Origin: Pedobacter nanyangensis
Lineage (GTDB): Bacteria > Bacteroidota > Bacteroidia > Sphingobacteriales > Sphingobacteriaceae
DNA: 64,000 nt
Reading direction: 5' to 3'
NCBI RefSeq assembly: GCF_003313505.1
Contig: NZ_QMHO01000001.1
Location: 248,001 to 312,000 of the forward strand
Below, piece by piece: positions 1 to 64,000 of this stretch (within the stretch, counting starts at the first letter, position 1; every line of letters starts with the position of its first letter). Under the pieces are notes generated by a model that ran no database searches, was not told the origin of the DNA, and saw nothing but the letters and a program-made list of their open reading frames with translations. A program made the translations under genes and the position numbers.

Positions 1-170
1 TTTTACAATATTGCGCCTCCGAACTTACCTATAAAGAAATTGCTTCACTCATGAACGTTAGCCCCCGCACGGTAGACAACTATCGAGAATCCCTATTTGC
101 TAAGCTCAATTTAAAGTCGAGAACTGGCTTGGTAATTTATGGCATTAAAAACGATTTGATAAAGATCTAA
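1..170 (+). CDS. LuxR-type response regulator, C-terminal end (5' truncated)
   Basis: The window opens inside a reading frame whose first full codon is at base 3 and which stops at 168-170. The 55 visible residues are a LuxR/FixJ-type DNA-binding helix-turn-helix: TYKEIASLMNVSPRTVDNYR is the classic scaffold and recognition helix, followed by the LFAKLNLKSRTGLVIYGIK helix. In Bacteroidota such domains usually end NarL-type response regulators, so a receiver domain probably lies upstream, but it is out of view. Sure of the HTH, unsure of the N-terminal domain. Confidence 0.85.
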   Translation, partial: LQYCASELTYKEIASLMNVSPRTVDNYRESLFAKLNLKSRTGLVIYGIKNDLIKI

Positions 171-234
171 ATTGGTTAATTGTTGAAATCGGTTAATTGA
201 CATTATCAAATTAGCCAATTCGATAATTAGCTAA

Positions 235-1641
235 TTAACTAGGCAAATCAAATGACTGGTGCCTGTCTGGAATTTCTACATTTCTAAATCCCGCCGCAAG
301 AAGTTTTTCCCTAAACACCAGTTGCACCTCATACTCTCCGTGCACCAAAAACAATTTTTTCACTTTGCGGGCGTCCTGAGCGGAAAGGAATTGCAGCAGA
401 TCGTTATAGTCGCCATGGGCGCTCATAGATTGGATGCTTTGCACCTCGGCATGTACCGTAAACCTATCTCCAAAAATACTTACCTCTGTGGCGCCATTTT
501 TCAGCCTGCCGCCCAATGAGTTTGGCTCGCAATAGCCCACCAATAAAATGGTATGTTTCGGATCTCCAATACAATTTTTGATGTGGTGTTTCACTCGCCC
601 AGCCTCGGCCATGCCCGATGCCGAAATAATAATACATGGCTCAGGGTTGGCATTCAGCGCCTTGGAGTCTTCTGCGGTTTCTATATAATGCAGTCGTTCA
701 AAATCAAATGGATTATCATCTATCTTCATGATATCCAATACCTCATCATTATATCCCTCGGCATGGTTCTCAACAATTTGTGTGGCCTTTGCCGATAACG
801 GGCTATCCACGTACACATTCACTTTTGGCAATTGGCCTTCTAAATCCAGATTATTAAGTACGTACAAAATTTCCTGCGTTCTGCCCACGCTAAACGCAGG
901 GATGATCAGTTTGCCCTTCTTTTCCACACAGGTTTTGATCACTATGGCCAGTAGTGCCTGCGCTGTTGGTTGGGCATCTTTATGGAGCTTATCACCATAG
1001 GTTGATTCCAGCAAAATATAATCTGCTTGTGGGAAAGGCTGTGGTGGCCTTAAAAGCAAATCTCCATATTGCCCCACATCACCACTAAAACTTAACTGCG
1101 AGGTATTTCCCTGTTCGGTAATGCGCAAATGCACCGAAGCGCTGCCAATGATATGTCCGGCATCAATAAACTGCAAGGTAGCCCCCTTGGCAATGGGCAC
1201 TTCCTTTTGATAGGGAACAGTTTCAAAAAGCGACATGGCCTTAAGCACGTCCTCCTCTTCGTAAAGTGCTTCTTCCAAGGGCAGCCCTTTTTTGGCCAGT
1301 TTCTTGTTCTTATAGTTCAGGTCTCCCGCTTGTATTTTTGCCGAATCCAGAAGCAGGATTTTGGCCAGTTCCTTCGTTGCCGGGGTTCCGTAAATTTTAC
1401 CTTTAAAGCCCTGCGCCACCAAACGTGGGATAAGGCCACTATGGTCAATATGTGCATGCGACAATACCAAAACATCTATCTCGGCAGCATTAAAACCAAA
1501 GTTTTCATTTAATGATACCGTATCCTGTCCCATTCCCTGAAACATTCCACAGTCTAATAAAATCTTGGTCCCGTTATTTAAACTAAGCAAATGCTTACTG
1601 CCGGTTACATTTCTGGCGGCACCATGAAAGGCTATTTTCAT
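235..1641 (-). CDS. MBL-fold/beta-CASP metallohydrolase (RNA-processing exonuclease family)
   Basis: The 468-residue protein combines a metallo-beta-lactamase fold with a beta-CASP insert, the arrangement of RNA-degrading enzymes related to CPSF73 and archaeal/bacterial RNase J-like proteins. The zinc motif HAHIDHSG lies near residue 65, followed by DAGHIIGSAS, FSGDVG, the beta-CASP stretch IPAFSVGRTQEILY, IISASGMAEAGR and the final Zn-binding MSAHGDY and LVHGE motifs. An upstream TTG at 1662 would add seven residues; I chose the ATG at 1641 because MKIAFHGAARNVTGS is the normal start of the family. Expected cytoplasmic role is RNA turnover or processing; the exact substrate cannot be read from sequence. 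Confidence 0.9.
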   Translation of the reverse strand: MKIAFHGAARNVTGSKHLLSLNNGTKILLDCGMFQGMGQDTVSLNENFGFNAAEIDVLVLSHAHIDHSGLIPRLVAQGFKGKIYGTPATKELAKILLLDSAKIQAGDLNYKNKKLAKKGLPLEEALYEEEDVLKAMSLFETVPYQKEVPIAKGATLQFIDAGHIIGSASVHLRITEQGNTSQLSFSGDVGQYGDLLLRPPQPFPQADYILLESTYGDKLHKDAQPTAQALLAIVIKTCVEKKGKLIIPAFSVGRTQEILYVLNNLDLEGQLPKVNVYVDSPLSAKATQIVENHAEGYNDEVLDIMKIDDNPFDFERLHYIETAEDSKALNANPEPCIIISASGMAEAGRVKHHIKNCIGDPKHTILLVGYCEPNSLGGRLKNGATEVSIFGDRFTVHAEVQSIQSMSAHGDYNDLLQFLSAQDARKVKKLFLVHGEYEVQLVFREKLLAAGFRNVEIPDRHQSFDLPS

Positions 1642-1726
1642 TTTAACAAATTTATGCTTCAATGATAAGAAACCAACTTCATTTTAACAACCAAAGTTAT
1701 TTCCGATAAAAATATCGTCGTAAATT

Positions 1727-1756
1727 TTGATAACTAATTAATTAGTTATATATTGG
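1727..1756 (+). promoter_or_regulatory. blaI-like promoter with embedded 20-bp operator palindrome
   Basis: The sequence shows TTG at 1727-1729 and TATATTGG at 1749-1756, close to the Bacteroidota -33/-7 promoter pattern, with 19 nt between the TTG and the TA. The spacer is filled by a perfect 20-bp palindrome, ATAACTAATTAATTAGTTAT, at 1730-1749. BlaI/MecI repressors bind dyads and autoregulate, so a repressor dimer on this site would block RNA polymerase directly. That this is the operator of the downstream blaI-like gene is inference. Confidence 0.6.
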
Positions 1757-1810
1757 TGTTGGAATATTTCTTAAGCTTGCGCTTTAAAGAACACTATTTA
1801 AATAGATGAT

Positions 1811-2188
1811 ATGGAAATTAAAGATTTAACCAGGGCAGAGGAACAAATTATGCAGGTAATGTGGCAGCTTGACAGCGCTTTTGTTAAAGAGGTCATTGAC
1901 CATCTGCCTGAGCCTAAGCCTGCCTACAACACGGTATCAACCATTATCCGAATTTTAGAGGTAAAGGGGTTTATAGGCCATGAGGCCTTTGGCAAGTCGC
2001 ACAAGTACCACCCTTTAATTTCAAAGGACGAGTATAAAAGACACGCCACCGAAAAACTACTGGGCAGCTATTTCGAAAATTCTGTAGAAAGCATGTTCTC
2101 CTTTTTTGTAAAGGAAGAAAAACTTGACCTGAGCGATGTGGATGAGATCTTGAAAATGATTGATAAATTTAAAAACAAACCAAAATGA
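1811..2188 (+). CDS. BlaI/MecI/CopY family transcriptional repressor
   Basis: The 125-residue protein has the winged-helix N-terminus of BlaI/MecI repressors (LTRAEEQIMQVMWQL, then PAYNTVSTIIRILEVKGFI) and a C-terminal dimerisation helix region. Members repress a divergent or downstream operon and are inactivated by proteolysis after a membrane M56 sensor peptidase is triggered. Its stop codon overlaps the ATG of the M56 gene (ATGA at 2185-2188), which indicates translational coupling. A 20-bp palindrome overlaps its promoter. In Bacteroidota this pair is usually not tied to a beta-lactamase; the inducing signal is unknown. Confidence 0.93.
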   Translation: MEIKDLTRAEEQIMQVMWQLDSAFVKEVIDHLPEPKPAYNTVSTIIRILEVKGFIGHEAFGKSHKYHPLISKDEYKRHATEKLLGSYFENSVESMFSFFVKEEKLDLSDVDEILKMIDKFKNKPK

Positions 2189-2979
2189 GCTGGTCACATT
2201 ATTTATTGCAGGTAAATATCTATTTGGTTGTATTTTATGCCTTTTACAGATTATTACTTACTAAGGAAACCTATTTTGTACTAAATAGAGCTTATTTAAT
2301 TTGTTCGGGTGTTTTCTCGTTAGCTATTCCGTTTATACAGCTAGATTGGTTTAGCAAACAGGAAATCAGCCAACAGATTTATGTACAGGTTGAGCAGTTT
2401 AACCAGCTTATTACGCAAGGGGCTGTAGTGGCAGAGGCTAAACGCTTTAACTGGGGGAGCTTAATTGTAGCAATTTACCTATTGGGCATACTATTCTTTT
2501 TGGGCCGTTTTGTTGTTCAGTTGGTTGGTGTAAAAAAAATGTTCAACGACGCTAGAAACGGATTGGCATTTTCCTTTTGGAACAAAAAAATAGTAGCCAA
2601 CAATCTGCCGGGCCTTGAAACGGTAAACCATCATGAAGACATCCACGTTAAACAGCTGCACACTTTCGATGTATTGTTTTTTGAGCTGCTGGGCATTCTC
2701 ACCTGGTTTAATCCTGTCATCTACCTGTACAAAGCCACTGTTAAAAATATCCACGAATATTTGGCCGACGAAGCAGCCGCTAAATTCCAGGGCAACAAAG
2801 AAGCCTACTCCATGTTATTGCTTAACCAGGCTTTTGGCGTAAATGTAAATACCTTAACCAATGGCTTTCTCAGGAAATCGATGATTAAGAAACGGATCTT
2901 TATGCTCTACAAAGAAAGGTCAAGAAAAACAGCCATTGTCAAATATGGCATTTTCGTTCCGCTATTTGCCTTAGCCTAA
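2185..2979 (+). CDS. M56 (BlaR1/MecR1-like) membrane metallopeptidase, truncated by in-frame TAA
   Basis: This 264-residue ORF holds the membrane part of a BlaR1-like sensor: hydrophobic segments near residues 5-22, 33-48 and 95-115, then the zinc-peptidase motif HEDIHVKQLH near residue 150 and EYLADEAA near 190 with the third zinc ligand region. It ends abruptly at a TAA (2977-2979) inside a hydrophobic segment (PLFALA). The same frame stays open after the stop and reads into TonB domains up to 4152, so this is the N-terminal half of a protein that would be 655 residues. It may still make a membrane peptidase without its periplasmic domain, or be a disabled gene. Coupled to the upstream repressor by a 4-nt overlap. 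Confidence 0.85.
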   Translation: MSWSHYLLQVNIYLVVFYAFYRLLLTKETYFVLNRAYLICSGVFSLAIPFIQLDWFSKQEISQQIYVQVEQFNQLITQGAVVAEAKRFNWGSLIVAIYLLGILFFLGRFVVQLVGVKKMFNDARNGLAFSFWNKKIVANNLPGLETVNHHEDIHVKQLHTFDVLFFELLGILTWFNPVIYLYKATVKNIHEYLADEAAAKFQGNKEAYSMLLLNQAFGVNVNTLTNGFLRKSMIKKRIFMLYKERSRKTAIVKYGIFVPLFALA

Positions 2980-4152
2980 TTACTTTCATCTTCAACCATC
3001 AGAAAAAACGAACAACTTTTAGCCGCTGCAGAGCAGGTACAGCTTGAAGAAGCAAAGGCAGCCGTAGCTGAAGTGCTAAATTTAACGCCAGAAAGGTCTG
3101 TGGAGGTTGTACTTGCCGAGCCTACGGTAAGATTCCCAATTCCAAAGGGCAGTAAAGAGGTTGAGGGGATCAACTCCTTTTATAAATATCTGGGCAATAC
3201 AGTGAAATACCCCCCTTTAGCTGCCGAAAATAAAGTTCAGGGGAACCTAATAGTTACCTTTAAGGTCATCAACAGAAAAACCACAGACATTAAAATAGAA
3301 GCCAAATTAGGGGCAGGCTGTGATGAGGAAATCGTTAAAAGGATAAGCGCCTACAAAGACGGAGCGCTAAAAGACGGAAGCTACAGCCTAAAAGTAGCTT
3401 TTATACTCCAAGGTTCCTCAGCACCATTTCTAAATGAAACTGTTAAAAATAAGCCCAACTTTATCAGCTTAAACACCATTTCCATTGTAGGCTATCCTTT
3501 TGAACCGGATGAGGTGCACAGTTTCGTAAGCATGGAAAACCCGCCAAACTTCCCTGGAGGCATTAGCGATTTTTTCAAGTTTTTAGCAGACAATATTAAA
3601 TATCCAGAGGAAGCTGCCAAGCAAGACATTCAGGGAAATGTTTTTGTATCCTTTGTTGTTGAAAAAGATGGCTCAATAAATGATATCAAGATAGACAGGC
3701 CATTGGGCTATGGCACCGATGAAGAAGCAATAAGGGTTTTGAAACTTAGCCCCAAATGGAATCCGGGAACCCAGAACGGGAAAGCGGTAAGGGTAAAATA
3801 TAGCCTCCCTATCAAATTTAGTTTAGGCAAAAGGCAAACCGGCACCATAAAGAACTTTAAAGTACAGTCCAGAGACGGTGTAGTACAACTTAGCGGAGAT
3901 CAACTGAGCTTAAGGGGCGCTGATTTTGATGACGGGAAACTACCGCTTTATATTTTAGATGGAGAGGTTGTGGAAAACGGCCAGATTACTGGCATAGACA
4001 CCAAAACCATTGAAACCATCAACATCCTGAAAGATGAAAACGCCACGATCCTTTATGGTGAAAAAGGGAAAAATGGGGTGATATTGATTACCACAAAAAA
4101 TGCGGAGAAGGCGGTAATTGGCAGGCCTAGCAAAAAAACAAACCAAAAATAA
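2980..4152 (+). pseudogene. C-terminal half of the interrupted M56 gene: TonB-C domains plus receptor-plug-like segment
   Basis: This frame is continuous with the M56 ORF and has no further stop. The only nearby start codon is a GTG at 3073, so independent translation is doubtful. It encodes a first TonB-C-like domain (around 3160-3410), a second, better conserved one (FPGGISDFFKFL, GNVFVSFVVEKDGS, GTDEEAIRVL at about 3550-3830) and a segment like a TonB-receptor plug (LYILDGEVV, IETINILKDENATILYGEKG). M56 proteins with periplasmic TonB domains are common in Bacteroidota. The frame is well kept after the stop, so the mutation is recent, tolerated by read-through, or a sequencing error. Confidence 0.7.
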
Positions 4153-4155
4153 AAA

Positions 4156-4560
4156 ATGAAGAAAATTACGCTTGTCGTATTAGCGGCATTATTAGGGTAT
4201 GGGCTCAGCCCAGCGCAAACCAACAAAAGCCAGGGAGATCAACTTTATTCGTTTGTGGCCTTAAAAAATCCTCCACAGTTCCCTGGCGGCCTTACTAAAT
4301 TCTATGAATTTCTTGCCAAAAACCTCAAATATCCGGAGGCTGCTAAGGCCAAAAGTATCCGTGGAAATGTATTCGCTTCCTTTATCATCGAAAAAGACGG
4401 ATCACTTTCCAGCATCAAAATACTGCGGGGCCTGGGCTCAGGGACAGACGAAGAGGCTATAAGAGTGCTAAAAACTAGCCCAAAATGGAAGCCGGGCTCA
4501 TTAGATGGCAAACCTGTTAGAGCACAATATAGTGTTCCCATAAAATTCTTTTATAAATAA
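4156..4560 (+). CDS. Secreted TonB C-terminal domain protein
   Basis: A 134-residue protein with an N-terminal signal peptide (MKKITLVVLAALLGYGLSPA, cleavage probably just after PAQ) followed by one TonB-C domain: FPGGLTKFYEFL, KYPEAAKAKSIRGNVFASF, GTDEEAIRVLKTSPKWKPG. It starts 3 nt after the preceding frame and closely resembles that gene's second TonB domain, so it looks like a tandem duplicate of the domain now freed from the membrane anchor. Without a transmembrane helix or proline-rich linker it cannot act as a classical energy transducer; a periplasmic binding or sensing role is more likely. It may partly replace the domain lost from the interrupted gene. Confidence 0.85.
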   Translation: MKKITLVVLAALLGYGLSPAQTNKSQGDQLYSFVALKNPPQFPGGLTKFYEFLAKNLKYPEAAKAKSIRGNVFASFIIEKDGSLSSIKILRGLGSGTDEEAIRVLKTSPKWKPGSLDGKPVRAQYSVPIKFFYK

Positions 4561-4573
4561 CTCATAAAAACGC

Positions 4574-4607
4574 AAAAGCCCTCCCGACAAAAAGTCGGGG
4601 GGGCTTT
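4574..4607. terminator. Hairpin terminator between convergent genes
   Basis: A GC-rich stem, AAAGCCCTCCCGAC pairing with GTCGGGGGGGCTTT around an AAAAA loop, lies 14 nt after the TonB gene. It is flanked by A-rich sequence on the left and AT-rich sequence on the right, so it could stop transcription from both the + operon and the convergent typA gene. Confidence 0.8.
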
Positions 4608-4689
4608 ACAATTTCTCCTCTGTCTCGGACAACTAAAGTTAATAAATTAATTTCAATTTTCCGAATTTACTATGCTAGCATACAATCAA

Positions 4690-6498
4690 TTACGATTGAA
4701 AAATCTTGCCTTTCACCTTACGCTCGTTCTCTGTTAAAAAGATCTTACGTAAACGCATACTTGCAGGAGTAACCTCAATATATTCGTCAGCTTGGATGTA
4801 CTCCATTGCTTCTTCCAATGAGAATTTAATGGCTGGTGCAATACGAACGTTATCATCAGAACCTGAGGCACGCATATTGGTTAAAGCTTTACCTTTAACA
4901 GCGTTGATCACTAAATCGTTATCACGAATGTGTTCGCCCAAAATCTGTCCTTCGTAAACATCAACCCCCGGATCTACAAAGAAACGACCGCGGTCTTGCA
5001 ATTTATCAATAGAATATGCCGTAGTTTGACCTTTATCCATAGAAATCAAAACACCGTTCATACGGCCAGGAATTGTACCTTTCCACGGCTCATAAGCTTT
5101 AAAACGGTGTGCCATAATCGCTTCGCCGGCGGTAGCGGTTAATACGTTGTTACGCAAACCAATAATACCACGTGAAGGAATTTCGAACTCCAAGTGCTGC
5201 AAATCGCCTTTTGGCTCCATAATCAATAACTCACCTTTACGTTGTGTTACCAACTCAATTACTTTACCAGAAACCTCTGCCGGAACGTCAACAATTAAAG
5301 TTTCTACTGGCTCACATTTCTGTCCGTCAATTTCTTTAACGATTACCTGTGGCTGGCCTACCTGCAACTCATAACCTTCACGGCGCATCGTTTCAATTAA
5401 AACCGACAAGTGAAGGATACCTCTACCATATACCAACCAAGCATCAGGAGATTCAGTCTCAACCACTTTAAGGGCCAAGTTTTTCTCCATCTCTTTCGAT
5501 AAACGGTCTTTAATACGTTGTGAGGTTACCAATTTACCTTCTTTACCAAAAAACGGAGAGTTGTTAATGGTAAACAACATGTTCATGGTTGGTTCGTCAA
5601 TTTTAATTACCGGTAGTTGTTCTGGCGCTTCAAAATCAGCAATAGTATCTCCAATATCAAAACCATCAATACCCACCACCGCACAAATATCGCCAGATCT
5701 AACTTCGGTAGTTTTAACTTTACCTAAACCTTCAAAAGTATATAATTCTTTTACCCTAGATTTAACCAATTTGCCGTCACGTTTAATCAAAGTAACAGGT
5801 TGGTTTTCTTTAATGGTTCCTCTGTGTACACGGCCAATAGCAATACGGCCCACAAAAGAAGAATAATCTAAAGAGGTAATCTGCATTTGCAAAGTACCTT
5901 CATTTACCGGCGCAGCTGGAATGTGTTCCACAATCGCATCCAATAAAGGGAAAAAGTTATCCGTTGGTTGTTTGTAATCAGTACTCATCCAACCATTTTT
6001 AGACGAACCGTAAATTACCGGGAAATCCAACTGTTCTTCCGTAGCCTCCAAGTTAAAGAACAACTCAAAAATTTGCTCATAAACTTCTTCAGGGCGACAG
6101 TTTTCTTTATCAACTTTGTTTACCACTACAATTGGCTTTAAGCCCAAAGCCAAAGCTTTTTGAGTTACAAAACGAGTTTGAGGCATTGCTCCCTCAAAAG
6201 CATCGCAAAGCAAAAGCACGCCATCAGCCATTTTCAATACACGCTCTACCTCGCCACCAAAATCGGCGTGACCAGGGGTATCAATAATATTAATTTTAAC
6301 GTCCTTATATTTAACCGAAACGTTTTTAGACACGATGGTAATGCCTCGTTCACGCTCCAAATCGTTGTTGTCCAAGATCAAATCTCCAGTTTCCTCGTTG
6401 TCGCGAAAAATAGAGCAGGCATGTAAAATTTTGTCTACCGTGGTGGTTTTACCGTGGTCTACGTGGGCTATAATAGCTATGTTTCTAATATTTTGCAT
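4690..6498 (-). CDS. typA: Translational GTPase TypA/BipA
   Basis: The 602-residue protein is a full-length TypA/BipA, a ribosome-binding translational GTPase involved in 50S assembly and stress growth. GTPase motifs are clear: AHVDHGKTTTVDKIL (P-loop, residues 10-24), RGIT of switch I, DTPGHADFGGEV (G3) and NKVDKENCRP (G4). The beta-barrel domain and EF-G-like domain (GRGILHLSVLIETMRREGYE) follow, then the TypA-specific C-terminal domain with RIAPAIKFSLEEAMEYI. Single gene with its own promoter; it converges on the TonB operon. Confidence 0.98.
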   Translation of the reverse strand: MQNIRNIAIIAHVDHGKTTTVDKILHACSIFRDNEETGDLILDNNDLERERGITIVSKNVSVKYKDVKINIIDTPGHADFGGEVERVLKMADGVLLLCDAFEGAMPQTRFVTQKALALGLKPIVVVNKVDKENCRPEEVYEQIFELFFNLEATEEQLDFPVIYGSSKNGWMSTDYKQPTDNFFPLLDAIVEHIPAAPVNEGTLQMQITSLDYSSFVGRIAIGRVHRGTIKENQPVTLIKRDGKLVKSRVKELYTFEGLGKVKTTEVRSGDICAVVGIDGFDIGDTIADFEAPEQLPVIKIDEPTMNMLFTINNSPFFGKEGKLVTSQRIKDRLSKEMEKNLALKVVETESPDAWLVYGRGILHLSVLIETMRREGYELQVGQPQVIVKEIDGQKCEPVETLIVDVPAEVSGKVIELVTQRKGELLIMEPKGDLQHLEFEIPSRGIIGLRNNVLTATAGEAIMAHRFKAYEPWKGTIPGRMNGVLISMDKGQTTAYSIDKLQDRGRFFVDPGVDVYEGQILGEHIRDNDLVINAVKGKALTNMRASGSDDNVRIAPAIKFSLEEAMEYIQADEYIEVTPASMRLRKIFLTENERKVKGKIFQS

Positions 6499-6522
6499 CT
6501 TATGCGATAGTATTTAAGGGCG

Positions 6523-6530
6523 CAAAGGTA
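6523..6530 (-). promoter_or_regulatory. -7 box of the typA promoter
   Basis: On the minus strand the octamer TACCTTTG matches the Bacteroidota -7 consensus TAnnTTTG exactly and lies 25 nt before the typA ATG. The -33 element is less clear; a TTTG lies about 25 nt further upstream. Confidence 0.55.
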
Positions 6531-6753
6531 GCGAAAAAAGCCGAAAAACGAAACACAAACGCTAAGCAAAATATGTTAAGTTTTTGTAAATCAATTGCAT
6601 TGCCAATTCGCCACTGTAGCCCCGCTTTACCTTTCAATCGGGTTTAGGACGCAAGGCAAGGGTGATTACTTAATTTCCCTAGGCTAAGCCTTTAGCAATG
6701 CTGTACCTTAAACGTCATCTAAATGCTTACCGACGAACACTCGAGAGGGGGCC

Positions 6754-7203
6754 CTACTGATGCTGTAGCCATTCCTCATAACTAATCACCCCCAACTCAG
6801 GCTTTCCTTCCCCCTCCAGCATGGCAATAAACTCCAGTTCGTGCCCATCGGGATCCTTAAAATAAATAGCTACAGCTGGCATCCAGGCAAAAACCATGGG
6901 TTTCTCCTTTCCATCTTTCAGAAAATTATAAGGCTGCAGGTTTCTTTCTTTCAAAAAGCCAATAGATTTGTTCAATACCTCGTCAACGTCGCAGCGAAAC
7001 GCAAAATGACGGATATCGATTTCACTCTTCGGTTTTTCCCATAAACCAAGCATAGCGCCTTTAGGCTCGCCTATCCAAAAAAAGGCAACCCTACGCTCAT
7101 CGTTATAACCACACGCAATAAGCCCCAATACATTTTTATAAAAATTTACAGACCTCTCCAAATCCTCTACGAAAAGGTGTGTTTCAAATAATCCTTTAAT
7201 CAT
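6754..7203 (-). CDS. VOC (glyoxalase/dioxygenase superfamily) protein
   Basis: The 149-residue protein has the paired beta-alpha-beta-beta-beta modules of the vicinal oxygen chelate fold: GLFETHLFVEDLERSVNFYKN at the start and AIYFKDPDGHELEFIAMLEG near the end, where the final Glu is a usual metal ligand. Such proteins range from glyoxalase I to fosfomycin-resistance enzymes and ring-cleaving dioxygenases; the sequence does not decide between them. It stands alone between typA and the fasciclin gene. Confidence 0.85.
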   Translation of the reverse strand: MIKGLFETHLFVEDLERSVNFYKNVLGLIACGYNDERRVAFFWIGEPKGAMLGLWEKPKSEIDIRHFAFRCDVDEVLNKSIGFLKERNLQPYNFLKDGKEKPMVFAWMPAVAIYFKDPDGHELEFIAMLEGEGKPELGVISYEEWLQHQ

Positions 7204-7436
7204 GTGGTGAAGTTACGCTTAGCAAAACGTGAAAGAAAATCACTTATCTCAATCCAATCATCAAGAATATCTATCAAGCTTGGGATAAAAAAAGAAACGG
7301 GGACTCGGCATACCACCTTGTCCCCGCCATCTAAATTAACGCTCTCAGTAATATAAACTCTCTTAACAAGGCTTTATTGTATGGAGGATAAAAATATTTT
7401 ATATTTTTTTTAAGGGGCAACAAACCAACAAAAAAA
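7204..7436. other. Intergenic stretch with an orphan hairpin
   Basis: No protein-coding frame is visible here. The one structured element is a terminator-like hairpin at 7287-7326, described separately. The rest is AT-rich, including a long T-rich run near 7395-7410. Confidence 0.5.
7287..7326 (-). terminator. Terminator-like hairpin with no gene in front of it
   Basis: Read on the minus strand, CGGGGAC (7326-7320) pairs perfectly with GTCCCCG (7304-7298) and is followed by TTTCTTTTTTT. This has the form of an intrinsic terminator, but the nearest upstream gene on that strand already has its own terminator at 7428-7456. It could be a back-up or end a small RNA of under about 110 nt. Confidence 0.45.
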
Positions 7437-7456
7437 GCCCTGCACGTGCAGGGCCT
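7428..7456 (-). terminator. Intrinsic terminator of the fasciclin gene
   Basis: A perfect stem, GCCCTGCA/TGCAGGGC at 7437-7454, followed on the minus strand by a run of seven T, 26 nt after the fasciclin stop codon. Confidence 0.85.
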
Positions 7457-7479
7457 CATTTATTAATCAAAAATGAAAA

Positions 7480-8052
7480 CTAAGGCATTAAAACGGTGTC
7501 AATTACATGGATAACGCCATTCGATTGGTTCACATCAGCAATGGTAACTTTTGCGTCATTACCTTTAGCATCTCTCACATACAGATCTTTTCCTTTGGTC
7601 CAGAAAGTCAGTTTCTCTCCTTGAACAGTAGTCATCACGGCTTTACCGCCACCTTTAGTTACTGCAGCCCAAATAGATTTAGCACTATGGTTGCCCGCTA
7701 ACACATGGTAGGTTAAAATTTTAGTAAGCATTGCTTTGTTCTCTGGTTTCACCAAGGTTTCTACGGTACCTTTAGGCAATTTATCGAAAGCCGCATTAGT
7801 AGGGGCAAAAACGGTAAATGGGCCTTTTGATGATAAAGTTTCTACTAAACCCGCTGCTTTAACCGCTGCCACCAAAGTAGTGTGGTCCTTTGAGTTTACG
7901 GCATTTTCTACAATATTTTTTGATGGATACATGGGCGCTCCACCTACCATTACTGTTTTTTCTTTTTTTGAACTTTGCGCCATGGTAGCATTTGAAAAGG
8001 TGAAGCTTAATGCGCATACACTTAAGGCCAATAGATTTGTTAACTTTTTCAT
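7480..8052 (-). CDS. Secreted fasciclin (FAS1) domain protein
   Basis: The 190-residue protein has a signal peptide (about residues 1-25, ending TMAQ) and one FAS1 domain. The hallmarks are FTVFAPTNAAFDKLP, LTKILTYHVLAGNHSAKSI and the C-terminal SNGVIHVIDTVLMP. FAS1 proteins act outside the membrane in adhesion or surface maintenance. In mycobacteria the FAS1 proteins MPT70/MPT83 are controlled by the sigma factor SigK and its anti-sigma RskA; here an ECF sigma gene with an RskA-like partner lies 0.7 kb away, so the same regulatory link is plausible but inferred. Confidence 0.93.
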   Translation of the reverse strand: MKKLTNLLALSVCALSFTFSNATMAQSSKKEKTVMVGGAPMYPSKNIVENAVNSKDHTTLVAAVKAAGLVETLSSKGPFTVFAPTNAAFDKLPKGTVETLVKPENKAMLTKILTYHVLAGNHSAKSIWAAVTKGGGKAVMTTVQGEKLTFWTKGKDLYVRDAKGNDAKVTIADVNQSNGVIHVIDTVLMP

Positions 8053-8121
8053 GATGTTTAAATTTTATTTAATGATTTATGTCTTTGCCTACACTTACGA
8101 GATTGTGCAAGCCCTCGGTTT

Positions 8122-8655
8122 TTATTTTTGAATATTTTTTAAAGAACGCCCATTATCTGCCTCAAAATCAAGGCTAATAGAATTCATGCAATAACGTTTG
8201 CCCGTAGGCTGGGGGCCATCATCAAATACATGTCCTAAATGCGAACCGCACCGGCCGCAAAGCACTTCTGTACGTACCATATTATAGGATGTGTCTTCTT
8301 TATAGGCAACACTTCCTTTAGCACCTGGCTCAAAAAATGATGGCCAGCCGCAGGTACTGGCAAATTTTGCCCCTGAGCGGAACAATCTATTTCCACAAAC
8401 GGCACAATAATAGGTGCCCCTTACATCAAACTCATTATACTTGCCCGTAAAAGCCTTTTCGGTAGCCCCCTCTCGAGCTACAGCATATAAATCAGGCCCT
8501 AAAATTCGCTTCCATTCTTTATTGCTTACATGGAGTTTGCTTTGATCTGTTCTGGAATAATAAGGGTTTTTAGCTTTTTGCTGTCCAAATGTTGGTACAG
8601 CTAGCATGCCGCTCAGCAGCCATAAAAACACCTCCCTTTTTAAAAATGTGTTCAT
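8122..8655 (-). CDS. msrB: Peptide-methionine (R)-S-oxide reductase, exported
   Basis: The 177-residue protein reduces methionine-R-sulfoxide in proteins. It has an N-terminal hydrophobic export signal (FLKREVFLWLLSGMLAVPTFG), two zinc CxxC motifs (YYCAVCG and VLCGRCGSHLGHVF), STCGWPSFF and the catalytic cysteine in RYCMNSISLDF near residue 155. I chose the ATG at 8655 over a possible start at 8766: the longer form adds 37 atypical residues, would overlap the divergent sigma gene, and would bury the signal sequence. The export signal suggests a role in repairing oxidised envelope proteins, together with the neighbouring fasciclin and sigma genes. Confidence 0.94.
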   Translation of the reverse strand: MNTFLKREVFLWLLSGMLAVPTFGQQKAKNPYYSRTDQSKLHVSNKEWKRILGPDLYAVAREGATEKAFTGKYNEFDVRGTYYCAVCGNRLFRSGAKFASTCGWPSFFEPGAKGSVAYKEDTSYNMVRTEVLCGRCGSHLGHVFDDGPQPTGKRYCMNSISLDFEADNGRSLKNIQK

Positions 8656-8756
8656 ATCATCTTCGTTTTTAACCCATGTACGATAAAGGATTAAAAACAG
8701 ATTTAAAAAAGCTTGACTTTCAGATATTTTTATATTTTTGTTAAAAGCACTTTTTT

Positions 8757-9308
8757 TTGAGCACACAACCCAAATTATCCGAACAAGAGATCATCGCTTT
8801 GCTCTTAAAGCGAGATGAGAAAGGATTTAACTATCTATATGATAATTATGCAGGGGCCATTTATGGTATCATTACCAAGGTAGTGCACTTAAAAGAATAT
8901 GCCGACGAGATTATACAGGATGTCTTTGTTAAGATTTGGAAAAATATAGGGCAATTTGATGCGGAAAAAGGTCGCTTATATACCTGGATGATTAACTTGG
9001 CACGCAATACGGCCATTGACTATATCAGGTCCAGAGGCTATCAGAACGAGCAAAAAAACCAAACTATTCCAGAATTCGTAAATGATAGCGAGCAATACGC
9101 CACCGTCACCAACGTTGACCACATTGGCATGAAAAACGTGCTGTCGCAACTAAAAGGAGAATGGCGGGAATTGATAGAATTAGCTTATTTCAAAGGATAT
9201 ACACAACAGGAAATCGCTGAAAGACTTGATATCCCTATTGGAACCATTAAAACGAGAACTAGAAACGCCTTGATTGAGTTGAAAAGATTATTAAAAGATT
9301 ACCGATAA
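8757..9308 (+). CDS. ECF-type RNA polymerase sigma factor (TTG start)
   Basis: The 183-residue protein has region 2 (FNYLYDNYAGAIYGII, ADEIIQDVFVKIWKNI, YTWMINLARNTAIDYIRS) and region 4 (WRELIELAYFKGYTQQEIAERL, IPIGTIKTRTRNALIELK) of ECF sigma-70 factors, close in style to SigK-type members. The only suitable start is a TTG at 8757; no ATG or GTG lies near the conserved N-terminus. The anti-sigma gene follows after 1 nt and also starts with TTG, so the pair is tightly coupled. msrB is divergent from it across a 101-nt gap. Confidence 0.93.
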   Translation: MSTQPKLSEQEIIALLLKRDEKGFNYLYDNYAGAIYGIITKVVHLKEYADEIIQDVFVKIWKNIGQFDAEKGRLYTWMINLARNTAIDYIRSRGYQNEQKNQTIPEFVNDSEQYATVTNVDHIGMKNVLSQLKGEWRELIELAYFKGYTQQEIAERLDIPIGTIKTRTRNALIELKRLLKDYR

Positions 9309-9309
9309 A

Positions 9310-10125
9310 TTGGACATTAAAGATTACATATCGTCTGGTATTATAGAAGCCTATGTGATGGGTTTAGCCTCTGAGGAGGAAATACGCATTCTGGACTGTA
9401 TCCAAAAGAACAATCCCGAGGTGAAGCAGGCTATTATTGACGCACAAAATACATTGGAAGATTTTGCGTCGCAGCAGGCTATTGCCCCACCTCCCAATCT
9501 TAAATCAGCAATATGGGCCAAAATTAGCGATGACCAAGAAAACCCTGTTGCTGTTGAAGATATACCGGCAGCACCTGTTGCAAAACCTCTTTATCCGGCA
9601 CAAAGTACAGATCACAGCAAAGCAACCTTAAAATGGTTTGCTATTGCTGCTTCTATTTTATTAATCGCCAGTGCGTCCCTGAACCTTTATCTCAACAATG
9701 CTCAAAATACGATAAAAAACCAAGTTGCAGCTTTAACCGAAGCGCAAAAGGACAACCAGCTTGCTTATCAAAACCTAAAGAGTAAGTGGGATATGGCCAG
9801 CAACCCCCAAATGAAATCTATTCCATTGTTAGGAGTTGCAAAACACCCTAACATGAAGGCCATGGTTTATTTGGAGCAAAAATCCAACAATGTATATTTG
9901 GCGTTGGAAAACCTGCCTGCAACTGCCAAGGAGCAACAATACCAGCTATGGGCCATTGTAAATGGAAAACCCGTTAGCCTAGGCGTATATAATCAGGATT
10001 CGGAAACTGCGGTGCAAAAAATGACGGCCATTGCCTCGGCACAAGCCTTTGCCATTACTTTGGAAAAGAGGGGCGGTAGTGAAACGCCAACCATGGAAAA
10101 TATGTATGTAATGGGCAAGATTTAA
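9310..10125 (+). CDS. RskA-like anti-sigma factor (TTG start)
   Basis: A 271-residue single-pass membrane protein. The N-terminal part (DIKDYISSGIIEAYVMGLAS) is a zinc-free anti-sigma domain, a transmembrane helix lies around residues 110-128 (WFAIAASILLIASASLNLYL), then a short coiled coil and the periplasmic RskA domain (MKAMVYLEQKSNNVYLALENLP, QYQLWAIVNGKPVSLGVY). It should hold the adjacent ECF sigma at the membrane until proteolysis releases it. It begins 1 nt after the sigma stop with a TTG; the conserved N-terminus right after this TTG confirms the start. Confidence 0.92.
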   Translation: MDIKDYISSGIIEAYVMGLASEEEIRILDCIQKNNPEVKQAIIDAQNTLEDFASQQAIAPPPNLKSAIWAKISDDQENPVAVEDIPAAPVAKPLYPAQSTDHSKATLKWFAIAASILLIASASLNLYLNNAQNTIKNQVAALTEAQKDNQLAYQNLKSKWDMASNPQMKSIPLLGVAKHPNMKAMVYLEQKSNNVYLALENLPATAKEQQYQLWAIVNGKPVSLGVYNQDSETAVQKMTAIASAQAFAITLEKRGGSETPTMENMYVMGKI

Positions 10126-10129
10126 ACCC

Positions 10130-10858
10130 TTATTTAGCGAAAGCCCATTCTAAAAACTTTGGCAATACCTGCCCCCACGTAGGCACATTATGTTTACCGC
10201 CAACCATTTCGTAATAAAAGATATCCCTAGGCCGTTCGTATCCCTTTTTCATCAGTTCTTTGATCACATCCACCGTGTCATCTATCGAATCAATGATAAA
10301 GTTTTGATTACGGTCTGCCGTTTCATCTTCTGTACCTGTCATTAACCAAAACTGCAAATTAGGCCTGTCGGGAGTTTCTCTAACCATCTCGTGCAAAATT
10401 CGGTCATCATCGGTATAATCTTTTGATAGATCTTTTTTACGCCACCAAAAAGAGCCCGAAAACACCCCCACCAGGTCAAAAATATCACTATGGTGCCAAG
10501 CAATATCAAAAGCGGTTAAACCACCCAATGAAAAGCCTGCAAAAGCTTTTTTACCATTAATGGTTTTTCCGAATTGCTTTTGGATAAAAGGCAATAGTTC
10601 TCCCATTACAAATGCGGTGTACAAATCGGACTTGCCACCCCTGCCTTTGAAATCAGGCCTGTTAGCAACTCCATACTCCAGCAAACGTTGTTCCCCAGCA
10701 TAAATCCCAACGGTAATTACGGGATTTATTTTCCACTTATTTTGCAGCTCCAACAAATGATCTTCCAAGCCCATTTGCAACAAGTCTTGCCCATCATTCA
10801 CCAAAAGCAAGTTTACGATTTCGTTGCCCAACAGATTTGCGGGAACATAAACGTCCAA
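10130..10858 (-). CDS. Esterase D/enterochelin-esterase-like alpha/beta hydrolase (start uncertain)
   Basis: The 242 residues contain the alpha/beta hydrolase signature of the PF00756 esterase family: VNLLLVNDGQDL at the start, GFSLGGLTAFD with the nucleophile Ser near residue 110, an acid candidate in GTEDETADRN and the catalytic His in GGKHNVPTWG. The family cleaves carboxylic esters, including siderophore and acyl esters. The annotated TTG at 10858 may be too late: the frame stays open for about 20 more codons upstream (reading IKTTYQIKSKYLQRTVD), which look like the normal family N-terminus but contain no ATG, GTG or TTG. It is divergent from the second esterase gene. Confidence 0.85.
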   Translation of the reverse strand: MDVYVPANLLGNEIVNLLLVNDGQDLLQMGLEDHLLELQNKWKINPVITVGIYAGEQRLLEYGVANRPDFKGRGGKSDLYTAFVMGELLPFIQKQFGKTINGKKAFAGFSLGGLTAFDIAWHHSDIFDLVGVFSGSFWWRKKDLSKDYTDDDRILHEMVRETPDRPNLQFWLMTGTEDETADRNQNFIIDSIDDTVDVIKELMKKGYERPRDIFYYEMVGGKHNVPTWGQVLPKFLEWAFAK

Positions 10859-11065
10859 ATCAACCGTACGTTGAAGATATTTCGATTTTATTTGATAGGT
10901 AGTTTTGATAAACAGTATCGTTAATGTTTGCGGTTATTCTTCTAATTCCGCTACAAAGTTATCATTATCTCAAAAACCTACAGCCATTAAGTAGACAAAA
11001 AAAATAGGTATTATTTTTTTTGTAACTGAAAATGACTAACTTAAATTCTATAACCATTATACCGA

Positions 11066-11770
11066 ATGAAAGAGGAATTACAAAGATGGTACAGCCCCAA
11101 CCTCAACAGAGAGATCGAAACTTTGGTTTTTGGCCATAGCGGCTATCCCATTATTTTATTTCCCACCAGCATGGGAAGATATTACGAAAACAAGGATTTT
11201 AAGTTAATAGAATCCGTGCAGCACTTCATTGAAGAAGGGAAGGTTAAAATTTACTGCCCCGATAGTATTGATTCCTTAAGCTGGTACAACAAGAGCATAC
11301 ATCCTGCGGAAAGAGTGAAAAACCATATCTGGTACGATAAGTTCTTATTAGAAGAGCTGTTTCCCCTTGCAAGCAGCGAAACGGGAAGGGACAAAGTCAT
11401 TACGGCCGGATGTAGCTTTGGCGGCTACCATGCGGTGAACTTTGCATTCCGGCATCCTTGGGCAATAAGCCATGTTTTTAGCATGAGTGGCGCTTTTAAC
11501 ATCAGAGGTCAACTGGATGGCTTTTATAACGACGATGTTTATTTCAACAACCCTATTGATTATATCCCAAACAATATGAATCCCGAGCTTTGGCAGCTTA
11601 AAATTGTTTTGGGCACTACTGACCGCGATATGTGCCGGGCTGACAATGAAAATCTATCGGGAATTTTACATCAAAAAGGAATTAGCCATTGGCTGGACAT
11701 AAAGCCCAACGCAGACCATGACTGGCCAATATGGAGAGAAATGTTTCCCGAATATGTCTATCAGATTTAG
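11066..11770 (+). CDS. Esterase-like alpha/beta hydrolase, first gene of the amide-ligase operon
   Basis: The 234-residue protein is a second PF00756-type hydrolase. It has GYPIILFPTSMGRYYE near residue 30, the nucleophile elbow AGCSFGGYHAVNFAF near residue 116, the acid region GTTDRDMCRADN and the catalytic His in NADHDWPIWREMFPEY. No signal peptide is seen, so it should act in the cytoplasm. It lies 63 nt ahead of an ATP-grasp ligase and heads a same-strand run of five genes (11066-16033). In such a setting it could release or trim the ligase product; that role is inference. Confidence 0.88.
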   Translation: MKEELQRWYSPNLNREIETLVFGHSGYPIILFPTSMGRYYENKDFKLIESVQHFIEEGKVKIYCPDSIDSLSWYNKSIHPAERVKNHIWYDKFLLEELFPLASSETGRDKVITAGCSFGGYHAVNFAFRHPWAISHVFSMSGAFNIRGQLDGFYNDDVYFNNPIDYIPNNMNPELWQLKIVLGTTDRDMCRADNENLSGILHQKGISHWLDIKPNADHDWPIWREMFPEYVYQI

Positions 11771-11833
11771 GAATAGGAGCTCATAATTAGAAAAGAATAC
11801 TTCAGCACAATCAACACTTTAAACATATATACT

Positions 11834-12865
11834 ATGAAAAAAATCGGAATTTTATTTGGACAGGAGCGTTCATTCCCACAAGCTTTTGTAGACAGGGTGA
11901 ACCAAAAGGCGGTTGAAAACATTACCGCGGAATTTGTAAAAATAGACAAGGTTTTCCAAGCCGAAAAACCTGAATATGCCGTAATTATTGACCGTATTTC
12001 GCAGGATGTACCTTTTTACAGGGCTTACTTAAAAAATGCGGCCATGGGCGGCACGGCAGTTATTAACAATCCCTTCTGGTGGAGTGCCGATGAGAAATTT
12101 TTCAACAATGCCTTAGCCGAAAACATTGGGGTGCCTGTACCCAAAACGGCATTAATTCCTTCTAGAGAGCATCCCGACGACACCAATGAGCATTCGTTTA
12201 CCAATTTGGTGATGCCCTTTGATTGGGAGGCGATATTTAATTACGTGGGTTTTCCTGCCTACATGAAACCTTTTGACGGCGGCGGCTGGAAAGAGGTTTA
12301 CAAACTGGAAAGCATGGAAGAGTTTTTTGAAAAACACAGCCAAACCCAACAAACGGTAATGATGCTGCAAGAAGAAATTATTTTCGAAGAGTATTTTAGA
12401 TGTTATTGCATTGGCGGCAAGCATGTACGAATTATGCCGTACGAACCGCGCAACCCGCACCACCTACGTTATGTGGTTAATGGGCCAAAACCAAGCGATA
12501 AGCTATTAAAAAAGATTGAAGAGTACACCTTAAAACTTAACCAATATCTGGGTTATGATTTTAATACAGTAGAATTTGCGGTGAGAAACGGCGTTCCAAT
12601 TGCCATCGATTTTTGTAATCCGGCGCCAGATGCAAGCCTGGAAAGTGTTGGCCAAGAAAACTTTGAATGGGTAGTTGAAACCGCCGCTAATTATGCAATA
12701 GAAAAAGCATTGGCTCAAGAATTTGGCAAAAACAACCTCACTTGGGGAAACTACGTTAAAACCAGCGCTGCCGGCACGCCCTTAACCACAAAAGTTACCA
12801 AAGCAACGGCCAGTACCAAAGCGGTAGCCAAACCAAAAGCAACTGCCAAAAAACCGATTAAATAA
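11834..12865 (+). CDS. RimK-like ATP-grasp ligase with a lysine/alanine-rich tail
   Basis: The 343-residue protein has an ATP-grasp fold: pre-ATP-grasp domain (IGILFGQERSFPQAFVDRVN), the ATP-binding loop YMKPFDGGGWKEVYK near residue 145, the adenine-contact strand VMMLQEEIIFEEYFRCY and the metal-binding end AIDFCNPAPDASLE near 256. ATP-grasp enzymes join a carboxylate to an amine or thiol through an acyl phosphate. From about residue 305 the chain becomes a low-complexity, histone H1-like tail rich in Lys, Ala and Thr (ending AKPKATAKKPIK). It precedes the GCS2 ligase by 18 nt. Substrate unknown. Confidence 0.88.
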   Translation: MKKIGILFGQERSFPQAFVDRVNQKAVENITAEFVKIDKVFQAEKPEYAVIIDRISQDVPFYRAYLKNAAMGGTAVINNPFWWSADEKFFNNALAENIGVPVPKTALIPSREHPDDTNEHSFTNLVMPFDWEAIFNYVGFPAYMKPFDGGGWKEVYKLESMEEFFEKHSQTQQTVMMLQEEIIFEEYFRCYCIGGKHVRIMPYEPRNPHHLRYVVNGPKPSDKLLKKIEEYTLKLNQYLGYDFNTVEFAVRNGVPIAIDFCNPAPDASLESVGQENFEWVVETAANYAIEKALAQEFGKNNLTWGNYVKTSAAGTPLTTKVTKATASTKAVAKPKATAKKPIK

Positions 12866-12883
12866 CGCTAAACCGAACTATCT

Positions 12884-13984
12884 ATGAACGAGTTTACATT
12901 AGGGGTCGAAGAAGAATACATGATCATTGATCCCATTACCAGAGAGCTAACCTCTCATGACCAAAAGATTGTAGAGGCAGCACAAAAAATACATAAAGAC
13001 CAGGTGAAAGCAGAAATGCACCAGGCCGTGGTAGAAGTAGGGACCAGTATTTGTAGAAATACAGATGAAGCAAGAGCAGAAATTTCGCAACTGCGAAAAA
13101 CCGTGGCAGAACTTGCAGGCGAACAGGGCCTGCGCATTGGCGCTGCTGGCACGCATCCTTTTTCGCATTGGGAAAAACAGCTCATTACCGAACATCCTCG
13201 CTACAGTGAAATTGTAAACGAACTACAGGAAGCCGCCAGGTCCAACTTAATTTTTGGTCTACATGTACACGTAGGTTTCCAATCACGAGAACTGGCCATA
13301 CATATTGCCAACCAGGTACGCTACTTTTTACCGCACGTATTTGCCCTTTCTACCAATTCGCCCTTTTGGGAGGGAAGAAACACTGGGTATAAATCGTTTC
13401 GCACAAAAGTGTTCGACAAGTTTCCCCGAACTGGCATTCCTGATATTTTTAATAGTATTGAAGATTATGACAATTATGTGAAGCTCTTGATCAAGACCAA
13501 TTGTATAGACAATGCGAAAAAAATATGGTGGGATATTCGTGTACACCCTTTCTTCGAAACCATTGAGTTTAGGGTATGTGATTGCCCTATGCTGATTGAT
13601 GAAACAATGGCCTTTACGGCCATTTTTCAGGCACTATGCGCCAAATTGTACAAGTTGCGCTTACAAAATTTAAACTTCATTTCTTACAGCAGGGCACTCA
13701 TTAACGAGAACAAATGGCGGGCCGCCCGTTACGGCATTGACGGAAATTTAATAGATTTTGGGAAAGAAATGGAAGTAAATTGTCGAAATTTGGTCCTTGA
13801 ATTGTTAGATTTTATAGATGACGTAGTAGACGAGCTAGGCAGCCGAAGGGAAATTGAGTACGTACACAAGATTTTGGCCAACGGAACTGGGGCCGATAGA
13901 CAGCTGGCGGTTTATGAACAAACCCAAAGCTATGAATCAGTAGTAGACTACATCACTACACAAACATTAATAGGTGCGAAATAA
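12884..13984 (+). CDS. GCS2/YbdK-family carboxylate-amine ligase
   Basis: The 366-residue protein belongs to the glutamate-cysteine ligase 2 family (COG2170), which uses ATP to form an amide between a carboxylate, often glutamate, and an amine. The N-terminus FTLGVEEEYMIIDPITREL is diagnostic, followed by EMHQAVVEVGTSICRNTDEA, the His-containing NLIFGLHVHVGFQ near residue 125, DIRVHPFFETIEFRVCD and INENKWRAARYGIDG. Its place between an ATP-grasp ligase and an amidotransferase makes plain glutathione synthesis unlikely and suggests a dedicated small peptide or amide product; this is inferred from context. Confidence 0.93.
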   Translation: MNEFTLGVEEEYMIIDPITRELTSHDQKIVEAAQKIHKDQVKAEMHQAVVEVGTSICRNTDEARAEISQLRKTVAELAGEQGLRIGAAGTHPFSHWEKQLITEHPRYSEIVNELQEAARSNLIFGLHVHVGFQSRELAIHIANQVRYFLPHVFALSTNSPFWEGRNTGYKSFRTKVFDKFPRTGIPDIFNSIEDYDNYVKLLIKTNCIDNAKKIWWDIRVHPFFETIEFRVCDCPMLIDETMAFTAIFQALCAKLYKLRLQNLNFISYSRALINENKWRAARYGIDGNLIDFGKEMEVNCRNLVLELLDFIDDVVDELGSRREIEYVHKILANGTGADRQLAVYEQTQSYESVVDYITTQTLIGAK

Positions 13985-13988
13985 AAAG

Positions 13989-14816
13989 ATGAACGATAGC
14001 AACAGTATTAAGGTAGCCATTATTGATATGAATATGGGCTTCCCTAACCAGGGAATGAGGGGTATACAGGAAATTTTACACCAATATAAAACTGATAATC
14101 ACCTCAATTTAACCATTGACATATTTGACATTAGGAAAAAAGGAGAAGTCCCAGATTTAAGTTACAACATTTACATTTCAAGCGGCGGCCCTGGAAACCC
14201 TTACGATGGAGAAGGCCAGCAATGGGAAAGCAGTTTTTTTAATTTATTGGACCAAATTGACAACTTCAATCTGATCAGCGATGAAAAAAAATACGCATTC
14301 TTGATTTGCCATTCTTTCCAACTAGGCTGTAGGAAGTATCAATTGGGCGAAGTAACCCAGCGAAAATCCAATGCCTTTGGGATTTTTCCCATCTCCTTAA
14401 CTGCAGAAGGTGAAAAAGAACCTATTTTTAACGGCCTTAACAATCCATTTTTTTCGGTAGACAGTAGAGATTGGCAGGTTATACAACCCAACCGCAAGGC
14501 CTTTGAAAAAATAGGCGCCAAGCTATTGGCCATTGAAAAGGATAGACCGCACGTAGACTTGGAAAGATGCATGATGGCCATACGCTTTTCGCCTTATGTA
14601 ATCGGCACCCAATTTCATCCGGAAGCTGACCCTACAGGCATGAAAATTTATTTATTACAGGAAGAAAAGAAAGAAGCCATTATTAAAAACCACGGCGAAG
14701 ACAAGTATTATGACATGTTGAACAGCTTGGAAAATCCAGATAGAATTATGCTAACCAAAGGCGTTATTTTACCAAATTTCTTGGATGAAGCCATTCATGC
14801 GCTGCAATTCGCATAA
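13989..14816 (+). CDS. Class I glutamine amidotransferase-like protein
   Basis: The 275-residue protein has the class I GATase layout: a Rossmann-like start (IKVAIIDMNMGF), oxyanion strand IYISSGGPGNPYD, a nucleophile-elbow Cys in FLICHSFQLGCRK near residue 106 and the His/Glu pair in GTQFHPEADP near residue 208. Thus the triad appears complete, although the elbow lacks the usual GxCxG glycines. It could supply ammonia from glutamine to a neighbouring ligase, or hydrolyse a gamma-glutamyl bond. I used the ATG at 13989 rather than the overlapping GTG at 13974. It starts 4 nt after the GCS2 gene. Confidence 0.85.
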   Translation: MNDSNSIKVAIIDMNMGFPNQGMRGIQEILHQYKTDNHLNLTIDIFDIRKKGEVPDLSYNIYISSGGPGNPYDGEGQQWESSFFNLLDQIDNFNLISDEKKYAFLICHSFQLGCRKYQLGEVTQRKSNAFGIFPISLTAEGEKEPIFNGLNNPFFSVDSRDWQVIQPNRKAFEKIGAKLLAIEKDRPHVDLERCMMAIRFSPYVIGTQFHPEADPTGMKIYLLQEEKKEAIIKNHGEDKYYDMLNSLENPDRIMLTKGVILPNFLDEAIHALQFA

Positions 14817-14845
14817 ACGCTTATTCTTAATCCTTAAGGCTACCC

Positions 14846-16033
14846 ATGATTGAAAAATACAGAACAGCTTTTAATGCCGGTTTCAGTGAGCAGAAATACG
14901 AGGATTTCTTAGGAAAGATTACCTTAGGATATCCCGAAATTACGTTTAGGCTGGCCGAATCTCCTGTTTTTATTCCTGAAGAACTAAAGCAACAATTGAT
15001 TGCTGCAGGAGATCAAATCATCTCAACAATTAAACGCAGCGACTTTAAAGAGATCACCAAAAATGCTATCCCTAAAGATTGGATAGTGCCCAATGAGAAC
15101 GATCACCCACATTTTTTAACTTTTGATTTCGGTATTTGCAGGGACGAGCATGGAGAAATCAAGCCAATGCTGATTGAAATGCAAGGGTTCCCATCGCTGT
15201 ATGGCTTTCAAGCTCATTTGGCAAACACCTATAAAGAGTGCTTTAACCTTAACCCACAACTTAGTCCTTTTTTTAACGGTTTAAATGAGGAAAGCTATTT
15301 CAATTTACTGAAAAAAGTGATTGTGGGCCAACACCACCCCCACCAGGTAATTCTTATGGATGTTGATGCGCTCAATCAAAAGACTGTAATCGATTTCCAT
15401 GTTACAGCCAACAAACTGGGTATTAAGATCTTACCCTTAGAAGAAGTAAAAAAGGAAGGAAGCAAGCTATATTACATGGAAGATGACAAAAAAGTGCTGA
15501 TCAAGCGGATTTACAACCGCCTGATTTTTGATGAAATTGCAGGACAAAATTCCATGTTTGAGCACAGCTTTGATCCTAGAGAAGACGTAGAGGTGGAATG
15601 GATAACGCACCCCAACTGGTTTTACCGCATCAGTAAATATACGATGCCAATGCTAACAGGCGAGTTTGTTCCCGAAACGAGGTTTTTAAACGAGCTCACC
15701 GAGCTACCGTCTGACTTGGAAAATTACGTTTTAAAGCCCCTGTTTTCTTTTGCCGGAATGGGTGTAATCATAGACGTAAAAGAAAGTGATATCCGTGAAA
15801 TAAAGGATCCCGAGAACTGGATATTACAGCGTAAAGTAACTTACGAACCCATTGTAAAAGCTCCTGATGGTGGTGTAAAAGTAGAATTAAGATTGATGTA
15901 TTTATGGCCTGATGGCGAAGAACCGCAGCTTTGCATCAATTTGGCCCGCTTAAGTCGTGGTAAAATGATTGGCGTACGCTATAACGCCGATTTTGATTGG
16001 GTTGGAGGCACCGTTGGCTTGATGGAATCTTAG
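14846..16033 (+). CDS. Divergent ATP-grasp-like protein, last gene of the amide-ligase operon
   Basis: A 395-residue cytoplasmic protein of no certain family. The region PMLIEMQGFPSLYGFQ (about residue 110), NYVLKPLFSFAGMGVIIDV (about 295) and WILQRKVTYEPIV followed by VELRLMYLWPDG and INLARLSRGKMIGV resembles the Lys-binding, glycine-loop and Glu/Asn metal-binding parts of ATP-grasp enzymes of the glutathionylspermidine-synthase type. It follows the amidotransferase by 29 nt and ends the operon. Two ATP-grasp-like proteins plus a GCS2 ligase would give three amide-forming steps. The fold assignment is my reading of motifs. Confidence 0.65.
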   Translation: MIEKYRTAFNAGFSEQKYEDFLGKITLGYPEITFRLAESPVFIPEELKQQLIAAGDQIISTIKRSDFKEITKNAIPKDWIVPNENDHPHFLTFDFGICRDEHGEIKPMLIEMQGFPSLYGFQAHLANTYKECFNLNPQLSPFFNGLNEESYFNLLKKVIVGQHHPHQVILMDVDALNQKTVIDFHVTANKLGIKILPLEEVKKEGSKLYYMEDDKKVLIKRIYNRLIFDEIAGQNSMFEHSFDPREDVEVEWITHPNWFYRISKYTMPMLTGEFVPETRFLNELTELPSDLENYVLKPLFSFAGMGVIIDVKESDIREIKDPENWILQRKVTYEPIVKAPDGGVKVELRLMYLWPDGEEPQLCINLARLSRGKMIGVRYNADFDWVGGTVGLMES

Positions 16034-16038
16034 ACAAA

Positions 16039-17091
16039 CTATAATTTTACCTGCCTGATGATATTCTTAAGGTTAAGCTCAATAATATCCGTCATGTTCT
16101 TACAATCTTCATAGGCCGATTCCTTGTAGTAAACTGCCATACTTTTTTTTAGCCTCGTGATATTTTCTTTAGTCGTTAGCTCCTCTTTACAAGAAACATC
16201 CCTCAAATCGGTTAAACGATGGCGTTCACTGCGTACCCGATGTACAATGGACGACAATTCTTCCTGTTTGTACTGCTGAACCGTTTTCTCGGTGAGGTGC
16301 TCCATGCACAGTTTTACCAAAGGATAATTTTCCTTGAAAAATTGCGGCATGTAAACCTTGATATTGCCCTCGTAAAACTGCTGATCGAAATCTATTGCCC
16401 GTATGCGGAATTGGATATCGTCGAAATCAGGGGTTATTTGCACTACAAAATTGTAAGAACGCATGTCGCCCAACAAAGTAACCAAACAGCGCTCGTTAAA
16501 CTTTACAAACTCTTTTGCAATACGGGTAGGATTGTATTCCGCTTGATGTATCATTCCTTGGTTGAACACGTCACCAGGCAAACCCACAATATGCTCCTCG
16601 ATCATGGTATCGCCATCAACCAAATAATTTACCTGGTTTGGCGAAAGGATCTCCTCCAGTTCCAGGCCATAAATCCTGGAAGCGTCCGCCTTTTTCACAT
16701 AAAAATAATCGTAAACATCATTTAGGCGGTTCACTATTCTTATTCTAAATGGATGGGTGTTCCCAAAAGTACAATAGTCAATCCTATCGATATATTTATG
16801 CTCTACGATGCGCAAATTCCCTGAAGCTTTTAATTTGGCGTAAATTACCTTTAAACCGCTGTGCAGCTCCTCCATTTGACCCTGGGCATAGATAGGGCTT
16901 TCCCATAAAGTATCTTTACCGCTTTTATCTAGTATCGGATAGCTCTCGGTAAACGCTTTCAGCGCTTCGTAATTTACGGGCAAGCGTGCATCCCGCTGGT
17001 AGGTACGCAGGTATTTATGCAAATTTTCGCTAACTGGAAATATGGGCTTCTTTCTCGAAATCTTTACATCTGTTATTTCCATACCAATCAT
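16039..17091 (-). CDS. Uncharacterised protein with kinase-like catalytic motifs
   Basis: I do not recognise this 350-residue protein as a named family. Its centre reads LGDMRSYNFVVQ near residue 207 and IRAIDFDQQFYEG about 25 residues later. That spacing matches the catalytic loop (D....N) and metal-binding DFD of protein-kinase/aminoglycoside-phosphotransferase folds, though the HRD histidine is missing. No signal peptide or membrane segment is visible and the C-terminal third is helical and charged. It converges on the amide-ligase operon with a 5-nt gap, leaving no room for a terminator. An ATP at 17082 (Met 4) is an alternative start codon position. Confidence 0.75.
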   Translation of the reverse strand: MIGMEITDVKISRKKPIFPVSENLHKYLRTYQRDARLPVNYEALKAFTESYPILDKSGKDTLWESPIYAQGQMEELHSGLKVIYAKLKASGNLRIVEHKYIDRIDYCTFGNTHPFRIRIVNRLNDVYDYFYVKKADASRIYGLELEEILSPNQVNYLVDGDTMIEEHIVGLPGDVFNQGMIHQAEYNPTRIAKEFVKFNERCLVTLLGDMRSYNFVVQITPDFDDIQFRIRAIDFDQQFYEGNIKVYMPQFFKENYPLVKLCMEHLTEKTVQQYKQEELSSIVHRVRSERHRLTDLRDVSCKEELTTKENITRLKKSMAVYYKESAYEDCKNMTDIIELNLKNIIRQVKL

Positions 17092-17409
17092 TTTTGAATA
17101 AGATAACCCTTATTTAAGAAATATTAAAAAAACTTAAAGAAAAAATCACCGTTTAAGAAGCAACGACTCTTGGTTAATGCTACCGAGTTTGCGATGTACC
17201 TATGTGGTTCTTTTAGGTATTATATTAAACCACATCGGCACATAGGGGCATTTGCGGTTACCAATTGCAGCAGATAATTCTTAAAGAACAGGTAGAAAAA
17301 GTTTGTTCATTCCGAACTCAGGTTAAATGAAAATGATTTGATTTAAAAGTTTGAAGAAAACAAAAACCCCATGCATTGAAACATGGGGCCAGTATTTGGT
17401 TGTAAAAAG
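17092..17409. other. Intergenic region holding an inverted repeat and a terminator
   Basis: No gene is seen in these 318 bases. They hold a nested inverted repeat at 17199-17246 (CCTATGTG pairing with CACATAGG, and TGTGGTT with AACCACA inside it) and the OmpW-like gene's terminator at 17367-17388. The inverted repeat lies upstream of the minus-strand gene 16039-17091 and could be a cis-regulatory hairpin. Confidence 0.45.
17367..17388 (-). terminator. Intrinsic terminator of the OmpW-like gene
   Basis: CCCCATG at 17367-17373 pairs with CATGGGG at 17382-17388. On the minus strand the stem is followed by TTTTTG, 22 nt after the stop codon. Confidence 0.8.
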
Positions 17410-18045
17410 CTACAATTTTATTCCGATCCCGAAACTACATAACCAAGGGTTTATTTTAGTATCAGCCACTACGGTAGCTCCTCCCGCTACAGTAGGAATG
17501 GTGGTAACGGTAGCATCAGTGCTTAGCCATAGCTTTTTCACATCAAAATTGAGGAATAGCCTTTTGCTGATATCAAAATCAACCCCCAATTGAGCTGCTG
17601 GCGCAAAAGTGTTTTTGTATGAAGTTTTGGCAATGGCTGGCCCATCTTTAATCCCGTAAAAAATAGTGTAGTTCACGCCTGCCCCTACATAAGGTTGTAC
17701 TTGCTTACTTACAGGCAAGTGATAGGCCAGCGTTAAGGTTGGCGGCAGTAGCCAAACTTTTCCTAAATCTACATTGCCCAAAGCGGTGTTTACCGCACTT
17801 ACCTCATGTTTGGTGGTACCGAGAATAAGGTTAGCGGAGAAGTTTTTAGCCAGGAAATAGGTAAAATCCAGTTCGGGAATAATGGTGTTAGAGATATCGA
17901 CATCGCCGTTAATGGTGCTGATGGTTGCGCTTTCTTGAGGAATGACGGCCGTGGCACGCAGACGTACTCTAAAATCGCCTTTTTGCTGTGCAAATACACT
18001 TGTGGCTAATCCAATCAAAAGAAGTAGGGTTGATATTTTTCTCAT
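17410..18045 (-). CDS. OmpW family outer-membrane porin
   Basis: The 211-residue protein has a signal peptide (RKISTLLLLIGLATSVFAQQ) and the pattern of an eight-stranded OmpW barrel: GDFRVRLRATAVIPQ at the mature N-terminus, PELDFTYFLAKNFSANLILG, LLPPTLTLAYHLP, VQPYVGAGVNYTIFY, AAQLGVDFDISKRLFLNFDVKKLW and a C-terminal aromatic/aliphatic strand ending KINPWLCSFGIGIKL. OmpW proteins form narrow hydrophobic channels in the outer membrane. It is a single gene with its own terminator. Confidence 0.92.
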   Translation of the reverse strand: MRKISTLLLLIGLATSVFAQQKGDFRVRLRATAVIPQESATISTINGDVDISNTIIPELDFTYFLAKNFSANLILGTTKHEVSAVNTALGNVDLGKVWLLPPTLTLAYHLPVSKQVQPYVGAGVNYTIFYGIKDGPAIAKTSYKNTFAPAAQLGVDFDISKRLFLNFDVKKLWLSTDATVTTIPTVAGGATVVADTKINPWLCSFGIGIKL

Positions 18046-18360
18046 CGTATTATGTGATTTTGTTAAGACAATATTAGCATGAGAAATTGAGGTAATGAAT
18101 GAGCCAGGACAGCTTGTTTTGTGATGTTAGTTACTTGTAGCGTATTATATAATCATTTTGTTGCGCTGTTTGCTTGTGGTCACGCTGGGTTTATCGAAGC
18201 GTACTGGAGCAAACAAAACAATTCATAGTTTTTAGTTTTCTTATTAGGGTGCTTAGCGATTCTCTGTTCCTCGGAATGACAGCAAGGGGCACAAAAAAAT
18301 CCCGCTCTTTTGCAGAACGGGATTTCCAATATTTTATCAGGCAAAGCCGATGGTTATTTC
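18046..18360. other. Intergenic region with a degenerate dispersed-repeat remnant
   Basis: No coding frame is convincing in these 315 bases. The stretch at about 18240-18290 (GATTCTCTGTTCCTCGGAATGAC) resembles an edge of the palindromic dispersed repeat seen complete at 57916-58061. The pdhB terminator lies at the right end. Confidence 0.4.
18297..18325 (-). terminator. Intrinsic terminator of pdhB
   Basis: AAATCCCG (18297-18304) pairs with CGGGATTT (18318-18325). On the minus strand a T run follows the stem, 36 nt after the pdhB stop. Confidence 0.8.
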
Positions 18361-19347
<987 letters not shown>

Positions 19348-19371
19348 TGTTTTGCTGAAAATTAACGATGG

Positions 19372-19403
19372 CAAATATAATTATTACTTTGTTGCAATGC
19401 AAA
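19372..19403 (-). promoter_or_regulatory. pdhB promoter
   Basis: On the minus strand TTTG (19403-19400) and TATATTTG (19379-19372) are separated by 20 nt. This is an excellent match to the Bacteroidota -33/-7 promoter. It places the transcription start 15-20 nt before the pdhB ATG and supports the shorter start. Confidence 0.7.
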
Positions 19404-19500
19404 GGTTCAAAAAGCTCGTAATTGTAATATTGCAATTGGCTTACTGGCCGTAGAAAATGTTATAAAACAGATGATTTGCCAAATGAAAATTTGAAATCCC

Positions 19501-19857
19501 TTAGCCTTCTCCTGAAATATCTTCTCCAAAATGGATGATATTGCCGTTATTATCCAAAATGGAAAACTGTCTCATTCCCCAGGGCTTATTTTCCAACTTC
19601 CCATTGGGATGTACAATATCCAACGGTAAAAACTCTTTATAAAGCAGGTCTACGTTGGTTACGTTTACATAACAACCCGTATTCTTAGGTATTTCTTCAT
19701 CTAAAGTAGGCCAAAGATGGACCTGGATCTCATCTCTACTAAGAATGAGATAGCCATCCCAATTAGAATGAAAGGTAAAACCTAACTTTTGGGTATAAAA
19801 AGCAATCGTATCATCTGCATGGAGAGAAGCGAGAATTGGCACAGCGTGTTTTAGCAT
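19501..19857 (-). CDS. Small VOC/glyoxalase-like protein
   Basis: The 118-residue protein looks like a bleomycin-resistance/glyoxalase-type VOC protein: VPILASLHADDTIAFYTQKLGF forms the first module, YLILSRDEIQVHLW supplies a His, and RQFSILDNNGNIIHFGEDI closes the second module. It starts 2 nt beyond the nucleotidyltransferase stop (ATG at 19857, stop at 19860), so it belongs to the same minus-strand operon. Such proteins often bind and sequester a small ligand; the ligand is unknown. Confidence 0.85.
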   Translation of the reverse strand: MLKHAVPILASLHADDTIAFYTQKLGFTFHSNWDGYLILSRDEIQVHLWPTLDEEIPKNTGCYVNVTNVDLLYKEFLPLDIVHPNGKLENKPWGMRQFSILDNNGNIIHFGEDISGEG

Positions 19858-19859
19858 CG

Positions 19860-20330
19860 TTATTCTTCGTTACTGGTTTGAGAAAGCTTATCTAAATCAT
19901 TAATATCTTTTGGTCTTGCTGAGGATTTTTTTGCTTTGATCAAGTCCTTATAGTTAATGGTCCTTATGTTAAGTCCATCCTCAGAGAAAAACACTGCTTT
20001 CTGATAACACGCCTGAAACTCAAGTCCTTTTACAATAATCATCAAATCAATGGATACTGGAGGTCTGCCGAAACTAAAAACTTCCCATTCAGGATGATTC
20101 AAAAAATTTTCCTTCGTCATATCGAATACTGGAAGCCCAAATTGAAAGAAAGCAGAAACAAGTTTAGCGTAGTTCTCTTCCGTTCTTTCAACCCATATAT
20201 CCATATCTCCAGTGGTCCGAGAATAGCCATGTAAAATTACTGAATAGCCACCAATCAGCATATATTTAACATCATGGTGATTTAATGCTTGGATAAACTC
20301 TCGAAAGTCCTCATTAAATATGTTGCCCAT
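19860..20330 (-). CDS. Nucleotidyltransferase-fold protein (AbiEii/DUF6036-like)
   Basis: The 156-residue protein has a minimal nucleotidyltransferase core: YMLIGGYSVILHGYSRTTGDMDIWVE carries the helix-turn GG(Y)S and the metal-binding D-x-D, and PPVSIDLMIIV gives the third acidic strand. The C-terminal YKDLIKAKKSSARPKDINDL is typical of AbiEii-like and DUF6036 proteins, some of which are toxins that modify tRNA or other targets. It follows a 65-residue gene after 1 nt, an arrangement often seen in Bacteroidota that resembles a toxin-antitoxin pair. The toxin role is inference. Confidence 0.85.
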   Translation of the reverse strand: MGNIFNEDFREFIQALNHHDVKYMLIGGYSVILHGYSRTTGDMDIWVERTEENYAKLVSAFFQFGLPVFDMTKENFLNHPEWEVFSFGRPPVSIDLMIIVKGLEFQACYQKAVFFSEDGLNIRTINYKDLIKAKKSSARPKDINDLDKLSQTSNEE

Positions 20331-20331
20331 A

Positions 20332-20529
20332 TCACCTGATTTTTATCCTAAAGAAAGTCTTATCCATTTTTGGAGGATTAAATTCTGGATAATTGTAAGC
20401 AACACTATTAAGATAATTGGCAACCCGTAACCGTTCTTGCCAAGTCATGTTTTTGTATACAGCCACATCAGATTTATCTGCTTGTGCGGCAGTATGCGCT
20501 TTGAATGCTGTTCTATCTAGTCGCTGCAT
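20332..20529 (-). CDS. Small partner protein of the nucleotidyltransferase
   Basis: A 65-residue protein (starting MQRLDRTAFKAHTAAQADKS) with no known domain. The middle YKNMTWQERLRVANYLNSVAY and the basic end DKTFFRIKIR match a pattern I associate with small Bacteroidota proteins encoded next to nucleotidyltransferases. The genes are separated by a single base and must be co-transcribed. It could be an antitoxin or specificity subunit; no DNA-binding motif is evident. Confidence 0.75.
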   Translation of the reverse strand: MQRLDRTAFKAHTAAQADKSDVAVYKNMTWQERLRVANYLNSVAYNYPEFNPPKMDKTFFRIKIR

Positions 20530-20546
20530 GTTACAAATATAAGAAT

Positions 20547-21098
20547 TTACATACGGTGCTTTATATAGTACTCTGAATCTAATGCTTCATTTTCGAAGGT
20601 CATTTCTTTTTGCATCAATCGGTCAAATTGATAATTGTTTCTTAACAGCACTTTCCTTGAATTATCATTCCGTGGATCTATCTTGGCTTCTATGAGTTCG
20701 AGCTTAATGTTTTCAAAACCAAATTTCTCTACGGCTATAATGGCCTCTGGCACATAACCTTTTCCCCAATAATCTGGATGCAGCATATAACCTATTTCGG
20801 CTTTAAGTTCTTGTGGATAGAAATTGACGTAACCCATGATTCCATAAATTTCGTTGGGATTTTGAGCATTGCAAATGGCCCAGTTGATCGATTTACCTTC
20901 GCTAATGCCATTGGTGAGCATTGCAATTACGCCTAGCGCATCTTCCTCGGTTTTTGCTCTTGGCCGCGGAATGTAGCGCATGGCTTCTTCATTGCCCCGT
21001 ATTTTTATCACATATGGCACATCGGCTTCAACCACTTGCCGTAGCAGCAGGCGCTGTGTTCGTAAAACCGGAAACGGATTAAAATTTAGGTTAAGCAT
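20547..21098 (-). CDS. GNAT N-acetyltransferase (RimJ/RimL-like)
   Basis: The 183-residue protein follows the RimJ/RimL pattern: FPVLRTQRLLLRQVVEADVPYV at the start, INWAICNAQNPNEIYGIMGYVNF, EIGYMLHPDYWGKGYVPEAI carrying the acetyl-CoA pyrophosphate loop, and IEAKIDPRNDNSRKVLLRNNY near the end. These enzymes acetylate N-terminal amino groups or small molecules. It lies 17 nt upstream of the small ORF/nucleotidyltransferase pair on the same strand and may share its transcript. Confidence 0.92.
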   Translation of the reverse strand: MLNLNFNPFPVLRTQRLLLRQVVEADVPYVIKIRGNEEAMRYIPRPRAKTEEDALGVIAMLTNGISEGKSINWAICNAQNPNEIYGIMGYVNFYPQELKAEIGYMLHPDYWGKGYVPEAIIAVEKFGFENIKLELIEAKIDPRNDNSRKVLLRNNYQFDRLMQKEMTFENEALDSEYYIKHRM

Positions 21099-21160
21099 AT
21101 CGTAATTTACGATTTAGGTTGATGAGTTAAGAATATTGATCTGCCAGCATTACCGTGTAA

Positions 21161-23998
21161 TTAAACACCAAATAAGGTTTTATAAATAGAATAGCTATAA
21201 TTATCTGGCACCTGACTTGCCCTAAACGGCACATTCAGATCGAAAATTTCTGCTACTTTTTGCTGCAACTGCGCTAAAAATAGCGGCTTAATTTCTTCCA
21301 AATAAGCATCAGACAGCGTAGACTTTCTAGATCTAAAATATACATGCCCATCGGCCATGGTTTTTACGACGAACAAACTTGGCTCAACGCCTTGCCTCCC
21401 CGACTGCCTTTCGTAAGCGTAGGTGTAAATTAGTGTTTGGATTAAGGCTTTGTTGATATTTTTTCCATCCGTATCAAAAAGTTTGTCTATTTCCGAAAAG
21501 GTAAGTTTATCACTTCCGGTTTTATAGTCGATGATACGAGTTACGCCATTGCGTTCGTCGACCCTATCAATAAAGCCAAACAGTTTTACCTGCTGCATTT
21601 CTCCGTTGAGCTCAAATTCCAACTCGGTACTTATTTTTTCTTCCAGGCTAAGGATGGTAAAAGGGGCATCGGCTTCGTCTCTATTTAAAATGATATTTGC
21701 ATAGGCTTCCACAATCGCCAAAATCACCTTTTGCATGCCAGAATACTCCAAAGTACTCTCCTCCCTGTTGGTCATTACAAAATTGAAGGCTTTGGTTACC
21801 ATTTGCTTCAATGCTTTTCTCTTTACCAAAATCACATCTGCGGTAACTTCTTTCCCAATTTCTCCTATATAAAAATATTCCATCACCTTGTGCAATATAG
21901 AGCCTATCTGATTGGCTTCTATAACTGCGGTTACCTCCTCTGGCTCTTTAATTTCGGCAATGTATCGGAAGAAAAAATCAATAGGGTTAGAGATATACAT
22001 GGTTAAGGCCGATGGCGATAAAATCTTCTCTCCACTGAGATATCGCTGTAAAGCGGCTTGTATCACAGGATCTTTTTTATCGATAATGATTTCTTCCTTG
22101 GGCTCTGTGCTCACAGGCAGATTTAAGGACTGATAATTGAAGCTGAAACTACTTTCATACTCCAATTGCTTCAATATCCTACTGACTTCGCCGGTATTTC
22201 GTTCATCTGTTAGGCTATTATAGACAAAATTGATATCCTTAGCTCTTTGCAATAAACGATAGACCATATAAGAGGAAATGGCGTCCAAATTTTCGAGTAC
22301 TGGCAAACCGTAAGCTCTACGAATACTATCAGGAATAAAACTATTACCTATGGATGTCTTGGGGATAATTCCTTCATTGAAGCCCAGGAAAATAAGCCTA
22401 TCGAAATTGAGGTTACGGCTTTCCAGCAAACCCATCAATTGCACTCCTTTTAGGGGATCTCCGCTTAAAGGCACAGACACAGCCAACAAAGATTTCTGGA
22501 TGAGCTGCACCACAAAGCGAAACTCTTCTCCAGCCACAAAAGTTCTTAAAGTATCATTCAAACGAGTGAGCTCTTCGATGGTTTTCACTAGCAAATCCGC
22601 ATCAATTTTTTTCAACGACTGTTGTGTAGATAAACGTGCCAAAAGATACTTCATCACACTTAACAGCTCCTCAACTAAGTGAGCTGGGTCGTCTATCTTT
22701 TGATAAAATCTTTCGAAAATACCACCTTGCTTAATTAAGCGGTGCAAATCAATGCTTACTACATTATCACGCAATAATGCTTCTTGCACGTTGGCTTTTA
22801 ATTTTGCACTTAGCCCCGTTAGCGGATGAGTAACAAAAGCTTCCAAAGTTTGATAGGCTACCTTGTTTGTTTCTTTCAATTCTAACTGGGTGGCCAACCA
22901 CAAATCGGCCAGGCCAAAAACGGTGGAACCCGCCAAAGCAAAGCCCATGGTTACGTTGAGGTCTATACCATCATTAATGGTTTGCAGTGCGGGCATCAGC
23001 AATTGTTCGTCGGCTAAAATAACCGCTGTGGTACCCACCTCTTCCTTCCCATCCTCATCTCCAATAATTTGATGGAGGATTTTCGCCTGTGCACTTTGCC
23101 CCTGAACCTTGTAGACATTCACCGTATGCTTCGCGGAAGTAAAACCATTACCATCACCTTCGAAGGCGTTTTTTAAACCTAGTTGTTTAAAATTCTTTCT
23201 TAAAAACAATCCCGCTTCTTGAAGCTCATCATCCAAGTAGTAAGTGTCTGTATCGAAGTAAAACAGCGCCTTATCTGCTTCCTGCAAGTGTGTAAATACT
23301 TTTGCCTCGGCTCTGGTCAACGCATTAAAGCCTACAAATATGATTTTCCCCCGGTTAAAGGAGTTGATAAAATCAGACGTGGTTAAATCTGTATTGGCCA
23401 AATGACGATAAACTTGCCCATTGGTGATGTAATTTTGTGCTTTTAGCGCTTCGTGAAACAATTGATATAAACGTGGCATGCGTCGCCACATTTTGATAAA
23501 AAGCTCCTGCTGTTTTTTATGCTTTCCTTCGCTATACGATTGCCAAAACTGCGCTAAAAAATCATATTGTTCTTTACTGAGGTAGTCGAATTCCAGATTG
23601 ATTTGTGCTACATCTTCCATTTCCTGGTAAAGCTTGTTGGCATCTACCAAGTCATTATCGATCTGGGCAAAATCACTAAGCATAATTTTGGCCAAGGGGA
23701 AAAACTGACTGCTCTTCATGGGCGCAAGACCCTCTTCCTCTAATAACCTATTGTATATTTTAAGTAGGGTAAAAAACTGTAAATAGAAATCGGCTGGTTT
23801 TTCTTTTATACTTCCAGCAAAAAACTCTTGGATGGTATATATGGCAGGACTAAAAAATGGCTTTTGGATAATATCGGCCAAATATTTACGCAAATAGGTT
23901 GCTGGCCTGTTGTTATTGAAAACAATGGCACAATGCTGTAAATCATCACCAAATTTGGCAACTAAATCTTCTGCAACTTCTTTTAAAAATGGTGTCAT
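21161..23998 (-). CDS. AddB-like subunit with C-terminal PD-(D/E)XK nuclease
   Basis: The 945-residue protein is the AddB-type partner of an AddAB double-strand-break repair complex. The N-terminal part has a degenerate superfamily 1 helicase fold (HCAIVFNNNRPATYLRKYL, VQLMGLLESRNLNFDRLIFLGFNEGIIPK) without a usable Walker A motif. The C-terminal nuclease contains VKLFGFIDRVDE and RIIDYKTGSDK, the D..DYK core. Cysteines of the AddB Fe-S cluster known from Bacillus are not apparent, as is usual for this phylum. It lies directly downstream of the addA-like gene (71 nt). Confidence 0.9.
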   Translation of the reverse strand: MTPFLKEVAEDLVAKFGDDLQHCAIVFNNNRPATYLRKYLADIIQKPFFSPAIYTIQEFFAGSIKEKPADFYLQFFTLLKIYNRLLEEEGLAPMKSSQFFPLAKIMLSDFAQIDNDLVDANKLYQEMEDVAQINLEFDYLSKEQYDFLAQFWQSYSEGKHKKQQELFIKMWRRMPRLYQLFHEALKAQNYITNGQVYRHLANTDLTTSDFINSFNRGKIIFVGFNALTRAEAKVFTHLQEADKALFYFDTDTYYLDDELQEAGLFLRKNFKQLGLKNAFEGDGNGFTSAKHTVNVYKVQGQSAQAKILHQIIGDEDGKEEVGTTAVILADEQLLMPALQTINDGIDLNVTMGFALAGSTVFGLADLWLATQLELKETNKVAYQTLEAFVTHPLTGLSAKLKANVQEALLRDNVVSIDLHRLIKQGGIFERFYQKIDDPAHLVEELLSVMKYLLARLSTQQSLKKIDADLLVKTIEELTRLNDTLRTFVAGEEFRFVVQLIQKSLLAVSVPLSGDPLKGVQLMGLLESRNLNFDRLIFLGFNEGIIPKTSIGNSFIPDSIRRAYGLPVLENLDAISSYMVYRLLQRAKDINFVYNSLTDERNTGEVSRILKQLEYESSFSFNYQSLNLPVSTEPKEEIIIDKKDPVIQAALQRYLSGEKILSPSALTMYISNPIDFFFRYIAEIKEPEEVTAVIEANQIGSILHKVMEYFYIGEIGKEVTADVILVKRKALKQMVTKAFNFVMTNREESTLEYSGMQKVILAIVEAYANIILNRDEADAPFTILSLEEKISTELEFELNGEMQQVKLFGFIDRVDERNGVTRIIDYKTGSDKLTFSEIDKLFDTDGKNINKALIQTLIYTYAYERQSGRQGVEPSLFVVKTMADGHVYFRSRKSTLSDAYLEEIKPLFLAQLQQKVAEIFDLNVPFRASQVPDNYSYSIYKTLFGV

Positions 23999-24069
23999 TT
24001 AACTTACGATTTTAGATTGACAAGTGACGATTTTAGGCGTCAAACAACGTACAACTTATTACTTAAAAT

Positions 24070-27000
24070 CTATACTTCTTTCAATTCTTTAGTCACGGCA
24101 TAAAACAAGTAGGTTTTTACCTTCTGAAAACCCATTTGCAATAACAGGTCCTTATAGTTTAAGATCTGCTCAATATGTTGGTCGCTTTGCTCCAAAGTAA
24201 ACTTATAATCTAAAATAGCTACCCCTTCGTCGTCAATTAAAATACGATCTGGTCGATGTAGCTTACCGTTGGCGTCAATAATATTTTTTTCGATGATACT
24301 TTCGGTAGATTTATCGAAAATAGCCTTTAACTCGGGATGATTTAAAACTTCCATGACTTCTTCATGCAATGTTTCCACTTCCTGTTCTGCAATCACTCCG
24401 CTAAGTAATAACTCATCTAGGTAACTTTGTACTTCTTTTTGGTTAGCCGCATTGGCCAATACTTCGTGCTTGATTGAACCTAAACGACCTGATTGTTCTA
24501 TGTTGAGTACGTGCTGCAAATGTTTATCCTGCGAAGGCACGTACAAAGCCGACAGTCGATTGGTGGTGGGATATTCCTCCAATTCAAATCCATTGCTTTC
24601 GTTTACCTCAGGCTTTTCCAGCACATGGTCTATAATTTCGTATCGATTTGTGGCGTCAAAACCGTCGTCGTCGACCGAGCTTAATTGCCCTACTACTTGC
24701 GCCAACGCATCGCCTACGGAACTGATATTCGAAGCATCCTTTTTCTCCATCACCGACAGGTACAGATAATCTTTGGAACGGGTAGTGGCTACGTAAAGCA
24801 TGTTTAAGGCATCCAAATTACTATCCAGCAGCTCTTTATAATAGGCTTTGGCCACCGTTGAGTTACTGAGTTCTTCCGCAAATTTCAGTGGAATACCACC
24901 CAACTCCTTATAAATGGTATCTTCGGCCGAGACCCAAAAAATAGAATTGGCTTTTGTTTTAAGCTCCCAATTACAAAAAGGCACAAAAACAGCTCTAAAT
25001 GCCAATCCTTTGGATTTATGGATGGTCACAATTTGTACCGCATTCGCTTCATCTGGCGAAGGCAGAGACTGTCGTACCCCGTCTTCATCCCACCAAGTGA
25101 GGAAGTTGACAATGCCTTTCTCGCCCAAACGCATGGCATTGGCTACCAAATCTCTAAATGCCAACAAATAAGGAATATGCTGCTTTAATTTAGGCAGCCC
25201 GTAAGCTCCGATAAGGTTTTCTACCAGCTCAATCAAAGGCAGTTGCATCCAACTTTGCCAGTTTTCGCAAAGCGATTTTGGAAGTAATGAAGACAAGCTG
25301 CTTAACGATTTACCTGTTAAGGCCAAATATGCCGATGGCTCAATTGTTTTTTGTTGCAAGCGATGATAAAGCGAAATACAATTGGCCTTATACAAGGCCG
25401 TTTGCGAGTCTATCCCCACCAACACTTTCAGCGTATTCACGATGAGTTGCACGGCACTGTTGTTGGCTACCATTAACGCTTCGCCAGACAACACAGGGAT
25501 ATTGTGCTCCATTAAGCGGGTTACACAAAGCATTGCCTCCATATTAGAACGCACCAAAATAGCCATGTCTTTTTCCTGATAGGCTTTTTCGGTTTTAAGA
25601 AATTTAATCTCCTCAATCACGTCCTGTAAAGCTATCTCGCGATAAACCGTTTCTGAAAATCTTTCTATTTCTTCACTTACATCGTCCTTCCCAAAGCGTT
25701 TTACTTTAATGGTTCCTCCAGCTTTGGTAAATGGGGAAAGGTTTTGTTTGGCCTTGGCATATACCGAAGTGACAATATCGCTGTAGCCGTTTTCGTCCCA
25801 CCATTGCAACAATTCGTCTGATTTTTCAGTGACATTTTCGTTCAGCTTATTTTGCACCACCAATGGCAACGCTTGATACAAATAATTGTTAAAACTGATG
25901 ATATTTTCGGTACTGCGATAGTTTTCTTCCAAATGATCGTCGAGCACATTTGCCGCACCTATTTCGTTTTTTACCTGTTGATGGAGGATGTTCCAATCGC
26001 CATTACGCCAGCGATAGATGGATTGTTTAGTGTCCCCCACAATCAGGTTATCGATATGTTTTTGGCTTGGGGAAGCAATGGCGTTTGATAGGATAGACCT
26101 GAAACTTTTCCATTGGTTCACCGAAGTGTCTTGAAATTCATCAAACAAAAAGTTCCTATACTTGCTGCCCACTTTTTCCCAAATGAAGGAGGGATTTTCG
26201 CCTGCGTCATCCGTAATTCCAGTAATCAGCTTCTGTGCATCACTAATTAAGAGGTTGTCGTTCTCGTTTCGATAATTGCTAAGCAGCATTGCCACTTCCT
26301 GCATCAAACGCAGGTAATAAAGATTTTTATTAAAAGCGATGGAGAGGCTATAAGTCGCCAAATTAGCATCGTAGTATGCCTTAATAGCGGTCATCTGCTC
26401 ATTTAGCGCCTGATAGAATTGTGGTAAATCCACCCCTTTTTGGAACCATTCGTCGGGCGTATCTATCAATTTAAAAACAGCATCGAGCTTGGAAAAATCT
26501 CCCCGAGCAATATTGAGAATTTTCAGCAAGCCGTTACGAGATTTTCCCTTTAACTGGTCGGCACTTACACCGTGATTTTCCAAGAGCTGCCAAGCAGTAG
26601 CTCCAAGCTCCTTTAACCTATCCTGAAAACTTTGGATTTGGCTTTTGGTAACGCTGATATATTTTTTGAAGAGCTCATCCAAATTAGCTAAACCCAAGGA
26701 ATTTATGGCGATTTCAAAAACTTCGTAGCTGTCCTTAAACACTTCACTAATGAGGTTCATCAGCTCGGCTTTGTAATTCCAGCTCTTATTGTCGCCAATG
26801 CGTTCAAGGGCCAGGTCAATGATCCATTGAAGCAGTTGCTGATTATGGTTCAGGCTTTCATCAAGCTTTTCCACCAGCTCATTCTTCACCTTGTCGTAGT
26901 TCATTTCCAAGGTGTAATCGGCATTAAGGCCCAACTCAAAAGCAAAGCCACGGATTACTTTTTGTACAAATCCATCAATGGTACTTACCGCAAAGCGACT

Positions 27001-27315
27001 GTAATCATGTAAAATCCTACGATAAACCTTATCTGCCTTTAGTTTTAATGTTTCCGCATTCAAATCAGGATGTGCCGCCAATACAATGGCTCTGTAATCC
27101 TCAATTTTTTTGGAAGTATTGCCTTCCGCAAAACCTTTAAGCACTTCCAAAATACGGGTTTTCATTTCTTCGGTGGCTTTGTTGGTAAAGGTTACCGCTA
27201 ATATTTCCCGATATTTATTATCGCCACTAAAAAGCAAGGTAAGGTAATGTGCTGCTAAACTAAAAGTTTTGCCTGAGCCCGCCGATGCCTGAAGTATTTT
27301 GAGTGGTTTTTGCAT
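24070..27315 (-). CDS. AddA-like UvrD-family helicase/nuclease
   Basis: The 1081-residue protein is the helicase-nuclease subunit of AddAB, which resects double-strand breaks for RecA loading. Helicase motifs in order: Walker A ASAGSGKTFSLAAHYL near residue 10, LAVTFTNKATEEMK (Ia), FLFDEFQDTSVNQW (Walker B), VGDTKQSIYRWRNGDW (III), VQIVTIHKSKGLAFRAVF (V) and NMLYVATTRSKDYLYL (VI). The C-terminal end holds the nuclease core HRPDRILIDDEGVAILDYKF. Start is ATG at 27315. Confidence 0.95.
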   Translation of the reverse strand: MQKPLKILQASAGSGKTFSLAAHYLTLLFSGDNKYREILAVTFTNKATEEMKTRILEVLKGFAEGNTSKKIEDYRAIVLAAHPDLNAETLKLKADKVYRRILHDYSRFAVSTIDGFVQKVIRGFAFELGLNADYTLEMNYDKVKNELVEKLDESLNHNQQLLQWIIDLALERIGDNKSWNYKAELMNLISEVFKDSYEVFEIAINSLGLANLDELFKKYISVTKSQIQSFQDRLKELGATAWQLLENHGVSADQLKGKSRNGLLKILNIARGDFSKLDAVFKLIDTPDEWFQKGVDLPQFYQALNEQMTAIKAYYDANLATYSLSIAFNKNLYYLRLMQEVAMLLSNYRNENDNLLISDAQKLITGITDDAGENPSFIWEKVGSKYRNFLFDEFQDTSVNQWKSFRSILSNAIASPSQKHIDNLIVGDTKQSIYRWRNGDWNILHQQVKNEIGAANVLDDHLEENYRSTENIISFNNYLYQALPLVVQNKLNENVTEKSDELLQWWDENGYSDIVTSVYAKAKQNLSPFTKAGGTIKVKRFGKDDVSEEIERFSETVYREIALQDVIEEIKFLKTEKAYQEKDMAILVRSNMEAMLCVTRLMEHNIPVLSGEALMVANNSAVQLIVNTLKVLVGIDSQTALYKANCISLYHRLQQKTIEPSAYLALTGKSLSSLSSLLPKSLCENWQSWMQLPLIELVENLIGAYGLPKLKQHIPYLLAFRDLVANAMRLGEKGIVNFLTWWDEDGVRQSLPSPDEANAVQIVTIHKSKGLAFRAVFVPFCNWELKTKANSIFWVSAEDTIYKELGGIPLKFAEELSNSTVAKAYYKELLDSNLDALNMLYVATTRSKDYLYLSVMEKKDASNISSVGDALAQVVGQLSSVDDDGFDATNRYEIIDHVLEKPEVNESNGFELEEYPTTNRLSALYVPSQDKHLQHVLNIEQSGRLGSIKHEVLANAANQKEVQSYLDELLLSGVIAEQEVETLHEEVMEVLNHPELKAIFDKSTESIIEKNIIDANGKLHRPDRILIDDEGVAILDYKFTLEQSDQHIEQILNYKDLLLQMGFQKVKTYLFYAVTKELKEV

Positions 27316-27376
27316 TTATATACCTTAAATACCCCGATCTTTAACTCTTCTACAAAAGGCAGAATAGCACAATCCT

Positions 27377-27417
27377 AAATTCCCCTCTATTAGAGGGGTG
27401 CTCAACGGGCGGGGTGT
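27377..27417 (+). repeat. Left copy of an inverted repeat framing the DUF559 gene
   Basis: A 41-bp unit that begins AAATTCCCCTCTATTAGAGG and ends GGGCGGGGTGT. It contains its own hairpin (CCCCTCT/AGAGGGG). The reverse complement of the unit, with only a few mismatches, lies at 27922-27961 on the other side of the DUF559 gene. Confidence 0.85.
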
Positions 27418-27425
27418 ATTATTAT

Positions 27426-27839
27426 TTATTTTATACCGTAATTTTCGATGATGTAATTCTCCAATCCAGTCATCACAAATTCCATATTTTTCAGCACATC
27501 TACAACTGTTATTCGATAAACTTTTAAACCTAAAGAGATTAAATATTTCTCTCTGCGTTCATCATAATCCCCATCAAAATCATGACTGGCACCATCAATT
27601 GCTATCACCAAACCCAATTGTTTGATATAAAAATCTACAATGTAATTTCCTATAATGCGCTGTCGATCAAAATCTAGCTGGTGAAAACGTCCATTTGTGA
27701 CCTGCATCCAAAAGAGCACTTCGGGCAAATTTTGGGCATAACGTAAGGCTTTTGCTCGTTCTATAAACTTAGGATTATAAGGAAGGCTTGTTTTAGGGCA
27801 TGGTGTAATTGCTATGCCATCGATGGTGATAGGTTTCAT
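27426..27839 (-). CDS. DUF559 endonuclease-like protein inside inverted repeats
   Basis: The 137-residue protein is a DUF559 member, a PD-(D/E)XK fold related to very-short-patch-repair endonucleases. AKALRYAQNLPEVLFWMQV leads into the core RIIGNYIVDFYIKQLGLVIA followed by IDGASHDFDGDYDERREKYL, with the acidic D..D/E residues in place. The C-terminal LGLKVYRITVVDVLKNM also fits the family. I chose the ATG at 27839: an earlier start at 27941 would run into the right inverted repeat. The gene sits 8 nt from the left repeat and 82 nt from the right one. Confidence 0.88.
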   Translation of the reverse strand: MKPITIDGIAITPCPKTSLPYNPKFIERAKALRYAQNLPEVLFWMQVTNGRFHQLDFDRQRIIGNYIVDFYIKQLGLVIAIDGASHDFDGDYDERREKYLISLGLKVYRITVVDVLKNMEFVMTGLENYIIENYGIK

Positions 27840-27921
27840 ATTGGTAGGTTTACTTAAAGCTACCAATATTCTCAATAAACTAAAAAACGGACATTTATTT
27901 TGTTGAATACACATTAACAAA

Positions 27922-27961
27922 ACACCCCGCCCGTCGGGCACCCTCTAAAAGAGGGGAATTT
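27922..27961 (-). repeat. Right copy of the inverted repeat framing the DUF559 gene
   Basis: A 40-bp unit beginning ACACCCCGCCCGTCGGGCAC and ending AGAGGGGAATTT. Read in reverse complement it matches 27377-27417 almost base for base. It contains two small stems, GCCCG/CGGGC and CCCTCT/AGAGGG, so each copy can fold as a REP-like double hairpin. Confidence 0.85.
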
Positions 27962-27988
27962 GGACAGTGGGCTTATTTCTATACTACT

Positions 27989-28459
27989 TTATTGAAAAGA
28001 CTTCGGTTGGTCTTCCCTTCGCCACTCGGCCCAAGAGGTTGGCGTTTCACACAATCGCACGGTTTGTAAGGTAAAACCAATGCTTTCTAAAATTGGCAAG
28101 AGCGTAAATTTGATACTGATCAGCATGTTCTCACAAGTGGGCTGAAAGGAAACAAAATGTACTTTTTCGGAAATGGCGTAACAGCTTGCACGCAGCGAAG
28201 CGGGAACTGCTTCGTTGAGTACCAATGCATGGTCGTATTTATCAATCACATGGTCGGCAACAATCTTTTTAAGTTGGCCAAAATCGATAAGCATGCCACA
28301 CTTTGCATTTTGCGGGTCTTGGTTGGCGTAGCCGGATACGGTTACCTGTAAACGATAGGTATGCCCATGAATATTTTTGCAAGGGCCATCGTAATTGAAA
28401 AGGGCATGTGCCATATCAAAAGTAAATTCCTTTGTAACTCTGATCATCTGATTTTGCAT
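27989..28459 (-). CDS. queD: 6-carboxytetrahydropterin synthase (QueD/PTPS family)
   Basis: The 156-residue protein converts dihydroneopterin triphosphate to 6-carboxy-tetrahydropterin, the second step of queuosine/deazapurine synthesis. It shows FDMAHALFNYDGPCKNIHGHTYRLQVTV with the zinc His residues, MLIDFGQLKKIV, LDHxLxLN-type DKYDHALVLNEAV, and TCENML...VRLCETPTSWAEW near the end, where the Glu and the CET motif match the family. The ATG at 28447 (Met 5) is an equally good start. No other que gene is adjacent. Confidence 0.93.
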   Translation of the reverse strand: MQNQMIRVTKEFTFDMAHALFNYDGPCKNIHGHTYRLQVTVSGYANQDPQNAKCGMLIDFGQLKKIVADHVIDKYDHALVLNEAVPASLRASCYAISEKVHFVSFQPTCENMLISIKFTLLPILESIGFTLQTVRLCETPTSWAEWRREDQPKSFQ

Positions 28460-28535
28460 GCAACCAAGTTACTGCAAGCAGCTTGATGGAAAAATGAGCA
28501 GCATCAGATATAAAAGTTATTTAACGCAAAGCGGA

Positions 28536-29339
28536 TTAGGATTTCTTCTGAGCCGCCTTCTTGCTTTTGGCAATTGATTTTTTGCTGATCCGTTCCGGGC
28601 GCTTTTCAATATCCACTTTATAGCCTAACAAATCCCTGATTACTACCGAAGCGCAAACGCCTCCAAAAGCCGCTGGCAAATAAGAGATCGTGCCATAAGC
28701 AGATCGTTTAAAGTTTGAACCATCGGTCATGATGAGCGATTCCTTCATCACTTCCTCGATAGAAAAAACGGCCTTTATGGTGCTTGCATTACCCAATTTT
28801 TTCAATCGCTTGCGTACATACTGCGCAAAAACACATTGATAGGTATCGGTTAGGTAGGTTACACGAAGCTTGGTAGGATCCAACTTTCCTCCGGCACCCA
28901 TTGAGCTTACAATAGGCAAGTTAAATTGCAAAGCAGTGGATAACAAAGTAACCTTGGGCGTAATGCTATCAATGCAATCCATCACATAATCGAATTTTGT
29001 GGCTAAAATTTCCCTACATTTTTGCGGGGTTAAAAAATCTTCTACCACATGCAGTTTCAATTCAGGATTGATGGCCAGCAAACGTTCTTTCATAATTTGA
29101 GCTTTGCCTACGCCGTGATTGGTGGCCAATGCTGGCAATTGCCTGTTCCTATTGCTGGGATCAACCACGTCGCCATCCACAATGGTCATTTCACCTACCC
29201 CGCTGCGGCAAATAAACTCTGCCGCGAAAGAACCCACACCCCCTAATCCTATTACCAAAACGTGCTTTTGCTGCAACAACGCTATTCCTTCATTGCCTAC
29301 CAATAAGGCCGAACGTGATAACCAAGCTAAATCAGACAT
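28536..29339 (-). CDS. tcdA: tRNA threonylcarbamoyladenosine dehydratase
   Basis: The 267-residue ThiF/E1-like protein cyclises the t6A modification of tRNA to ct6A using ATP. Features: VLVIGLGGVGSFAAEFICRSGVG (ATP-binding GxGGxG), VDGDVVDPSNRNRQLPA with the NRNRQ motif, FDYVMDCIDSITPK, SSMGAGGKLDPTKL, a candidate catalytic Cys in TDTYQCVFAQYVRK and SYLPAAFGGVCASVVIRDLLG near the end. The C-terminus is very lysine-rich. Starts at ATG 29339. Confidence 0.94.
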   Translation of the reverse strand: MSDLAWLSRSALLVGNEGIALLQQKHVLVIGLGGVGSFAAEFICRSGVGEMTIVDGDVVDPSNRNRQLPALATNHGVGKAQIMKERLLAINPELKLHVVEDFLTPQKCREILATKFDYVMDCIDSITPKVTLLSTALQFNLPIVSSMGAGGKLDPTKLRVTYLTDTYQCVFAQYVRKRLKKLGNASTIKAVFSIEEVMKESLIMTDGSNFKRSAYGTISYLPAAFGGVCASVVIRDLLGYKVDIEKRPERISKKSIAKSKKAAQKKS

Positions 29340-29437
29340 TTACTAAGTAAAATTTTTTAATGTTATGGGTTGGGAGTTACAGGTTATGGGATAAGCGCCC
29401 GTAAACTTATAACTCGTAACGGACAACCCAAAACTGT

Positions 29438-30097
29438 TTACAACAACCCTAGTTTTTTCCAATTTGCAAAAATAACATCTTTCAATTCATCAACGGATAT
29501 TTTCTTTATTTCTGCTACTCGGGCGTAAATCTCAACGATGTCGGCATTCGAATCATCTGTTTCTAGGAAGAAGGGCTGATCGATTTCCTTTAGCACGCTC
29601 GCGATTTCGTCGGATTTTAAAACGGCTGCTCCAAAGGACAAATAAAAACCTTGTGCCATCAGTTGTTGCGCCATTTCATGCTTTTTGCTGAAGCCATGAA
29701 TAATCATTGGCACTGTGGGTTTCAATTGCTTTTTTAGGGCAATAAGCTCATCAAATGCTTTTACGCAATGTAAAATTACCGGCTTTTTCAACTGCTGGGC
29801 CAAAAAAACTTGCGCCGCTAATATTTCCATCTGCTTAGTCATCTCTTCGCCTCTTAGCCTGTCCAAACCACATTCGCCAATCAGTTTTACATTAGCTTGC
29901 CTGGCTAGTACGTTCAAATATTTCATGTTTGTGGGAAGGTTTTCCAAATGAGCATACCAAGGGTGTATCCCTATGGAAATTGGCTTGGTTTTGGGCATGG
30001 CCAAAAACGTACCCTCGGTTAAGGAAAGGCTTTGAACGGCAACAACTCCATCTTGTTGTTTTGCCTGGTGGGTATGGATGTTTAGAAAGGGAACCAT
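29438..30097 (-). CDS. TatD family metal-dependent hydrolase
   Basis: The 219-residue protein is a compact TatD-type DNase/phosphoesterase. Metal ligands are visible in FLNIHTHQ (HxH), GIHPWYAH, LIGECGLDRL, VILHCVKAFDE, IHGFSKKHEMA and FLETDDSNADI. TatD proteins act as 3'-5' exonucleases in DNA repair or quality control. It is shorter than typical TatD (about 255 residues), as usual for the Bacteroidota subgroup that lacks some helices. It is upstream of tcdA on the same strand, 98 nt away. Confidence 0.92.
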   Translation of the reverse strand: MVPFLNIHTHQAKQQDGVVAVQSLSLTEGTFLAMPKTKPISIGIHPWYAHLENLPTNMKYLNVLARQANVKLIGECGLDRLRGEEMTKQMEILAAQVFLAQQLKKPVILHCVKAFDELIALKKQLKPTVPMIIHGFSKKHEMAQQLMAQGFYLSFGAAVLKSDEIASVLKEIDQPFFLETDDSNADIVEIYARVAEIKKISVDELKDVIFANWKKLGLL

Positions 30098-30171
30098 TGA
30101 TGGTATAAAAATACGGAAATAGCTTTAGAAAAAATTTACTATACAAAAACAGTAGTCGATCTTAATTGATC

Positions 30172-30179
30172 TATATTTG
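30172..30179 (+). promoter_or_regulatory. -7 box of the thioredoxin-like gene promoter
   Basis: TATATTTG matches the Bacteroidota -7 consensus exactly and lies 31 nt before the ATG at 30211. No clear -33 TTG is present at the usual distance. Confidence 0.5.
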
Positions 30180-30210
30180 CATCATTATCAACTGTCTAAT
30201 TATTTACAAA

Positions 30211-30705
30211 ATGAAAAAACTGTTATTTTTTTGGCTAGCCTTGGGCTTAGGATTTTCTAGTTTTGGGCAATCGGCTACGGAAGGTGCTAAAATTTATAAT
30301 CCTGCCGCAAATGCACAAGCCGATATCAATGCTGCGGTAGCCAAAGCCAAAAAAGAAGACAAACACGTTTTTGTACAGGTTGGCGGAAATTGGTGCGTTT
30401 GGTGCATTCGTTTCCATAACCTTGTAGAGGAAACGCCCGAGCTTAAACATTACCTGAACACCAATTTTGAAACGGTAAAAGTTAATTACAGCCCCGAAAA
30501 TAAAAATGATGCGGTGCTGAAAAAGCTAAAAAACCCCGGGCGTTTTGGCTTTCCGGTATTTCTGATCCTGGATGGCAATGGCGAGGTTATCCATATCCAA
30601 AATTCGGCTTACCTGGAAGAAGGAAAGGGACACAGTGTAAAACTGATTATGGATTTCCTGAAAAACTGGACCTACAAAGCGGTTAATCCAGCTACAACGA
30701 AATAA
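30211..30705 (+). CDS. Periplasmic thioredoxin-like protein
   Basis: The 164-residue protein has a signal peptide (MKKLLFFWLALGLGFSSFGQ) and a thioredoxin fold with the redox motif WCVWCIRF near residue 65 in VQVGGNWCVWCIRFHNL, followed by FGFPVFLILDGNGEVI with the cis-Pro. It resembles DUF255/thioredoxin-7 proteins that keep periplasmic thiols reduced or act in protein folding. I set the start at the ATG at 30211, after a -7 box, instead of an upstream ATG at 30166 that would precede the promoter. Confidence 0.92.
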   Translation: MKKLLFFWLALGLGFSSFGQSATEGAKIYNPAANAQADINAAVAKAKKEDKHVFVQVGGNWCVWCIRFHNLVEETPELKHYLNTNFETVKVNYSPENKNDAVLKKLKNPGRFGFPVFLILDGNGEVIHIQNSAYLEEGKGHSVKLIMDFLKNWTYKAVNPATTK

Positions 30706-30711
30706 AATTTT

Positions 30712-30744
30712 AATCCCGTTCCTTATGAGCGGGATTTTTTTTTT
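30712..30744 (+). terminator. Intrinsic terminator of the thioredoxin-like gene
   Basis: AATCCCG (30712-30718) pairs with CGGGATT (30730-30736), followed by a run of T to 30744. It begins 7 nt after the stop codon. Confidence 0.88.
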
Positions 30745-30926
30745 GAAAAATAATGTCAGTCCTTCGGATTTGGGTTATAACCCCAAAGGGGTGGAACAAT
30801 TATAACAGCCAAGTCACACGGCCAGCAGCCCCGAAGGTGGTGACATCGGGGAAACTTTGGCCTATCTCTGATGTTTGCCAAAGGATGGAAACCGACAGCT
30901 ACCTTTTATTGCAGCAAATTTAGTAA
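30745..30926 (-). repeat. Hairpin-rich intergenic sequence, probably part of a dispersed element
   Basis: No protein is encoded. Three consecutive stems are visible: GGGTTATAACCC with the adjacent CCCC/GGGG pair (about 30773-30792), CCCCGA with TCGGGG (30829-30851), and CTTTGGC with GCCAAAG (30855-30883). The composition is unlike the AT-rich intergenic average and the text has the feel of a recurrent Bacteroidota intergenic element. It is contiguous with the ncRNA candidate at 30927-31010 and could be its 3' extension on the minus strand. Confidence 0.45.
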
Positions 30927-31010
30927 AATAGCCCCGATTGAACGGAAAGCCCGTAAACACCCGCCAATTGGCGGTGTGTGCGGACTTGAAGTGAAAGCGG
31001 GACTGCCGAT
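30927..31010 (-). ncRNA. Structured non-coding RNA candidate (Flavo-1-like)
   Basis: On the minus strand three nested stems form: AGTCCCG with CGGGGCT (outer), AAGTCCG with CGGGCTT (middle) and a long central hairpin around CCGCCAATTGGCGG (about 30957-30977). The outer and middle stems contain U-G wobbles on the minus strand but A-C mismatches on the plus strand, which fixes the transcribed strand as minus. The AGTCCCGC...CGGGGCTA frame resembles a recurrent intergenic motif of Bacteroidota that I connect with the Flavo-1 RNA family; that name is from memory and needs a covariance search. Confidence 0.55.
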
Positions 31011-31036
31011 CATCGTAGCTGGGACACTGCGCTTCC

Positions 31037-31070
31037 ACAAAAAAAGCGCCCAGTTATGCACTGGACGCTT
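31037..31070 (-). terminator. Intrinsic terminator of the GH3 gene
   Basis: AAGCGCCCAGT (31044-31054) pairs with ACTGGACGCTT (31060-31070), with one mismatch, and is followed on the minus strand by a run of T. It lies 19 nt after the stop codon at 31089. Confidence 0.82.
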
Positions 31071-31088
31071 TCCATTTAACGGCAAGTG

Positions 31089-32795
31089 CTACAAACCGTC
31101 GCCGTATTTAAACATGGCATTAACCGTTACGGGTAATTTGCCGGTTGGCATTAATTTTTTATTGAACACTGCGGCTGCGGCCTTTTGCATAAAGTCTTCT
31201 TTTTGGTAGGCTACCACAATGGACCTGGCCATTTCAATTCCTGGCAAATTGGCCAGGTTGTAAGGGTTGGCAAAAAAGGCCACCATCGCATTTCTAGCAG
31301 ACAGGGAAGTAATTAAGTCCTTTACCTCTTTGTTTAATGGGATGTTATTTCCCGGGCGTGTTCTGGTGTCTACAATAGCCAATACAATCTGGTCGTCGTC
31401 TTTGATTTGTTTCAAGATATTGGCAATGGCCGCGGCGTTGGCGTTTTTATCTACATTAAAAGCAATTGCGTTTTTATAAACGCTTGTCATTTCGGTTTGG
31501 AACAGGGTAGCTTGCGGAGTTCCCACATTTACAATTACGGTTCTTTTGTTAGGGGTTAAACTGGCCAATCCTTCGCGGCTTTTCAAAAGGGTAATACTGG
31601 CGTCGGCTAATTGTTGTACCAGGGCTATGCTTTCTGGGCGATTAACGTCTGCGGGAATATTGTTTTCGTCGATATGAGGTTTGGAGGTCAAGCCTGCCCA
31701 ATATTTTGCGGTCAGCACTTTTTTGACGCTCTCATCAATGCGTTCCATGGTGATACGCTCATCTTTAATGGCCTGCTTTACTTTTTTTACGGCTTGTTTG
31801 GTATTATGCGCCAACTCCAGGATATCGTTTCCGGCAATTAGTCCCATTACTTCGGCTTCGCCGTCTTTGTAGAACTTGGTTACGCCTTTCATGTCCATGG
31901 CATCGGAAATGATCAATCCTTTAAAGCCCAGCTCATTTTTCAGCAGTCCGGTAACAATGGGCTGCGACAGGGTAGAAGGCATGTTAGGGGTGGGATCCAA
32001 AGAAGGGATGTTCATGTGGGCAATCATTACACCTGCGGTACCTTGCTTAATGAGCTCTTTAAACGGGTAAAGCTCCAACGAATCAAGGCGTGTTTTGCTA
32101 AATTTAAGCTGGGGCAAATCATAGTGCGAATCTACATCAGTATCGCCGTGGCCCGGAAAGTGCTTGATGCTTACCAATAAACCACCTTCTTGCATTCCCT
32201 TTAAATAAGCTGCACTTTTTTCGGCTACGTTATATTTATTTTCCCCAAATGAGCGGAAGTTGATCACCGGATTTCGAGGGTTATTGTTCACATCTACATC
32301 TGGCGCCAAATTCATGTGCATGCCAATACGCTTAAAATCCTTGGCAACCTCTAAGCCCATTTTGTAAATAAGCTCCTTATTTTGTACGGCGCCTAAAGCC
32401 ATTTGGTAAGGATAGGAAATGGTGCTGTCCAAGCGCATACCCAACCCCCACTCGCCATCAGAAGCGATAAGCAAGGGCACTTTGGCTTTAGCTTGATATT
32501 TATTGGTTAAAACCGCCTGCCGTACGGGGCCACCTTGAAAAAACACTACGCCTCCCAACTTTTCTCTCTTGATTACTTTCCCCACAGAATCCTGATAGGC
32601 TTGACTCAGATTGGTATGCGCCCGCACAAAGAATAATTGCGCAATTTTTTGTTTTGTGCTCAATTTATTAAATACCGAGTCAACCCAATGCGGCTGTTGT
32701 TTAAGCAATTCCAGGTAAGACGGTTGTTGTGCGCCGGCCTGCCCTATGGAGAGTAAGGAGACTACACCGAGCGCATAAATAAGTTTTTTGTTCAT
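31089..32795 (-). CDS. Exported beta-N-acetylhexosaminidase-like glycoside hydrolase family 3
   Basis: The 568-residue protein has a signal peptide (MNKKLIYALGVVSLLSIGQA) and a GH3 TIM barrel with the NagZ signature KHFPGHGDTDVDSHYDLP near residue 210 (the flexible His loop of bacterial NagZ-type enzymes) and the nucleophile Asp in IISDAMDMKGV near 300. A C-terminal alpha/beta sandwich follows. It would cleave terminal GlcNAc from peptidoglycan fragments in the periplasm. Many Bacteroidota homologues carry a C-terminal beta-lactamase-type domain; this one does not. Start ATG 32795 was chosen over 32831 to expose the signal peptide. Confidence 0.92.
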   Translation of the reverse strand: MNKKLIYALGVVSLLSIGQAGAQQPSYLELLKQQPHWVDSVFNKLSTKQKIAQLFFVRAHTNLSQAYQDSVGKVIKREKLGGVVFFQGGPVRQAVLTNKYQAKAKVPLLIASDGEWGLGMRLDSTISYPYQMALGAVQNKELIYKMGLEVAKDFKRIGMHMNLAPDVDVNNNPRNPVINFRSFGENKYNVAEKSAAYLKGMQEGGLLVSIKHFPGHGDTDVDSHYDLPQLKFSKTRLDSLELYPFKELIKQGTAGVMIAHMNIPSLDPTPNMPSTLSQPIVTGLLKNELGFKGLIISDAMDMKGVTKFYKDGEAEVMGLIAGNDILELAHNTKQAVKKVKQAIKDERITMERIDESVKKVLTAKYWAGLTSKPHIDENNIPADVNRPESIALVQQLADASITLLKSREGLASLTPNKRTVIVNVGTPQATLFQTEMTSVYKNAIAFNVDKNANAAAIANILKQIKDDDQIVLAIVDTRTRPGNNIPLNKEVKDLITSLSARNAMVAFFANPYNLANLPGIEMARSIVVAYQKEDFMQKAAAAVFNKKLMPTGKLPVTVNAMFKYGDGL

Positions 32796-33170
32796 TTTTT
32801 GTGTTAAAATTTTGGTTGTTGGGTTCCGCAAATGCAGTTTCTTGCGGAAAATCCTTTAAAGATGCGGAAACAATTTCTTGTTGCCAATAAATTGCCCTAC
32901 ATTTTTACGGAGAGGTGTAAAAAATACACCCTGTTAGCTTATCGGCATGGCCATTGTATTAAATTTGATACACCTTTGCTTTGCCTTAAGCGCGACCGCA
33001 GCAAACGTTTAAAAATTTTTAAACGTTTAAAAATCTGTGGTTTAAATCGCTTTTTTAAAGAAAAAAACTTGCCCGCACATTAAGCCCGTGGTGCTTTTGG
33101 CACATTTATTTGATACCGTTTTGCGAAAGGCAAGAGAGCTCTTTCGTGAATTGAACTAAAATTAAAAGAA
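32796..33170. other. Divergent intergenic region with a 26-bp perfect palindrome
   Basis: These 375 bases separate the GH3 gene from the porin-like gene. An open frame at 32832-33083 has no family resemblance and starts inside the promoter region of the GH3 gene, so I do not call it. The notable element is the palindrome at 33003-33028. Confidence 0.5.
33003..33028. repeat. Perfect 26-bp palindrome, possible operator
   Basis: The half-site AAACGTTTAAAAA is followed immediately by its exact reverse complement. Each arm itself contains the self-complementary AAACGTTT, so the element can be read as two AAACGTTT sites with centres 18 bp apart. It lies between divergent genes; a dimeric or tetrameric regulator could bind it. 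The regulator is unknown. Confidence 0.6.
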
Positions 33171-33794
33171 ATGAAAAAGATAGTTATCCTGGTACTTGGC
33201 CTGTTTGTTACTGGCCTTACTGCAAACGCTCAGTCAACAGATAGTTTTATTCGGTTTGGTATTAAAGGTGGTGCCAGTTTTTCAAACATTATAAAAGATG
33301 ATGGCAACAACGATTTTAAAACTGATTATTTAGTAGGCTACCATGTAGGGGCAACCTTAGACATCAAATTATTGGAAAACTTGGCCTTTACGCCAGAGCT
33401 ATTGTACTCAACCAAAGGTTATAAATTAGAATCTGGCTTGGGTAAATTCACTCAAACTACCCACTTTATTGATGTGCCAATTTTGGCGAGCATTAAACTG
33501 GCCGAGGGCTTTAACGTGGTGGCGGGTCCACAGGTATCGTTCCTGCTTTCAACCAACAACAAGTTTGAAAACGGCTTTAGTTCTGCCGAGCAACAAATTG
33601 TAGAGGACGAATCTGACCGTTTTAAAAAGAGCTTATTGGGCGGTGTAATTGGTGCAAGGTTTGATTTGAGCAACAAGGTGGGCATTTACGGCCGTTACAG
33701 CTTGGATTTCCAAAAAAACAACGAAAACGGCTCTACGACTACGCCTGAGTTTAAAAACCAAGGTTTCCAAGTAGGTTTAGGAATAAAATTCTAA
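33171..33794 (+). CDS. Outer-membrane beta-barrel (PorT-like) protein
   Basis: The 207-residue protein has a signal peptide (KKIVILVLGLFVTGLTANAQ) and an eight-stranded barrel pattern: RFGIKGGASFSNI, VGYHVGATLDIKLLENLAFTPELLY, HFIDVPILASIKLAEGFNVVAGPQVSF, GGVIGARFDLSNKVGIYGRYSLDF and the C-terminal QGFQVGLGIKF. Such PorT/OmpA-type porin-family proteins are outer-membrane barrels of unknown cargo. It is a single gene with a terminator. Confidence 0.92.
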   Translation: MKKIVILVLGLFVTGLTANAQSTDSFIRFGIKGGASFSNIIKDDGNNDFKTDYLVGYHVGATLDIKLLENLAFTPELLYSTKGYKLESGLGKFTQTTHFIDVPILASIKLAEGFNVVAGPQVSFLLSTNNKFENGFSSAEQQIVEDESDRFKKSLLGGVIGARFDLSNKVGIYGRYSLDFQKNNENGSTTTPEFKNQGFQVGLGIKF

Positions 33795-33820
33795 TCGCCT
33801 AGCGATTTCTATATAAATCA

Positions 33821-33856
33821 AAAGCCCATTCTTTTGCTAAAAGGATGGGCTTTTTC
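33821..33856 (+). terminator. Intrinsic terminator of the barrel protein gene
   Basis: AAAGCCCAT (33821-33829) extended by TCTTTT pairs with AAAAGG and ATGGGCTTT on the far side of a 3-nt loop. A T-rich run follows. Confidence 0.85.
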
Positions 33857-33933
33857 TTTTTTTGAAAACCAAAGCACCTGGTTGCAGGTTATTTCTTTAA
33901 CCAAAGTTTTTAAACCCTTAAAACTTAGAGATC

Positions 33934-34107
33934 ATGAAAAATAGCAATCTTCCAAAAAATAATGGCCGTGCTCATGGCAGTACCATTGCCGATAGGGCAA
34001 ATTACGATGTAAAACTGGATAAAAAGAAAATTGGCATTACCAATGCCGGTGGCCAACGATCAGACCAGACCTCGAACAAGGACAACGAACGCAAACGCGG
34101 ACAATAA
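33934..34107 (+). CDS. Small basic, polar protein (57 residues)
   Basis: An ATG after an A-rich leader opens a 57-codon frame rich in Asn, Lys, Gly, Asp and Arg (MKNSNLPKNNGRAHGSTIAD at the start, DNERKRGQ at the end). There is no signal peptide, membrane segment or hydrophobic core, so it is probably disordered. It sits between two hairpins that could act as the terminator of the previous gene and its own (34108-34138). I do not recognise a family. The clean leader and flanking terminators argue for a real gene. Confidence 0.55.
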   Translation: MKNSNLPKNNGRAHGSTIADRANYDVKLDKKKIGITNAGGQRSDQTSNKDNERKRGQ

Positions 34108-34138
34108 CCGAAGGGGTTGGCTTAACTTAGGCCAGCCC
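34108..34138 (+). terminator. Terminator-like hairpin after the small basic protein
   Basis: CCGAAGGGGTTGGC pairs, with a bulge, with GCCAGCCCTTTGG across a short loop, just after the stop codon at 34105-34107. The T tract is weak (TTTAAAAACG). Confidence 0.5.
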
Positions 34139-34228
34139 TTTGGTTTAAAAACGAGTTATTTTGTATAAGCTCCTTTTACATCCTTAAAAGTAAATTCTAT
34201 TTTAATATCTTTAGGAAAAAATGCCCTT

Positions 34229-35401
34229 ATGAAGTTTTCATATTTGATGATCAAAAAATCTTTTAAATTTTTCCTTTTGCCGGTGGCGATATTGGCAGCA
34301 GGACTGTTAATGAGCCACTGCAACATTAACCCCAATGATACTGCCCTAAGCGAGAAGGACCTGAAATCGGAAACTGTTGTAACGGGGCTGAGCATGCCCT
34401 GGGCCATGGCGTTTTTGCCTGATGGCCGGGTTTTGGTTACCGAAAGGGCCGGAAAATTGAGAATAGTGAAAGGGGGCTCTCTTGACCCTCAGGAAATTAC
34501 AGGGATCCCTAAGGTTTATTACCGTGGCCAGGGCGGTCTGTTAGATGTTGTGCTTCATCCTAATTACAAAGAAAACGGATGGATTTACATCAGCTACGCT
34601 TCACCAAAAAAAGAAGGAGAAGCTGGGGACGATAATGGCGCTAACACGGCATTGATGCGTGCAAAATTGGATGGCCACCAACTCACCAATATTGAGCATT
34701 TGTACAAAGCCAGCCCAAATGTAAGAGGTGGTGTACACTTTGGGGGCAAAATCTTATTTGACAATAAAGGGTATGTTTTCCTTTCGTTGGGCGAGCGTGG
34801 GCAAAAAGAAAACTCCCAAAACCTAGGTAAAGCACAAGGAAAAATGGTGCGCCTGCACGAAGACGGAAAAATTCCCAATGACAATCCTTTTGTAAAAACC
34901 AAAGATGCCTTGCCAGAAATTTGGAGCTACGGGCACAGAAATCCGCAAGGGTTGGTAATACACCCAACTACTGGCACTATTTGGGCGCATGAACATGGCC
35001 CCCAGGGAGGTGATGAGCTGAACATTGTAGAGAAAGGCAAAAACTACGGCTGGCCACTAATCACCTACGGTATTGATTATGATAATTCCATCATTTCTGA
35101 CAAAACAGAGGCTCCAGGTATGGAACAGCCCGTAATTTACTGGAAACCTTCTATTGCGCCCTGTGGAATGACTTTTATCAATAGCCCCAAATTTAAAGCA
35201 TGGAATGGCGATTTGCTGGTAGGATCCCTAAAGTTCATGAACTTGGAGCACTTAACCATTAAAGGCAGCAAAGTGATTAAAAAAGAGATCATTTTTGACA
35301 AGATAGGCAGGGTGAGAGATGTGAAACAAGGGCCTGATGGCAACATTTACGTGGTGGTAGAAAATACTGGCTCAATTGTTAAGATAAGTCCAAAAGCTTA
35401 A
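34229..35401 (+). CDS. PQQ-dependent sugar dehydrogenase (soluble GDH/YliI type)
   Basis: The 390-residue protein is a six-bladed beta-propeller dehydrogenase that oxidises aldose sugars with PQQ in the periplasm. Signs: TGLSMPWAMAFLPDGRVLVTER at the first blade, RGQGGLLDVVLHPNYKENG, GGVHFGGKILFD with a likely catalytic His, WSYGHRNPQGLVIHP, AHEHGPQGGDELNIVE and IAPCGMTFIN. The N-terminus has a hydrophobic stretch ending LLMSHCNIN that could be a lipoprotein box. An ATG at 34247 is an alternative start. The cytochrome c gene follows after 2 nt and should accept its electrons. Confidence 0.93.
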   Translation: MKFSYLMIKKSFKFFLLPVAILAAGLLMSHCNINPNDTALSEKDLKSETVVTGLSMPWAMAFLPDGRVLVTERAGKLRIVKGGSLDPQEITGIPKVYYRGQGGLLDVVLHPNYKENGWIYISYASPKKEGEAGDDNGANTALMRAKLDGHQLTNIEHLYKASPNVRGGVHFGGKILFDNKGYVFLSLGERGQKENSQNLGKAQGKMVRLHEDGKIPNDNPFVKTKDALPEIWSYGHRNPQGLVIHPTTGTIWAHEHGPQGGDELNIVEKGKNYGWPLITYGIDYDNSIISDKTEAPGMEQPVIYWKPSIAPCGMTFINSPKFKAWNGDLLVGSLKFMNLEHLTIKGSKVIKKEIIFDKIGRVRDVKQGPDGNIYVVVENTGSIVKISPKA

Positions 35402-35403
35402 AC

Positions 35404-35808
35404 ATGAAAGTACTGACCCTTATCGGCTGTGGCTTAGCCTACGCCGCCGTCTTTTCGCTGAACATTAAAGACGATTTGAACCAAAGTATTGAACGGGGCA
35501 AGGAGCTTTATATGGAAAGCTGCGTAACCTGCCACTTGGCTAATGGGCAAGGGGTAAAAGGCACTTTCCCTCCTTTGGCCAAATCAGATTTCTTGCTGAA
35601 ATATCCCGAAAAATCTATTCATTCCATTAAATTTGGCATGACTGGTAAAGTAGTGGTAAATGGTGTAACTTATAACAGCGCCATGCCGCCATCTGGCTTT
35701 GCAGACGATGAAATTGCTGATGTAATGAATTATATCCGCAATTCGTTTGGCAACAAAAACACCGAAATGATTACCCAGAAAATGGTGGCGGCCATCAAGG
35801 AAAAGTAA
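35404..35808 (+). CDS. Periplasmic class I cytochrome c
   Basis: The 134-residue protein has an N-terminal export segment (KVLTLIGCGLAYAAVFSL) and a single haem c domain with the attachment motif SCVTCHLANG near residue 37 and the axial Met in NSAMPPSGFADDEI near residue 97, then the C-terminal helix IADVMNYIRNSFG. It directly follows the PQQ dehydrogenase gene, so it is the likely electron acceptor, passing electrons to the respiratory chain. The two form an operon. Confidence 0.94.
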   Translation: MKVLTLIGCGLAYAAVFSLNIKDDLNQSIERGKELYMESCVTCHLANGQGVKGTFPPLAKSDFLLKYPEKSIHSIKFGMTGKVVVNGVTYNSAMPPSGFADDEIADVMNYIRNSFGNKNTEMITQKMVAAIKEK

Positions 35809-37215
35809 CTAAAACTGATAGCCTACGCCTACATTAAAGGTTGTATAACGACGGCGGTAACTGCCCAAGTTGCTGCTTACCCGATAGGGGCTAGGCTGGT
35901 AAAAATACATGGCATCGATATTAAATTGCTTGAACTGAATACGGAGCCCGCCGCCAATATTGAAATTCATTTTATTGATACTGCTTTCTGAAAGGGCTTT
36001 TTCAATGGGCTTGGTGTGAAAAATCGTGTCCAAATAACTTGCCACATATCCAACCTTGCTTCCGCCGCTTTTTGCAATAGCAAATGCCAAATTTGCCTCT
36101 GCTTTTAAACTTATCCATTTATTAATCCTATAGCTCATATTTAACGGCAAAACCATGTTGGTCAGTTTTCTGGTATCAACAATTTGAAAAGGGCTTCCGG
36201 CAGTAACAGTATTATAACCTTGGTGGAAATATTCGCCTTCGAACTTCATTTGATTTAACCTCAAGCCGGCCCCCAACAACAACCTATTGGTTAATGCCCA
36301 TTGGCTTTGCAATCCTAAATATGGTGAAATATTTTGTTGGCTAAACATCAGTCCGCCTTGAAGTTCAAAGCTTAATTTTGGACTTATGATCTCTTTTTGG
36401 AGATTTTTTGGGGCCTTTGTGGCGGTGGGTTTAAGGTTTGCCCTTTGTAGCAACCGTACTTCTTTTGCTTTTTCCCTTGAATCTTTAACGAAAGCTTTTC
36501 GCATACGCCTTTGTTCACGTTTAGATCGGGTAGTGGTTAATTTTACCGAAGGATCTTGATTATTTTGAGCAAGCCAAACATGGTTGAACTTCAAGCGAAG
36601 TCCAATTTCAGTGAGTGCTGGTTGGCCAATTGTATTTCCTAAATTAACAGGCGAAATGAGGGGAGATATGGCATAAACCTTAAATTCGGTTAGGCTTGGT
36701 GACCCATTACTTTTTAACGGAAGTGTAGCGCCTGTGTTTGTGCTTGAGGTAGTTTGGTTTGGCACTTCAATTTTTGCCGTTGGGTATGATCCAACTGAGT
36801 TATTTGGCTGAGCTGTTTCTTGCCCCCAAGTGTTTTTTCTTGCTGTTATACCTGCGGCAACTTCCATACCAGGGCTATCCACCAAAATCAAATCTTTGGG
36901 AAGCTGTATTACTTGTGGGCTTTTTAACGGTTTCTGCTTAACCACTTTTTCCCCATCCCTGAGTTCAGTTTTCTGATAAAAAGTAAAATAGGCCGCTCCT
37001 ATAACCAGCACCACTGGTATCATCAGTTTAATGATTGGAATAAAATGATGCAACAAAGTGCGCTTTGGAAAAGGTGGTTTCTTGGGGTTAGCGATTTCAA
37101 AATGCTGGTTTAACAAACTATTCATTTGTTGCCATGCCGCATCCAGGTCTTCATTTACCGGAAGCTCGGCCATTTTCTTTTGCCAAAATTTAGGATACCA
37201 TACTGATTTTTTCAT
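35809..37215 (-). CDS. Membrane-anchored protein with C-terminal beta-barrel-like domain, coupled to a sigma factor
   Basis: The 468-residue protein has three parts. A cytoplasmic segment of about 55 residues (WQKKMAELPVNEDLDAAWQQM) looks like an anti-sigma domain. A transmembrane helix follows at about 60-80 (FIPIIKLMIPVVLVIGAAYF), then a long low-complexity linker. The end, from about residue 290, has alternating strands of an outer-membrane barrel (LSFELQGGLMFSQQNISPYL, LLLGAGLRLNQMKF, INKWISLKAEANLAFAIAK, FNIGGGLRIQFKQFNIDAMY, YTTFNVGVGYQF). Its ATG overlaps the sigma stop codon (ATGA). An anti-sigma role is inferred from coupling. Confidence 0.8.
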   Translation of the reverse strand: MKKSVWYPKFWQKKMAELPVNEDLDAAWQQMNSLLNQHFEIANPKKPPFPKRTLLHHFIPIIKLMIPVVLVIGAAYFTFYQKTELRDGEKVVKQKPLKSPQVIQLPKDLILVDSPGMEVAAGITARKNTWGQETAQPNNSVGSYPTAKIEVPNQTTSSTNTGATLPLKSNGSPSLTEFKVYAISPLISPVNLGNTIGQPALTEIGLRLKFNHVWLAQNNQDPSVKLTTTRSKREQRRMRKAFVKDSREKAKEVRLLQRANLKPTATKAPKNLQKEIISPKLSFELQGGLMFSQQNISPYLGLQSQWALTNRLLLGAGLRLNQMKFEGEYFHQGYNTVTAGSPFQIVDTRKLTNMVLPLNMSYRINKWISLKAEANLAFAIAKSGGSKVGYVASYLDTIFHTKPIEKALSESSINKMNFNIGGGLRIQFKQFNIDAMYFYQPSPYRVSSNLGSYRRRYTTFNVGVGYQF

Positions 37216-37802
37216 TTTTTTTCTGTTTTGTTTTCAGTATGAATTGTTTTGCTCTTGGTATGCTTTAGTAGCAGTGCTCTAAGCTGCTTTTTCCCTTCCG
37301 AAAGATGCCATCTGGAAGTAGCCTCTCCTATTTCCAATCTTTCGGCAATTTCCTTATGTGAGTAACCGTCAATTACGGAAAGGTTAAAAACCATTTGAGT
37401 TGCATGGGGCAGCAGTCTAATCAATTTAATCAGGTCTTGGGCGTATAGTTTATCCAAAATTTCAGGCGCTACAAATGCATCTTCAGCGGGCAGTTCCCCT
37501 TGCCAGGTAGTTGTTTCAAACCTGCACTCTTTTCTGCTCAGGTCGATGCAGGTTCTAATCATGATCGTTGCCATCCAGGCATTTAAAGAACCTTTTTTAA
37601 CATCGTACGTTGACATGTGCTGAAATACTTTCAAAAAAGCGGTGTTCAAAGCCTCCCTGGCTAAATCATCAGTTTTTACATACCGGATACAGGTACGCCA
37701 CATTTCTGCATAAAACATTTTGTACAAGCGTTCCTGCGACAAGCGATGCCCTTCAACACAAGTTTTAACTAATGCTGCTATCTCCTTATCCAAATCGCTC
37801 AT
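37212..37802 (-). CDS. ECF-like sigma-70 factor
   Basis: The 196-residue protein has region 2 (LYKMFYAEMWRTCIRYVK, AREALNTAFLKVFQHMSTYD, LNAWMATIMIRTCIDLSRK) and region 4 (LPHATQMVFNLSVIDGYSHK followed by EIAERLEIGEATSRWHLSEG and KKQLRALLL) of ECF sigma factors. It overlaps the start of the downstream membrane/barrel protein gene by 4 nt, so the two are translated together, as expected of a sigma/anti-sigma pair. It starts at ATG 37802. The regulated genes cannot be seen from here. Confidence 0.92.
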   Translation of the reverse strand: MSDLDKEIAALVKTCVEGHRLSQERLYKMFYAEMWRTCIRYVKTDDLAREALNTAFLKVFQHMSTYDVKKGSLNAWMATIMIRTCIDLSRKECRFETTTWQGELPAEDAFVAPEILDKLYAQDLIKLIRLLPHATQMVFNLSVIDGYSHKEIAERLEIGEATSRWHLSEGKKQLRALLLKHTKSKTIHTENKTEKK

Positions 37803-37941
37803 TCAAATATGTAAATCCGTATTTATACATCAATTCCTACTAACTAATACGCAACCTAGCAACTAAACGTTGGGAAGATTTTTTTTATTTTTTTTGGCCC
37901 AACATCTTTGGCTTTTGGGCCGTAAATATCAAAAAAAGCCC

Positions 37942-38844
37942 ATGTTCAATTTAGATAGTTACGAAAAGCACAGTCAATGGTACCATCAGAAATTTCCTAC
38001 AGAGGAGCTAAAATCTGCCTACCTAAAAGGCCATTTGGACACCAAACGGCTTACCATTGGCAAATGGTTGCAACAAATTTTCTTCCGAAGCTTAAATCCA
38101 TTGCTTATCAACAAAAACCATACTTGGCTTACCCTCGGTGATGCTTACGGTTTCGATGCCCAGTATATCCTTAATTCTGGAAATAGGGCTATTGCCAGTG
38201 ATCTTGATACCGAATTTCTGGGTATTGCACAAAAACATCAAATCATTGAAGATTTTTGCGTTCAAAATGCGGAGGCTTTGAGCTACCCGGAAAATGCCTT
38301 CGATTACATTTTATGCAAGGAATCTTACCATCATTTCCCCAGGCCCTACGCTGCTTTATACGAAATGGCCCGAGTAGTCAAAAAAGGCTTTATCTTAATG
38401 GAACCGCAGGACCCTGTGCTTAAAATGCCTTTTTTATTAGGTTTGGTTAATATCGTAGGCGCTTTTAGCGACAGCTTAAGTAGAAGGCTGTGGAAAAATC
38501 GCTTTTCTTATGAGCCTGTAGGTAATTTTGTGTACAAGCTGTCTGAAAGGGAACTAGAGAAATTTGCCGCCGGTTTAAATTTACCTATGGTTGCGTTCAA
38601 AAAACTAAATCCAAATTTTTACTTTGAGGGTGCCAATGAAAGCATGGCTAATAAAAGAAATCTTAAATTCTTGTCCATCTGCTTCAAAAAACAAATGAGA
38701 GATTTGCTATCTAAATTGGGCATTATTCCCGCTCAAGTATTATGTGCTTTGGTTTTCAAAACAACGCCCGATGAACGCACGCTTAAAGATCTAAGGCTTG
38801 CGGGCTATCAAATCATCAAAATCCCTAGCAACCCTTTTCTATAA
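37942..38844 (+). CDS. Class I SAM-dependent methyltransferase
   Basis: The 300-residue protein has a Rossmann methyltransferase core: WLTLGDAYGFDAQYIL (motif I, with Gly-Asp-Ala instead of the common GxGxG), NRAIASDLDTEFLGIA, DFCVQNAEALSYPENAFDYI and LCKESYHHFPRPYAALYEMA, followed by RVVKKGFILMEPQDPVLKM. This resembles UbiE/Methyltransf_11 proteins. The C-terminal 100 residues are not recognisable. I used ATG 37942 rather than 37870, since the upstream part has no conservation and no leader. Confidence 0.85.
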   Translation: MFNLDSYEKHSQWYHQKFPTEELKSAYLKGHLDTKRLTIGKWLQQIFFRSLNPLLINKNHTWLTLGDAYGFDAQYILNSGNRAIASDLDTEFLGIAQKHQIIEDFCVQNAEALSYPENAFDYILCKESYHHFPRPYAALYEMARVVKKGFILMEPQDPVLKMPFLLGLVNIVGAFSDSLSRRLWKNRFSYEPVGNFVYKLSERELEKFAAGLNLPMVAFKKLNPNFYFEGANESMANKRNLKFLSICFKKQMRDLLSKLGIIPAQVLCALVFKTTPDERTLKDLRLAGYQIIKIPSNPFL

Positions 38845-38876
38845 TGTAGTTATCTTTACTGATCAAATCCCTTGCC

Positions 38877-39122
38877 ATGCCAGAGATCCTGCTTTTATGT
38901 TTTCTCTTGATTCCACAAATTGTGGCCGGGGTATATGCGCACAGTATTGGCAAAAGTTTTTGGTTTTGGTTCTTCATATCTTTTCTCATCCCCATTATCT
39001 CCCTGGTTGTTTTATTAGTGATTGACAACAAAAAACCTAAAGAGGCTAAGGACGAAAAAAAAGGCTACCAACTAGCCGACCATGTTAGGGAAAGACAGGA
39101 AAAAGAGAGGCCCAACACCTAG
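38877..39122 (+). CDS. Small two-helix membrane protein
   Basis: An 81-residue protein with two hydrophobic helices (about residues 4-20, LLLCFLLIPQIVAGVYA, and 25-48, FWFWFFISFLIPIISLVVLL) joined by a tight Ser/Gly turn, and a charged C-terminal tail of about 30 residues rich in Lys and Glu. The hairpin membrane design with a long charged tail is common for small Bacteroidota proteins of unknown function. Starts 32 nt after the methyltransferase stop. Confidence 0.72.
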   Translation: MPEILLLCFLLIPQIVAGVYAHSIGKSFWFWFFISFLIPIISLVVLLVIDNKKPKEAKDEKKGYQLADHVRERQEKERPNT

Positions 39123-39138
39123 TTTCGGCTTCTTTTAC

Positions 39139-39171
39139 AGACTTATGAAGTTTTAGAAACTCCGTAAGTCT
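39139..39171. repeat. Imperfect palindrome, terminator-like
   Basis: The 15-base arm AGACTTATGAAGTTT pairs with AAACTCCGTAAGTCT apart from two positions, with a 3-nt loop. It begins 17 nt after the small membrane protein stop and may terminate it. No clear T run follows. Confidence 0.5.
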
Positions 39172-39340
39172 TACAACCCATTCGGGTTCAGCATCAGCTT
39201 TTAAAGGCTAGCCGTAGCATGTTTATTAATCGAACTTGGGTTAAGACCACGAAGCAGCTACGCCTTAAAATCTAGCAAGAAGCCTATACAACTTGCCAGA
39301 TTTCTCCTCGTTGCACGCATCGAAATGACGATCGTAACTA
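39172..39340. other. Intergenic sequence with a degenerate dispersed repeat
   Basis: No gene is visible. The part ending TCGTTGCACGCATCGAAATG matches the general look of the palindromic repeats at 57916-58061 but is too degraded to fold well. Confidence 0.35.
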
Positions 39341-41656
39341 CTACCTCTGCAATTGATTGGTTCCCCTTAAACTATATTCCTTAGGCGGATCTACACCAAG
39401 CAAGTTTTTAACAAAATAATCCCAACGACGACGCATCATGTAAGGATTGTTAGCACCAAAACCGTGTGCACTATGCGGAAACAATACCAAGTCATAATCT
39501 TTATTGGCCTTATTTAACGCATCAACCACCAAATAAGTGTTGTAAGGCGGCACGTTATTATCCATCATGCCGTGCGCCAACATCAATTTTCCTTTTAGGT
39601 TTTTGGCGTGGTTTTGGTTAGCTTGTGCCTCATAGTTTGAATTTGCCAACAAACCGTTGTACCGCTCACCCCAATCGTCCTCGTAGTTTCTATTTTCGTG
39701 ATTGCCCGCCTGGGATACTCCTACCTTGAAAAAATCAGGATAGCGGAACATGGCTGCAGCAGTAGCAAACCCACCTCCAGAGTGCCCCCAAATACCAACT
39801 TTATCTAAATCGATCGGATATTTTTGCGCCAATTGCTTAATCGCTGTGATTTGGTCGGGCAAAGTATTTTCGCCCATATTACCATAGGCCATGTCATGAT
39901 AGCTTTTTGAACGATATGGATTGCTGGTTCCCTCAATCACTACCACGATAAAGCCCAGTTCAGCCAATGCCTGGTGATCAGATCTCGAAGCGGAAAAAGA
40001 CCAACTGCCTACACTTCCGCCCTGCGGCCCCGGATAAATATAATCAACCACAGGATATTTCTTTCCTGCTTCCATTTTGGTTGGCGTAAATACTAGCCCA
40101 TAAATATCGGTCTGGTTGTCGGCAGCTAACAATTGGACCACATCAGGGGCTTTCCAGCCTTTGGCCAACAATCTTGAAATATCGGTTCTGCCCAACTCCT
40201 CAATTTGTTTCCCTTTGGAGTCTCTCAATACGCTTATTGCAGGCACATTAGGTTGCGAATAAGTGTCAACGATATAATTGTGTGCTGGCGAAAACGACAC
40301 TTGGTGATTACCCAAATCTGGGGTTAACAGGGTGAAGCCCTTACCATCAAAACCCACACGGTACAAGTAGGCAAAGTACGGATTCCCTTTTTCACGACCA
40401 TGACCTGTAAACCATAGGGTTCTAGTTGTTTCATCTACACGCAAAACCTTGCCCACCAACCAGTTACCCTTGGTAATTTGGTTTTTCAGCTTCCCGGTTT
40501 TGGCATCATACAAATATAAATGGCCCCAGTTATCACGTTCCGAATACCATAAAATTTCATTGGTTTTAGGCAAGTAGCGCCAATTAATGGCGTTTACTCC
40601 TGATTCAAACTGTGTTTTAACTGTTTCGGTAAACACTTCTCTAACAGCGCCTGTACTTGCATTGGCAATTTGCAGTTTAGAGATTTTGTGGTCACGGGAG
40701 GTCGATAAAAAGGCAAACTCGCTGCCATCTGCGTTCCAATCAATATCTGCCAGTTGCCCGCCATCAACAATGTCATCGCTTAATGAGCTTCTGTGCTCGT
40801 CCAAGGGCATTTGCAAGCTGATGATTTTTGGGTTTTCTACGTCAATCACTACCCTGCGCAACTTCGCGATTTCCTTATCCCCGGGCAAGGGATATTTCCA
40901 AGCTTTTAACGTTGGCGAGCCCACATTGGTGGTCACCAAATACATGTCTTTTAAATGGCGTTGGTCTTGCTGGAAAGTGGCCAGTTTTTTTGAATCTGGC
41001 GACCAGCGTACAATTGGCCTATCACTGGATTTCCAGCCGGCGTTATCTGTGGCATAGCCATAGTCTTTTACACCGTCAAAAGTAAGTTGGGTTTCTTTTT
41101 TGGAAACCACGTCCCTTACCCATAAGTTCCAGTCTTTAATAAATACCGCTTTTTTGCCATCAGGCGATATTGAGCTGGGAGCACCTCCTGCCCTTTCGGC
41201 CCCAAATGGCCTTGCCGCGGCACCTGCCCGGCCTCCACTTAGCTCATTTTTGCCCATATCATAAGTCCACGATTTTTCATCGGCAAAAAATTGGAAGCTC
41301 TTCTGATCGCTTGATAGCGCAATGGTTTGAAAAGGAAGTTGATAGGCCTGATAAGCTTTGCCGGTGGCTTTGCTCAAGGCTTCTGCCAATTTCTGATGAT
41401 CAAAAGCAGGTACTTTGGTTTTCTTGGCAGGATTGAGCAACAAAAATTCATGGCCATTTTTGGTTGCGGCCAAATAAATCAACTGCTCTCCCGTTAGCCA
41501 GTTTGGGCGTGTAGCAATGCCGTCTACCAAGGGCTCGATATTGTAGCTTAAAAATTGTTCTGCCCTTGCATAGTCTTGCTCGGTTAATGGTTTATTTTGA
41601 GCCTTCAAAGTAAAAACGGATAAAATTGCACCAATACTTAGTATATGTTTTTTCAT
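39341..41656 (-). CDS. DPP-IV-like S9 family peptidase, exported
   Basis: The 771-residue protein has a signal peptide (KKHILSIGAILSVFTLKAQN) and is a dipeptidyl peptidase IV-type serine peptidase cutting X-Pro or X-Ala dipeptides in the periplasm. A beta-propeller (for example FRLNP-like blades, AFLSTSRDHKISKLQI, EILWYSERDNWGHLYLYD) precedes the catalytic domain, where GIWGHSGGGFATAAAMF holds the nucleophile Ser, GMMDNNVPPYNTYL the Asp and FPHSAHGFGAN the His. I set the start at ATG 41656; the 5' extension to 41710 has no export signal order. Confidence 0.94.
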   Translation of the reverse strand: MKKHILSIGAILSVFTLKAQNKPLTEQDYARAEQFLSYNIEPLVDGIATRPNWLTGEQLIYLAATKNGHEFLLLNPAKKTKVPAFDHQKLAEALSKATGKAYQAYQLPFQTIALSSDQKSFQFFADEKSWTYDMGKNELSGGRAGAAARPFGAERAGGAPSSISPDGKKAVFIKDWNLWVRDVVSKKETQLTFDGVKDYGYATDNAGWKSSDRPIVRWSPDSKKLATFQQDQRHLKDMYLVTTNVGSPTLKAWKYPLPGDKEIAKLRRVVIDVENPKIISLQMPLDEHRSSLSDDIVDGGQLADIDWNADGSEFAFLSTSRDHKISKLQIANASTGAVREVFTETVKTQFESGVNAINWRYLPKTNEILWYSERDNWGHLYLYDAKTGKLKNQITKGNWLVGKVLRVDETTRTLWFTGHGREKGNPYFAYLYRVGFDGKGFTLLTPDLGNHQVSFSPAHNYIVDTYSQPNVPAISVLRDSKGKQIEELGRTDISRLLAKGWKAPDVVQLLAADNQTDIYGLVFTPTKMEAGKKYPVVDYIYPGPQGGSVGSWSFSASRSDHQALAELGFIVVVIEGTSNPYRSKSYHDMAYGNMGENTLPDQITAIKQLAQKYPIDLDKVGIWGHSGGGFATAAAMFRYPDFFKVGVSQAGNHENRNYEDDWGERYNGLLANSNYEAQANQNHAKNLKGKLMLAHGMMDNNVPPYNTYLVVDALNKANKDYDLVLFPHSAHGFGANNPYMMRRRWDYFVKNLLGVDPPKEYSLRGTNQLQR

Positions 41657-41746
41657 TTTTAAAGAGGAATAAAAAACTAAAATAGGAGGGTTTGGCCATT
41701 TACAAATCAAGGTATTAATAATGATACAGTTTTTTTCAATCCATAT

Positions 41747-43171
41747 TTACAAACAACTGCTCAAGGCAAGAATGCCTTCTTCCAATTCCTTTTCGGTTAA
41801 AGCACCATAGCCCAATCTCAATCCATTTGCAGCGTAATCCAAACCATAAGCATCGGGATTGGTAATTTTGATGCCCTTGTTGAGCATTTTTTTAGAGAGT
41901 TTCTCCCAATCCATTGGCTGTTTCATGGCAATCCAAAACGCTAAGCCACCATCAGGGATATGATAAGTTGCCTTATTGCCGAGGTGCTTTTTTAAAAGTG
42001 ATGCCGTAAAATCTTTCTTGCTTTTATAGTAATGAGTTGCCTTTTTGATATGCCGCTTAATTGCGCCATCCTTAATCAACTGTAAAACAGCCTGCTCCAT
42101 AATACTGTCGCCGTTTACGTCAATCATTTTACGTAATTGTCCTACTTTCTCAATCAGCATGTCATCACTACTGGTTAAATAACCTATGCGTAAAATAGGA
42201 GAAACCACTTTGCTCATGGTTCCAATATAGATGTAGTTCCGGAGCTCCGGAAAACTCGACAAGGGCAACACTGGCCGATAACCGAAGTGAAACTCATTGT
42301 CGTAATCATCTTCAATGATCGTAAAGCCGTATTCGTTGGATAGCCTGATCAATTCCAGGCGTCTTTTAAGGCTTAGGGTTACCGTAGTAGGATATTGATG
42401 GTGGGGCGTAACATAAACCGCTTTGATTTTTTTCCTCGATTTTAGATATTGCAATACTTCTGCGGTCACCAAGCCTTCCTGATCAACGCCTACCGGAAGA
42501 AGCGTAGCTCCTGCATGTTCAAAAGCCTTCCATGCGGGCTTATAGCCTGGGTTTTCTACCAGCACTTCGTCACCATTTTTAAATAGGCATTGTGCTGCCA
42601 GGTACATCGCCATTTGGCTGCCCCGGGTAATGCACAGGTTCTGTTCGCGTACTTGCATTCCTCGCTGGTGGTTTAGCATTTGAGCCATTTCAGTCCTAAA
42701 TGCCATATCGCCTAAAGCATTTCCTTCGTAGCTCATCAACTGCCATTTGGTTTTTAGGCTAAAAATTTGTCGGTATGCCCTGGCCAACTCGGCAATAGGA
42801 GCAATTTTAGCATTGGGATGCCCATCATCAAACTGAATATGGAACGGTTTTTCCAGTAGCTCCTTTGCCCCAAAATTTTGCGGCCTATCATTTTTAGTTC
42901 TTGGCCGCACCGGAATGTTTCCGGCTACAAAAGTTCCCTTCCTTTCTTTAGGAACCAGCCAACCTTCGGCAATTAATACCTGAAGAGCTTCAACTACGGT
43001 ATTTCTATTTACTTGGAGAAACTGAGCCAAATATCGGCTTCCGGGCAAAGCCTCGCCTGTTTTTAATCTGCCAGATTGGATATCCCTGATTATCGCATCG
43101 GCAATTTGCAGATAAATGGCTTTATTGGCCTGCTTATCTAGCTGTACTTCAAATTTCCATGATCGCAACAT
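41747..43171 (-). CDS. MocR/PdxR-family PLP-dependent transcriptional regulator (copy 1)
   Basis: The 474-residue protein joins an N-terminal GntR winged helix (AIYLQIADAIIRDIQSGRL, GEALPGSRYLAQFLQVNRNTV, EALQVLIAEGWLVPKERKGT) to a fold-type I aminotransferase domain with the PLP Lys in YIGTMSKVVSPILRIGYL and the Asp/Tyr segment FTIIEDDYDNEFHFGYRP. MocR proteins sense PLP or amino acids and often control B6 or transporter genes. I used ATG 43171. A divergent acetyltransferase begins 94 nt away, and a -7 box (TATCTTTG) lies at 43221-43214. Confidence 0.93.
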   Translation of the reverse strand: MLRSWKFEVQLDKQANKAIYLQIADAIIRDIQSGRLKTGEALPGSRYLAQFLQVNRNTVVEALQVLIAEGWLVPKERKGTFVAGNIPVRPRTKNDRPQNFGAKELLEKPFHIQFDDGHPNAKIAPIAELARAYRQIFSLKTKWQLMSYEGNALGDMAFRTEMAQMLNHQRGMQVREQNLCITRGSQMAMYLAAQCLFKNGDEVLVENPGYKPAWKAFEHAGATLLPVGVDQEGLVTAEVLQYLKSRKKIKAVYVTPHHQYPTTVTLSLKRRLELIRLSNEYGFTIIEDDYDNEFHFGYRPVLPLSSFPELRNYIYIGTMSKVVSPILRIGYLTSSDDMLIEKVGQLRKMIDVNGDSIMEQAVLQLIKDGAIKRHIKKATHYYKSKKDFTASLLKKHLGNKATYHIPDGGLAFWIAMKQPMDWEKLSKKMLNKGIKITNPDAYGLDYAANGLRLGYGALTEKELEEGILALSSCL

Positions 43172-43213
43172 TGGACTAGTTATTTTTATAAAAACTGCAC
43201 CAGTAAGACCATC

Positions 43214-43232
43214 CAAAGATAACCTAATTTTG
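43214..43232. promoter_or_regulatory. Back-to-back -7 boxes of the MocR and acetyltransferase genes
   Basis: On the minus strand TATCTTTG at 43221-43214 and on the plus strand TAATTTTG at 43225-43232 both match TAnnTTTG, 3 nt apart. The promoters of the divergent genes therefore overlap, which would let a MocR protein bound here control both. A TTTG lies about 16 nt before the minus-strand -7 box. Confidence 0.5.
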
Positions 43233-43264
43233 CCTCACAAAATAAAATAGAAAAACATTTAAAA

Positions 43265-43723
43265 ATGGAACAAGCAAATTTTCACATCAAAAAAGCAAGC
43301 CTTGAAGAGTTAGATCAAGCTGCCGAATTATTTAATCTTTACCGCATTTTCTATCGCCAAGAATCAGACCTGGAGCGAGGAAAGGCCTTTTTAAAAGAGA
43401 GGCTGCTGAACAACGAATCAGATATTTTTCTGGCCGTGATAGATGGAAAAGCCGTGGGCTTTGTACAGCTCTATAAACTGTTCCACTACACCAAACTACA
43501 AAAGCAGTGGTTGTTAAGCGATTTGTTCGTACATCCTGATTATAGAGGCCATGGGCTTTCAGTAGCCTTGATAGCGCGTAGTAAACAATGGTGCAAAGAA
43601 ACAGGGGCCTGTGGTTTGATGCTCGAGACAGAAAAAACAAATGCCATTGGCAACAAGCTTTATCCTCGTTGCGGATTTGAGTACGATGGCCTGCACAACT
43701 ACTACCATTGGTGGCAATCATAA
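43265..43723 (+). CDS. GNAT family acetyltransferase
   Basis: The 152-residue protein has the GNAT core: FHIKKASLEELDQAAELFNLYR at the start, FLAVIDGKAVGFVQLYKLFHY, LLSDLFVHPDYRGHGLSVAL with the acetyl-CoA-binding R/Q-x-x-G-x-G/A loop, and GLMLETEKTNAIGNKLYPRCGF near the end. Acceptor unknown. It is divergent from a MocR gene, an arrangement in which the regulator commonly controls the neighbour. Confidence 0.93.
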   Translation: MEQANFHIKKASLEELDQAAELFNLYRIFYRQESDLERGKAFLKERLLNNESDIFLAVIDGKAVGFVQLYKLFHYTKLQKQWLLSDLFVHPDYRGHGLSVALIARSKQWCKETGACGLMLETEKTNAIGNKLYPRCGFEYDGLHNYYHWWQS

Positions 43724-43773
43724 ACGATCAATAATCCCAGAACTGTTGCTGTGGTGCATTGGAACAAGTAAAC

Positions 43774-43781
43774 TATCTTTG
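43774..43781 (+). promoter_or_regulatory. -7 box directly before the AAA ATPase gene
   Basis: TATCTTTG matches the -7 consensus exactly and ends 4 nt before the ATG at 43786, so transcription would start at or next to the start codon (leaderless or near-leaderless). Confidence 0.5.
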
Positions 43782-43785
43782 GCAA

Positions 43786-44511
43786 ATGAATATCGTAGAT
43801 CTGATTATAAATGACAGGGAGAAGGTGTCTTTGGATGATGTCTTTTTAGCAAAAAACAATAGGCACGAGCTCATGCAGCTATTACAGGAGCATAACTACC
43901 TAGAGGAACTGCACCAGTACGGGCTACCTGTGAACAACAAAATTTTGCTTTATGGCAGCTCTGGCTGTGGCAAAACCATGACCGCCAAAGCCATCGCCAG
44001 CGCCTTAGGGAAAAACATCTTGATCCTTAACCTAAGTAACATCATCTGTTCAAAAATTGGCGAAACTTCCCAAAATATCAAAATGGTATTTGAAAAAGCC
44101 GCCAGAGAAAAAGCAGTTCTTTTTTTAGATGAGTTTGATCAAATTGCCAAGGCCAGGGGAAACGACGATAAGGACGTGGGCGAGATGCGGAGGTTGGTGA
44201 ATACCTTGATACAGCTGATTGACTATTACCCTGAAGATGCGCTGTTGATTTGTGCCACCAACCATCTTGAAATTATTGATACGGCCATAATTAGGCGCTT
44301 TCAGTTAAGGATAGGTTTTAGCATGCCCACTGCGCAGATTCTGGATAATTATTACGATCAATTATTAGCTCGGTTTCCGCAACACCTTCAAAATATAGCA
44401 CGCCAATACAACATTTCATTTGCCGAAGCTAAAGATCTTACGTTTACACTCGTGAAAAACAAATTAATTAAAACGCTGGCAGAAAAACACCAAATGGAAA
44501 AACATGAGTGA
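43786..44511 (+). CDS. Small AAA+ ATPase
   Basis: The 241-residue protein is a single-module AAA+ ATPase: NKILLYGSSGCGKTMTAKAI (Walker A), KAVLFLDEFDQIAKARG (Walker B), LLICATNHLEIID (sensor 1) and a candidate arginine finger in TAIIRRFQLRIGF. Such short ATPases act as remodelling factors or in defence and stress systems; there is no fused protease or nuclease. I used ATG 43786; an upstream TTG at 43759 precedes the -7 box. The last 8 nt overlap the YggS gene, so the two are translationally coupled. Confidence 0.88.
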   Translation: MNIVDLIINDREKVSLDDVFLAKNNRHELMQLLQEHNYLEELHQYGLPVNNKILLYGSSGCGKTMTAKAIASALGKNILILNLSNIICSKIGETSQNIKMVFEKAAREKAVLFLDEFDQIAKARGNDDKDVGEMRRLVNTLIQLIDYYPEDALLICATNHLEIIDTAIIRRFQLRIGFSMPTAQILDNYYDQLLARFPQHLQNIARQYNISFAEAKDLTFTLVKNKLIKTLAEKHQMEKHE

Positions 44512-45235
44512 GGAAATAATCCGGAACATTAATACCATTTTACAAAGGATAGATAACGCCTGTGCTTTAAATGACAGGGATAAAACTGAGGTAAAACTGT
44601 TGTTGGCCACCAAAACGGTTCCTGCCGAGCGCATAAAAATTGCCCTTGAAACGGGGCAAACCCTTATCGCCGAAAACAAAGTACAGGAACTTAAGGAAAA
44701 ATATGAGGCTTTAAGTGAAATTCCTCATGCTAATCATTTTATTGGGCACCTGCAAACCAATAAGATTAAGGACCTTTTGAAATACAATGTTTCCTGCATC
44801 CAGTCATTAGACCGTTTTGATTTGGCCGAAAAGCTGCACCAACGTTTGCGCCTTGAAAATAAAACTATGGAGGTTTTAATCCAAGTGAATACCTCATTCG
44901 AACAAAGCAAATTTGGAGTAGCTCCAGAGGGGGCCATTACGTTAACCCAACAAGTGGCGCAACTATCTACCCTAAAAATAAAAGGCTTAATGACGATAGG
45001 ATTGTTAAGTGCGGAGCCCGAAAAAGTACGCCAGTGTTTTCGGTTGCTCAAAACCATCCAACAGCAAATTATTGCCCTGGGGTTGCCCGGCGTTGAGATG
45101 AAAGAATTATCTATGGGCATGAGCAGCGATTTAGAAGCCGCAATTGCCGAAGGCGCCACCATCGTGAGGATAGGTACTGCTATTTTTGGCACAAGACCCA
45201 CACCTGACAGTTATTACTGGAATGAAAACAAGTAA
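44504..45235 (+). CDS. YggS family PLP homeostasis protein
   Basis: The 243-residue protein is a YggS/PLPBP member, a monomeric PLP-binding TIM barrel that buffers pyridoxal phosphate and affects amino-acid pools. KLLLATKTVPAERI holds the PLP Lys in the family position, then IAENKVQELKEKYEAL, NHFIGHLQTNKIKDLL, VNTSFEQSKFGV and ELSMGMSSDLEAAIAEGATI with RIGTAIFGTR at the end, all standard. It overlaps the AAA ATPase gene and lies between two MocR regulators that themselves bind PLP, which ties the region to B6 metabolism. Confidence 0.94.
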   Translation: MSEEIIRNINTILQRIDNACALNDRDKTEVKLLLATKTVPAERIKIALETGQTLIAENKVQELKEKYEALSEIPHANHFIGHLQTNKIKDLLKYNVSCIQSLDRFDLAEKLHQRLRLENKTMEVLIQVNTSFEQSKFGVAPEGAITLTQQVAQLSTLKIKGLMTIGLLSAEPEKVRQCFRLLKTIQQQIIALGLPGVEMKELSMGMSSDLEAAIAEGATIVRIGTAIFGTRPTPDSYYWNENK

Positions 45236-45330
45236 AAAGGAAACGATGCCTATCCATATGGTACAACACGAAACATTTGAAGCTCCAGGCGCCTATCTGG
45301 AATGGGCAGAACAGCAAACAAAAGCAGCCA

Positions 45331-46755
45331 CTAAGCCTTAGCCATCACCCATTTGGCTAAATGGCCAACTTGTTTCAGGGCCAATCGCAAATCGGCTGTC
45401 CAAGGCAAACCAATGCAGAGGCGCATACAGTTGTGAAACTGTTCTTGCAGGGTAAACATACGACCAGGTGCAATGCTAATTTGTTTCTTCATGGCATAGT
45501 TGTACAGGGTTGCCGTGTCTATGCCTTCGGGAAATTCTACCCATAAAGCAAGTCCTCCCTGCGGCCTACTGATTTTTGTTCCGGAAGGAAAAAACTCTGC
45601 AATGGCCAACGCATAACGTTGATAGTTTTCCTGTAATGTCTTACGCAGATGGCGCAGGTGGTTTTCATAGCGGCCTGTCATCAGGAAATTGCCCACCGCT
45701 TCATTGATCACAGAGGTAGAAGATAAAGCATGAATCATTTTCAACCTCATAATTTGCTCCTTATACTTGCCTGGGGCAACCCAGCCTACTCGGTAACCAG
45801 GTGCTAAGGTTTTAGAAACGGAACCGCAGTACAACACATTTCCGTTGGTATCAAAAGACTTGCAACACTTTGGACGTTCGGCTCCAAAATGAAGGTCGCC
45901 GTAAGTATCGTCTTCAATTAAGGGAATATCGTGTTTTTCCAAAAGACTTACCACTTCCTTCTTTTGTTCGTCGGGCATACAATAGCCCAAAGGCGTGTTA
46001 AAATTAGGCACCAATAAACATACATTAATTTGGGGCAGCAGGGCTTTTAGCGCATCAATGTCAACCCCCTTCACCGGATCTGTAGCTATTTCCAAAACCT
46101 TTAACCGTAAACTCAATGCCAGTTGCAGAATACCCGGATAGCAGGGGCTCTCCATGGCTACCGTGTCACCCGGCTTTGTCAGCGCCATCAGGCATAAAGT
46201 TAAAGCATTCATACAACCTGCCGTGGTTACCACATCACTCTCCTTTAAATGCCCTTCCCAAGCCAAGGAACGAGCGGCAATCATTCTTCTCAGTTTTACA
46301 TTACCCTGTAAAGGCTCATATTCCGTACCGCCTTCTTTCAATGCCCTGGTTGCCAATACCACTTCCTTTTTCAATTTGGCCAAGGGCAACAAATTACCTG
46401 AAGGCACACCAATGGAAAGAAGGGTCAATTCCTTGTTTCCCATATTGGAATACACGCTGTCAATCAATTCATTTGGCTCGGTAATATTCGCCGTAGGCAA
46501 AGGCTGACTGGCTTGTGGCAAAGGAAGTTTGAGGTAATGAAGCGGACTTACAAAGTACCCCGATTGCGGCCTTGATTGTACCAACGATTGGGCCTCCAAC
46601 TCAAGAAACACTCTTTTGGCGGTATTGATGCTAATGCCGTGTTCCCTACTCAACATCCTCACCGAGGCCAAACGTTCGCCGGCCTGCAAAACACCCGTTT
46701 TAATTTTGCAGGCAATGTTATCCGCTATTTCATTATAGATGAAATCTTTCTTCAC
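45331..46755 (-). CDS. MocR/PdxR-family PLP-dependent transcriptional regulator (copy 2)
   Basis: The 474-residue protein has a GntR helix (IADNIACKIKTGVLQAGERL followed by ASVRMLSREHGISINTAKRV) and an aminotransferase domain with PLP Lys in YCGSVSKTLAPGYRVGWVAP and the Asp in IPLIEDDTYGDLHFG. It is divergently transcribed from a DMT exporter gene, the usual setting for MocR proteins that control an amino-acid or metabolite exporter. It differs strongly from copy 1, so this is not a recent duplication. Confidence 0.93.
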   Translation of the reverse strand: MKKDFIYNEIADNIACKIKTGVLQAGERLASVRMLSREHGISINTAKRVFLELEAQSLVQSRPQSGYFVSPLHYLKLPLPQASQPLPTANITEPNELIDSVYSNMGNKELTLLSIGVPSGNLLPLAKLKKEVVLATRALKEGGTEYEPLQGNVKLRRMIAARSLAWEGHLKESDVVTTAGCMNALTLCLMALTKPGDTVAMESPCYPGILQLALSLRLKVLEIATDPVKGVDIDALKALLPQINVCLLVPNFNTPLGYCMPDEQKKEVVSLLEKHDIPLIEDDTYGDLHFGAERPKCCKSFDTNGNVLYCGSVSKTLAPGYRVGWVAPGKYKEQIMRLKMIHALSSTSVINEAVGNFLMTGRYENHLRHLRKTLQENYQRYALAIAEFFPSGTKISRPQGGLALWVEFPEGIDTATLYNYAMKKQISIAPGRMFTLQEQFHNCMRLCIGLPWTADLRLALKQVGHLAKWVMAKA

Positions 46756-46849
46756 TTCACAAAACTAACTGTATCCATTGTAAAATCAAAAACTGTGACT
46801 GTGTTTGTTCGTGTCCTATGCGGAGCTTTGTATCAAAATATTTTAGCAT

Positions 46850-47749
46850 ATGACAGAAATCAGCATTCATAAAGTAAAAGAAGATACCACCCAGGCTTGG
46901 GTGAATGGCTTTATCGGCGTGATATTATTTAGCGGGTCGCTGCCAGCTACAAGGATGGCGGTTTTAGAATTTAATCCAGTATTTGTGACTTTGGCCAGAG
47001 CTTCCATTGCGGGCATACTTGCCCTAATTGCTTTATTGGTTTTTAAAGAAAAAAGACCGGGCAAGAAACAGCTTTTCCCTTTGTCCATTGTGGCTTTGGG
47101 CGTGGTACTAGGCTTCCCTTTACTCAGCGCCTTGGCTTTGCAATATGTGAGTTCGGCCCATTCCATTGTTTTTGTAGGCATTTTACCTTTGGCTACCGCC
47201 ATTTTTGGGATTCTCCGTGGTGGCGAACGCCCAAGGCCTATCTTTTGGCTATTTTCATTGATGGGCAGCCTATTGGTGGTCGGCTATGCCTTTGCTCAGG
47301 GACTTAGTGCTTCTCCCATTGGGGATATTTTAATGTTATTGGCGGTGATTCTTTGTGGACTGGGCTACGCAGAGGGTGCAAAACTCACCAAAACTTTGGG
47401 TGGTTGGCAGGTCATTTCTTGGGCTTTGGTAATTTCTTTACCCATCATGTTGCCCCTTAGTTTTTTCTATCTACCCGTTTCTTTTGAGGGCATTAGCGTG
47501 GGAGCATGGGGCAGTTTGGCCTATGTATCATTGTTCAGTATGTTTATTGGCTTTATTTTTTGGTACCGCGGCTTGGCCCAAGGTGGTACAGCAACCATAG
47601 GTCAACTCCAATTATTACAGCCTTTTTTTGGTTTGGCCTTGGCGGCTTCGTTACTGCATGAACAAGTAAGTTTGGGCATGCTTGCCGTTACCGTTGGCGT
47701 CATTCTGTGTGTTGCGGGCACGAGGAGATTTGCAAAGGCTCCACGTTAA
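46850..47749 (+). CDS. DMT family transporter (EamA domains)
   Basis: The 299-residue protein has ten predicted transmembrane helices in two EamA repeats (LATRMAVLEFNPVFVTLARA..., then after about residue 150 LMLLAVILCGLGYAEGAKLT... and IGQLQLLQPFFGLALAASLL). These drug/metabolite transporters usually export amino acids or similar solutes. A MocR regulator is divergent from it, 94 nt away, and probably controls it. Confidence 0.93.
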   Translation: MTEISIHKVKEDTTQAWVNGFIGVILFSGSLPATRMAVLEFNPVFVTLARASIAGILALIALLVFKEKRPGKKQLFPLSIVALGVVLGFPLLSALALQYVSSAHSIVFVGILPLATAIFGILRGGERPRPIFWLFSLMGSLLVVGYAFAQGLSASPIGDILMLLAVILCGLGYAEGAKLTKTLGGWQVISWALVISLPIMLPLSFFYLPVSFEGISVGAWGSLAYVSLFSMFIGFIFWYRGLAQGGTATIGQLQLLQPFFGLALAASLLHEQVSLGMLAVTVGVILCVAGTRRFAKAPR

Positions 47750-48013
47750 ATTAGATTGGCAAGCCCAAATAAAATTCCTTAATTTGAAATAAATTGCATG
47801 ACATAACGGTAAAGACTTTAGCTGATATCGATATTCCTCAAATTGCAGAAGCGATTAACCAATCTTTTCAGGTTACATTGTGCCCTTTCAATTGAATGCG
47901 GAACAGTTACAATATATCATTCCTACTTAAAACGGACTAAATCGATATTTTCAATAATAAAAAACAAATGAAATAGCCAAAATCCTGTAAGAGTTAAATA
48001 GCGAACACAAAAT
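47750..48013. other. Intergenic region with a decayed acetyltransferase remnant
   Basis: No intact gene is present. The main content is the GNAT remnant at 47794-47930. The remainder is AT-rich and stop-filled up to the palindrome before the serine hydrolase gene. Confidence 0.5.
47794..47930 (+). pseudogene. Frameshifted N-terminal remnant of a GNAT acetyltransferase
   Basis: From a TTG at 47794 the frame reads HDITVKTLADIDIPQIAEAI and continues NQSF; a shift of one base then restores SGYIVPFQLNAEQLQYIIPT before a stop at 47928-47930. Joined, the two pieces look like the first 45 residues of Bacteroidota GNAT enzymes (a typical opening is an ITIKTL-type strand followed by a NxSF-GYIVPFQL segment). 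The rest of the protein is missing. This is a decayed gene fragment; the family call rests on the pattern of the first strand and helix only. Confidence 0.5.
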
Positions 48014-48037
48014 AAAGTTAACTATATAGTTGACTTT
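48014..48037. promoter_or_regulatory. 24-bp near-palindrome before the serine hydrolase gene
   Basis: The half-site AAAGTTAACTAT faces ATAGTTGACTTT, its reverse complement except for one base. It lies 33 nt before the ATG and just upstream of TATATTTG (48045-48052), a -7 match. The position suits an operator for a dimeric repressor; no regulator gene is adjacent. Confidence 0.5.
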
Positions 48038-48069
48038 ATTTTTATATATTTGTTGCAAATACTATAATC

Positions 48070-49215
48070 ATGCACTTAAATCGGATCAAAAAAGTTGGCA
48101 GTATCAACGGCTTAATAAAAAAATTGATGTTTGCTTTAGTCCTTCTTAGCTTCACCATCTCTTTTCGGACCATCGTAAAAGCGACTAAGGCTCAAGATTC
48201 AGTAGAAAGAATTATCGCAGAGGAAACGGCAAAACTGATGAAGTCACCTAGTTACAAGGCCGTGTCTGGAGTGATTTACATCAAAGGAAAAGCCTATTAT
48301 TTCAATTATGGAAAACTCAGTAACGGGCAACAACCAAATAACAATACGATATACGAAATAGGTTCCATCACCAAAACGTACACTGGGTTGCTGCTCTCCC
48401 AAGCTGTTCACGATCGAAAAATAGGCTTAGATGATGACGTTAGAAAATACTTAGATGGCAAATACTCAAATCTTACCCTGGACAATGGACCAATTACCAT
48501 CAGGCACCTGATTACACATACTTCGGGTTTACCGCTTGTGATGAACTGCGACGAACACACTCAAAATGTAAAGGCACAAATCGATTGTTTTGAAAAATTC
48601 CGAAAAGAAGATTTCTTCAAGGCATTAAAAACGGTACAGCCGAGTGATAAATCGGGGGAAAACTATCATTATTCAGGCGTAGGGACCCAACTAGTGGGCT
48701 ATATCTTAGAACAAGCTTACCGCATGAGCCATAAAGAGCTGCTCCAGAAATATGTTTTCTCTCGCTCAACCGAGAAACAGACCTATCTAACATTGAAACA
48801 GTATGAAAACCCTAACGTTTCCATGGGCAGAAACAGTGAAGGTAAGCCTGTGCCGCTCATCAATGGATTTTACGACTACTCGGGAAGCATGAAGGCATCG
48901 GCAACTTCCATGTTAAACTACATCAAAATGTACCTGGAAAGTAACAACGTGGTAGTAAAACAAACGATGAGCCAACTGGCTGGCGATATGTTGCACGGAA
49001 GAGCCTATGCTTGGAACACCTATGCGTACAACACTCCTAAAAAGATGCTCTATCACAATGGAAGCAGTTTTGGTCATTCTTCATGGATAGCGCTTTACCC
49101 CAACCAAAAAGTAGGAATTTTTATCGTCACTAACGTGGTAACTGCCGACTCTCAACAAAAATTGAACGAGATATCCAACCGTATCATTGATAGGCTTAAC
49201 ATTGAAACTGACTAA
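48070..49215 (+). CDS. Exported serine hydrolase of the beta-lactamase/class C PBP family
   Basis: The 381-residue protein has an N-terminal hydrophobic anchor (LMFALVLLSFTISFRTIV) and the penicilloyl-serine transferase motifs: YEIGSITKTYTGLLLSQAV (SxxK with nucleophile Ser), YHYSGVGTQLVGYI (YxN, here YSG) and HNGSSFGHSS (KTG box, here HNG). The altered second and third boxes are typical of the esterase/peptidase branch, not of a true beta-lactamase. Starts at ATG 48070, after a possible operator. Confidence 0.9.
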   Translation: MHLNRIKKVGSINGLIKKLMFALVLLSFTISFRTIVKATKAQDSVERIIAEETAKLMKSPSYKAVSGVIYIKGKAYYFNYGKLSNGQQPNNNTIYEIGSITKTYTGLLLSQAVHDRKIGLDDDVRKYLDGKYSNLTLDNGPITIRHLITHTSGLPLVMNCDEHTQNVKAQIDCFEKFRKEDFFKALKTVQPSDKSGENYHYSGVGTQLVGYILEQAYRMSHKELLQKYVFSRSTEKQTYLTLKQYENPNVSMGRNSEGKPVPLINGFYDYSGSMKASATSMLNYIKMYLESNNVVVKQTMSQLAGDMLHGRAYAWNTYAYNTPKKMLYHNGSSFGHSSWIALYPNQKVGIFIVTNVVTADSQQKLNEISNRIIDRLNIETD

Positions 49216-49246
49216 TTTTTAAACCTGCTCATTAATACTAAACGCA

Positions 49247-49705
49247 TCAATTTGATTTTATCCTGATATACTTTTCAGTGATGATCCGATCTATTCCAGC
49301 GCCTTCTACTTTTTCCACCCCAGTTTGGATCAAGGTATCGTTTTTGATACTTACCTTAAAGTTGAAGCTTTTCCCCTCCCAGTTTCTATCCTTATAAAAG
49401 TCTAAAAACTCGGTATACGCATCCCCTTTTAACAAGTACCTGCCGCCGCCACCATCGAAATGATTGCTGCTGTCTTTTGGCATATTGAGCTGGTGATTTA
49501 GGAAAGCAAAATGCGTATCGTTAATGATCTTGATCATGCGCCTGCCTTTGGTATAATCTGTTTCGGTAGTCTTCCCATTTTCAACCGTGGTTGCCGATAA
49601 CAGCTGCCATGTCCCTATAAGTTTAACTGTGTTCTTTGTTTTAACAGGATTACAGGAGAAAAAACAAAGCAGGCAAAGCAATAGCAGAGGCGTTTTAACA
49701 TTCAT
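49247..49705 (-). CDS. Lipocalin-like lipoprotein of unknown function
   Basis: The 152-residue protein starts with a lipoprotein signal (LLLLCLLCFFSCNPVK, lipobox Cys at about residue 18). The mature part begins KLIGTWQLLSATTVENGKTT, a lipocalin/DUF4488-like strand entry, and ends with alternating strands (NFKVSIKNDTLIQTGVE, IITEKYIRIK). It is predicted to sit on the outer membrane or the periplasmic face. No operon partner. Confidence 0.8.
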   Translation of the reverse strand: MNVKTPLLLLCLLCFFSCNPVKTKNTVKLIGTWQLLSATTVENGKTTETDYTKGRRMIKIINDTHFAFLNHQLNMPKDSSNHFDGGGGRYLLKGDAYTEFLDFYKDRNWEGKSFNFKVSIKNDTLIQTGVEKVEGAGIDRIITEKYIRIKSN

Positions 49706-49846
49706 GGCTATATTTTAAGTGGTTAGATGTGTAATTTAATCATTTAACAATCATAAATACAAACACCAGCCTAAAACATAAAGCTTGCCAACACTTGCTC
49801 TTGGCCAAAATTGAAACCCAAACTGGCTAGACAGGCTTTTCAACCT

Positions 49847-49876
49847 AGTAAAACCGCCAAAAACAGCGGTTTTACT
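49847..49876 (-). terminator. Hairpin after tRNA-Ser
   Basis: AGTAAAACCG (49847-49856) pairs perfectly with CGGTTTTACT (49867-49876). It lies 6 nt past the tRNA 3' end on the minus strand. There is no strong T run, so its efficiency as a terminator is uncertain. Confidence 0.5.
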
Positions 49877-49882
49877 TTAAGC

Positions 49883-49969
49883 GGAGAAAGAGGGATTCGA
49901 ACCCTCGATACCCTTTTGGGGCATACACACTTTCCAGGCGTGCTCCTTCGACCACTCGGACACTTCTCC
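49883..49969 (-). tRNA. tRNA-Ser(GGA)
   Basis: On the minus strand the 87-nt sequence folds as a class II tRNA. The acceptor is GGAGAAG pairing with the 3' TTTCTCC, the D-arm is CCGAGTGGTCGAAGG, the anticodon stem-loop CACGCCTGGAAAGTGTG gives anticodon GGA, there is a long variable arm around CCCCAAAAGGG, and the T-arm is GAGGGTTCGAATCCCTC. CCA is not encoded. It reads UCC and UCU serine codons. Confidence 0.97.
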
Positions 49970-50004
49970 TTAAGGATGGCAAAAATAAGATTTTTAACGC
50001 AACA

Positions 50005-50038
50005 AAAAAGCCCCAGTCGGTTTGACCGAGGCTTTTTT
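50005..50038 (-). terminator. Intrinsic terminator of pyk
   Basis: On the minus strand AAGCCTCGGTC pairs with GACTGGGGCTT, with one mismatch, and is followed by TTTTTT. It lies 17 nt after the pyk stop codon at 50055. Confidence 0.82.
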
Positions 50039-50054
50039 TTATCATCGCATTGGA

Positions 50055-51485
50055 TTATTCAACCACAGAAACCTTCACCATATTGGTCCTGCTTCTTTTT
50101 TCCAGTGGCACTGCAGCAGTATTGATCACCACGTCGCCTTTTTTAACCAATTTTTTCTTTTTCAACAGATCGTTCACCTCTTCGATGGTTTTGTCTGTAC
50201 TTTCAAATTTATCGTAGAAGAAACCTCTAACCCCCCAAACCAAGCTTAGGGTATTGAGCAGGCTTTCGTTACTGGTAAACGTAAAAATAGGTGCCTGCGG
50301 GCGATGGCTAGCTACCTCGAAGGCCGTATAACCACTCGAAGTCATGGTTACGATACCCACGGCATCAGTCTGTTTAGCTAAGAAACAAGCCGAGTCACAT
50401 ACCGCATCTCCCAAAAAGCTATCGGTTTTTGGCTTTAGAAACTTCTCTGCGTAATACGGATAGTTGTTCTCCTCAATGTTGTTAACGATCTTCTGCATCG
50501 TTTCAATTACAATTAAAGGAAACTCTCCTACAGAGGTTTCGCCGCTAAGCATTACCGCATCAGCACCGTCAAGTACTGAATTGGCTACGTCATTTACCTC
50601 CGCTCTGGTTGGACGGGGTGTAGTAATCATGCTTTCCAACATCTGTGTAGCAATAATTACCGGCTTAGAAGCGGCCCTACATTTGTTCACAATCATTTTT
50701 TGCAACAAAGGCACTTCTTCCATTGGCATCTCAACCCCTAAGTCGCCACGGGCAACCATCACCGCATCTGTTACGGCAATAATTTCATCTATATTGGCAA
50801 TGGCCTCTGGCTTCTCAATTTTTGCAACTACCCTGGCCGTTTTGCCTTTTTCTTTGATAATATCTTTTAGCTCAACAATATCTGCGGCATTACGTACAAA
50901 AGACAGGCCAACCCACTCAACATCACTTTCCAGTACAAAATCCAGGTTTTTCTTGTCTTCAGCCGTTAAAGAAGGGATAGAGACTTTGGTGTTGGGCAAA
51001 TTCACCCCTTTTCTGGAAGTTAAGATCCCGCCGTGTACCACCTCACAAATCACCTCATCCTTATAGTTGGTTTCCAATACCCGCATTTGTAGTTTACCAT
51101 CATCCAAAAGTATAATTTCGCCAGCTTTTACATCCTGGGGAAAGTTCTCGTAAGTAATGTAAATACGCTCTTCGTTGCCCACGCACTCTTGAGTGGTGAT
51201 GGTGGTTTTACTTCCGTTAACAAGGTTGATTCCCCCGTCTTTCACCATTCCAATTCTAATTTTTGGCCCCTGTAGATCGGCCAAAATACCTACATTATAC
51301 TTGTGCTTTTGATTGATCTCCCGAATGGTATCTATCACTTTTTGGTGATCGGCCTGCGAACCGTGTGAAAAGTTTAGCCTACATACATCTAAACCCGCAT
51401 TAAACATACTATACAACACCTCTGGTTTAGCTGATGCTGGGCCCAAAGTAGCCACAATTTTGGTTCTGGAATGAAAAGGTTTCAT
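50055..51485 (-). CDS. pyk: Pyruvate kinase
   Basis: The 476-residue protein converts phosphoenolpyruvate and ADP to pyruvate and ATP. Conserved parts: SRTKIVATLGPAS and MFNAGLDVCRLNFSHGS at the start, ILADLQGPKIRIGMV, VEWVGLSFVRNAADIVELK, VVAKIEKPEAIANIDEII, VMVARGDLGVEMPMEEVP, KPVIIATQMLESMITTPRP, ANSVLDGADAVMLSGETSVG and a C-terminal regulatory domain ending in VVINTAAVPLE. I used ATG 51485 rather than 51512. It is adjacent to the IPExxxVDY gene, a common Bacteroidota order. Confidence 0.98.
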   Translation of the reverse strand: MKPFHSRTKIVATLGPASAKPEVLYSMFNAGLDVCRLNFSHGSQADHQKVIDTIREINQKHKYNVGILADLQGPKIRIGMVKDGGINLVNGSKTTITTQECVGNEERIYITYENFPQDVKAGEIILLDDGKLQMRVLETNYKDEVICEVVHGGILTSRKGVNLPNTKVSIPSLTAEDKKNLDFVLESDVEWVGLSFVRNAADIVELKDIIKEKGKTARVVAKIEKPEAIANIDEIIAVTDAVMVARGDLGVEMPMEEVPLLQKMIVNKCRAASKPVIIATQMLESMITTPRPTRAEVNDVANSVLDGADAVMLSGETSVGEFPLIVIETMQKIVNNIEENNYPYYAEKFLKPKTDSFLGDAVCDSACFLAKQTDAVGIVTMTSSGYTAFEVASHRPQAPIFTFTSNESLLNTLSLVWGVRGFFYDKFESTDKTIEEVNDLLKKKKLVKKGDVVINTAAVPLEKRSRTNMVKVSVVE

Positions 51486-51613
51486 TAAAATTATCTTGTT
51501 ATTACCACCCAAACAGTGCTTAAAAGGCGCAACTTGTTTGAGCTTTAATTATATTATTTCAGTTTGATTTAAGATTCAAATATAGTGTATTTACTACACT
51601 AACAATATAAAAT

Positions 51614-52033
51614 TTACATTACCAAATTTTCCTTTGACTTCAATTTGCGCACATCTATTTGCGCAGCAACCTGAATATCAGGCATTTTGTTTAAGTTGCT
51701 GAGGATAAAATTGAGATCTTCCTTGTCAATAAACTGGTGGATTACCATGAAAAAATCTACCTTGTTCATTTCTGGCACCAGAAATCCTTCGCTGTTTCTG
51801 TTGTTCACTAAAAAATATTCCCTTTCCCCCTCTTCCACAAAAAAATAATATTTGGAAAACGCCAACGGAGCCTCATCAGTATTGAAATAGACCTCGTGAT
51901 CCTCTATTTTGTAAAACTCTAGGTTGAGATTTGTGTTTATCTTATGGCACAAAACATAGTCTTTTAACGAAGCCGTGATAGCGATAAGGACGAAATCCAG
52001 ATCGAGCGATAGTTTTAAATAAGTTTTGTTCAA
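51614..52033 (-). CDS. IPExxxVDY family protein
   Basis: The 139-residue protein belongs to a Bacteroidota-only family named after its IPExxxVDY signature, here LVPEMNKVDFF near residue 85. It has no signal peptide or membrane segment and is of unknown function. It lies between pyk and acpP-fabF-rnc, as in many members of the phylum, which suggests but does not prove a link to fatty acid synthesis or RNA maturation. It shares the 153-nt divergent region with acpP. Confidence 0.9.
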   Translation of the reverse strand: MNKTYLKLSLDLDFVLIAITASLKDYVLCHKINTNLNLEFYKIEDHEVYFNTDEAPLAFSKYYFFVEEGEREYFLVNNRNSEGFLVPEMNKVDFFMVIHQFIDKEDLNFILSNLNKMPDIQVAAQIDVRKLKSKENLVM

Positions 52034-52122
52034 AATGTATTTTTTTGTTAGAATTACGAAATTATAAAACTAATTTTACTTTGGGTTTTAAACCCATTAA
52101 AATTGACAGAGAAATAAAAACA

Positions 52123-52153
52123 TTTGAAATGTGTTAGAATTTATTTTTCTTTG
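52123..52153 (+). promoter_or_regulatory. Probable acpP-fabF-rnc promoter
   Basis: TTTG (52123-52126) and TTTCTTTG (52146-52153) are separated by 19 nt. The pair matches the Bacteroidota pattern with a T for A at the second base of the -7 box, 33 nt before the acpP ATG. Confidence 0.45.
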
Positions 52154-52186
52154 CACAGAATTATTTAACCATTAAATTATAATATT

Positions 52187-52423
52187 ATGTCTGATATTGC
52201 TTCAAGAGTAAAGGCTATTATCGTAGAAAAACTAGGTGTTGATGAAAGTGAAGTTACGCCAGAAGCGTCTTTCACAAATGACTTAGGTGCAGATTCACTA
52301 GACACTGTTGAGCTAATCATGGAGTTTGAAAAAGAATTCAATGTAGCTATTCCAGATGACCAAGCTGAAACTATCGGCACTGTGGGTCAAGCAATTGCTT
52401 ATTTAGAAAAAAACGTTAAGTAG
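52187..52423 (+). CDS. acpP: Acyl carrier protein
   Basis: The 78-residue acidic protein has the phosphopantetheine attachment motif [19 protein letters not shown] with Ser near residue 38, and the helical four-bundle pattern of ACP. It carries growing acyl chains in type II fatty acid synthesis. It starts 28 nt before fabF, with rnc further downstream, an operon conserved across Bacteroidota. Confidence 0.98.
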
Positions 52424-52451
52424 AAATACTTTTTCTGTACAATACTTATAA

Positions 52452-53705
52452 ATGGGATTAAAAAGAGTAGTAGTTACTGGGTTGGGTGCGCTCACTCCTA
52501 TCGGGAATAGCGTTCCCGAGTTTTGGGAGGCACTGGTAAATGGTGTGAGCGGCGCAGCGCCTATCAAGAGTTTCAATACCGAAAAATTCAAAACAAAATT
52601 CGCCTGCGAGGTAAAGAATTTTAATCCAGAAGATTATTTGGATAAAAAAGAAGCCCGCAAATTGGATCCGTTTGTGCAGTATGCACTGGTATCCACCGAA
52701 GAGGCCGTTAAAGACGGAGGATATGATTTCTCCAAACTTGACACGAACCGAATTGGTGTGATCTGGGGCGCTGGAATTGGAGGTCTAAAAACTTTCTTGG
52801 ACGAGGTTTCCAACTTCGCCAAAGGAGATGGCACACCCAGATACAACCCTTTCTTTATCCCTAAAATGATTATTGATATTGCCCCAGGGCATATCTCGAT
52901 GAAGTATGGATTGCGTGGACCAAACTTTGCCACCGTTTCTGCATGCGCATCATCAACCAATGCGATGATTGATGCCTTTAACTATATCCGCTTGGGCATG
53001 GCCGATATCATTATCAGCGGTGGTTCAGAAGCGATTATTAACGAAGCGGGCATGGGAGGTTTTAACGCAATGCATGCTTTATCTACCCGTAACGATGATC
53101 CTGCAACGGCTTCTCGCCCGTTTGACAAAGACCGCGATGGCTTTGTAGCTGGAGAAGGCGCCGGCACCATTATTTTAGAAGAACTGGAACACGCAAAAGC
53201 TCGTGGCGCCAAAATCTACGCTGAAATTGTTGGTGGAGGCATGAGTGCAGATGCCCATCATATCACCGCTCCCCATCCTGAAGGACTTGGTGCCAAAATG
53301 GTAATGACCAAAGCACTAGCAGATGCTAAGCTGGAGACCAACCAGATCGATTACATCAACGTACACGGTACTTCTACTCCGCTTGGCGATGTACAGGAAG
53401 CAAAAGCTATTGTGGATTTATTTGGAGAAGATGCTTACAAGCTAAACATTAGCTCCACCAAATCTATGACAGGCCATTTACTGGGCGCCGCTGGCGCTGT
53501 GGAAGCTTTGGCCGCCATTCTTGCCATCAAGAACAGCACCATTCCCCCAACCATTAACCACTTTACGGATGACCCAGAGTTTGATCCAAAACTAAACTTT
53601 ACTTTTAACAAAGCTCAAAAACGCGAAGTTAGGGCTGCAATAAGTAACACTTTTGGTTTTGGAGGCCACAATGCTTCGGTAGTTTTCAAGAAATACGAAG
53701 AATAA
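52452..53705 (+). CDS. fabF: Beta-ketoacyl-ACP synthase II
   Basis: The 417-residue protein extends acyl-ACP by Claisen condensation with malonyl-ACP. It begins KRVVVTGLGALTPIGNSV, carries the active-site Cys in TVSACASSTNAMIDA near residue 163, then VAGEGAGTIILEELEHAKAR, the first catalytic His in VHGTSTPLGD and the second in KSMTGHLLGAAGAVEALAA. It is the second gene of the acpP-fabF-rnc operon. Confidence 0.98.
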   Translation: MGLKRVVVTGLGALTPIGNSVPEFWEALVNGVSGAAPIKSFNTEKFKTKFACEVKNFNPEDYLDKKEARKLDPFVQYALVSTEEAVKDGGYDFSKLDTNRIGVIWGAGIGGLKTFLDEVSNFAKGDGTPRYNPFFIPKMIIDIAPGHISMKYGLRGPNFATVSACASSTNAMIDAFNYIRLGMADIIISGGSEAIINEAGMGGFNAMHALSTRNDDPATASRPFDKDRDGFVAGEGAGTIILEELEHAKARGAKIYAEIVGGGMSADAHHITAPHPEGLGAKMVMTKALADAKLETNQIDYINVHGTSTPLGDVQEAKAIVDLFGEDAYKLNISSTKSMTGHLLGAAGAVEALAAILAIKNSTIPPTINHFTDDPEFDPKLNFTFNKAQKREVRAAISNTFGFGGHNASVVFKKYEE

Positions 53706-53790
53706 GCCAAAAAGTTTATGGTTTAAAAGCGATTGTATTGTATATTTATGCAAATGCTTTTTCTATAATTAAATTTTGTGTTGCTAGTTG

Positions 53791-54519
53791 ATGTCTTTGC
53801 TTAGCATTTATAAAGTATATTTCTCGCCAAATAAGCAGTTCATAAAGAAGCTAAAGAACGTGCTTGGTTTTGTACCAGGCAACATTTCGCTTTATAAAAT
53901 GGCGTTTAGGCATCGCTCTGTGGCCAAAATATTAAAAAATGGCAGCAGGAGCAGCAATGAACGCCTGGAGTTTTTGGGCGATGCCATATTGGGCGCTGTA
54001 GTTGCCGAAATGCTATTTAAAGTTTATCCCTATAAGGAAGAGGGATTTTTAACCGAAATGCGCTCTAAGATTGTAAATAGGGCCAACCTGAATCAATTAG
54101 CCCGTAAAATGGGTTTTGATGAACTGATTGTTTTTGATCAGAAAACGGTGAACTTCCAATCTAAGCACCATTCCATGTACGGCGATGCCTTTGAGGCGCT
54201 TATTGGGGCCATCTATTTGGACAAAGGCTATAATTTCACCAAAAACCTGATCCTTAAGCGCATCATCAAGCCTTACGTAGATGTTCACCACTTAGAAATT
54301 ACGGAAACGAACTTCAAAAGTCGTTTAATTGAATGGTGCCAACGACAAGGTAAAGATATCTCTTTTGATGTGATTGAAAATGGCGAGGGAGAAAGTGCCA
54401 AACTATTTACCGTACAAGTGATGATCGAGAATGAAAATTATGGCATTGGCAGAGACTACAATAAAAAGAATGCAGAAAAACTGGCAGCGGAAAAAGCTTG
54501 TGAAGCTTTGGCTATTTAA
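53791..54519 (+). CDS. rnc: Ribonuclease III
   Basis: The 242-residue enzyme cleaves double-stranded RNA in rRNA maturation and RNA decay. The catalytic domain shows RSSNERLEFLGDAILGAVVAEMLF (signature E/D residues), GDAFEALIGAIYLDKGYNF near residue 130, followed by a dsRNA-binding domain (FKSRLIEWCQRQGKDI, YGIGRDYNKKNAEKLAAEKA). I started at ATG 53791, directly after an in-frame TTG. It closes the acpP-fabF-rnc operon. Confidence 0.97.
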   Translation: MSLLSIYKVYFSPNKQFIKKLKNVLGFVPGNISLYKMAFRHRSVAKILKNGSRSSNERLEFLGDAILGAVVAEMLFKVYPYKEEGFLTEMRSKIVNRANLNQLARKMGFDELIVFDQKTVNFQSKHHSMYGDAFEALIGAIYLDKGYNFTKNLILKRIIKPYVDVHHLEITETNFKSRLIEWCQRQGKDISFDVIENGEGESAKLFTVQVMIENENYGIGRDYNKKNAEKLAAEKACEALAI

Positions 54520-54567
54520 TCAGGTTATTGGTTAATTCGATTATCCCAGTCAAAAAAAAACAGTTTT

Positions 54568-55296
54568 TTAGTCCTGCTTTTTAGCCTTTCCGGCCGTATC
54601 GCGATACTTTTTGAAGGAATCATTGATCCACTTAACGGCATCATAATTAGTCCAGTTTTTAGCCTTTTCATAACTTGGCCTGTAATCAACCATGAAATTT
54701 TCCAGTACTTTACCTGTTAGGCCGGTATGCTCACTAATAGTGGTTTTATTGAAAAACTGATCTACAACATTATCCTGCATCTCGGTTTGATACATCCGAT
54801 TAAACCTTCTGGCCTGTTTAGGGGTTTTACCAAATAGTTCGTACAAGGCTGTAAATGGAGAGGCCAAAAAAGAAAGAAATGGTGGCTTTCCTCCGTAAAA
54901 AGAACCTTTATCCTTAAAATCTTTCTTCAGCTCTTCCAGCGCTTGTTTTTTGGTTTGCCCGGTAACCACCACTTCATTTAAGGTAGTCCCCCGGTTCAGA
55001 TACAACACCAAATCTTTATTGCTGCGAACAACGATCTCTAAATCGTTAAAATTACGTTTCATGACCAATAGCGTATCACCAATGTTGGCCTTGATGGAAA
55101 AGATCCCCATATCGTTACTGCCGGCGGAGAAACCAGAGCGCTTGTTTTTTACCTCGGCCAAGGCAATACGTACATTGGCCCCACGCTCAAAAAGCACTCC
55201 GGTAAGCATAAAATCTTGTTGGGCAAAGCCATTATAAATTTTGCCCATGCAGAGCATAAGCAATAAATATATTTTGAGCCTAACTTTACTTAGCAT
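54568..55296 (-). CDS. Secreted carboxypeptidase-regulatory-like domain protein
   Basis: The 242-residue protein starts with a hydrophobic export segment (KIYLLLMLCMGKIYNGFAQQ) followed by a carboxypeptidase-regulatory-like domain (FMLTGVLFERGANVRIALAE, MGIFSIKANIGDTLLVM) that includes the TonB-receptor-like strand TTLNEVVVTGQTKKQALEEL. The C-terminal half is helical and unrecognised (PFLSFLASPFTALYELFGKT, NWTNYDAVKWINDSFKKYR). Such proteins sit at the envelope in Bacteroidota; function unknown. It converges with rnc. Confidence 0.78.
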   Translation of the reverse strand: MLSKVRLKIYLLLMLCMGKIYNGFAQQDFMLTGVLFERGANVRIALAEVKNKRSGFSAGSNDMGIFSIKANIGDTLLVMKRNFNDLEIVVRSNKDLVLYLNRGTTLNEVVVTGQTKKQALEELKKDFKDKGSFYGGKPPFLSFLASPFTALYELFGKTPKQARRFNRMYQTEMQDNVVDQFFNKTTISEHTGLTGKVLENFMVDYRPSYEKAKNWTNYDAVKWINDSFKKYRDTAGKAKKQD

Positions 55297-55369
55297 TACC
55301 GCGTTATCCTTTTTATTTTGTAAACTTAGTAAATGTTTGGCTTCAAACCACGTTAAAAAAGGTTAATTC

Positions 55370-56104
55370 ATGCGCAAAGCACTTTCTTTGATCTTTTTGA
55401 TTTATGCGGCAACCATCTTTATTACGCTGATGTTTGTAGCTTTACCATTTGTGCTGCTTTGCTCGGCCGTTTTACCATTGCGCAGTGGAAAACGGGCAAT
55501 TTTGGCAGTTTTACGAACTTGGGCATGGCTATTCAGTGTACTGAGTTTATTTTGGGTAAGCACCAAAAACAGGAATACCGTTGACCTTAGCAAATCCCAC
55601 ATTTATGTAGGCAATCATGGATCATATCTGGATGCGGTGGCCGTTTGCCTAAGTATTCCGCAATATTTTAGTGCATTGGGCAAGGTAGAAATTACCCGGG
55701 TGCCTGTTTTTGGACTAATTTATAAACGGATTGTGGTATTGATAGACCGAGGTAGCAAAGAAAGCCGAGAGCGATCTGTAGCCGCCTTAAAGAAAGACAT
55801 TGTACATGGGCAATCTGTCCTTATTTTTGCAGAAGGGACCATGAACCAAACCGAAAAGCCCCTAACCGACTTTTATGATGGTGCGTTTCGGATAGCAATA
55901 GAGACCCAAACCCCCATTATCCCTTTTGTGATGCTCAACAACAGGAAACTGCTCCCGAGAAAGCATCCGTTAAAAGCCAGGCCAGGCATGATTACCACCA
56001 TTTTACTGCCCGAGATTAGTGTGATTGGATTGTGCTTGGAAGATGTGCCCACGCTAAAAAAGAAAGTTTATGATTTAATGGAAGAGGCTATCTTAAGGCA
56101 TTAG
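55370..56104 (+). CDS. plsC: 1-acylglycerol-3-phosphate O-acyltransferase-like protein
   Basis: The 244-residue membrane enzyme belongs to the PlsC family: a hydrophobic N-terminal anchor, then the catalytic NHGSYLDAV (HxxxxD) near residue 82, GKVEITRVPVFG, and FAEGTMNQTEKPLTDFYDGA with the second acyltransferase motif. It makes phosphatidic acid from lysophosphatidic acid. Gene name is by family; the exact acyl donor is not proven. Confidence 0.9.
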   Translation: MRKALSLIFLIYAATIFITLMFVALPFVLLCSAVLPLRSGKRAILAVLRTWAWLFSVLSLFWVSTKNRNTVDLSKSHIYVGNHGSYLDAVAVCLSIPQYFSALGKVEITRVPVFGLIYKRIVVLIDRGSKESRERSVAALKKDIVHGQSVLIFAEGTMNQTEKPLTDFYDGAFRIAIETQTPIIPFVMLNNRKLLPRKHPLKARPGMITTILLPEISVIGLCLEDVPTLKKKVYDLMEEAILRH

Positions 56105-56372
56105 TACGGTTAACACGGTTGCCTTTTAGCACTAACTGTGGTTAATTAAACCTGATGGAAGCGCATATCCTTTTGGTTGATTGGGCCTTTAAACGTTGTA
56201 AGTTTTAAAACTTACAACGTTTTGATTTGCATTTGCGTTCCCCAAAAGATAGTAGCGTACAGCAGGATTGGCCAAACAGATGAAGCACGGCCTTACCTTT
56301 TCAAATTAATTATGGCCCACCACTAAAACCTTAGGCCTTACTTACTTCCAGCTCAAATCCTTTTTACTATCT
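56105..56372. other. Intergenic region with a 32-bp perfect palindrome
   Basis: The region has no gene. Its main feature is the palindrome at 56191-56222. The remainder is AT-rich with no motif that I recognise, ending in the yicC -7 box. Confidence 0.5.
56191..56222. repeat. Perfect 32-bp palindrome
   Basis: The half-site AAACGTTGTAAGTTTT is followed at once by its exact reverse complement. It could fold as a 16-bp stem without a loop, or 14 bp with a small loop. It lies 86 nt after the plsC stop and may act as its terminator, or be a dispersed palindrome like the imperfect one at 39139-39171, which shares the arm core CTTA and AGTTTT. Confidence 0.6.
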
Positions 56373-56375
56373 TTG
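56368..56375 (+). promoter_or_regulatory. -7 box directly before yicC
   Basis: TATCTTTG at 56368-56375 ends 3 nt before the ATG at 56379, so the transcript should begin at or within a few bases of the start codon. Confidence 0.55.
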
Positions 56376-56378
56376 CAC

Positions 56379-57254
56379 ATGATAAAATCAATGACCGGCT
56401 TTGGCTTGGCATCTACGGACCATGAAAGTGTAAAGTTTTCAGTAGAGATAAAATCGCTAAATTCGAAGTTTCTTGAGCTTGGCCTCAAAATTCCAAAAGC
56501 ATTTTCTGATAAAGAACTCCACCTGCGCAATGTTTGCAATAAAGAGATAGAGCGAGGCAAGGTAAGCATTGCCATTACGGTTGAGCGTAGCGAAGAAGCA
56601 CAAAAAGGCGCTTCTATTAATCAGGTATTATTGAAAAAATACTATGCCCAACTCTTAGAGATCAACAAAGAGATTGATGCCGATTTATCAACAATATTGC
56701 CCGCTGTACTTAATTTACCCGAAGTTATTACCTACTCGGAGGAAGAGGCCAGCGATAGTGAATGGGAAATATTGGAAGCAACCTTTGGCAAAGCGCTCAA
56801 AAGTTTCACGCAGTTTAGGATAGATGAAGGCAAGGTGTTGAAGGCCGACCTGGAGCTTCGTATCAAAAATATCCTGGGCTTTTTTGCCGAAGTGGAAACC
56901 TTGGCACCCCTAAGAATTCCGAATATTAAAGCCCGTTTAACGCAATTTTTGGAAGATACGGTTGGCAAAGTAAACTACGATCAAAACCGCTTTGAGCAGG
57001 AGCTGATTTACTATATCGACAAATTAGATATTACCGAAGAGCAAACCCGCTTAAAAAGCCACTGCGATTATTTTATCGCCACGTTAAATGATAAAGATGC
57101 CAATGGTAAAAAACTGGGTTTTATTTCGCAGGAGATTGGCCGAGAAATTAATACCATGGGTGCCAAAGCCAACGACGCACAGATACAACAGTTGGTGGTA
57201 GGCATGAAAGAAGAATTAGAAAAAATTAAAGAACAATTATTGAATGTGTTGTAA
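56379..57254 (+). CDS. yicC: YicC family endoribonuclease
   Basis: The 291-residue protein has the YicC start MIKSMTGFGLAS followed by VEIKSLNSKFLELGLKIP and the DUF1732 C-terminal part (TRLKSHCDYFIATLNDKDAN, KKLGFISQEIGREINTMGAK, EELEKIKEQLLNVL). YicC proteins are a family of RNA-cleaving enzymes that affect small RNA decay. I chose ATG 56379 because an earlier TTG lies inside the -7 box and the N-terminus matches the family. It starts the yicC-gmk-nadD series. Confidence 0.95.
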   Translation: MIKSMTGFGLASTDHESVKFSVEIKSLNSKFLELGLKIPKAFSDKELHLRNVCNKEIERGKVSIAITVERSEEAQKGASINQVLLKKYYAQLLEINKEIDADLSTILPAVLNLPEVITYSEEEASDSEWEILEATFGKALKSFTQFRIDEGKVLKADLELRIKNILGFFAEVETLAPLRIPNIKARLTQFLEDTVGKVNYDQNRFEQELIYYIDKLDITEEQTRLKSHCDYFIATLNDKDANGKKLGFISQEIGREINTMGAKANDAQIQQLVVGMKEELEKIKEQLLNVL

Positions 57255-57331
57255 TGTTGTGGGAGTTGAAATGTTGTAATGTTGCAACGTTGAAACTTTC
57301 AAACCTTCCAACCCTCCAACCTTTTTAAAGA
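57255..57331 (+). repeat. Quasi-repetitive spacer between yicC and gmk
   Basis: The 77-nt spacer repeats variants of ATGTTGTAATGTTG and then switches to a complementary-flavoured run AAACTTTCAAACCTTCCAAC. The two halves can pair as an imperfect hairpin. The pattern is a recognisable class of intergenic repeat in this phylum; its role is unknown. Confidence 0.45.
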
Positions 57332-57898
57332 ATGCAAGGCAAACTTATTATATTTTCTGCCCCGTCGGGCGCTGGCAAAACCACCATTGTAAAGCATCTA
57401 TTAAAAAAATTCAGTAACCTGAGCTTTTCAATTTCGGCAACGACCAGAGAACTACGTGGCGACGAAATCAACAGCAAGGACTATTATTTTATCAGCAAGG
57501 AAGAGTTTTTGCATAAGGTTGCCCACCAAGAGTTTGTAGAGTTTGAAGAAGTGTACAGTGGCACCTTTTATGGAACTTTACGCTCGGAAATACAGCGCAT
57601 TTGGGACGAAGGCAAGCATGTTATTTTTGATATCGACGTGGAAGGTGGCCTGCGTTTAAAGAGAAAGTTTGAAAACGATGCTTTGGCCATTTTTGTTCAG
57701 CCTCCATCGCTGGAAGTGCTAAAAGAACGTTTAGCTGGCCGGGGTACCGATAGCGAAGAAAAATTACAGGAACGTTACGCCAAAGCGGAGAAGGAATTGG
57801 CTTATGCTGAAAAATTTGATGTCATCCTTAAGAATTATGAATTGGGAACTGCCTGCGCAGAGGCGGAGCAGTTGGTTGGGGATTTCTTAAAGAGCTAA
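57332..57898 (+). CDS. gmk: Guanylate kinase
   Basis: The 188-residue enzyme phosphorylates GMP to GDP. It has the P-loop FSAPSGAGKTTIVKHLLKKF at residues 7-26, SATTRELRGDEINSKDYYFI (GMP-binding), VEFEEVYSGTFYGTL and VIFDIDVEGGLRLK, followed by AGRGTDSEEKLQERYAKAEK. It is in line after yicC (77-nt spacer). Confidence 0.97.
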   Translation: MQGKLIIFSAPSGAGKTTIVKHLLKKFSNLSFSISATTRELRGDEINSKDYYFISKEEFLHKVAHQEFVEFEEVYSGTFYGTLRSEIQRIWDEGKHVIFDIDVEGGLRLKRKFENDALAIFVQPPSLEVLKERLAGRGTDSEEKLQERYAKAEKELAYAEKFDVILKNYELGTACAEAEQLVGDFLKS

Positions 57899-57915
57899 CG
57901 GTAACTTAAATAAAT

Positions 57916-58061
57916 CGTTATTGCGAGGTACGAAGCAATTTTAATGCGCTCTGTCATTCTGAGCGCAGCGAAGAATCTGTAAGTAAGTAATACTCAGCTA
58001 ACAGATTCTTCCTAACGTCGGAATGATGACAATAGAGATTGCTTCGTGCCTCGCAATGACG
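57916..58061. repeat. Complete 146-bp dispersed palindromic repeat (MITE-like)
   Basis: The outer arms ATTGCGAGGTACGAAGCAAT (57920-57939) and ATTGCTTCGTGCCTCGCAAT (58038-58057) are inverted with one mismatch. Inside, GAAGAATCTGT pairs with ACAGATTCTTC, and the flanks TGTCATTCTGAGCG and CGTCGGAATGATGA also partly pair. This nested structure and the words TCATTCTGAG and GAAGCAAT are those of a widespread small repeat of Sphingobacteriaceae intergenic regions. It lies between gmk and nadD; its right arm ends 18 nt before the nadD start. Confidence 0.75.
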
Positions 58062-58078
58062 GCATAGACAAAGAAAAA

Positions 58079-58654
58079 ATGATTGGTCTATTCTTCGGTT
58101 CGTTTAATCCCATTCACCTTGGGCATTTGGTAATTGCCAATTACATGGCCAATTATACCGACTTGAAAGAAGTATGGTTTGTGGTTTCTCCGCATAATCC
58201 GTTAAAACAAAAAGCAGGCTTGGCAGACATGTACGACAGGCTAGAAATGGCCCGCTTAGCTACAGAAAATGCAACGCATTTAAAGGTGAGCGATATTGAG
58301 TTTAAGCTTCCTCAACCCTCTTACACGGTTGACACCATGGCACATCTGAAAGAAAAACACCCAGGAAAGCAATTTGCCTTGATCATGGGCGCCGACAATC
58401 TGGTGTCGCTTAAAAAGTGGAAAAACTACGAAGTACTCCTCCAAAACCACCAAGTTTTCGTTTACCCCCGTCCAAACGCTGACATTAGCGAGTGGGAAAA
58501 CCATCCATCGATTGTGATTACGGAAACCCCGCAAATGGACATATCCTCTACTTTTATCCGCCAGGCGATCAAGCAAGAAAAAAGCATCCAGTTTTTGGTG
58601 CCGGATGCTGTAATTGATTTTATGGACCGGAAAAGCCTATACAAAACCCTCTAA
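58079..58654 (+). CDS. nadD: Nicotinate-nucleotide adenylyltransferase
   Basis: The 191-residue enzyme makes deamido-NAD from NaMN and ATP. It has IGLFFGSFNPIHLGHLVIAN with the nucleotidyltransferase HxGH, VVSPHNPLKQKAGLADMYDR, KVSDIEFKLPQPSYTVDTMA, FALIMGADNLVSLKKWKNYE and ISSTFIRQAIKQEKSIQFLV. The ATG at 58079 starts right after the dispersed repeat; the earlier GTG at 58046 lies inside the repeat and is unlikely. It is convergent to glnS. Confidence 0.96.
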   Translation: MIGLFFGSFNPIHLGHLVIANYMANYTDLKEVWFVVSPHNPLKQKAGLADMYDRLEMARLATENATHLKVSDIEFKLPQPSYTVDTMAHLKEKHPGKQFALIMGADNLVSLKKWKNYEVLLQNHQVFVYPRPNADISEWENHPSIVITETPQMDISSTFIRQAIKQEKSIQFLVPDAVIDFMDRKSLYKTL

Positions 58655-58656
58655 AG

Positions 58657-58695
58657 CTCCCTAAGGGAGACTTTGGATGTACTCCCCTTTAGGGG
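58657..58695. terminator. Double hairpin between convergent nadD and glnS
   Basis: Two small palindromes, CTCCCTAAGGGAG (58657-58669) and CCCCTTTAGGGG (58684-58695), fill the gap between the stops at 58654 and 58705. They look like a bidirectional terminator of REP style. The CCCCT...AGGGG theme recalls the hairpin in the DUF559-flanking repeats. Confidence 0.5.
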
Positions 58696-58704
58696 TTGGG
58701 GTTA

Positions 58705-60354
58705 TTATCCTTTCCAGCTATCTTTTAACGAAACCACTCGGTTAAACACTAAATGATCAGGAGTAGAATCTTTATCTAAGCAAAAATAACCTTTACGAAT
58801 AAACTGGTAACCAGTGCCTAACGTTGCATTGGCCAATGCCGGCTCGATATATACGCTGCTTAGCACTTCCTTGCTATTTGGGTTAAGGTAATCTTTAAAA
58901 TCACCTTCCTCGGCATCAGGAGAAACTACGCTAAACAACCTGTCGTATAATCTTACTTCTGCGGTTTTGGCATGTGCGGTGCTTACCCAATGTATAGTTC
59001 CCTTTACGTGAATGCCGCTGGTATCGTTACCACTTTTCGATTCGGGAATATAAGTACAATGAACCTCCGTAACGTTTCCATCAGCATCTTTCACAAAGCT
59101 ATCGCACTTCACAATGTAGGCAAACTTCAAACGTACCATTGCCCCTGGAGCCAATCTGAACCATTTTTTAGCAGGTTCTTCCATAAAGTCTTCGCGTTCA
59201 ATCCAAAGTTCTTTACTGAAAGGGATTTCCCTGGTACCGCCCTTATCTTCGGCTTCAGGGTTGTTTTCTCCAATCAGGATTTCGCCATCGCCTTCGTAAT
59301 TGGTAATCACCAATTTTATTGGATCTAAAACGGCCATGGCTCTGGTCGCTTTTTTATTCAAATCCTCACGGATACAGAACTCCAATAAGCTTAGCTCAAT
59401 CAGGTTTTCTCTTTTGGCAATACCTATACGCTCGCAAAACTCCCTAATACTTTCCGGCGTATAACCTCTTCTCCTCAAACCGCTAACGGTAGGCATCCTT
59501 GGGTCATCCCAGCCGCTTACATGGCCTTCGTTCACCAATTGTAACAGCTTACGCTTACTCATTACCGTGTAGGTAAGATTTAAACGAGCAAACTCATATT
59601 GTTTTGACGGGAAAATACCCAACTGGGCGATAAACCAATCATATAATTCTCGGTGAGAGACATATTCCAAGGTACAGATGGAGTGGGTAATGTTCTCGAT
59701 ACTGTCGCTTTGTCCGTGCGCAAAATCATACATCGGATAAATGCACCAAGCATCGCCGGTACGGTGATGGTGAGCATGTTTAATGCGATAGATAATTGGG
59801 TCACGCATGAGCATGTTAGTGCTGGCCATGTCAATTTTAGCCCTTAAAATACAAGCACCATCCTCAAACTCCCCATTTTTCATTCTAGTGAAAAGCTCCA
59901 AATTTTCTTCGATGCTTCGCTCTCTGTATTGGTTAGGGGTTCCAGGTTCTGTAGGTGTTCCTTTTTGTGCGGCAATTTCTTCGGCAGTACTTTCATCTAC
60001 GTAAGCAAGTCCTTTTTCAATCAATTGTACGGCATAGCTATACAACTGGTCAAAATAGTCAGAAGCATAAAGTTCGTTTTTCCACTGAAAACCCAACCAT
60101 TGGATATCTTCCTGCTGACTGTTTACATATTCCGTTTTTTCAGTAACCGGATTGGTATCATCAAATCTAAGATTAGTGTAACCCCCGTATTTCTGAGTCA
60201 ATCCAAAATTTAAGCATATTGCCTTGGCATGGCCGATATGTAAATAACCATTTGGTTCTGGGGGGAAACGTGTGACTAGTGTTTCGTACTTTCCGCTTTT
60301 TAAATCATTCTCTATAATCTCTTCTATAAAGTTTAATGATTTTTCCTCGCTCAT
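58705..60354 (-). CDS. glnS: Glutaminyl-tRNA synthetase
   Basis: The 549-residue protein charges tRNA-Gln directly. The class I catalytic motifs are in place: [20 protein letters not shown] (HIGH), [40 protein letters not shown] (KMSK-like MSKRK), and the anticodon-binding beta-barrel at the C-terminus ([35 protein letters not shown]). Presence of glnS means that glutaminyl-tRNA need not be made by GatCAB. Starts at ATG 60354. Confidence 0.98.
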
Positions 60355-60374
60355 ATAAATCTGTGTTTAAGCTC

Positions 60375-60382
60375 CAAAGTTA
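60375..60382 (-). promoter_or_regulatory. -7 box of the glnS promoter
   Basis: On the minus strand TAACTTTG matches TAnnTTTG exactly and lies 20 nt before the glnS ATG. A canonical -33 TTTG at 19-21 nt spacing is not visible. Confidence 0.5.
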
Positions 60383-60552
60383 ACCAAATTTAGGGTATTT
60401 TAAAGGGGAAGATGTACGGAATAAAGAACGAGGAGCAAAGAATAAAGACTTCCAAGGTCGTACATTTTAATCCTAAAAGAACACCAAAAAACCAAATAAA
60501 CAACCAACCAAACAACTATTTCATTACATTTACCTACATCAAGAAACCAAAT

Positions 60553-60972
60553 ATGAAAAAAATGTTAAATAGGCCCATTAGGGTCCTGGTAGCCAAGGTG
60601 GGTTTGGATGGCCATGATCGTGGCGCAAAGGTAATTGCTACATCGCTCCGCGATGCTGGGATGGAAGTTATTTACACAGGCCTGAGGCAAACCCCAGAAA
60701 TGGTAGTGAACACCGCCATACAGGAAGATGTAGACGCCATTGGGATTTCTATCCTTTCGGGCGCACACATGACTGTTTTCCCAAAAGTAATGGATATCAT
60801 GAAGCAAAAACAACTGAATGATGTATTGGTAACCGGTGGCGGGATTATTCCCGAAGGGGACATGAAAAAACTACAGCAAATTGGTGTAGGCGAGCTTTTT
60901 GCACCGGGTACCGCCATGAAAGACATTGTAGACTATATTGAAAACTGGGTTGCAGAACACCGAAATTTTTAA
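60553..60972 (+). CDS. Stand-alone cobalamin-binding (methylmalonyl-CoA mutase C-terminal type) protein
   Basis: The 139-residue protein is a B12-binding Rossmann domain: [25 protein letters not shown] start with the cobalt-ligand motif DGHDRG near residue 22, then [20 protein letters not shown] and [20 protein letters not shown], and [20 protein letters not shown]. It matches the C-terminal domain (or small subunit) of methylmalonyl-CoA mutase. No catalytic mutase subunit is adjacent; it must pair with one elsewhere or act as a B12-dependent regulator. I used ATG 60553, as the 47 upstream residues are unconserved. The enoyl-CoA hydratase gene starts 4 nt later. Confidence 0.93.
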
Positions 60973-60975
60973 GTT

Positions 60976-61758
60976 ATGGATTATCAACAATTAATAGTAG
61001 AAACCAACAATAACATCCTATACATCACCATCAACCGGCCGCAAAAACTTAACGCACTAAATAAAGAGGTTTTAGCAGAACTTTCTACGGCCGTTGCAAA
61101 TGCCCAAAACAATCAAGAGGTTAAGGCCATTTTAATTACAGGCGCTGGAGAAAAAGCATTTGTGGCGGGTGCCGATATTGCCGAGTTTCAAAACTACACC
61201 CTTGAAGAAGGGAAACTATTGGCCAAAAATGGGCAGGAAACTGTTTTTAATGCCATCGAAAACTCAGCAAAACCGGTTATTGCAGCCATCAATGGTTTCG
61301 CTTTGGGCGGTGGCTTGGAGCTGGCCATGGCCTGTCATCTTAGGATTGCCAGTGAAAATGCCAAACTAGGCCTTCCGGAAGTAACCCTGGGCCTAATTCC
61401 CGGCTACGGTGGCACCCAACGATTGGCTCAGCTGGTAGGCAAAGGAAAGGCATTTGAGCTGATTTTTACCGCTGACATGATTCCGGCACAGGAAGCTCTT
61501 CAGCTGGGATTGGTAAACCATGTTGTACCATTGGGCAACCTCTTGGAAAAGGCCAACGAAATTTTGGGAAAAATTAACCTTAGGGCCCCGCTTGCATTGG
61601 CAAGTGCGGTAAAAGCCGTTAATGCTGGTTTTAATTCTCAGTTAAATGGCTACGATGTAGAAATTGCCGAATTTGGAAACTGTTTTGACACCCAAGACTT
61701 CAAGGAGGGAGTATCGGCGTTTCTGGATAAAAGAAAAGCAAACTTTAAGGGCAAATAA
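60976..61758 (+). CDS. Enoyl-CoA hydratase/isomerase
   Basis: The 260-residue crotonase-superfamily enzyme has ITINRPQKLNALNKEVLAEL near the start, ITGAGEKAFVAGADIAEFQN, oxyanion-hole strand AINGFALGGGLELAMACHLR near residue 105 and the catalytic Glu pair in KLGLPEVTLGLIPGYGGTQR. It hydrates trans-2-enoyl-CoA in beta-oxidation. It follows the B12-binding gene after 3 nt, suggesting shared use in acyl-CoA or branched-chain/propionate metabolism; that link is inferred. Confidence 0.95.
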   Translation: MDYQQLIVETNNNILYITINRPQKLNALNKEVLAELSTAVANAQNNQEVKAILITGAGEKAFVAGADIAEFQNYTLEEGKLLAKNGQETVFNAIENSAKPVIAAINGFALGGGLELAMACHLRIASENAKLGLPEVTLGLIPGYGGTQRLAQLVGKGKAFELIFTADMIPAQEALQLGLVNHVVPLGNLLEKANEILGKINLRAPLALASAVKAVNAGFNSQLNGYDVEIAEFGNCFDTQDFKEGVSAFLDKRKANFKGK

Positions 61759-61868
61759 CCACTTAAGTGCTCGTTATTTATCTCCTAAAAAGTGTAGAAA
61801 ATATTTCCCACGTGCTTTTTTTTCTATATTTTAGCTAAAATATTAGTCTACCCTATCTCTTTAAGTGT

Positions 61869-63287
61869 ATGAAGAAAATATTAATTGTTGATGATGAGGT
61901 AAATATCGGGCTACTGCTCTCGAAATTTTTAACCAGAAATTCTTTTGATGTAACCAGCGCAACCAGCGGAAATTCTGCTATGGAATATCTTGCCAAAGAT
62001 AGTTACGACCTCGTGCTCTGTGATTATCGCCTAGAGGATACCGATGGCAAGGAAATGTTGATCAAAATCAAGGAAAGCTACCCCAAAACAGGTGTAATCA
62101 TTATCACTGGATATTCCGATATTAAGCTGGCTGTGGAGCTGATCAAACTAGGCGCCTATGACTATATCACCAAACCGTTGTACCCAGATGAAATCCTCAA
62201 TACCATTAACAAGGCTATTGAAACGCAGATTGCGTTAAACGCCAGTTTGCCAGAAACAGAAAGCCCCCAAGAGCAGGAAAAAACAAAGGCAAGCAAAAAC
62301 ACTTACATTTTAACGGATGAATTCGTTATAGGACAAAGCGGCGCCTCAAAAGAATTAATGAAGCAGATTTTGTTGGTAGCCCCAACAGCCTATAGTGTGA
62401 TTTTAATGGGAGATAGTGGCACAGGCAAGGAATCTGTAGCCAAGGCAATTCACCTCAACAGCCCAAGAAAAGACAAGCCTTTTGTAGCCATGGATTGTGG
62501 TTCATTGACTAAAGAGCTTGCAGGCAGCGAGTTTTTTGGCCATGAAAAAGGCTCTTTCACCGGCGCTTTGTACACTAAAATTGGCCACTTTGAAATGGCC
62601 AATGGCGGCACGCTGTTTTTAGACGAGGTAGGCAATCTATCCTACGACATTCAGGCTGCACTGCTTAGAACAGTACAAGAAAGAAAAATCAAGCGCATTG
62701 GCAGTACCAAAGAGATCGATCTGGATGTAAGAATCATTGTAGCGACCAACGAAAACTTGCAGGACGCCATTTCAAAAGGAAAATTCAGGGAGGATCTTTA
62801 TCACCGCTTTAATGAATTCTCCATTAACCTGCCGCCCATTAGCCAACGCGGAAAAGATATTTTAGCCTTTGCCGAAAGCTTTTTGCTGTTAGCCAACCAG
62901 GAACTGAACAAAAACATTAAAGGTTTTTCAGAAGAAGTAATTGATTGCTTTTTAACCTACAATTGGCCAGGCAATGTCAGAGAATTAAAAAATGTGGTAC
63001 GTAGGGCAACCTTGCTAACCGAAACTGATGAAATTCAGCTAAAGGCCCTGCCTTTGGAAATTTCAACTTATGCCAAAGCGCCAATGCTTGCCTCCCACAA
63101 CGGCGCAGAAAACACAGAACGCAACAAACCTCGAGATTTAAAGAATGCTGCCCTCGAAGCGGAGTATGAAACCATATTAAAAGTACTGAGGGAAGTGAAC
63201 TTCAACAAAACAAAAGCCGCAAAGATCTTGAACATCGACAGGAAAACGCTATACAACAAGATGAAAGCAATTGACCTCGACAAATAA
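61869..63287 (+). CDS. NtrC-family sigma-54-dependent response regulator
   Basis: The 472-residue protein has a receiver domain (KKILIVDDEVNIGLLLSKFL, phospho-acceptor Asp in LVLCDYRLED near residue 54, Lys in YDYITKPLYP), a sigma-54-interacting AAA+ domain (GDSGTGKESVAKAIH Walker A, EKGSFTGALYTKIGHFEMAN with GSFTGA in place of GAFTGA, GTLFLDEVGNLSYDIQAALL Walker B, NWPGNVRELKNVVRRA) and a Fis-type HTH (NFNKTKAAKILNIDRKTLYN). It activates sigma-54 promoters when phosphorylated. The next gene, 2 nt away, encodes a membrane protein, probably its sensor kinase. Confidence 0.97.
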   Translation: MKKILIVDDEVNIGLLLSKFLTRNSFDVTSATSGNSAMEYLAKDSYDLVLCDYRLEDTDGKEMLIKIKESYPKTGVIIITGYSDIKLAVELIKLGAYDYITKPLYPDEILNTINKAIETQIALNASLPETESPQEQEKTKASKNTYILTDEFVIGQSGASKELMKQILLVAPTAYSVILMGDSGTGKESVAKAIHLNSPRKDKPFVAMDCGSLTKELAGSEFFGHEKGSFTGALYTKIGHFEMANGGTLFLDEVGNLSYDIQAALLRTVQERKIKRIGSTKEIDLDVRIIVATNENLQDAISKGKFREDLYHRFNEFSINLPPISQRGKDILAFAESFLLLANQELNKNIKGFSEEVIDCFLTYNWPGNVRELKNVVRRATLLTETDEIQLKALPLEISTYAKAPMLASHNGAENTERNKPRDLKNAALEAEYETILKVLREVNFNKTKAAKILNIDRKTLYNKMKAIDLDK

Positions 63288-63289
63288 CA

Positions 63290-64000
63290 GTGTTTAGTCT
63301 TTTTAAAAAATCTGGCGCTCCTAGGTTCGAAAACCGCTACAATATTTCCAAAAAAATATTGTGGATAGTTATGCTGCTGTGTATCGCACCGCTACTATCC
63401 GTAATATTATCTATATTGATTGGCAAAGCTTCCCAAGAGGTGCTGTTTTTTAATGTAAAGCCAAATTTTTACACCAGCATTTGGACTACCTTTGGCATCG
63501 CAGCAGCCTTGTTTACAGGCATTTTAGCCATGATTGACTATACCATCAGGAAAGAGCTTACCATCACCCTCTTTGGTATTACACTTTTTATCTCTGCCAT
63601 TTTAGATGTTTATTACCTGCTGATTTTGCATGAAAACTCCGCCAATGCTCAGCAGGGCATTTCTGAAACCCTATACTTTATCTGGTGGGTCAACAGGCTG
63701 TTCTATTCTTTAACCTTACTGGTTGGAACGGCCGTTTATTTGAGGATAAAATCGCGCAACCTGAGATTGCCCGAACAAAAGAGCAGGATTATTTGGCGCA
63801 CGGCCGTTACCAGTGTAATTGCGGGGCTCACCTGCGTATTCATCATGGCCAACACCCACACCATACTTCAGCGGAAATTAGTTCTGGACCAAATGGCACA
63901 AATTGACCTGCTTTCGTTTCTGCCACTTATCTTTCTCTTTATTTGGGCCGTATTTTACCTGCCCAAATTTATGCATCGTTTCCAGGGTATTTTTTCAAAG
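63290..64000 (+). CDS. Multi-pass membrane protein, probable sensor kinase, N-terminal part (3' truncated)
   Basis: A frame opens with GTG at 63290, 2 nt after the NtrC-type gene, and runs off the window. Its 237 visible residues include at least five hydrophobic segments, for example ILWIVMLLCIAPLLSVILSI, FGIAAALFTGILAMIDYTI, ITLFGITLFISAILDVYYLL, LFYSLTLLVGTAVYLRI and TAVTSVIAGLTCVFIMANTH. This is a membrane sensory module; in Bacteroidota such modules often precede a histidine kinase core, and the coupling to a response regulator supports that. The kinase domain itself is outside the window, so the call is inferred. Confidence 0.7.
   Translation, partial: MFSLFKKSGAPRFENRYNISKKILWIVMLLCIAPLLSVILSILIGKASQEVLFFNVKPNFYTSIWTTFGIAAALFTGILAMIDYTIRKELTITLFGITLFISAILDVYYLLILHENSANAQQGISETLYFIWWVNRLFYSLTLLVGTAVYLRIKSRNLRLPEQKSRIIWRTAVTSVIAGLTCVFIMANTHTILQRKLVLDQMAQIDLLSFLPLIFLFIWAVFYLPKFMHRFQGIFSK

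Follow-up and report, generated by a model that had tools for sequence, protein, structure and literature searches.

The genes of a compact operon in Pedobacter nanyangensis behave as one co-inherited set in Bacteroidota and may encode a dedicated NRPS- and ribosome-free route to a small gamma-glutamyl-type peptide, the carboxylate of which is predicted to be amide-capped by a circularly permuted ATP-grasp ligase (AG2) together with a glutamine amidotransferase (GAT). We favor this reading tentatively, at somewhat less than an even chance. Within the window, meaning the whole 64,000-nucleotide stretch of contig NZ_QMHO01000001.1 that was analyzed, the operon spans positions 11066 to 16033 and consists of five intact open reading frames on the + strand with intergenic gaps of 63, 18, 4, and 29 nt. 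An earlier interpretation made from the letters (the sequence-only reading) had described this tightly spaced run, and all of its frames, positions, and gaps were correct. In order, the genes encode a PF00756 esterase-like hydrolase (est1, 11066 to 11770), a RimK/LysX-fold ATP-grasp ligase with a Lys/Ala-rich tail (AG1, 11834 to 12865), a YbdK-type carboxylate-amine ligase (GCS2, 12884 to 13984), the class I glutamine amidotransferase-like GAT (13989 to 14816), and AG2 (14846 to 16033). The start of GAT was taken to be the ATG at 13989; the program-made ORF list places it at a GTG at 13974, overlapping GCS2.

Co-occurrence and gene order

All three ligases (AG1, GCS2, and AG2) were present in 46 of 148 Bacteroidota genomes and none in 86; the 16 genomes carrying only part of the ligase set count against our proposed pathway. 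Pairwise co-occurrence gave Fisher p values from 1.3e-10 to 1.5e-32 across the 148 genomes and from 7.6e-6 to 1.7e-18 after collapse to 82 genera, both with deeper phylogeny uncorrected, which is more joint presence than chance would give. AG1 was found in 60 genomes, 48 of which also contained AG2 and 10 of which contained c24, another circularly permuted ATP-grasp-like protein; the remaining 2 (G007 and G087) had no partners, and their AG1 matches have only 35% identity. Est1 was present in 63 of the 148 genomes and accompanied AG1 in 58 of 60. These counts leave out weaker second matches in genomes already counted, five genomes with weak or partial esterase matches (G054, G065, G097, G122, and G143), and three with weak GAT matches (G046, G127, and G134); one genome counted for GCS2 (G004) has only 33% identity, and c24, which matches 39 genomes, was counted only in the 11 with an E value below 1e-80.

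A single run of the five genes in the same order occurs in 14 of the 28 genomes that have all five. The expectation that the genes stay together in close relatives held in part: both same-genus genomes sampled (G080 and G138) have the single run, but two genomes of the same family (G002 and G122) lack the ligases. Genomes of families f22, f25, and f26 mostly have the genes together, but at scattered positions. Adjacency among named loci was counted in the best 80 of 579, a sample skewed to Pedobacter and Mucilaginibacter; several of these loci end at contig ends, and the counts are therefore lower bounds. The possibility of a plasmid-borne element was rejected, as an AG1 query had no matches in 72,556 plasmid records.

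The AG1 and GCS2 ligases

GCS2 belongs to the YbdK type, scoring 212.9 bits against PF04107 (cut-off, 21), 545.9 against NCBIfam PRK13515 (cut-off, 371), and 299.9 against TIGR02050 (cut-off, 176.4), with an E value of 1.5e-49 to YbdK structure 1r8g, and it is the sole copy in the genome. It falls under all of the glutamate-cysteine ligase equivalog cut-offs, coming closest to PRK13517.1-3 (342.9 versus 409 bits). AG1 matched no Pfam family at an E value of <=0.01, and its best NCBIfam hit, rimK_fam (TIGR00768), reached 35.6 bits, short of the curated RimK family cut-off of 143.4. Its fold is of the RimK/LysX kind (scores of 20.6 for RimK and 19.5 for ArgX/LysX), with other ATP-grasp types next at 17 to 18 and scores within 1 treated as tied.

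RimK and ArgX/LysX act on proteins, and the graspetide ligases PsnB and MdnC are among the folds that score 17 to 18 against AG1; both observations would suit modification of a protein or carrier by AG1, or ATP-grasp tailoring of a ribosomal precursor peptide. The operon gaps, at most 63 nt long, could hardly hold a precursor or carrier gene, however, and no such gene recurs near 100 loci searched for ORFs of at least 80 amino acids, a limit below which shorter genes could be missed. ORFs of 21 to 78 amino acids overlap the gap upstream of the operon, as open frames only. A modification of this kind is very improbable.

AG2 is a circularly permuted ATP-grasp protein

AG2 matched no Pfam or NCBIfam family at an E value of <=0.01, and its names in databases are automatic only, for example, "Circularly permuted type 2 ATP-grasp protein" or "glutathionylspermidine synthase." The sequence-only reading had called it ATP-grasp-like, and its predicted structure (pLDDT, 92) confirms this, showing the circularly permuted ATP-grasp superfamily fold over the whole chain with fold scores of 26.3 for YgiC, 25.1 for GspS, and 24.8 for human glutathione synthetase. 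The conserved lysine and glutamate of that superfamily are both present: Lys297 is kept in 93 of 93 relatives, and Glu111 is invariant in 60 sequences and aligns with YgiC and GspS. We take Lys297 to be the ATP-site lysine and Glu111 to be the metal-site glutamate. Against the glutathionylspermidine synthase family PF03738, AG2 scored 13.5 bits, below the curated cut-off of 29.3; 23 of 60 relatives match this family at an E value of <=1 (best, 0.00092), and a PF03738 search of the genome itself gave no matches at that threshold. YgiC/YjfC and GspS share only 12 to 13% identity with AG2, YgiC and GspS align an Asn (loosely) where AG2 has Gln113, and, unlike all three, AG2 neighbors GCS2, a RimK-type ligase, and an amidotransferase. 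A close sequence relationship between AG1 and AG2 was rejected, since their profile comparison was empty. Searching solved structures with the single sequences of AG2, AG1, and GAT was uninformative, and folds absent from the Foldseek/VIA lists carry no evidential weight.

Escherichia coli YgiC and YjfC are reported peptide-spermidine ligases, YgiC being named peptide--spermidine ligase in RefSeq, and GspS is glutathionylspermidine synthetase. YgiC, GspS, and glutathione synthetase all couple a peptide carboxylate to an amine, which favors our reading. Two points count against amide capping: no known glutamine-dependent enzyme is among the named members of this fold, and AG2 is as close to the polyamine ligases as to anything else.

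The amidotransferase and its ligase partner

GAT scored 35.9 bits against PF00117 (cut-off, 22.8), its sole Pfam family at an E value of <=0.01, and its Cys107-His210-Glu212 triad is kept in 84 of 84 relatives, in keeping with a class I glutamine amidotransferase. Among 40 GAT-positive genomes, 30 contained AG2 and the other 10 contained c24, which by coordinates lies between AG1 and GAT in all 10. This 40-of-40 association suggests that GAT serves whichever of the two ligases is present. Of the 30 genomes with both GAT and AG2, 21 have the two on the same strand and no more than 5 kb apart, and GAT is present in 70 of the best 80 (of 579) AG2 loci. GAT went undetected in 19 of 49 AG2 genomes, so AG2 need not depend on GAT for ammonia, and the ammonia step is the weakest in our proposal. 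c24 is below the cut-offs of PF14403 (23.7 versus 32 bits) and PF04174 (20.8 versus 23.1 bits), and the idea that it is an AG2 ortholog was set aside on a weak profile comparison (48 columns). Of the 10 c24 genomes, 6 lack GCS2, which is thus not always required.

The fold of AG2 would also suit a peptidyl-polyamine pathway, in which GCS2 and AG1 make a short gamma-glutamyl peptide, AG2 attaches a polyamine, much as GspS and YgiC attach spermidine, and GAT is a recycling or trimming hydrolase. We regard this as unlikely: the association of GAT with AG2 or c24 suggests service to the ligase, and the fold of AG2 is nearly as close to that of the eukaryotic glutathione synthetases, whose substrate is glycine. 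Hydrolysis by GAT is also central to a gamma-glutamyl protecting-group or amine-handling route, in which GCS2 adds gamma-Glu to an amine or amino acid, other enzymes act on the adduct, and GAT strips the glutamyl group. Putrescine use by PuuA/PuuD is a precedent for such a route, and class I amidotransferase-like proteins do include gamma-glutamyl hydrolases. It is nonetheless improbable, in that it needs fewer than three ligases, GAT matches PF00117 alone, and GAT tracks AG2 or c24 more strictly than it tracks GCS2 (32 of 40).

Peptide- or amide-cleaving proteins of the M29, M42, and Amidohydro_3 families are recurrent neighbors of AG2 and GAT, in line with our proposal. Amidohydro_3 matches 106 of the 148 genomes; the family itself is therefore unspecific and informative by position only.

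Relation to thiol synthesis and to known peptide-amide systems

The sequence-only reading matched this exact gene set to no glutathione pathway, and this agrees with the gene content of the genome: PF02955 (GshB) had no matches there (9 of 14 control genomes were positive), and TIGR01435 (GshF) reached only 21.4 bits against a cut-off of 656, away from the operon. With GCS2 below the cut-offs of the glutamate-cysteine ligase equivalogs, ordinary glutathione synthesis is disfavored by the PF02955 and TIGR01435 searches. Replacement of bacillithiol was rejected; the bacillithiol synthesis protein BshC has matches in 147 of the 148 genomes, operon carriers and noncarriers alike, and 144 of these pass the cut-off. 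A glutathione-like thiol could still be imagined, with GCS2 making gamma-Glu-Cys and AG2 completing a glutathione analogue, for GCS2 and a glutathione-synthetase fold are a fitting pair and a title cited in PMC2588565 reports gamma-glutamyl:cysteine ligase activity for YbdK. Such a product would leave AG1 and GAT jobless, and the BshC distribution and the GCS2 scores also argue against it, making it a distant prospect.

No description of the five-gene set was found in the literature searched, a search outside which the 2009 amidoligase survey (PMC3268129) lies. Comparative work by the Aravind group, in the parts available, describes in general terms how ATP-grasp and COOH-NH2 ligases are linked in operons (PMC4431377) and a GCS2-like family adjoining amidotransferase-like thiol peptidases (PMC2588565). 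In the synthesis of N-acetylglutaminylglutamine amide (NAGGN; asnO-ngg-M42 peptidase), a ligase and an amidotransferase yield an amidated small peptide, a logic shared with our operon model, and in some relatives an M42 peptidase gene adjoins GAT; according to the available part of the source, though, the NAGGN amidotransferase is asparagine-synthase-like and Ngg is of the GNAT family, whereas the operon encodes GCS2, RimK, and GspS types (PMC8070244). No M42 gene occurs in the window operon, and membership in NAGGN was rejected because M42 genes of three relatives scored 35.3, 39.5, and 36.7 bits against a TIGR03106 cut-off of 397.75. In E-64 synthesis, the available part of one report describes NRPS-free amide formation by Cp1B, a ligase of glutathione-synthetase fold (PMC12568646), which speaks for our reading; that system differs in being fungal, in using epoxysuccinate as substrate, and in pairing Cp1B with an ANL amide bond synthetase.

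Proposed pathway

In the amide-capping route that we favor, GCS2 would activate a side-chain carboxylate, most likely that of glutamate, and couple it to an amine, and AG1 would append a further amino acid in the manner of RimK/LysX; the order of these two steps and all substrates are guesses. AG2 would then activate the remaining carboxylate and GAT would supply glutamine-derived ammonia to give a primary amide, and we propose that the pair acts in this way as one glutamine-dependent amide synthetase.

All three ligases are present in nearly one-third of the sampled Bacteroidota (46 of 148), but AG2 does not reach the cut-off of any curated Pfam or NCBIfam model. It is conceivable, if doubtful, that many Bacteroidota hold an undescribed glutathione-independent peptide-capping pathway parallel to glutathionylspermidine and trypanothione synthesis, in which GCS2 starts the peptide, a RimK-type ligase extends it, and a YgiC/GspS-fold ligase coupled to its own glutaminase caps it. 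The product would be a gamma-glutamyl-peptide amide or a polyamine conjugate inside the cell, and the capping ligase would be swapped for another circularly permuted ATP-grasp protein in some families. Should our inference hold, many bacillithiol-encoding Bacteroidota would make a peptide amide or peptide-polyamine that probably stays in the cell and might serve as a cofactor, osmolyte, or stress metabolite, by a route built of standalone amide-forming enzymes that could be assayed singly, and the YgiC/YjfC fold would gain a pathway context.

Esterases and the divergent intergenic region

Three different amide-forming ligase types with an amidotransferase and an esterase had been claimed for the operon, and this description stands; the set is co-inherited, and the catalytic residues inspected are conserved in nearly all relatives. 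Est1 scored 33.6 bits against PF00756 (cut-off, 22), and its Ser117 is kept in 48 of 49 relatives. A sixth conserved gene, overlooked earlier, encodes a divergent PF00756 esterase (estDiv, 10130 to 10858, - strand; 91 bits; start codon uncertain), whose Ser110 and His223 are kept in 47 of 47; it lies in the flank of 42 of the best 80 loci (of 579). The esterase relatives examined gave no substrate hint, and the earlier proposal of product trimming by the esterase found no support; the two proteins may handle an ester or thioester of the precursor or product. The divergent promoter region between estDiv and est1 (10859 to 11065) contains, in an alignment of 21 intergenic regions, two short conserved boxes, CAAAGTTA at 10954 to 10961, oriented toward estDiv, and TAACTTAA at 11037 to 11044, oriented toward est1. 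Both may resemble the Bacteroidota -7 element.

Organization of the operon and its surroundings

The window lies on contig 1 (248001-312000) of a draft genome of 4.74 Mb. Five intact genes on the + strand, from 11066 to 16033 of the window, encode a PF00756 esterase-like protein (est1), a RimK/LysX-fold ATP-grasp ligase (AG1), a YbdK-type carboxylate-amine ligase (GCS2), a class I amidotransferase-like protein (GAT), and a predicted circularly permuted ATP-grasp protein (AG2); successive intergenic gaps of 63, 18, 4, and 29 nt bear out the tightly spaced same-strand run of the sequence-only reading. A second PF00756 esterase gene, estDiv (10130-10858, - strand), is divergent from est1, and an alignment of 21 regions from Pedobacter-type loci contained two short conserved boxes between them, each facing one of the esterases, which may resemble the Bacteroidota -7 element. 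After AG2, a convergent gene (16039-17091, - strand) encodes a 350-aa protein that matches no Pfam or NCBIfam model at an E value of ≤0.01 and was matched in only 3 of the 80 named AG2 loci (the best 80 of 579 found with AG2, fetched with flanks of up to 10 kb). Just past estDiv (8757-10125) lie two genes, one for a sigma factor of the ECF type and one for an anti-sigma factor of the RskA type; since matches to them occurred near the operon in 6/80 and 4/80 of these loci, respectively, any regulatory link to the operon would be local. AG1 ends in a low-complexity tail rich in Lys, Ala, and Thr (12760-12862), modeled with pLDDT under 50, that is shared with several Pedobacter and Mucilaginibacter relatives and missing from many others.

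Co-occurrence and gene order across Bacteroidota

Each of the five proteins was searched against one panel of 148 Bacteroidota genomes. With weak matches dropped, AG1 was found in 60 genomes, GCS2 in 52, AG2 in 49, GAT in 40, and est1 in 63; the three ligases (AG1, GCS2, and AG2) were all present in 46 genomes, all absent from 86, and partly present in 16. Pairwise Fisher p values, which ignore deeper phylogeny, ranged from 1.3e-10 to 1.5e-32 across the 148 genomes and from 7.6e-6 to 1.7e-18 when these were collapsed to 82 genera. The five genes are one unit.

Conserved synteny, one of the checks proposed in the sequence-only reading, holds in part: a single same-strand run in the window's order, with successive gaps of up to 2 kb, was found in both other same-genus genomes sampled and in 14 of the 28 genomes having all five genes, but in families f22, f25, and f26 the genes are scattered, though mostly co-present. 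One f22 genome (G144) has GCS2 and AG2 alone of the set, and two more genomes of the window's own family lack the ligases. Pedobacter supplies the closest named relatives of AG2, with 86% identity to that of P. chitinilyticus. Among the best 80 of 579 named AG2 loci, 37 have the arrangement estDiv'-est1-AG1-GCS2-GAT-AG2, and the flanks contained GAT in 70, GCS2 in 52, AG1 in 46, estDiv in 42, and est1 in 39.

GAT and its putative ligase partner

GAT occurs without AG2 in 10 genomes. All 10 contain c24, another circularly permuted ATP-grasp-like protein of about 450 aa that is weakly similar to PF14403 and PF04174, below both cut-offs, and coordinates place it between AG1 and GAT in every case. 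Because AG2 is present in 30 GAT genomes and c24 in the remaining 10, all 40 have one of these two proteins; GAT thus has a fixed kind of partner, AG2 or c24. GAT and AG2 lie on the same strand within 5 kb in 21 of the 30 genomes with both. One genome (G137) contains AG2 and a remoter c24, and GAT is absent. Of the 10 genomes with c24 and GAT, 6 gave no GCS2 match in the search of the 148-genome panel, which speaks against an indispensable role for GCS2. In family f19 (L163:5912-7036, L164:6546-7667), c24 replaces AG2, and a more distant GCS2 (47-48% identity) is located far from the AG1-c24-GAT run.

Proposed pathway and known systems

GCS2 and ATP-grasp enzymes use ATP to form an acyl phosphate, which is then attacked by an amine. 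Judging from the anatomy of the operon, GCS2 would form a gamma-glutamyl amide, AG1 would add an amino acid, and AG2 with GAT would use ammonia to cap the final carboxylate. This last step is supported chiefly by the linkage of GAT to AG2 or c24; the main objection is that 19 of the 49 AG2 genomes have no detected GAT. Those 19 genomes also keep alive an alternative, to which we give about half the weight, in which AG2 joins the peptide to a polyamine in place of the ammonia cap. Thiol-cofactor readings of the operon are weak: BshC is present in 147 of the 148 genomes independently of the operon, and in the window's genome neither a PF02955 glutathione synthetase nor a GshF above the cut-off was found.

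Among known systems, the synthesis of NAGGN, itself an amidated small peptide, comes nearest in logic (PMC8070244); the M42 genes of operon relatives, however, are not of the NAGGN M42 peptidase type. Other sources describe a ligase of AG2's fold that can form an amide without an NRPS in E-64 synthesis (PMC12568646), the proximity of a GCS2-like family to amidotransferase-like thiol peptidases (PMC2588565), and, in general terms, operons mixing ATP-grasp and COOH-NH2 ligases (PMC4431377). The terms GCS2, carboxylate-amine, and amidotransferase are absent from PMC8939145, and searches of largely open-access literature found no paper on the five-gene set. Every enzyme class is known; the conserved combination and the partner swap appear to be undescribed in the literature searched.

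Variable neighbors

Genes for peptide- or amide-cleaving enzymes recur next to the AG2/GAT part. In two lineages, GCS2 and AG2 have an M29 aminopeptidase gene between them, whereas four named loci, plus one further genome, carry an M42 aminopeptidase gene close to GAT. An Amidohydro_3 gene directly precedes AG2 in 9/9 sampled f22 and f25 genomes, and at six loci (L035, L100, L104, L119, L126, and L138) one is located just upstream of GAT; such genes are common in the phylum (106/148 genomes), so only their position is informative. These neighbors are compatible with, and no proof of, a product having peptide or amide bonds. No transporter or regulator was constant across families among the loci inspected. 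In G125 (L148:4637-7237, + strand), a single frame of 867 aa reads from a sodium:solute symporter (PF00474) at its N terminus into AG2, an arrangement not seen in other genomes of its family. At three loci (L145:4605-7607, L146:6050-9154, and L156:5997-9003), two genes directly precede AG2, a small one of the 4Fe-4S ferredoxin-like type and an Amidohydro_3 gene; the ferredoxin-like family was assigned by scan in L145 only, and the L146 and L156 genes match that of L145 by BLAST.
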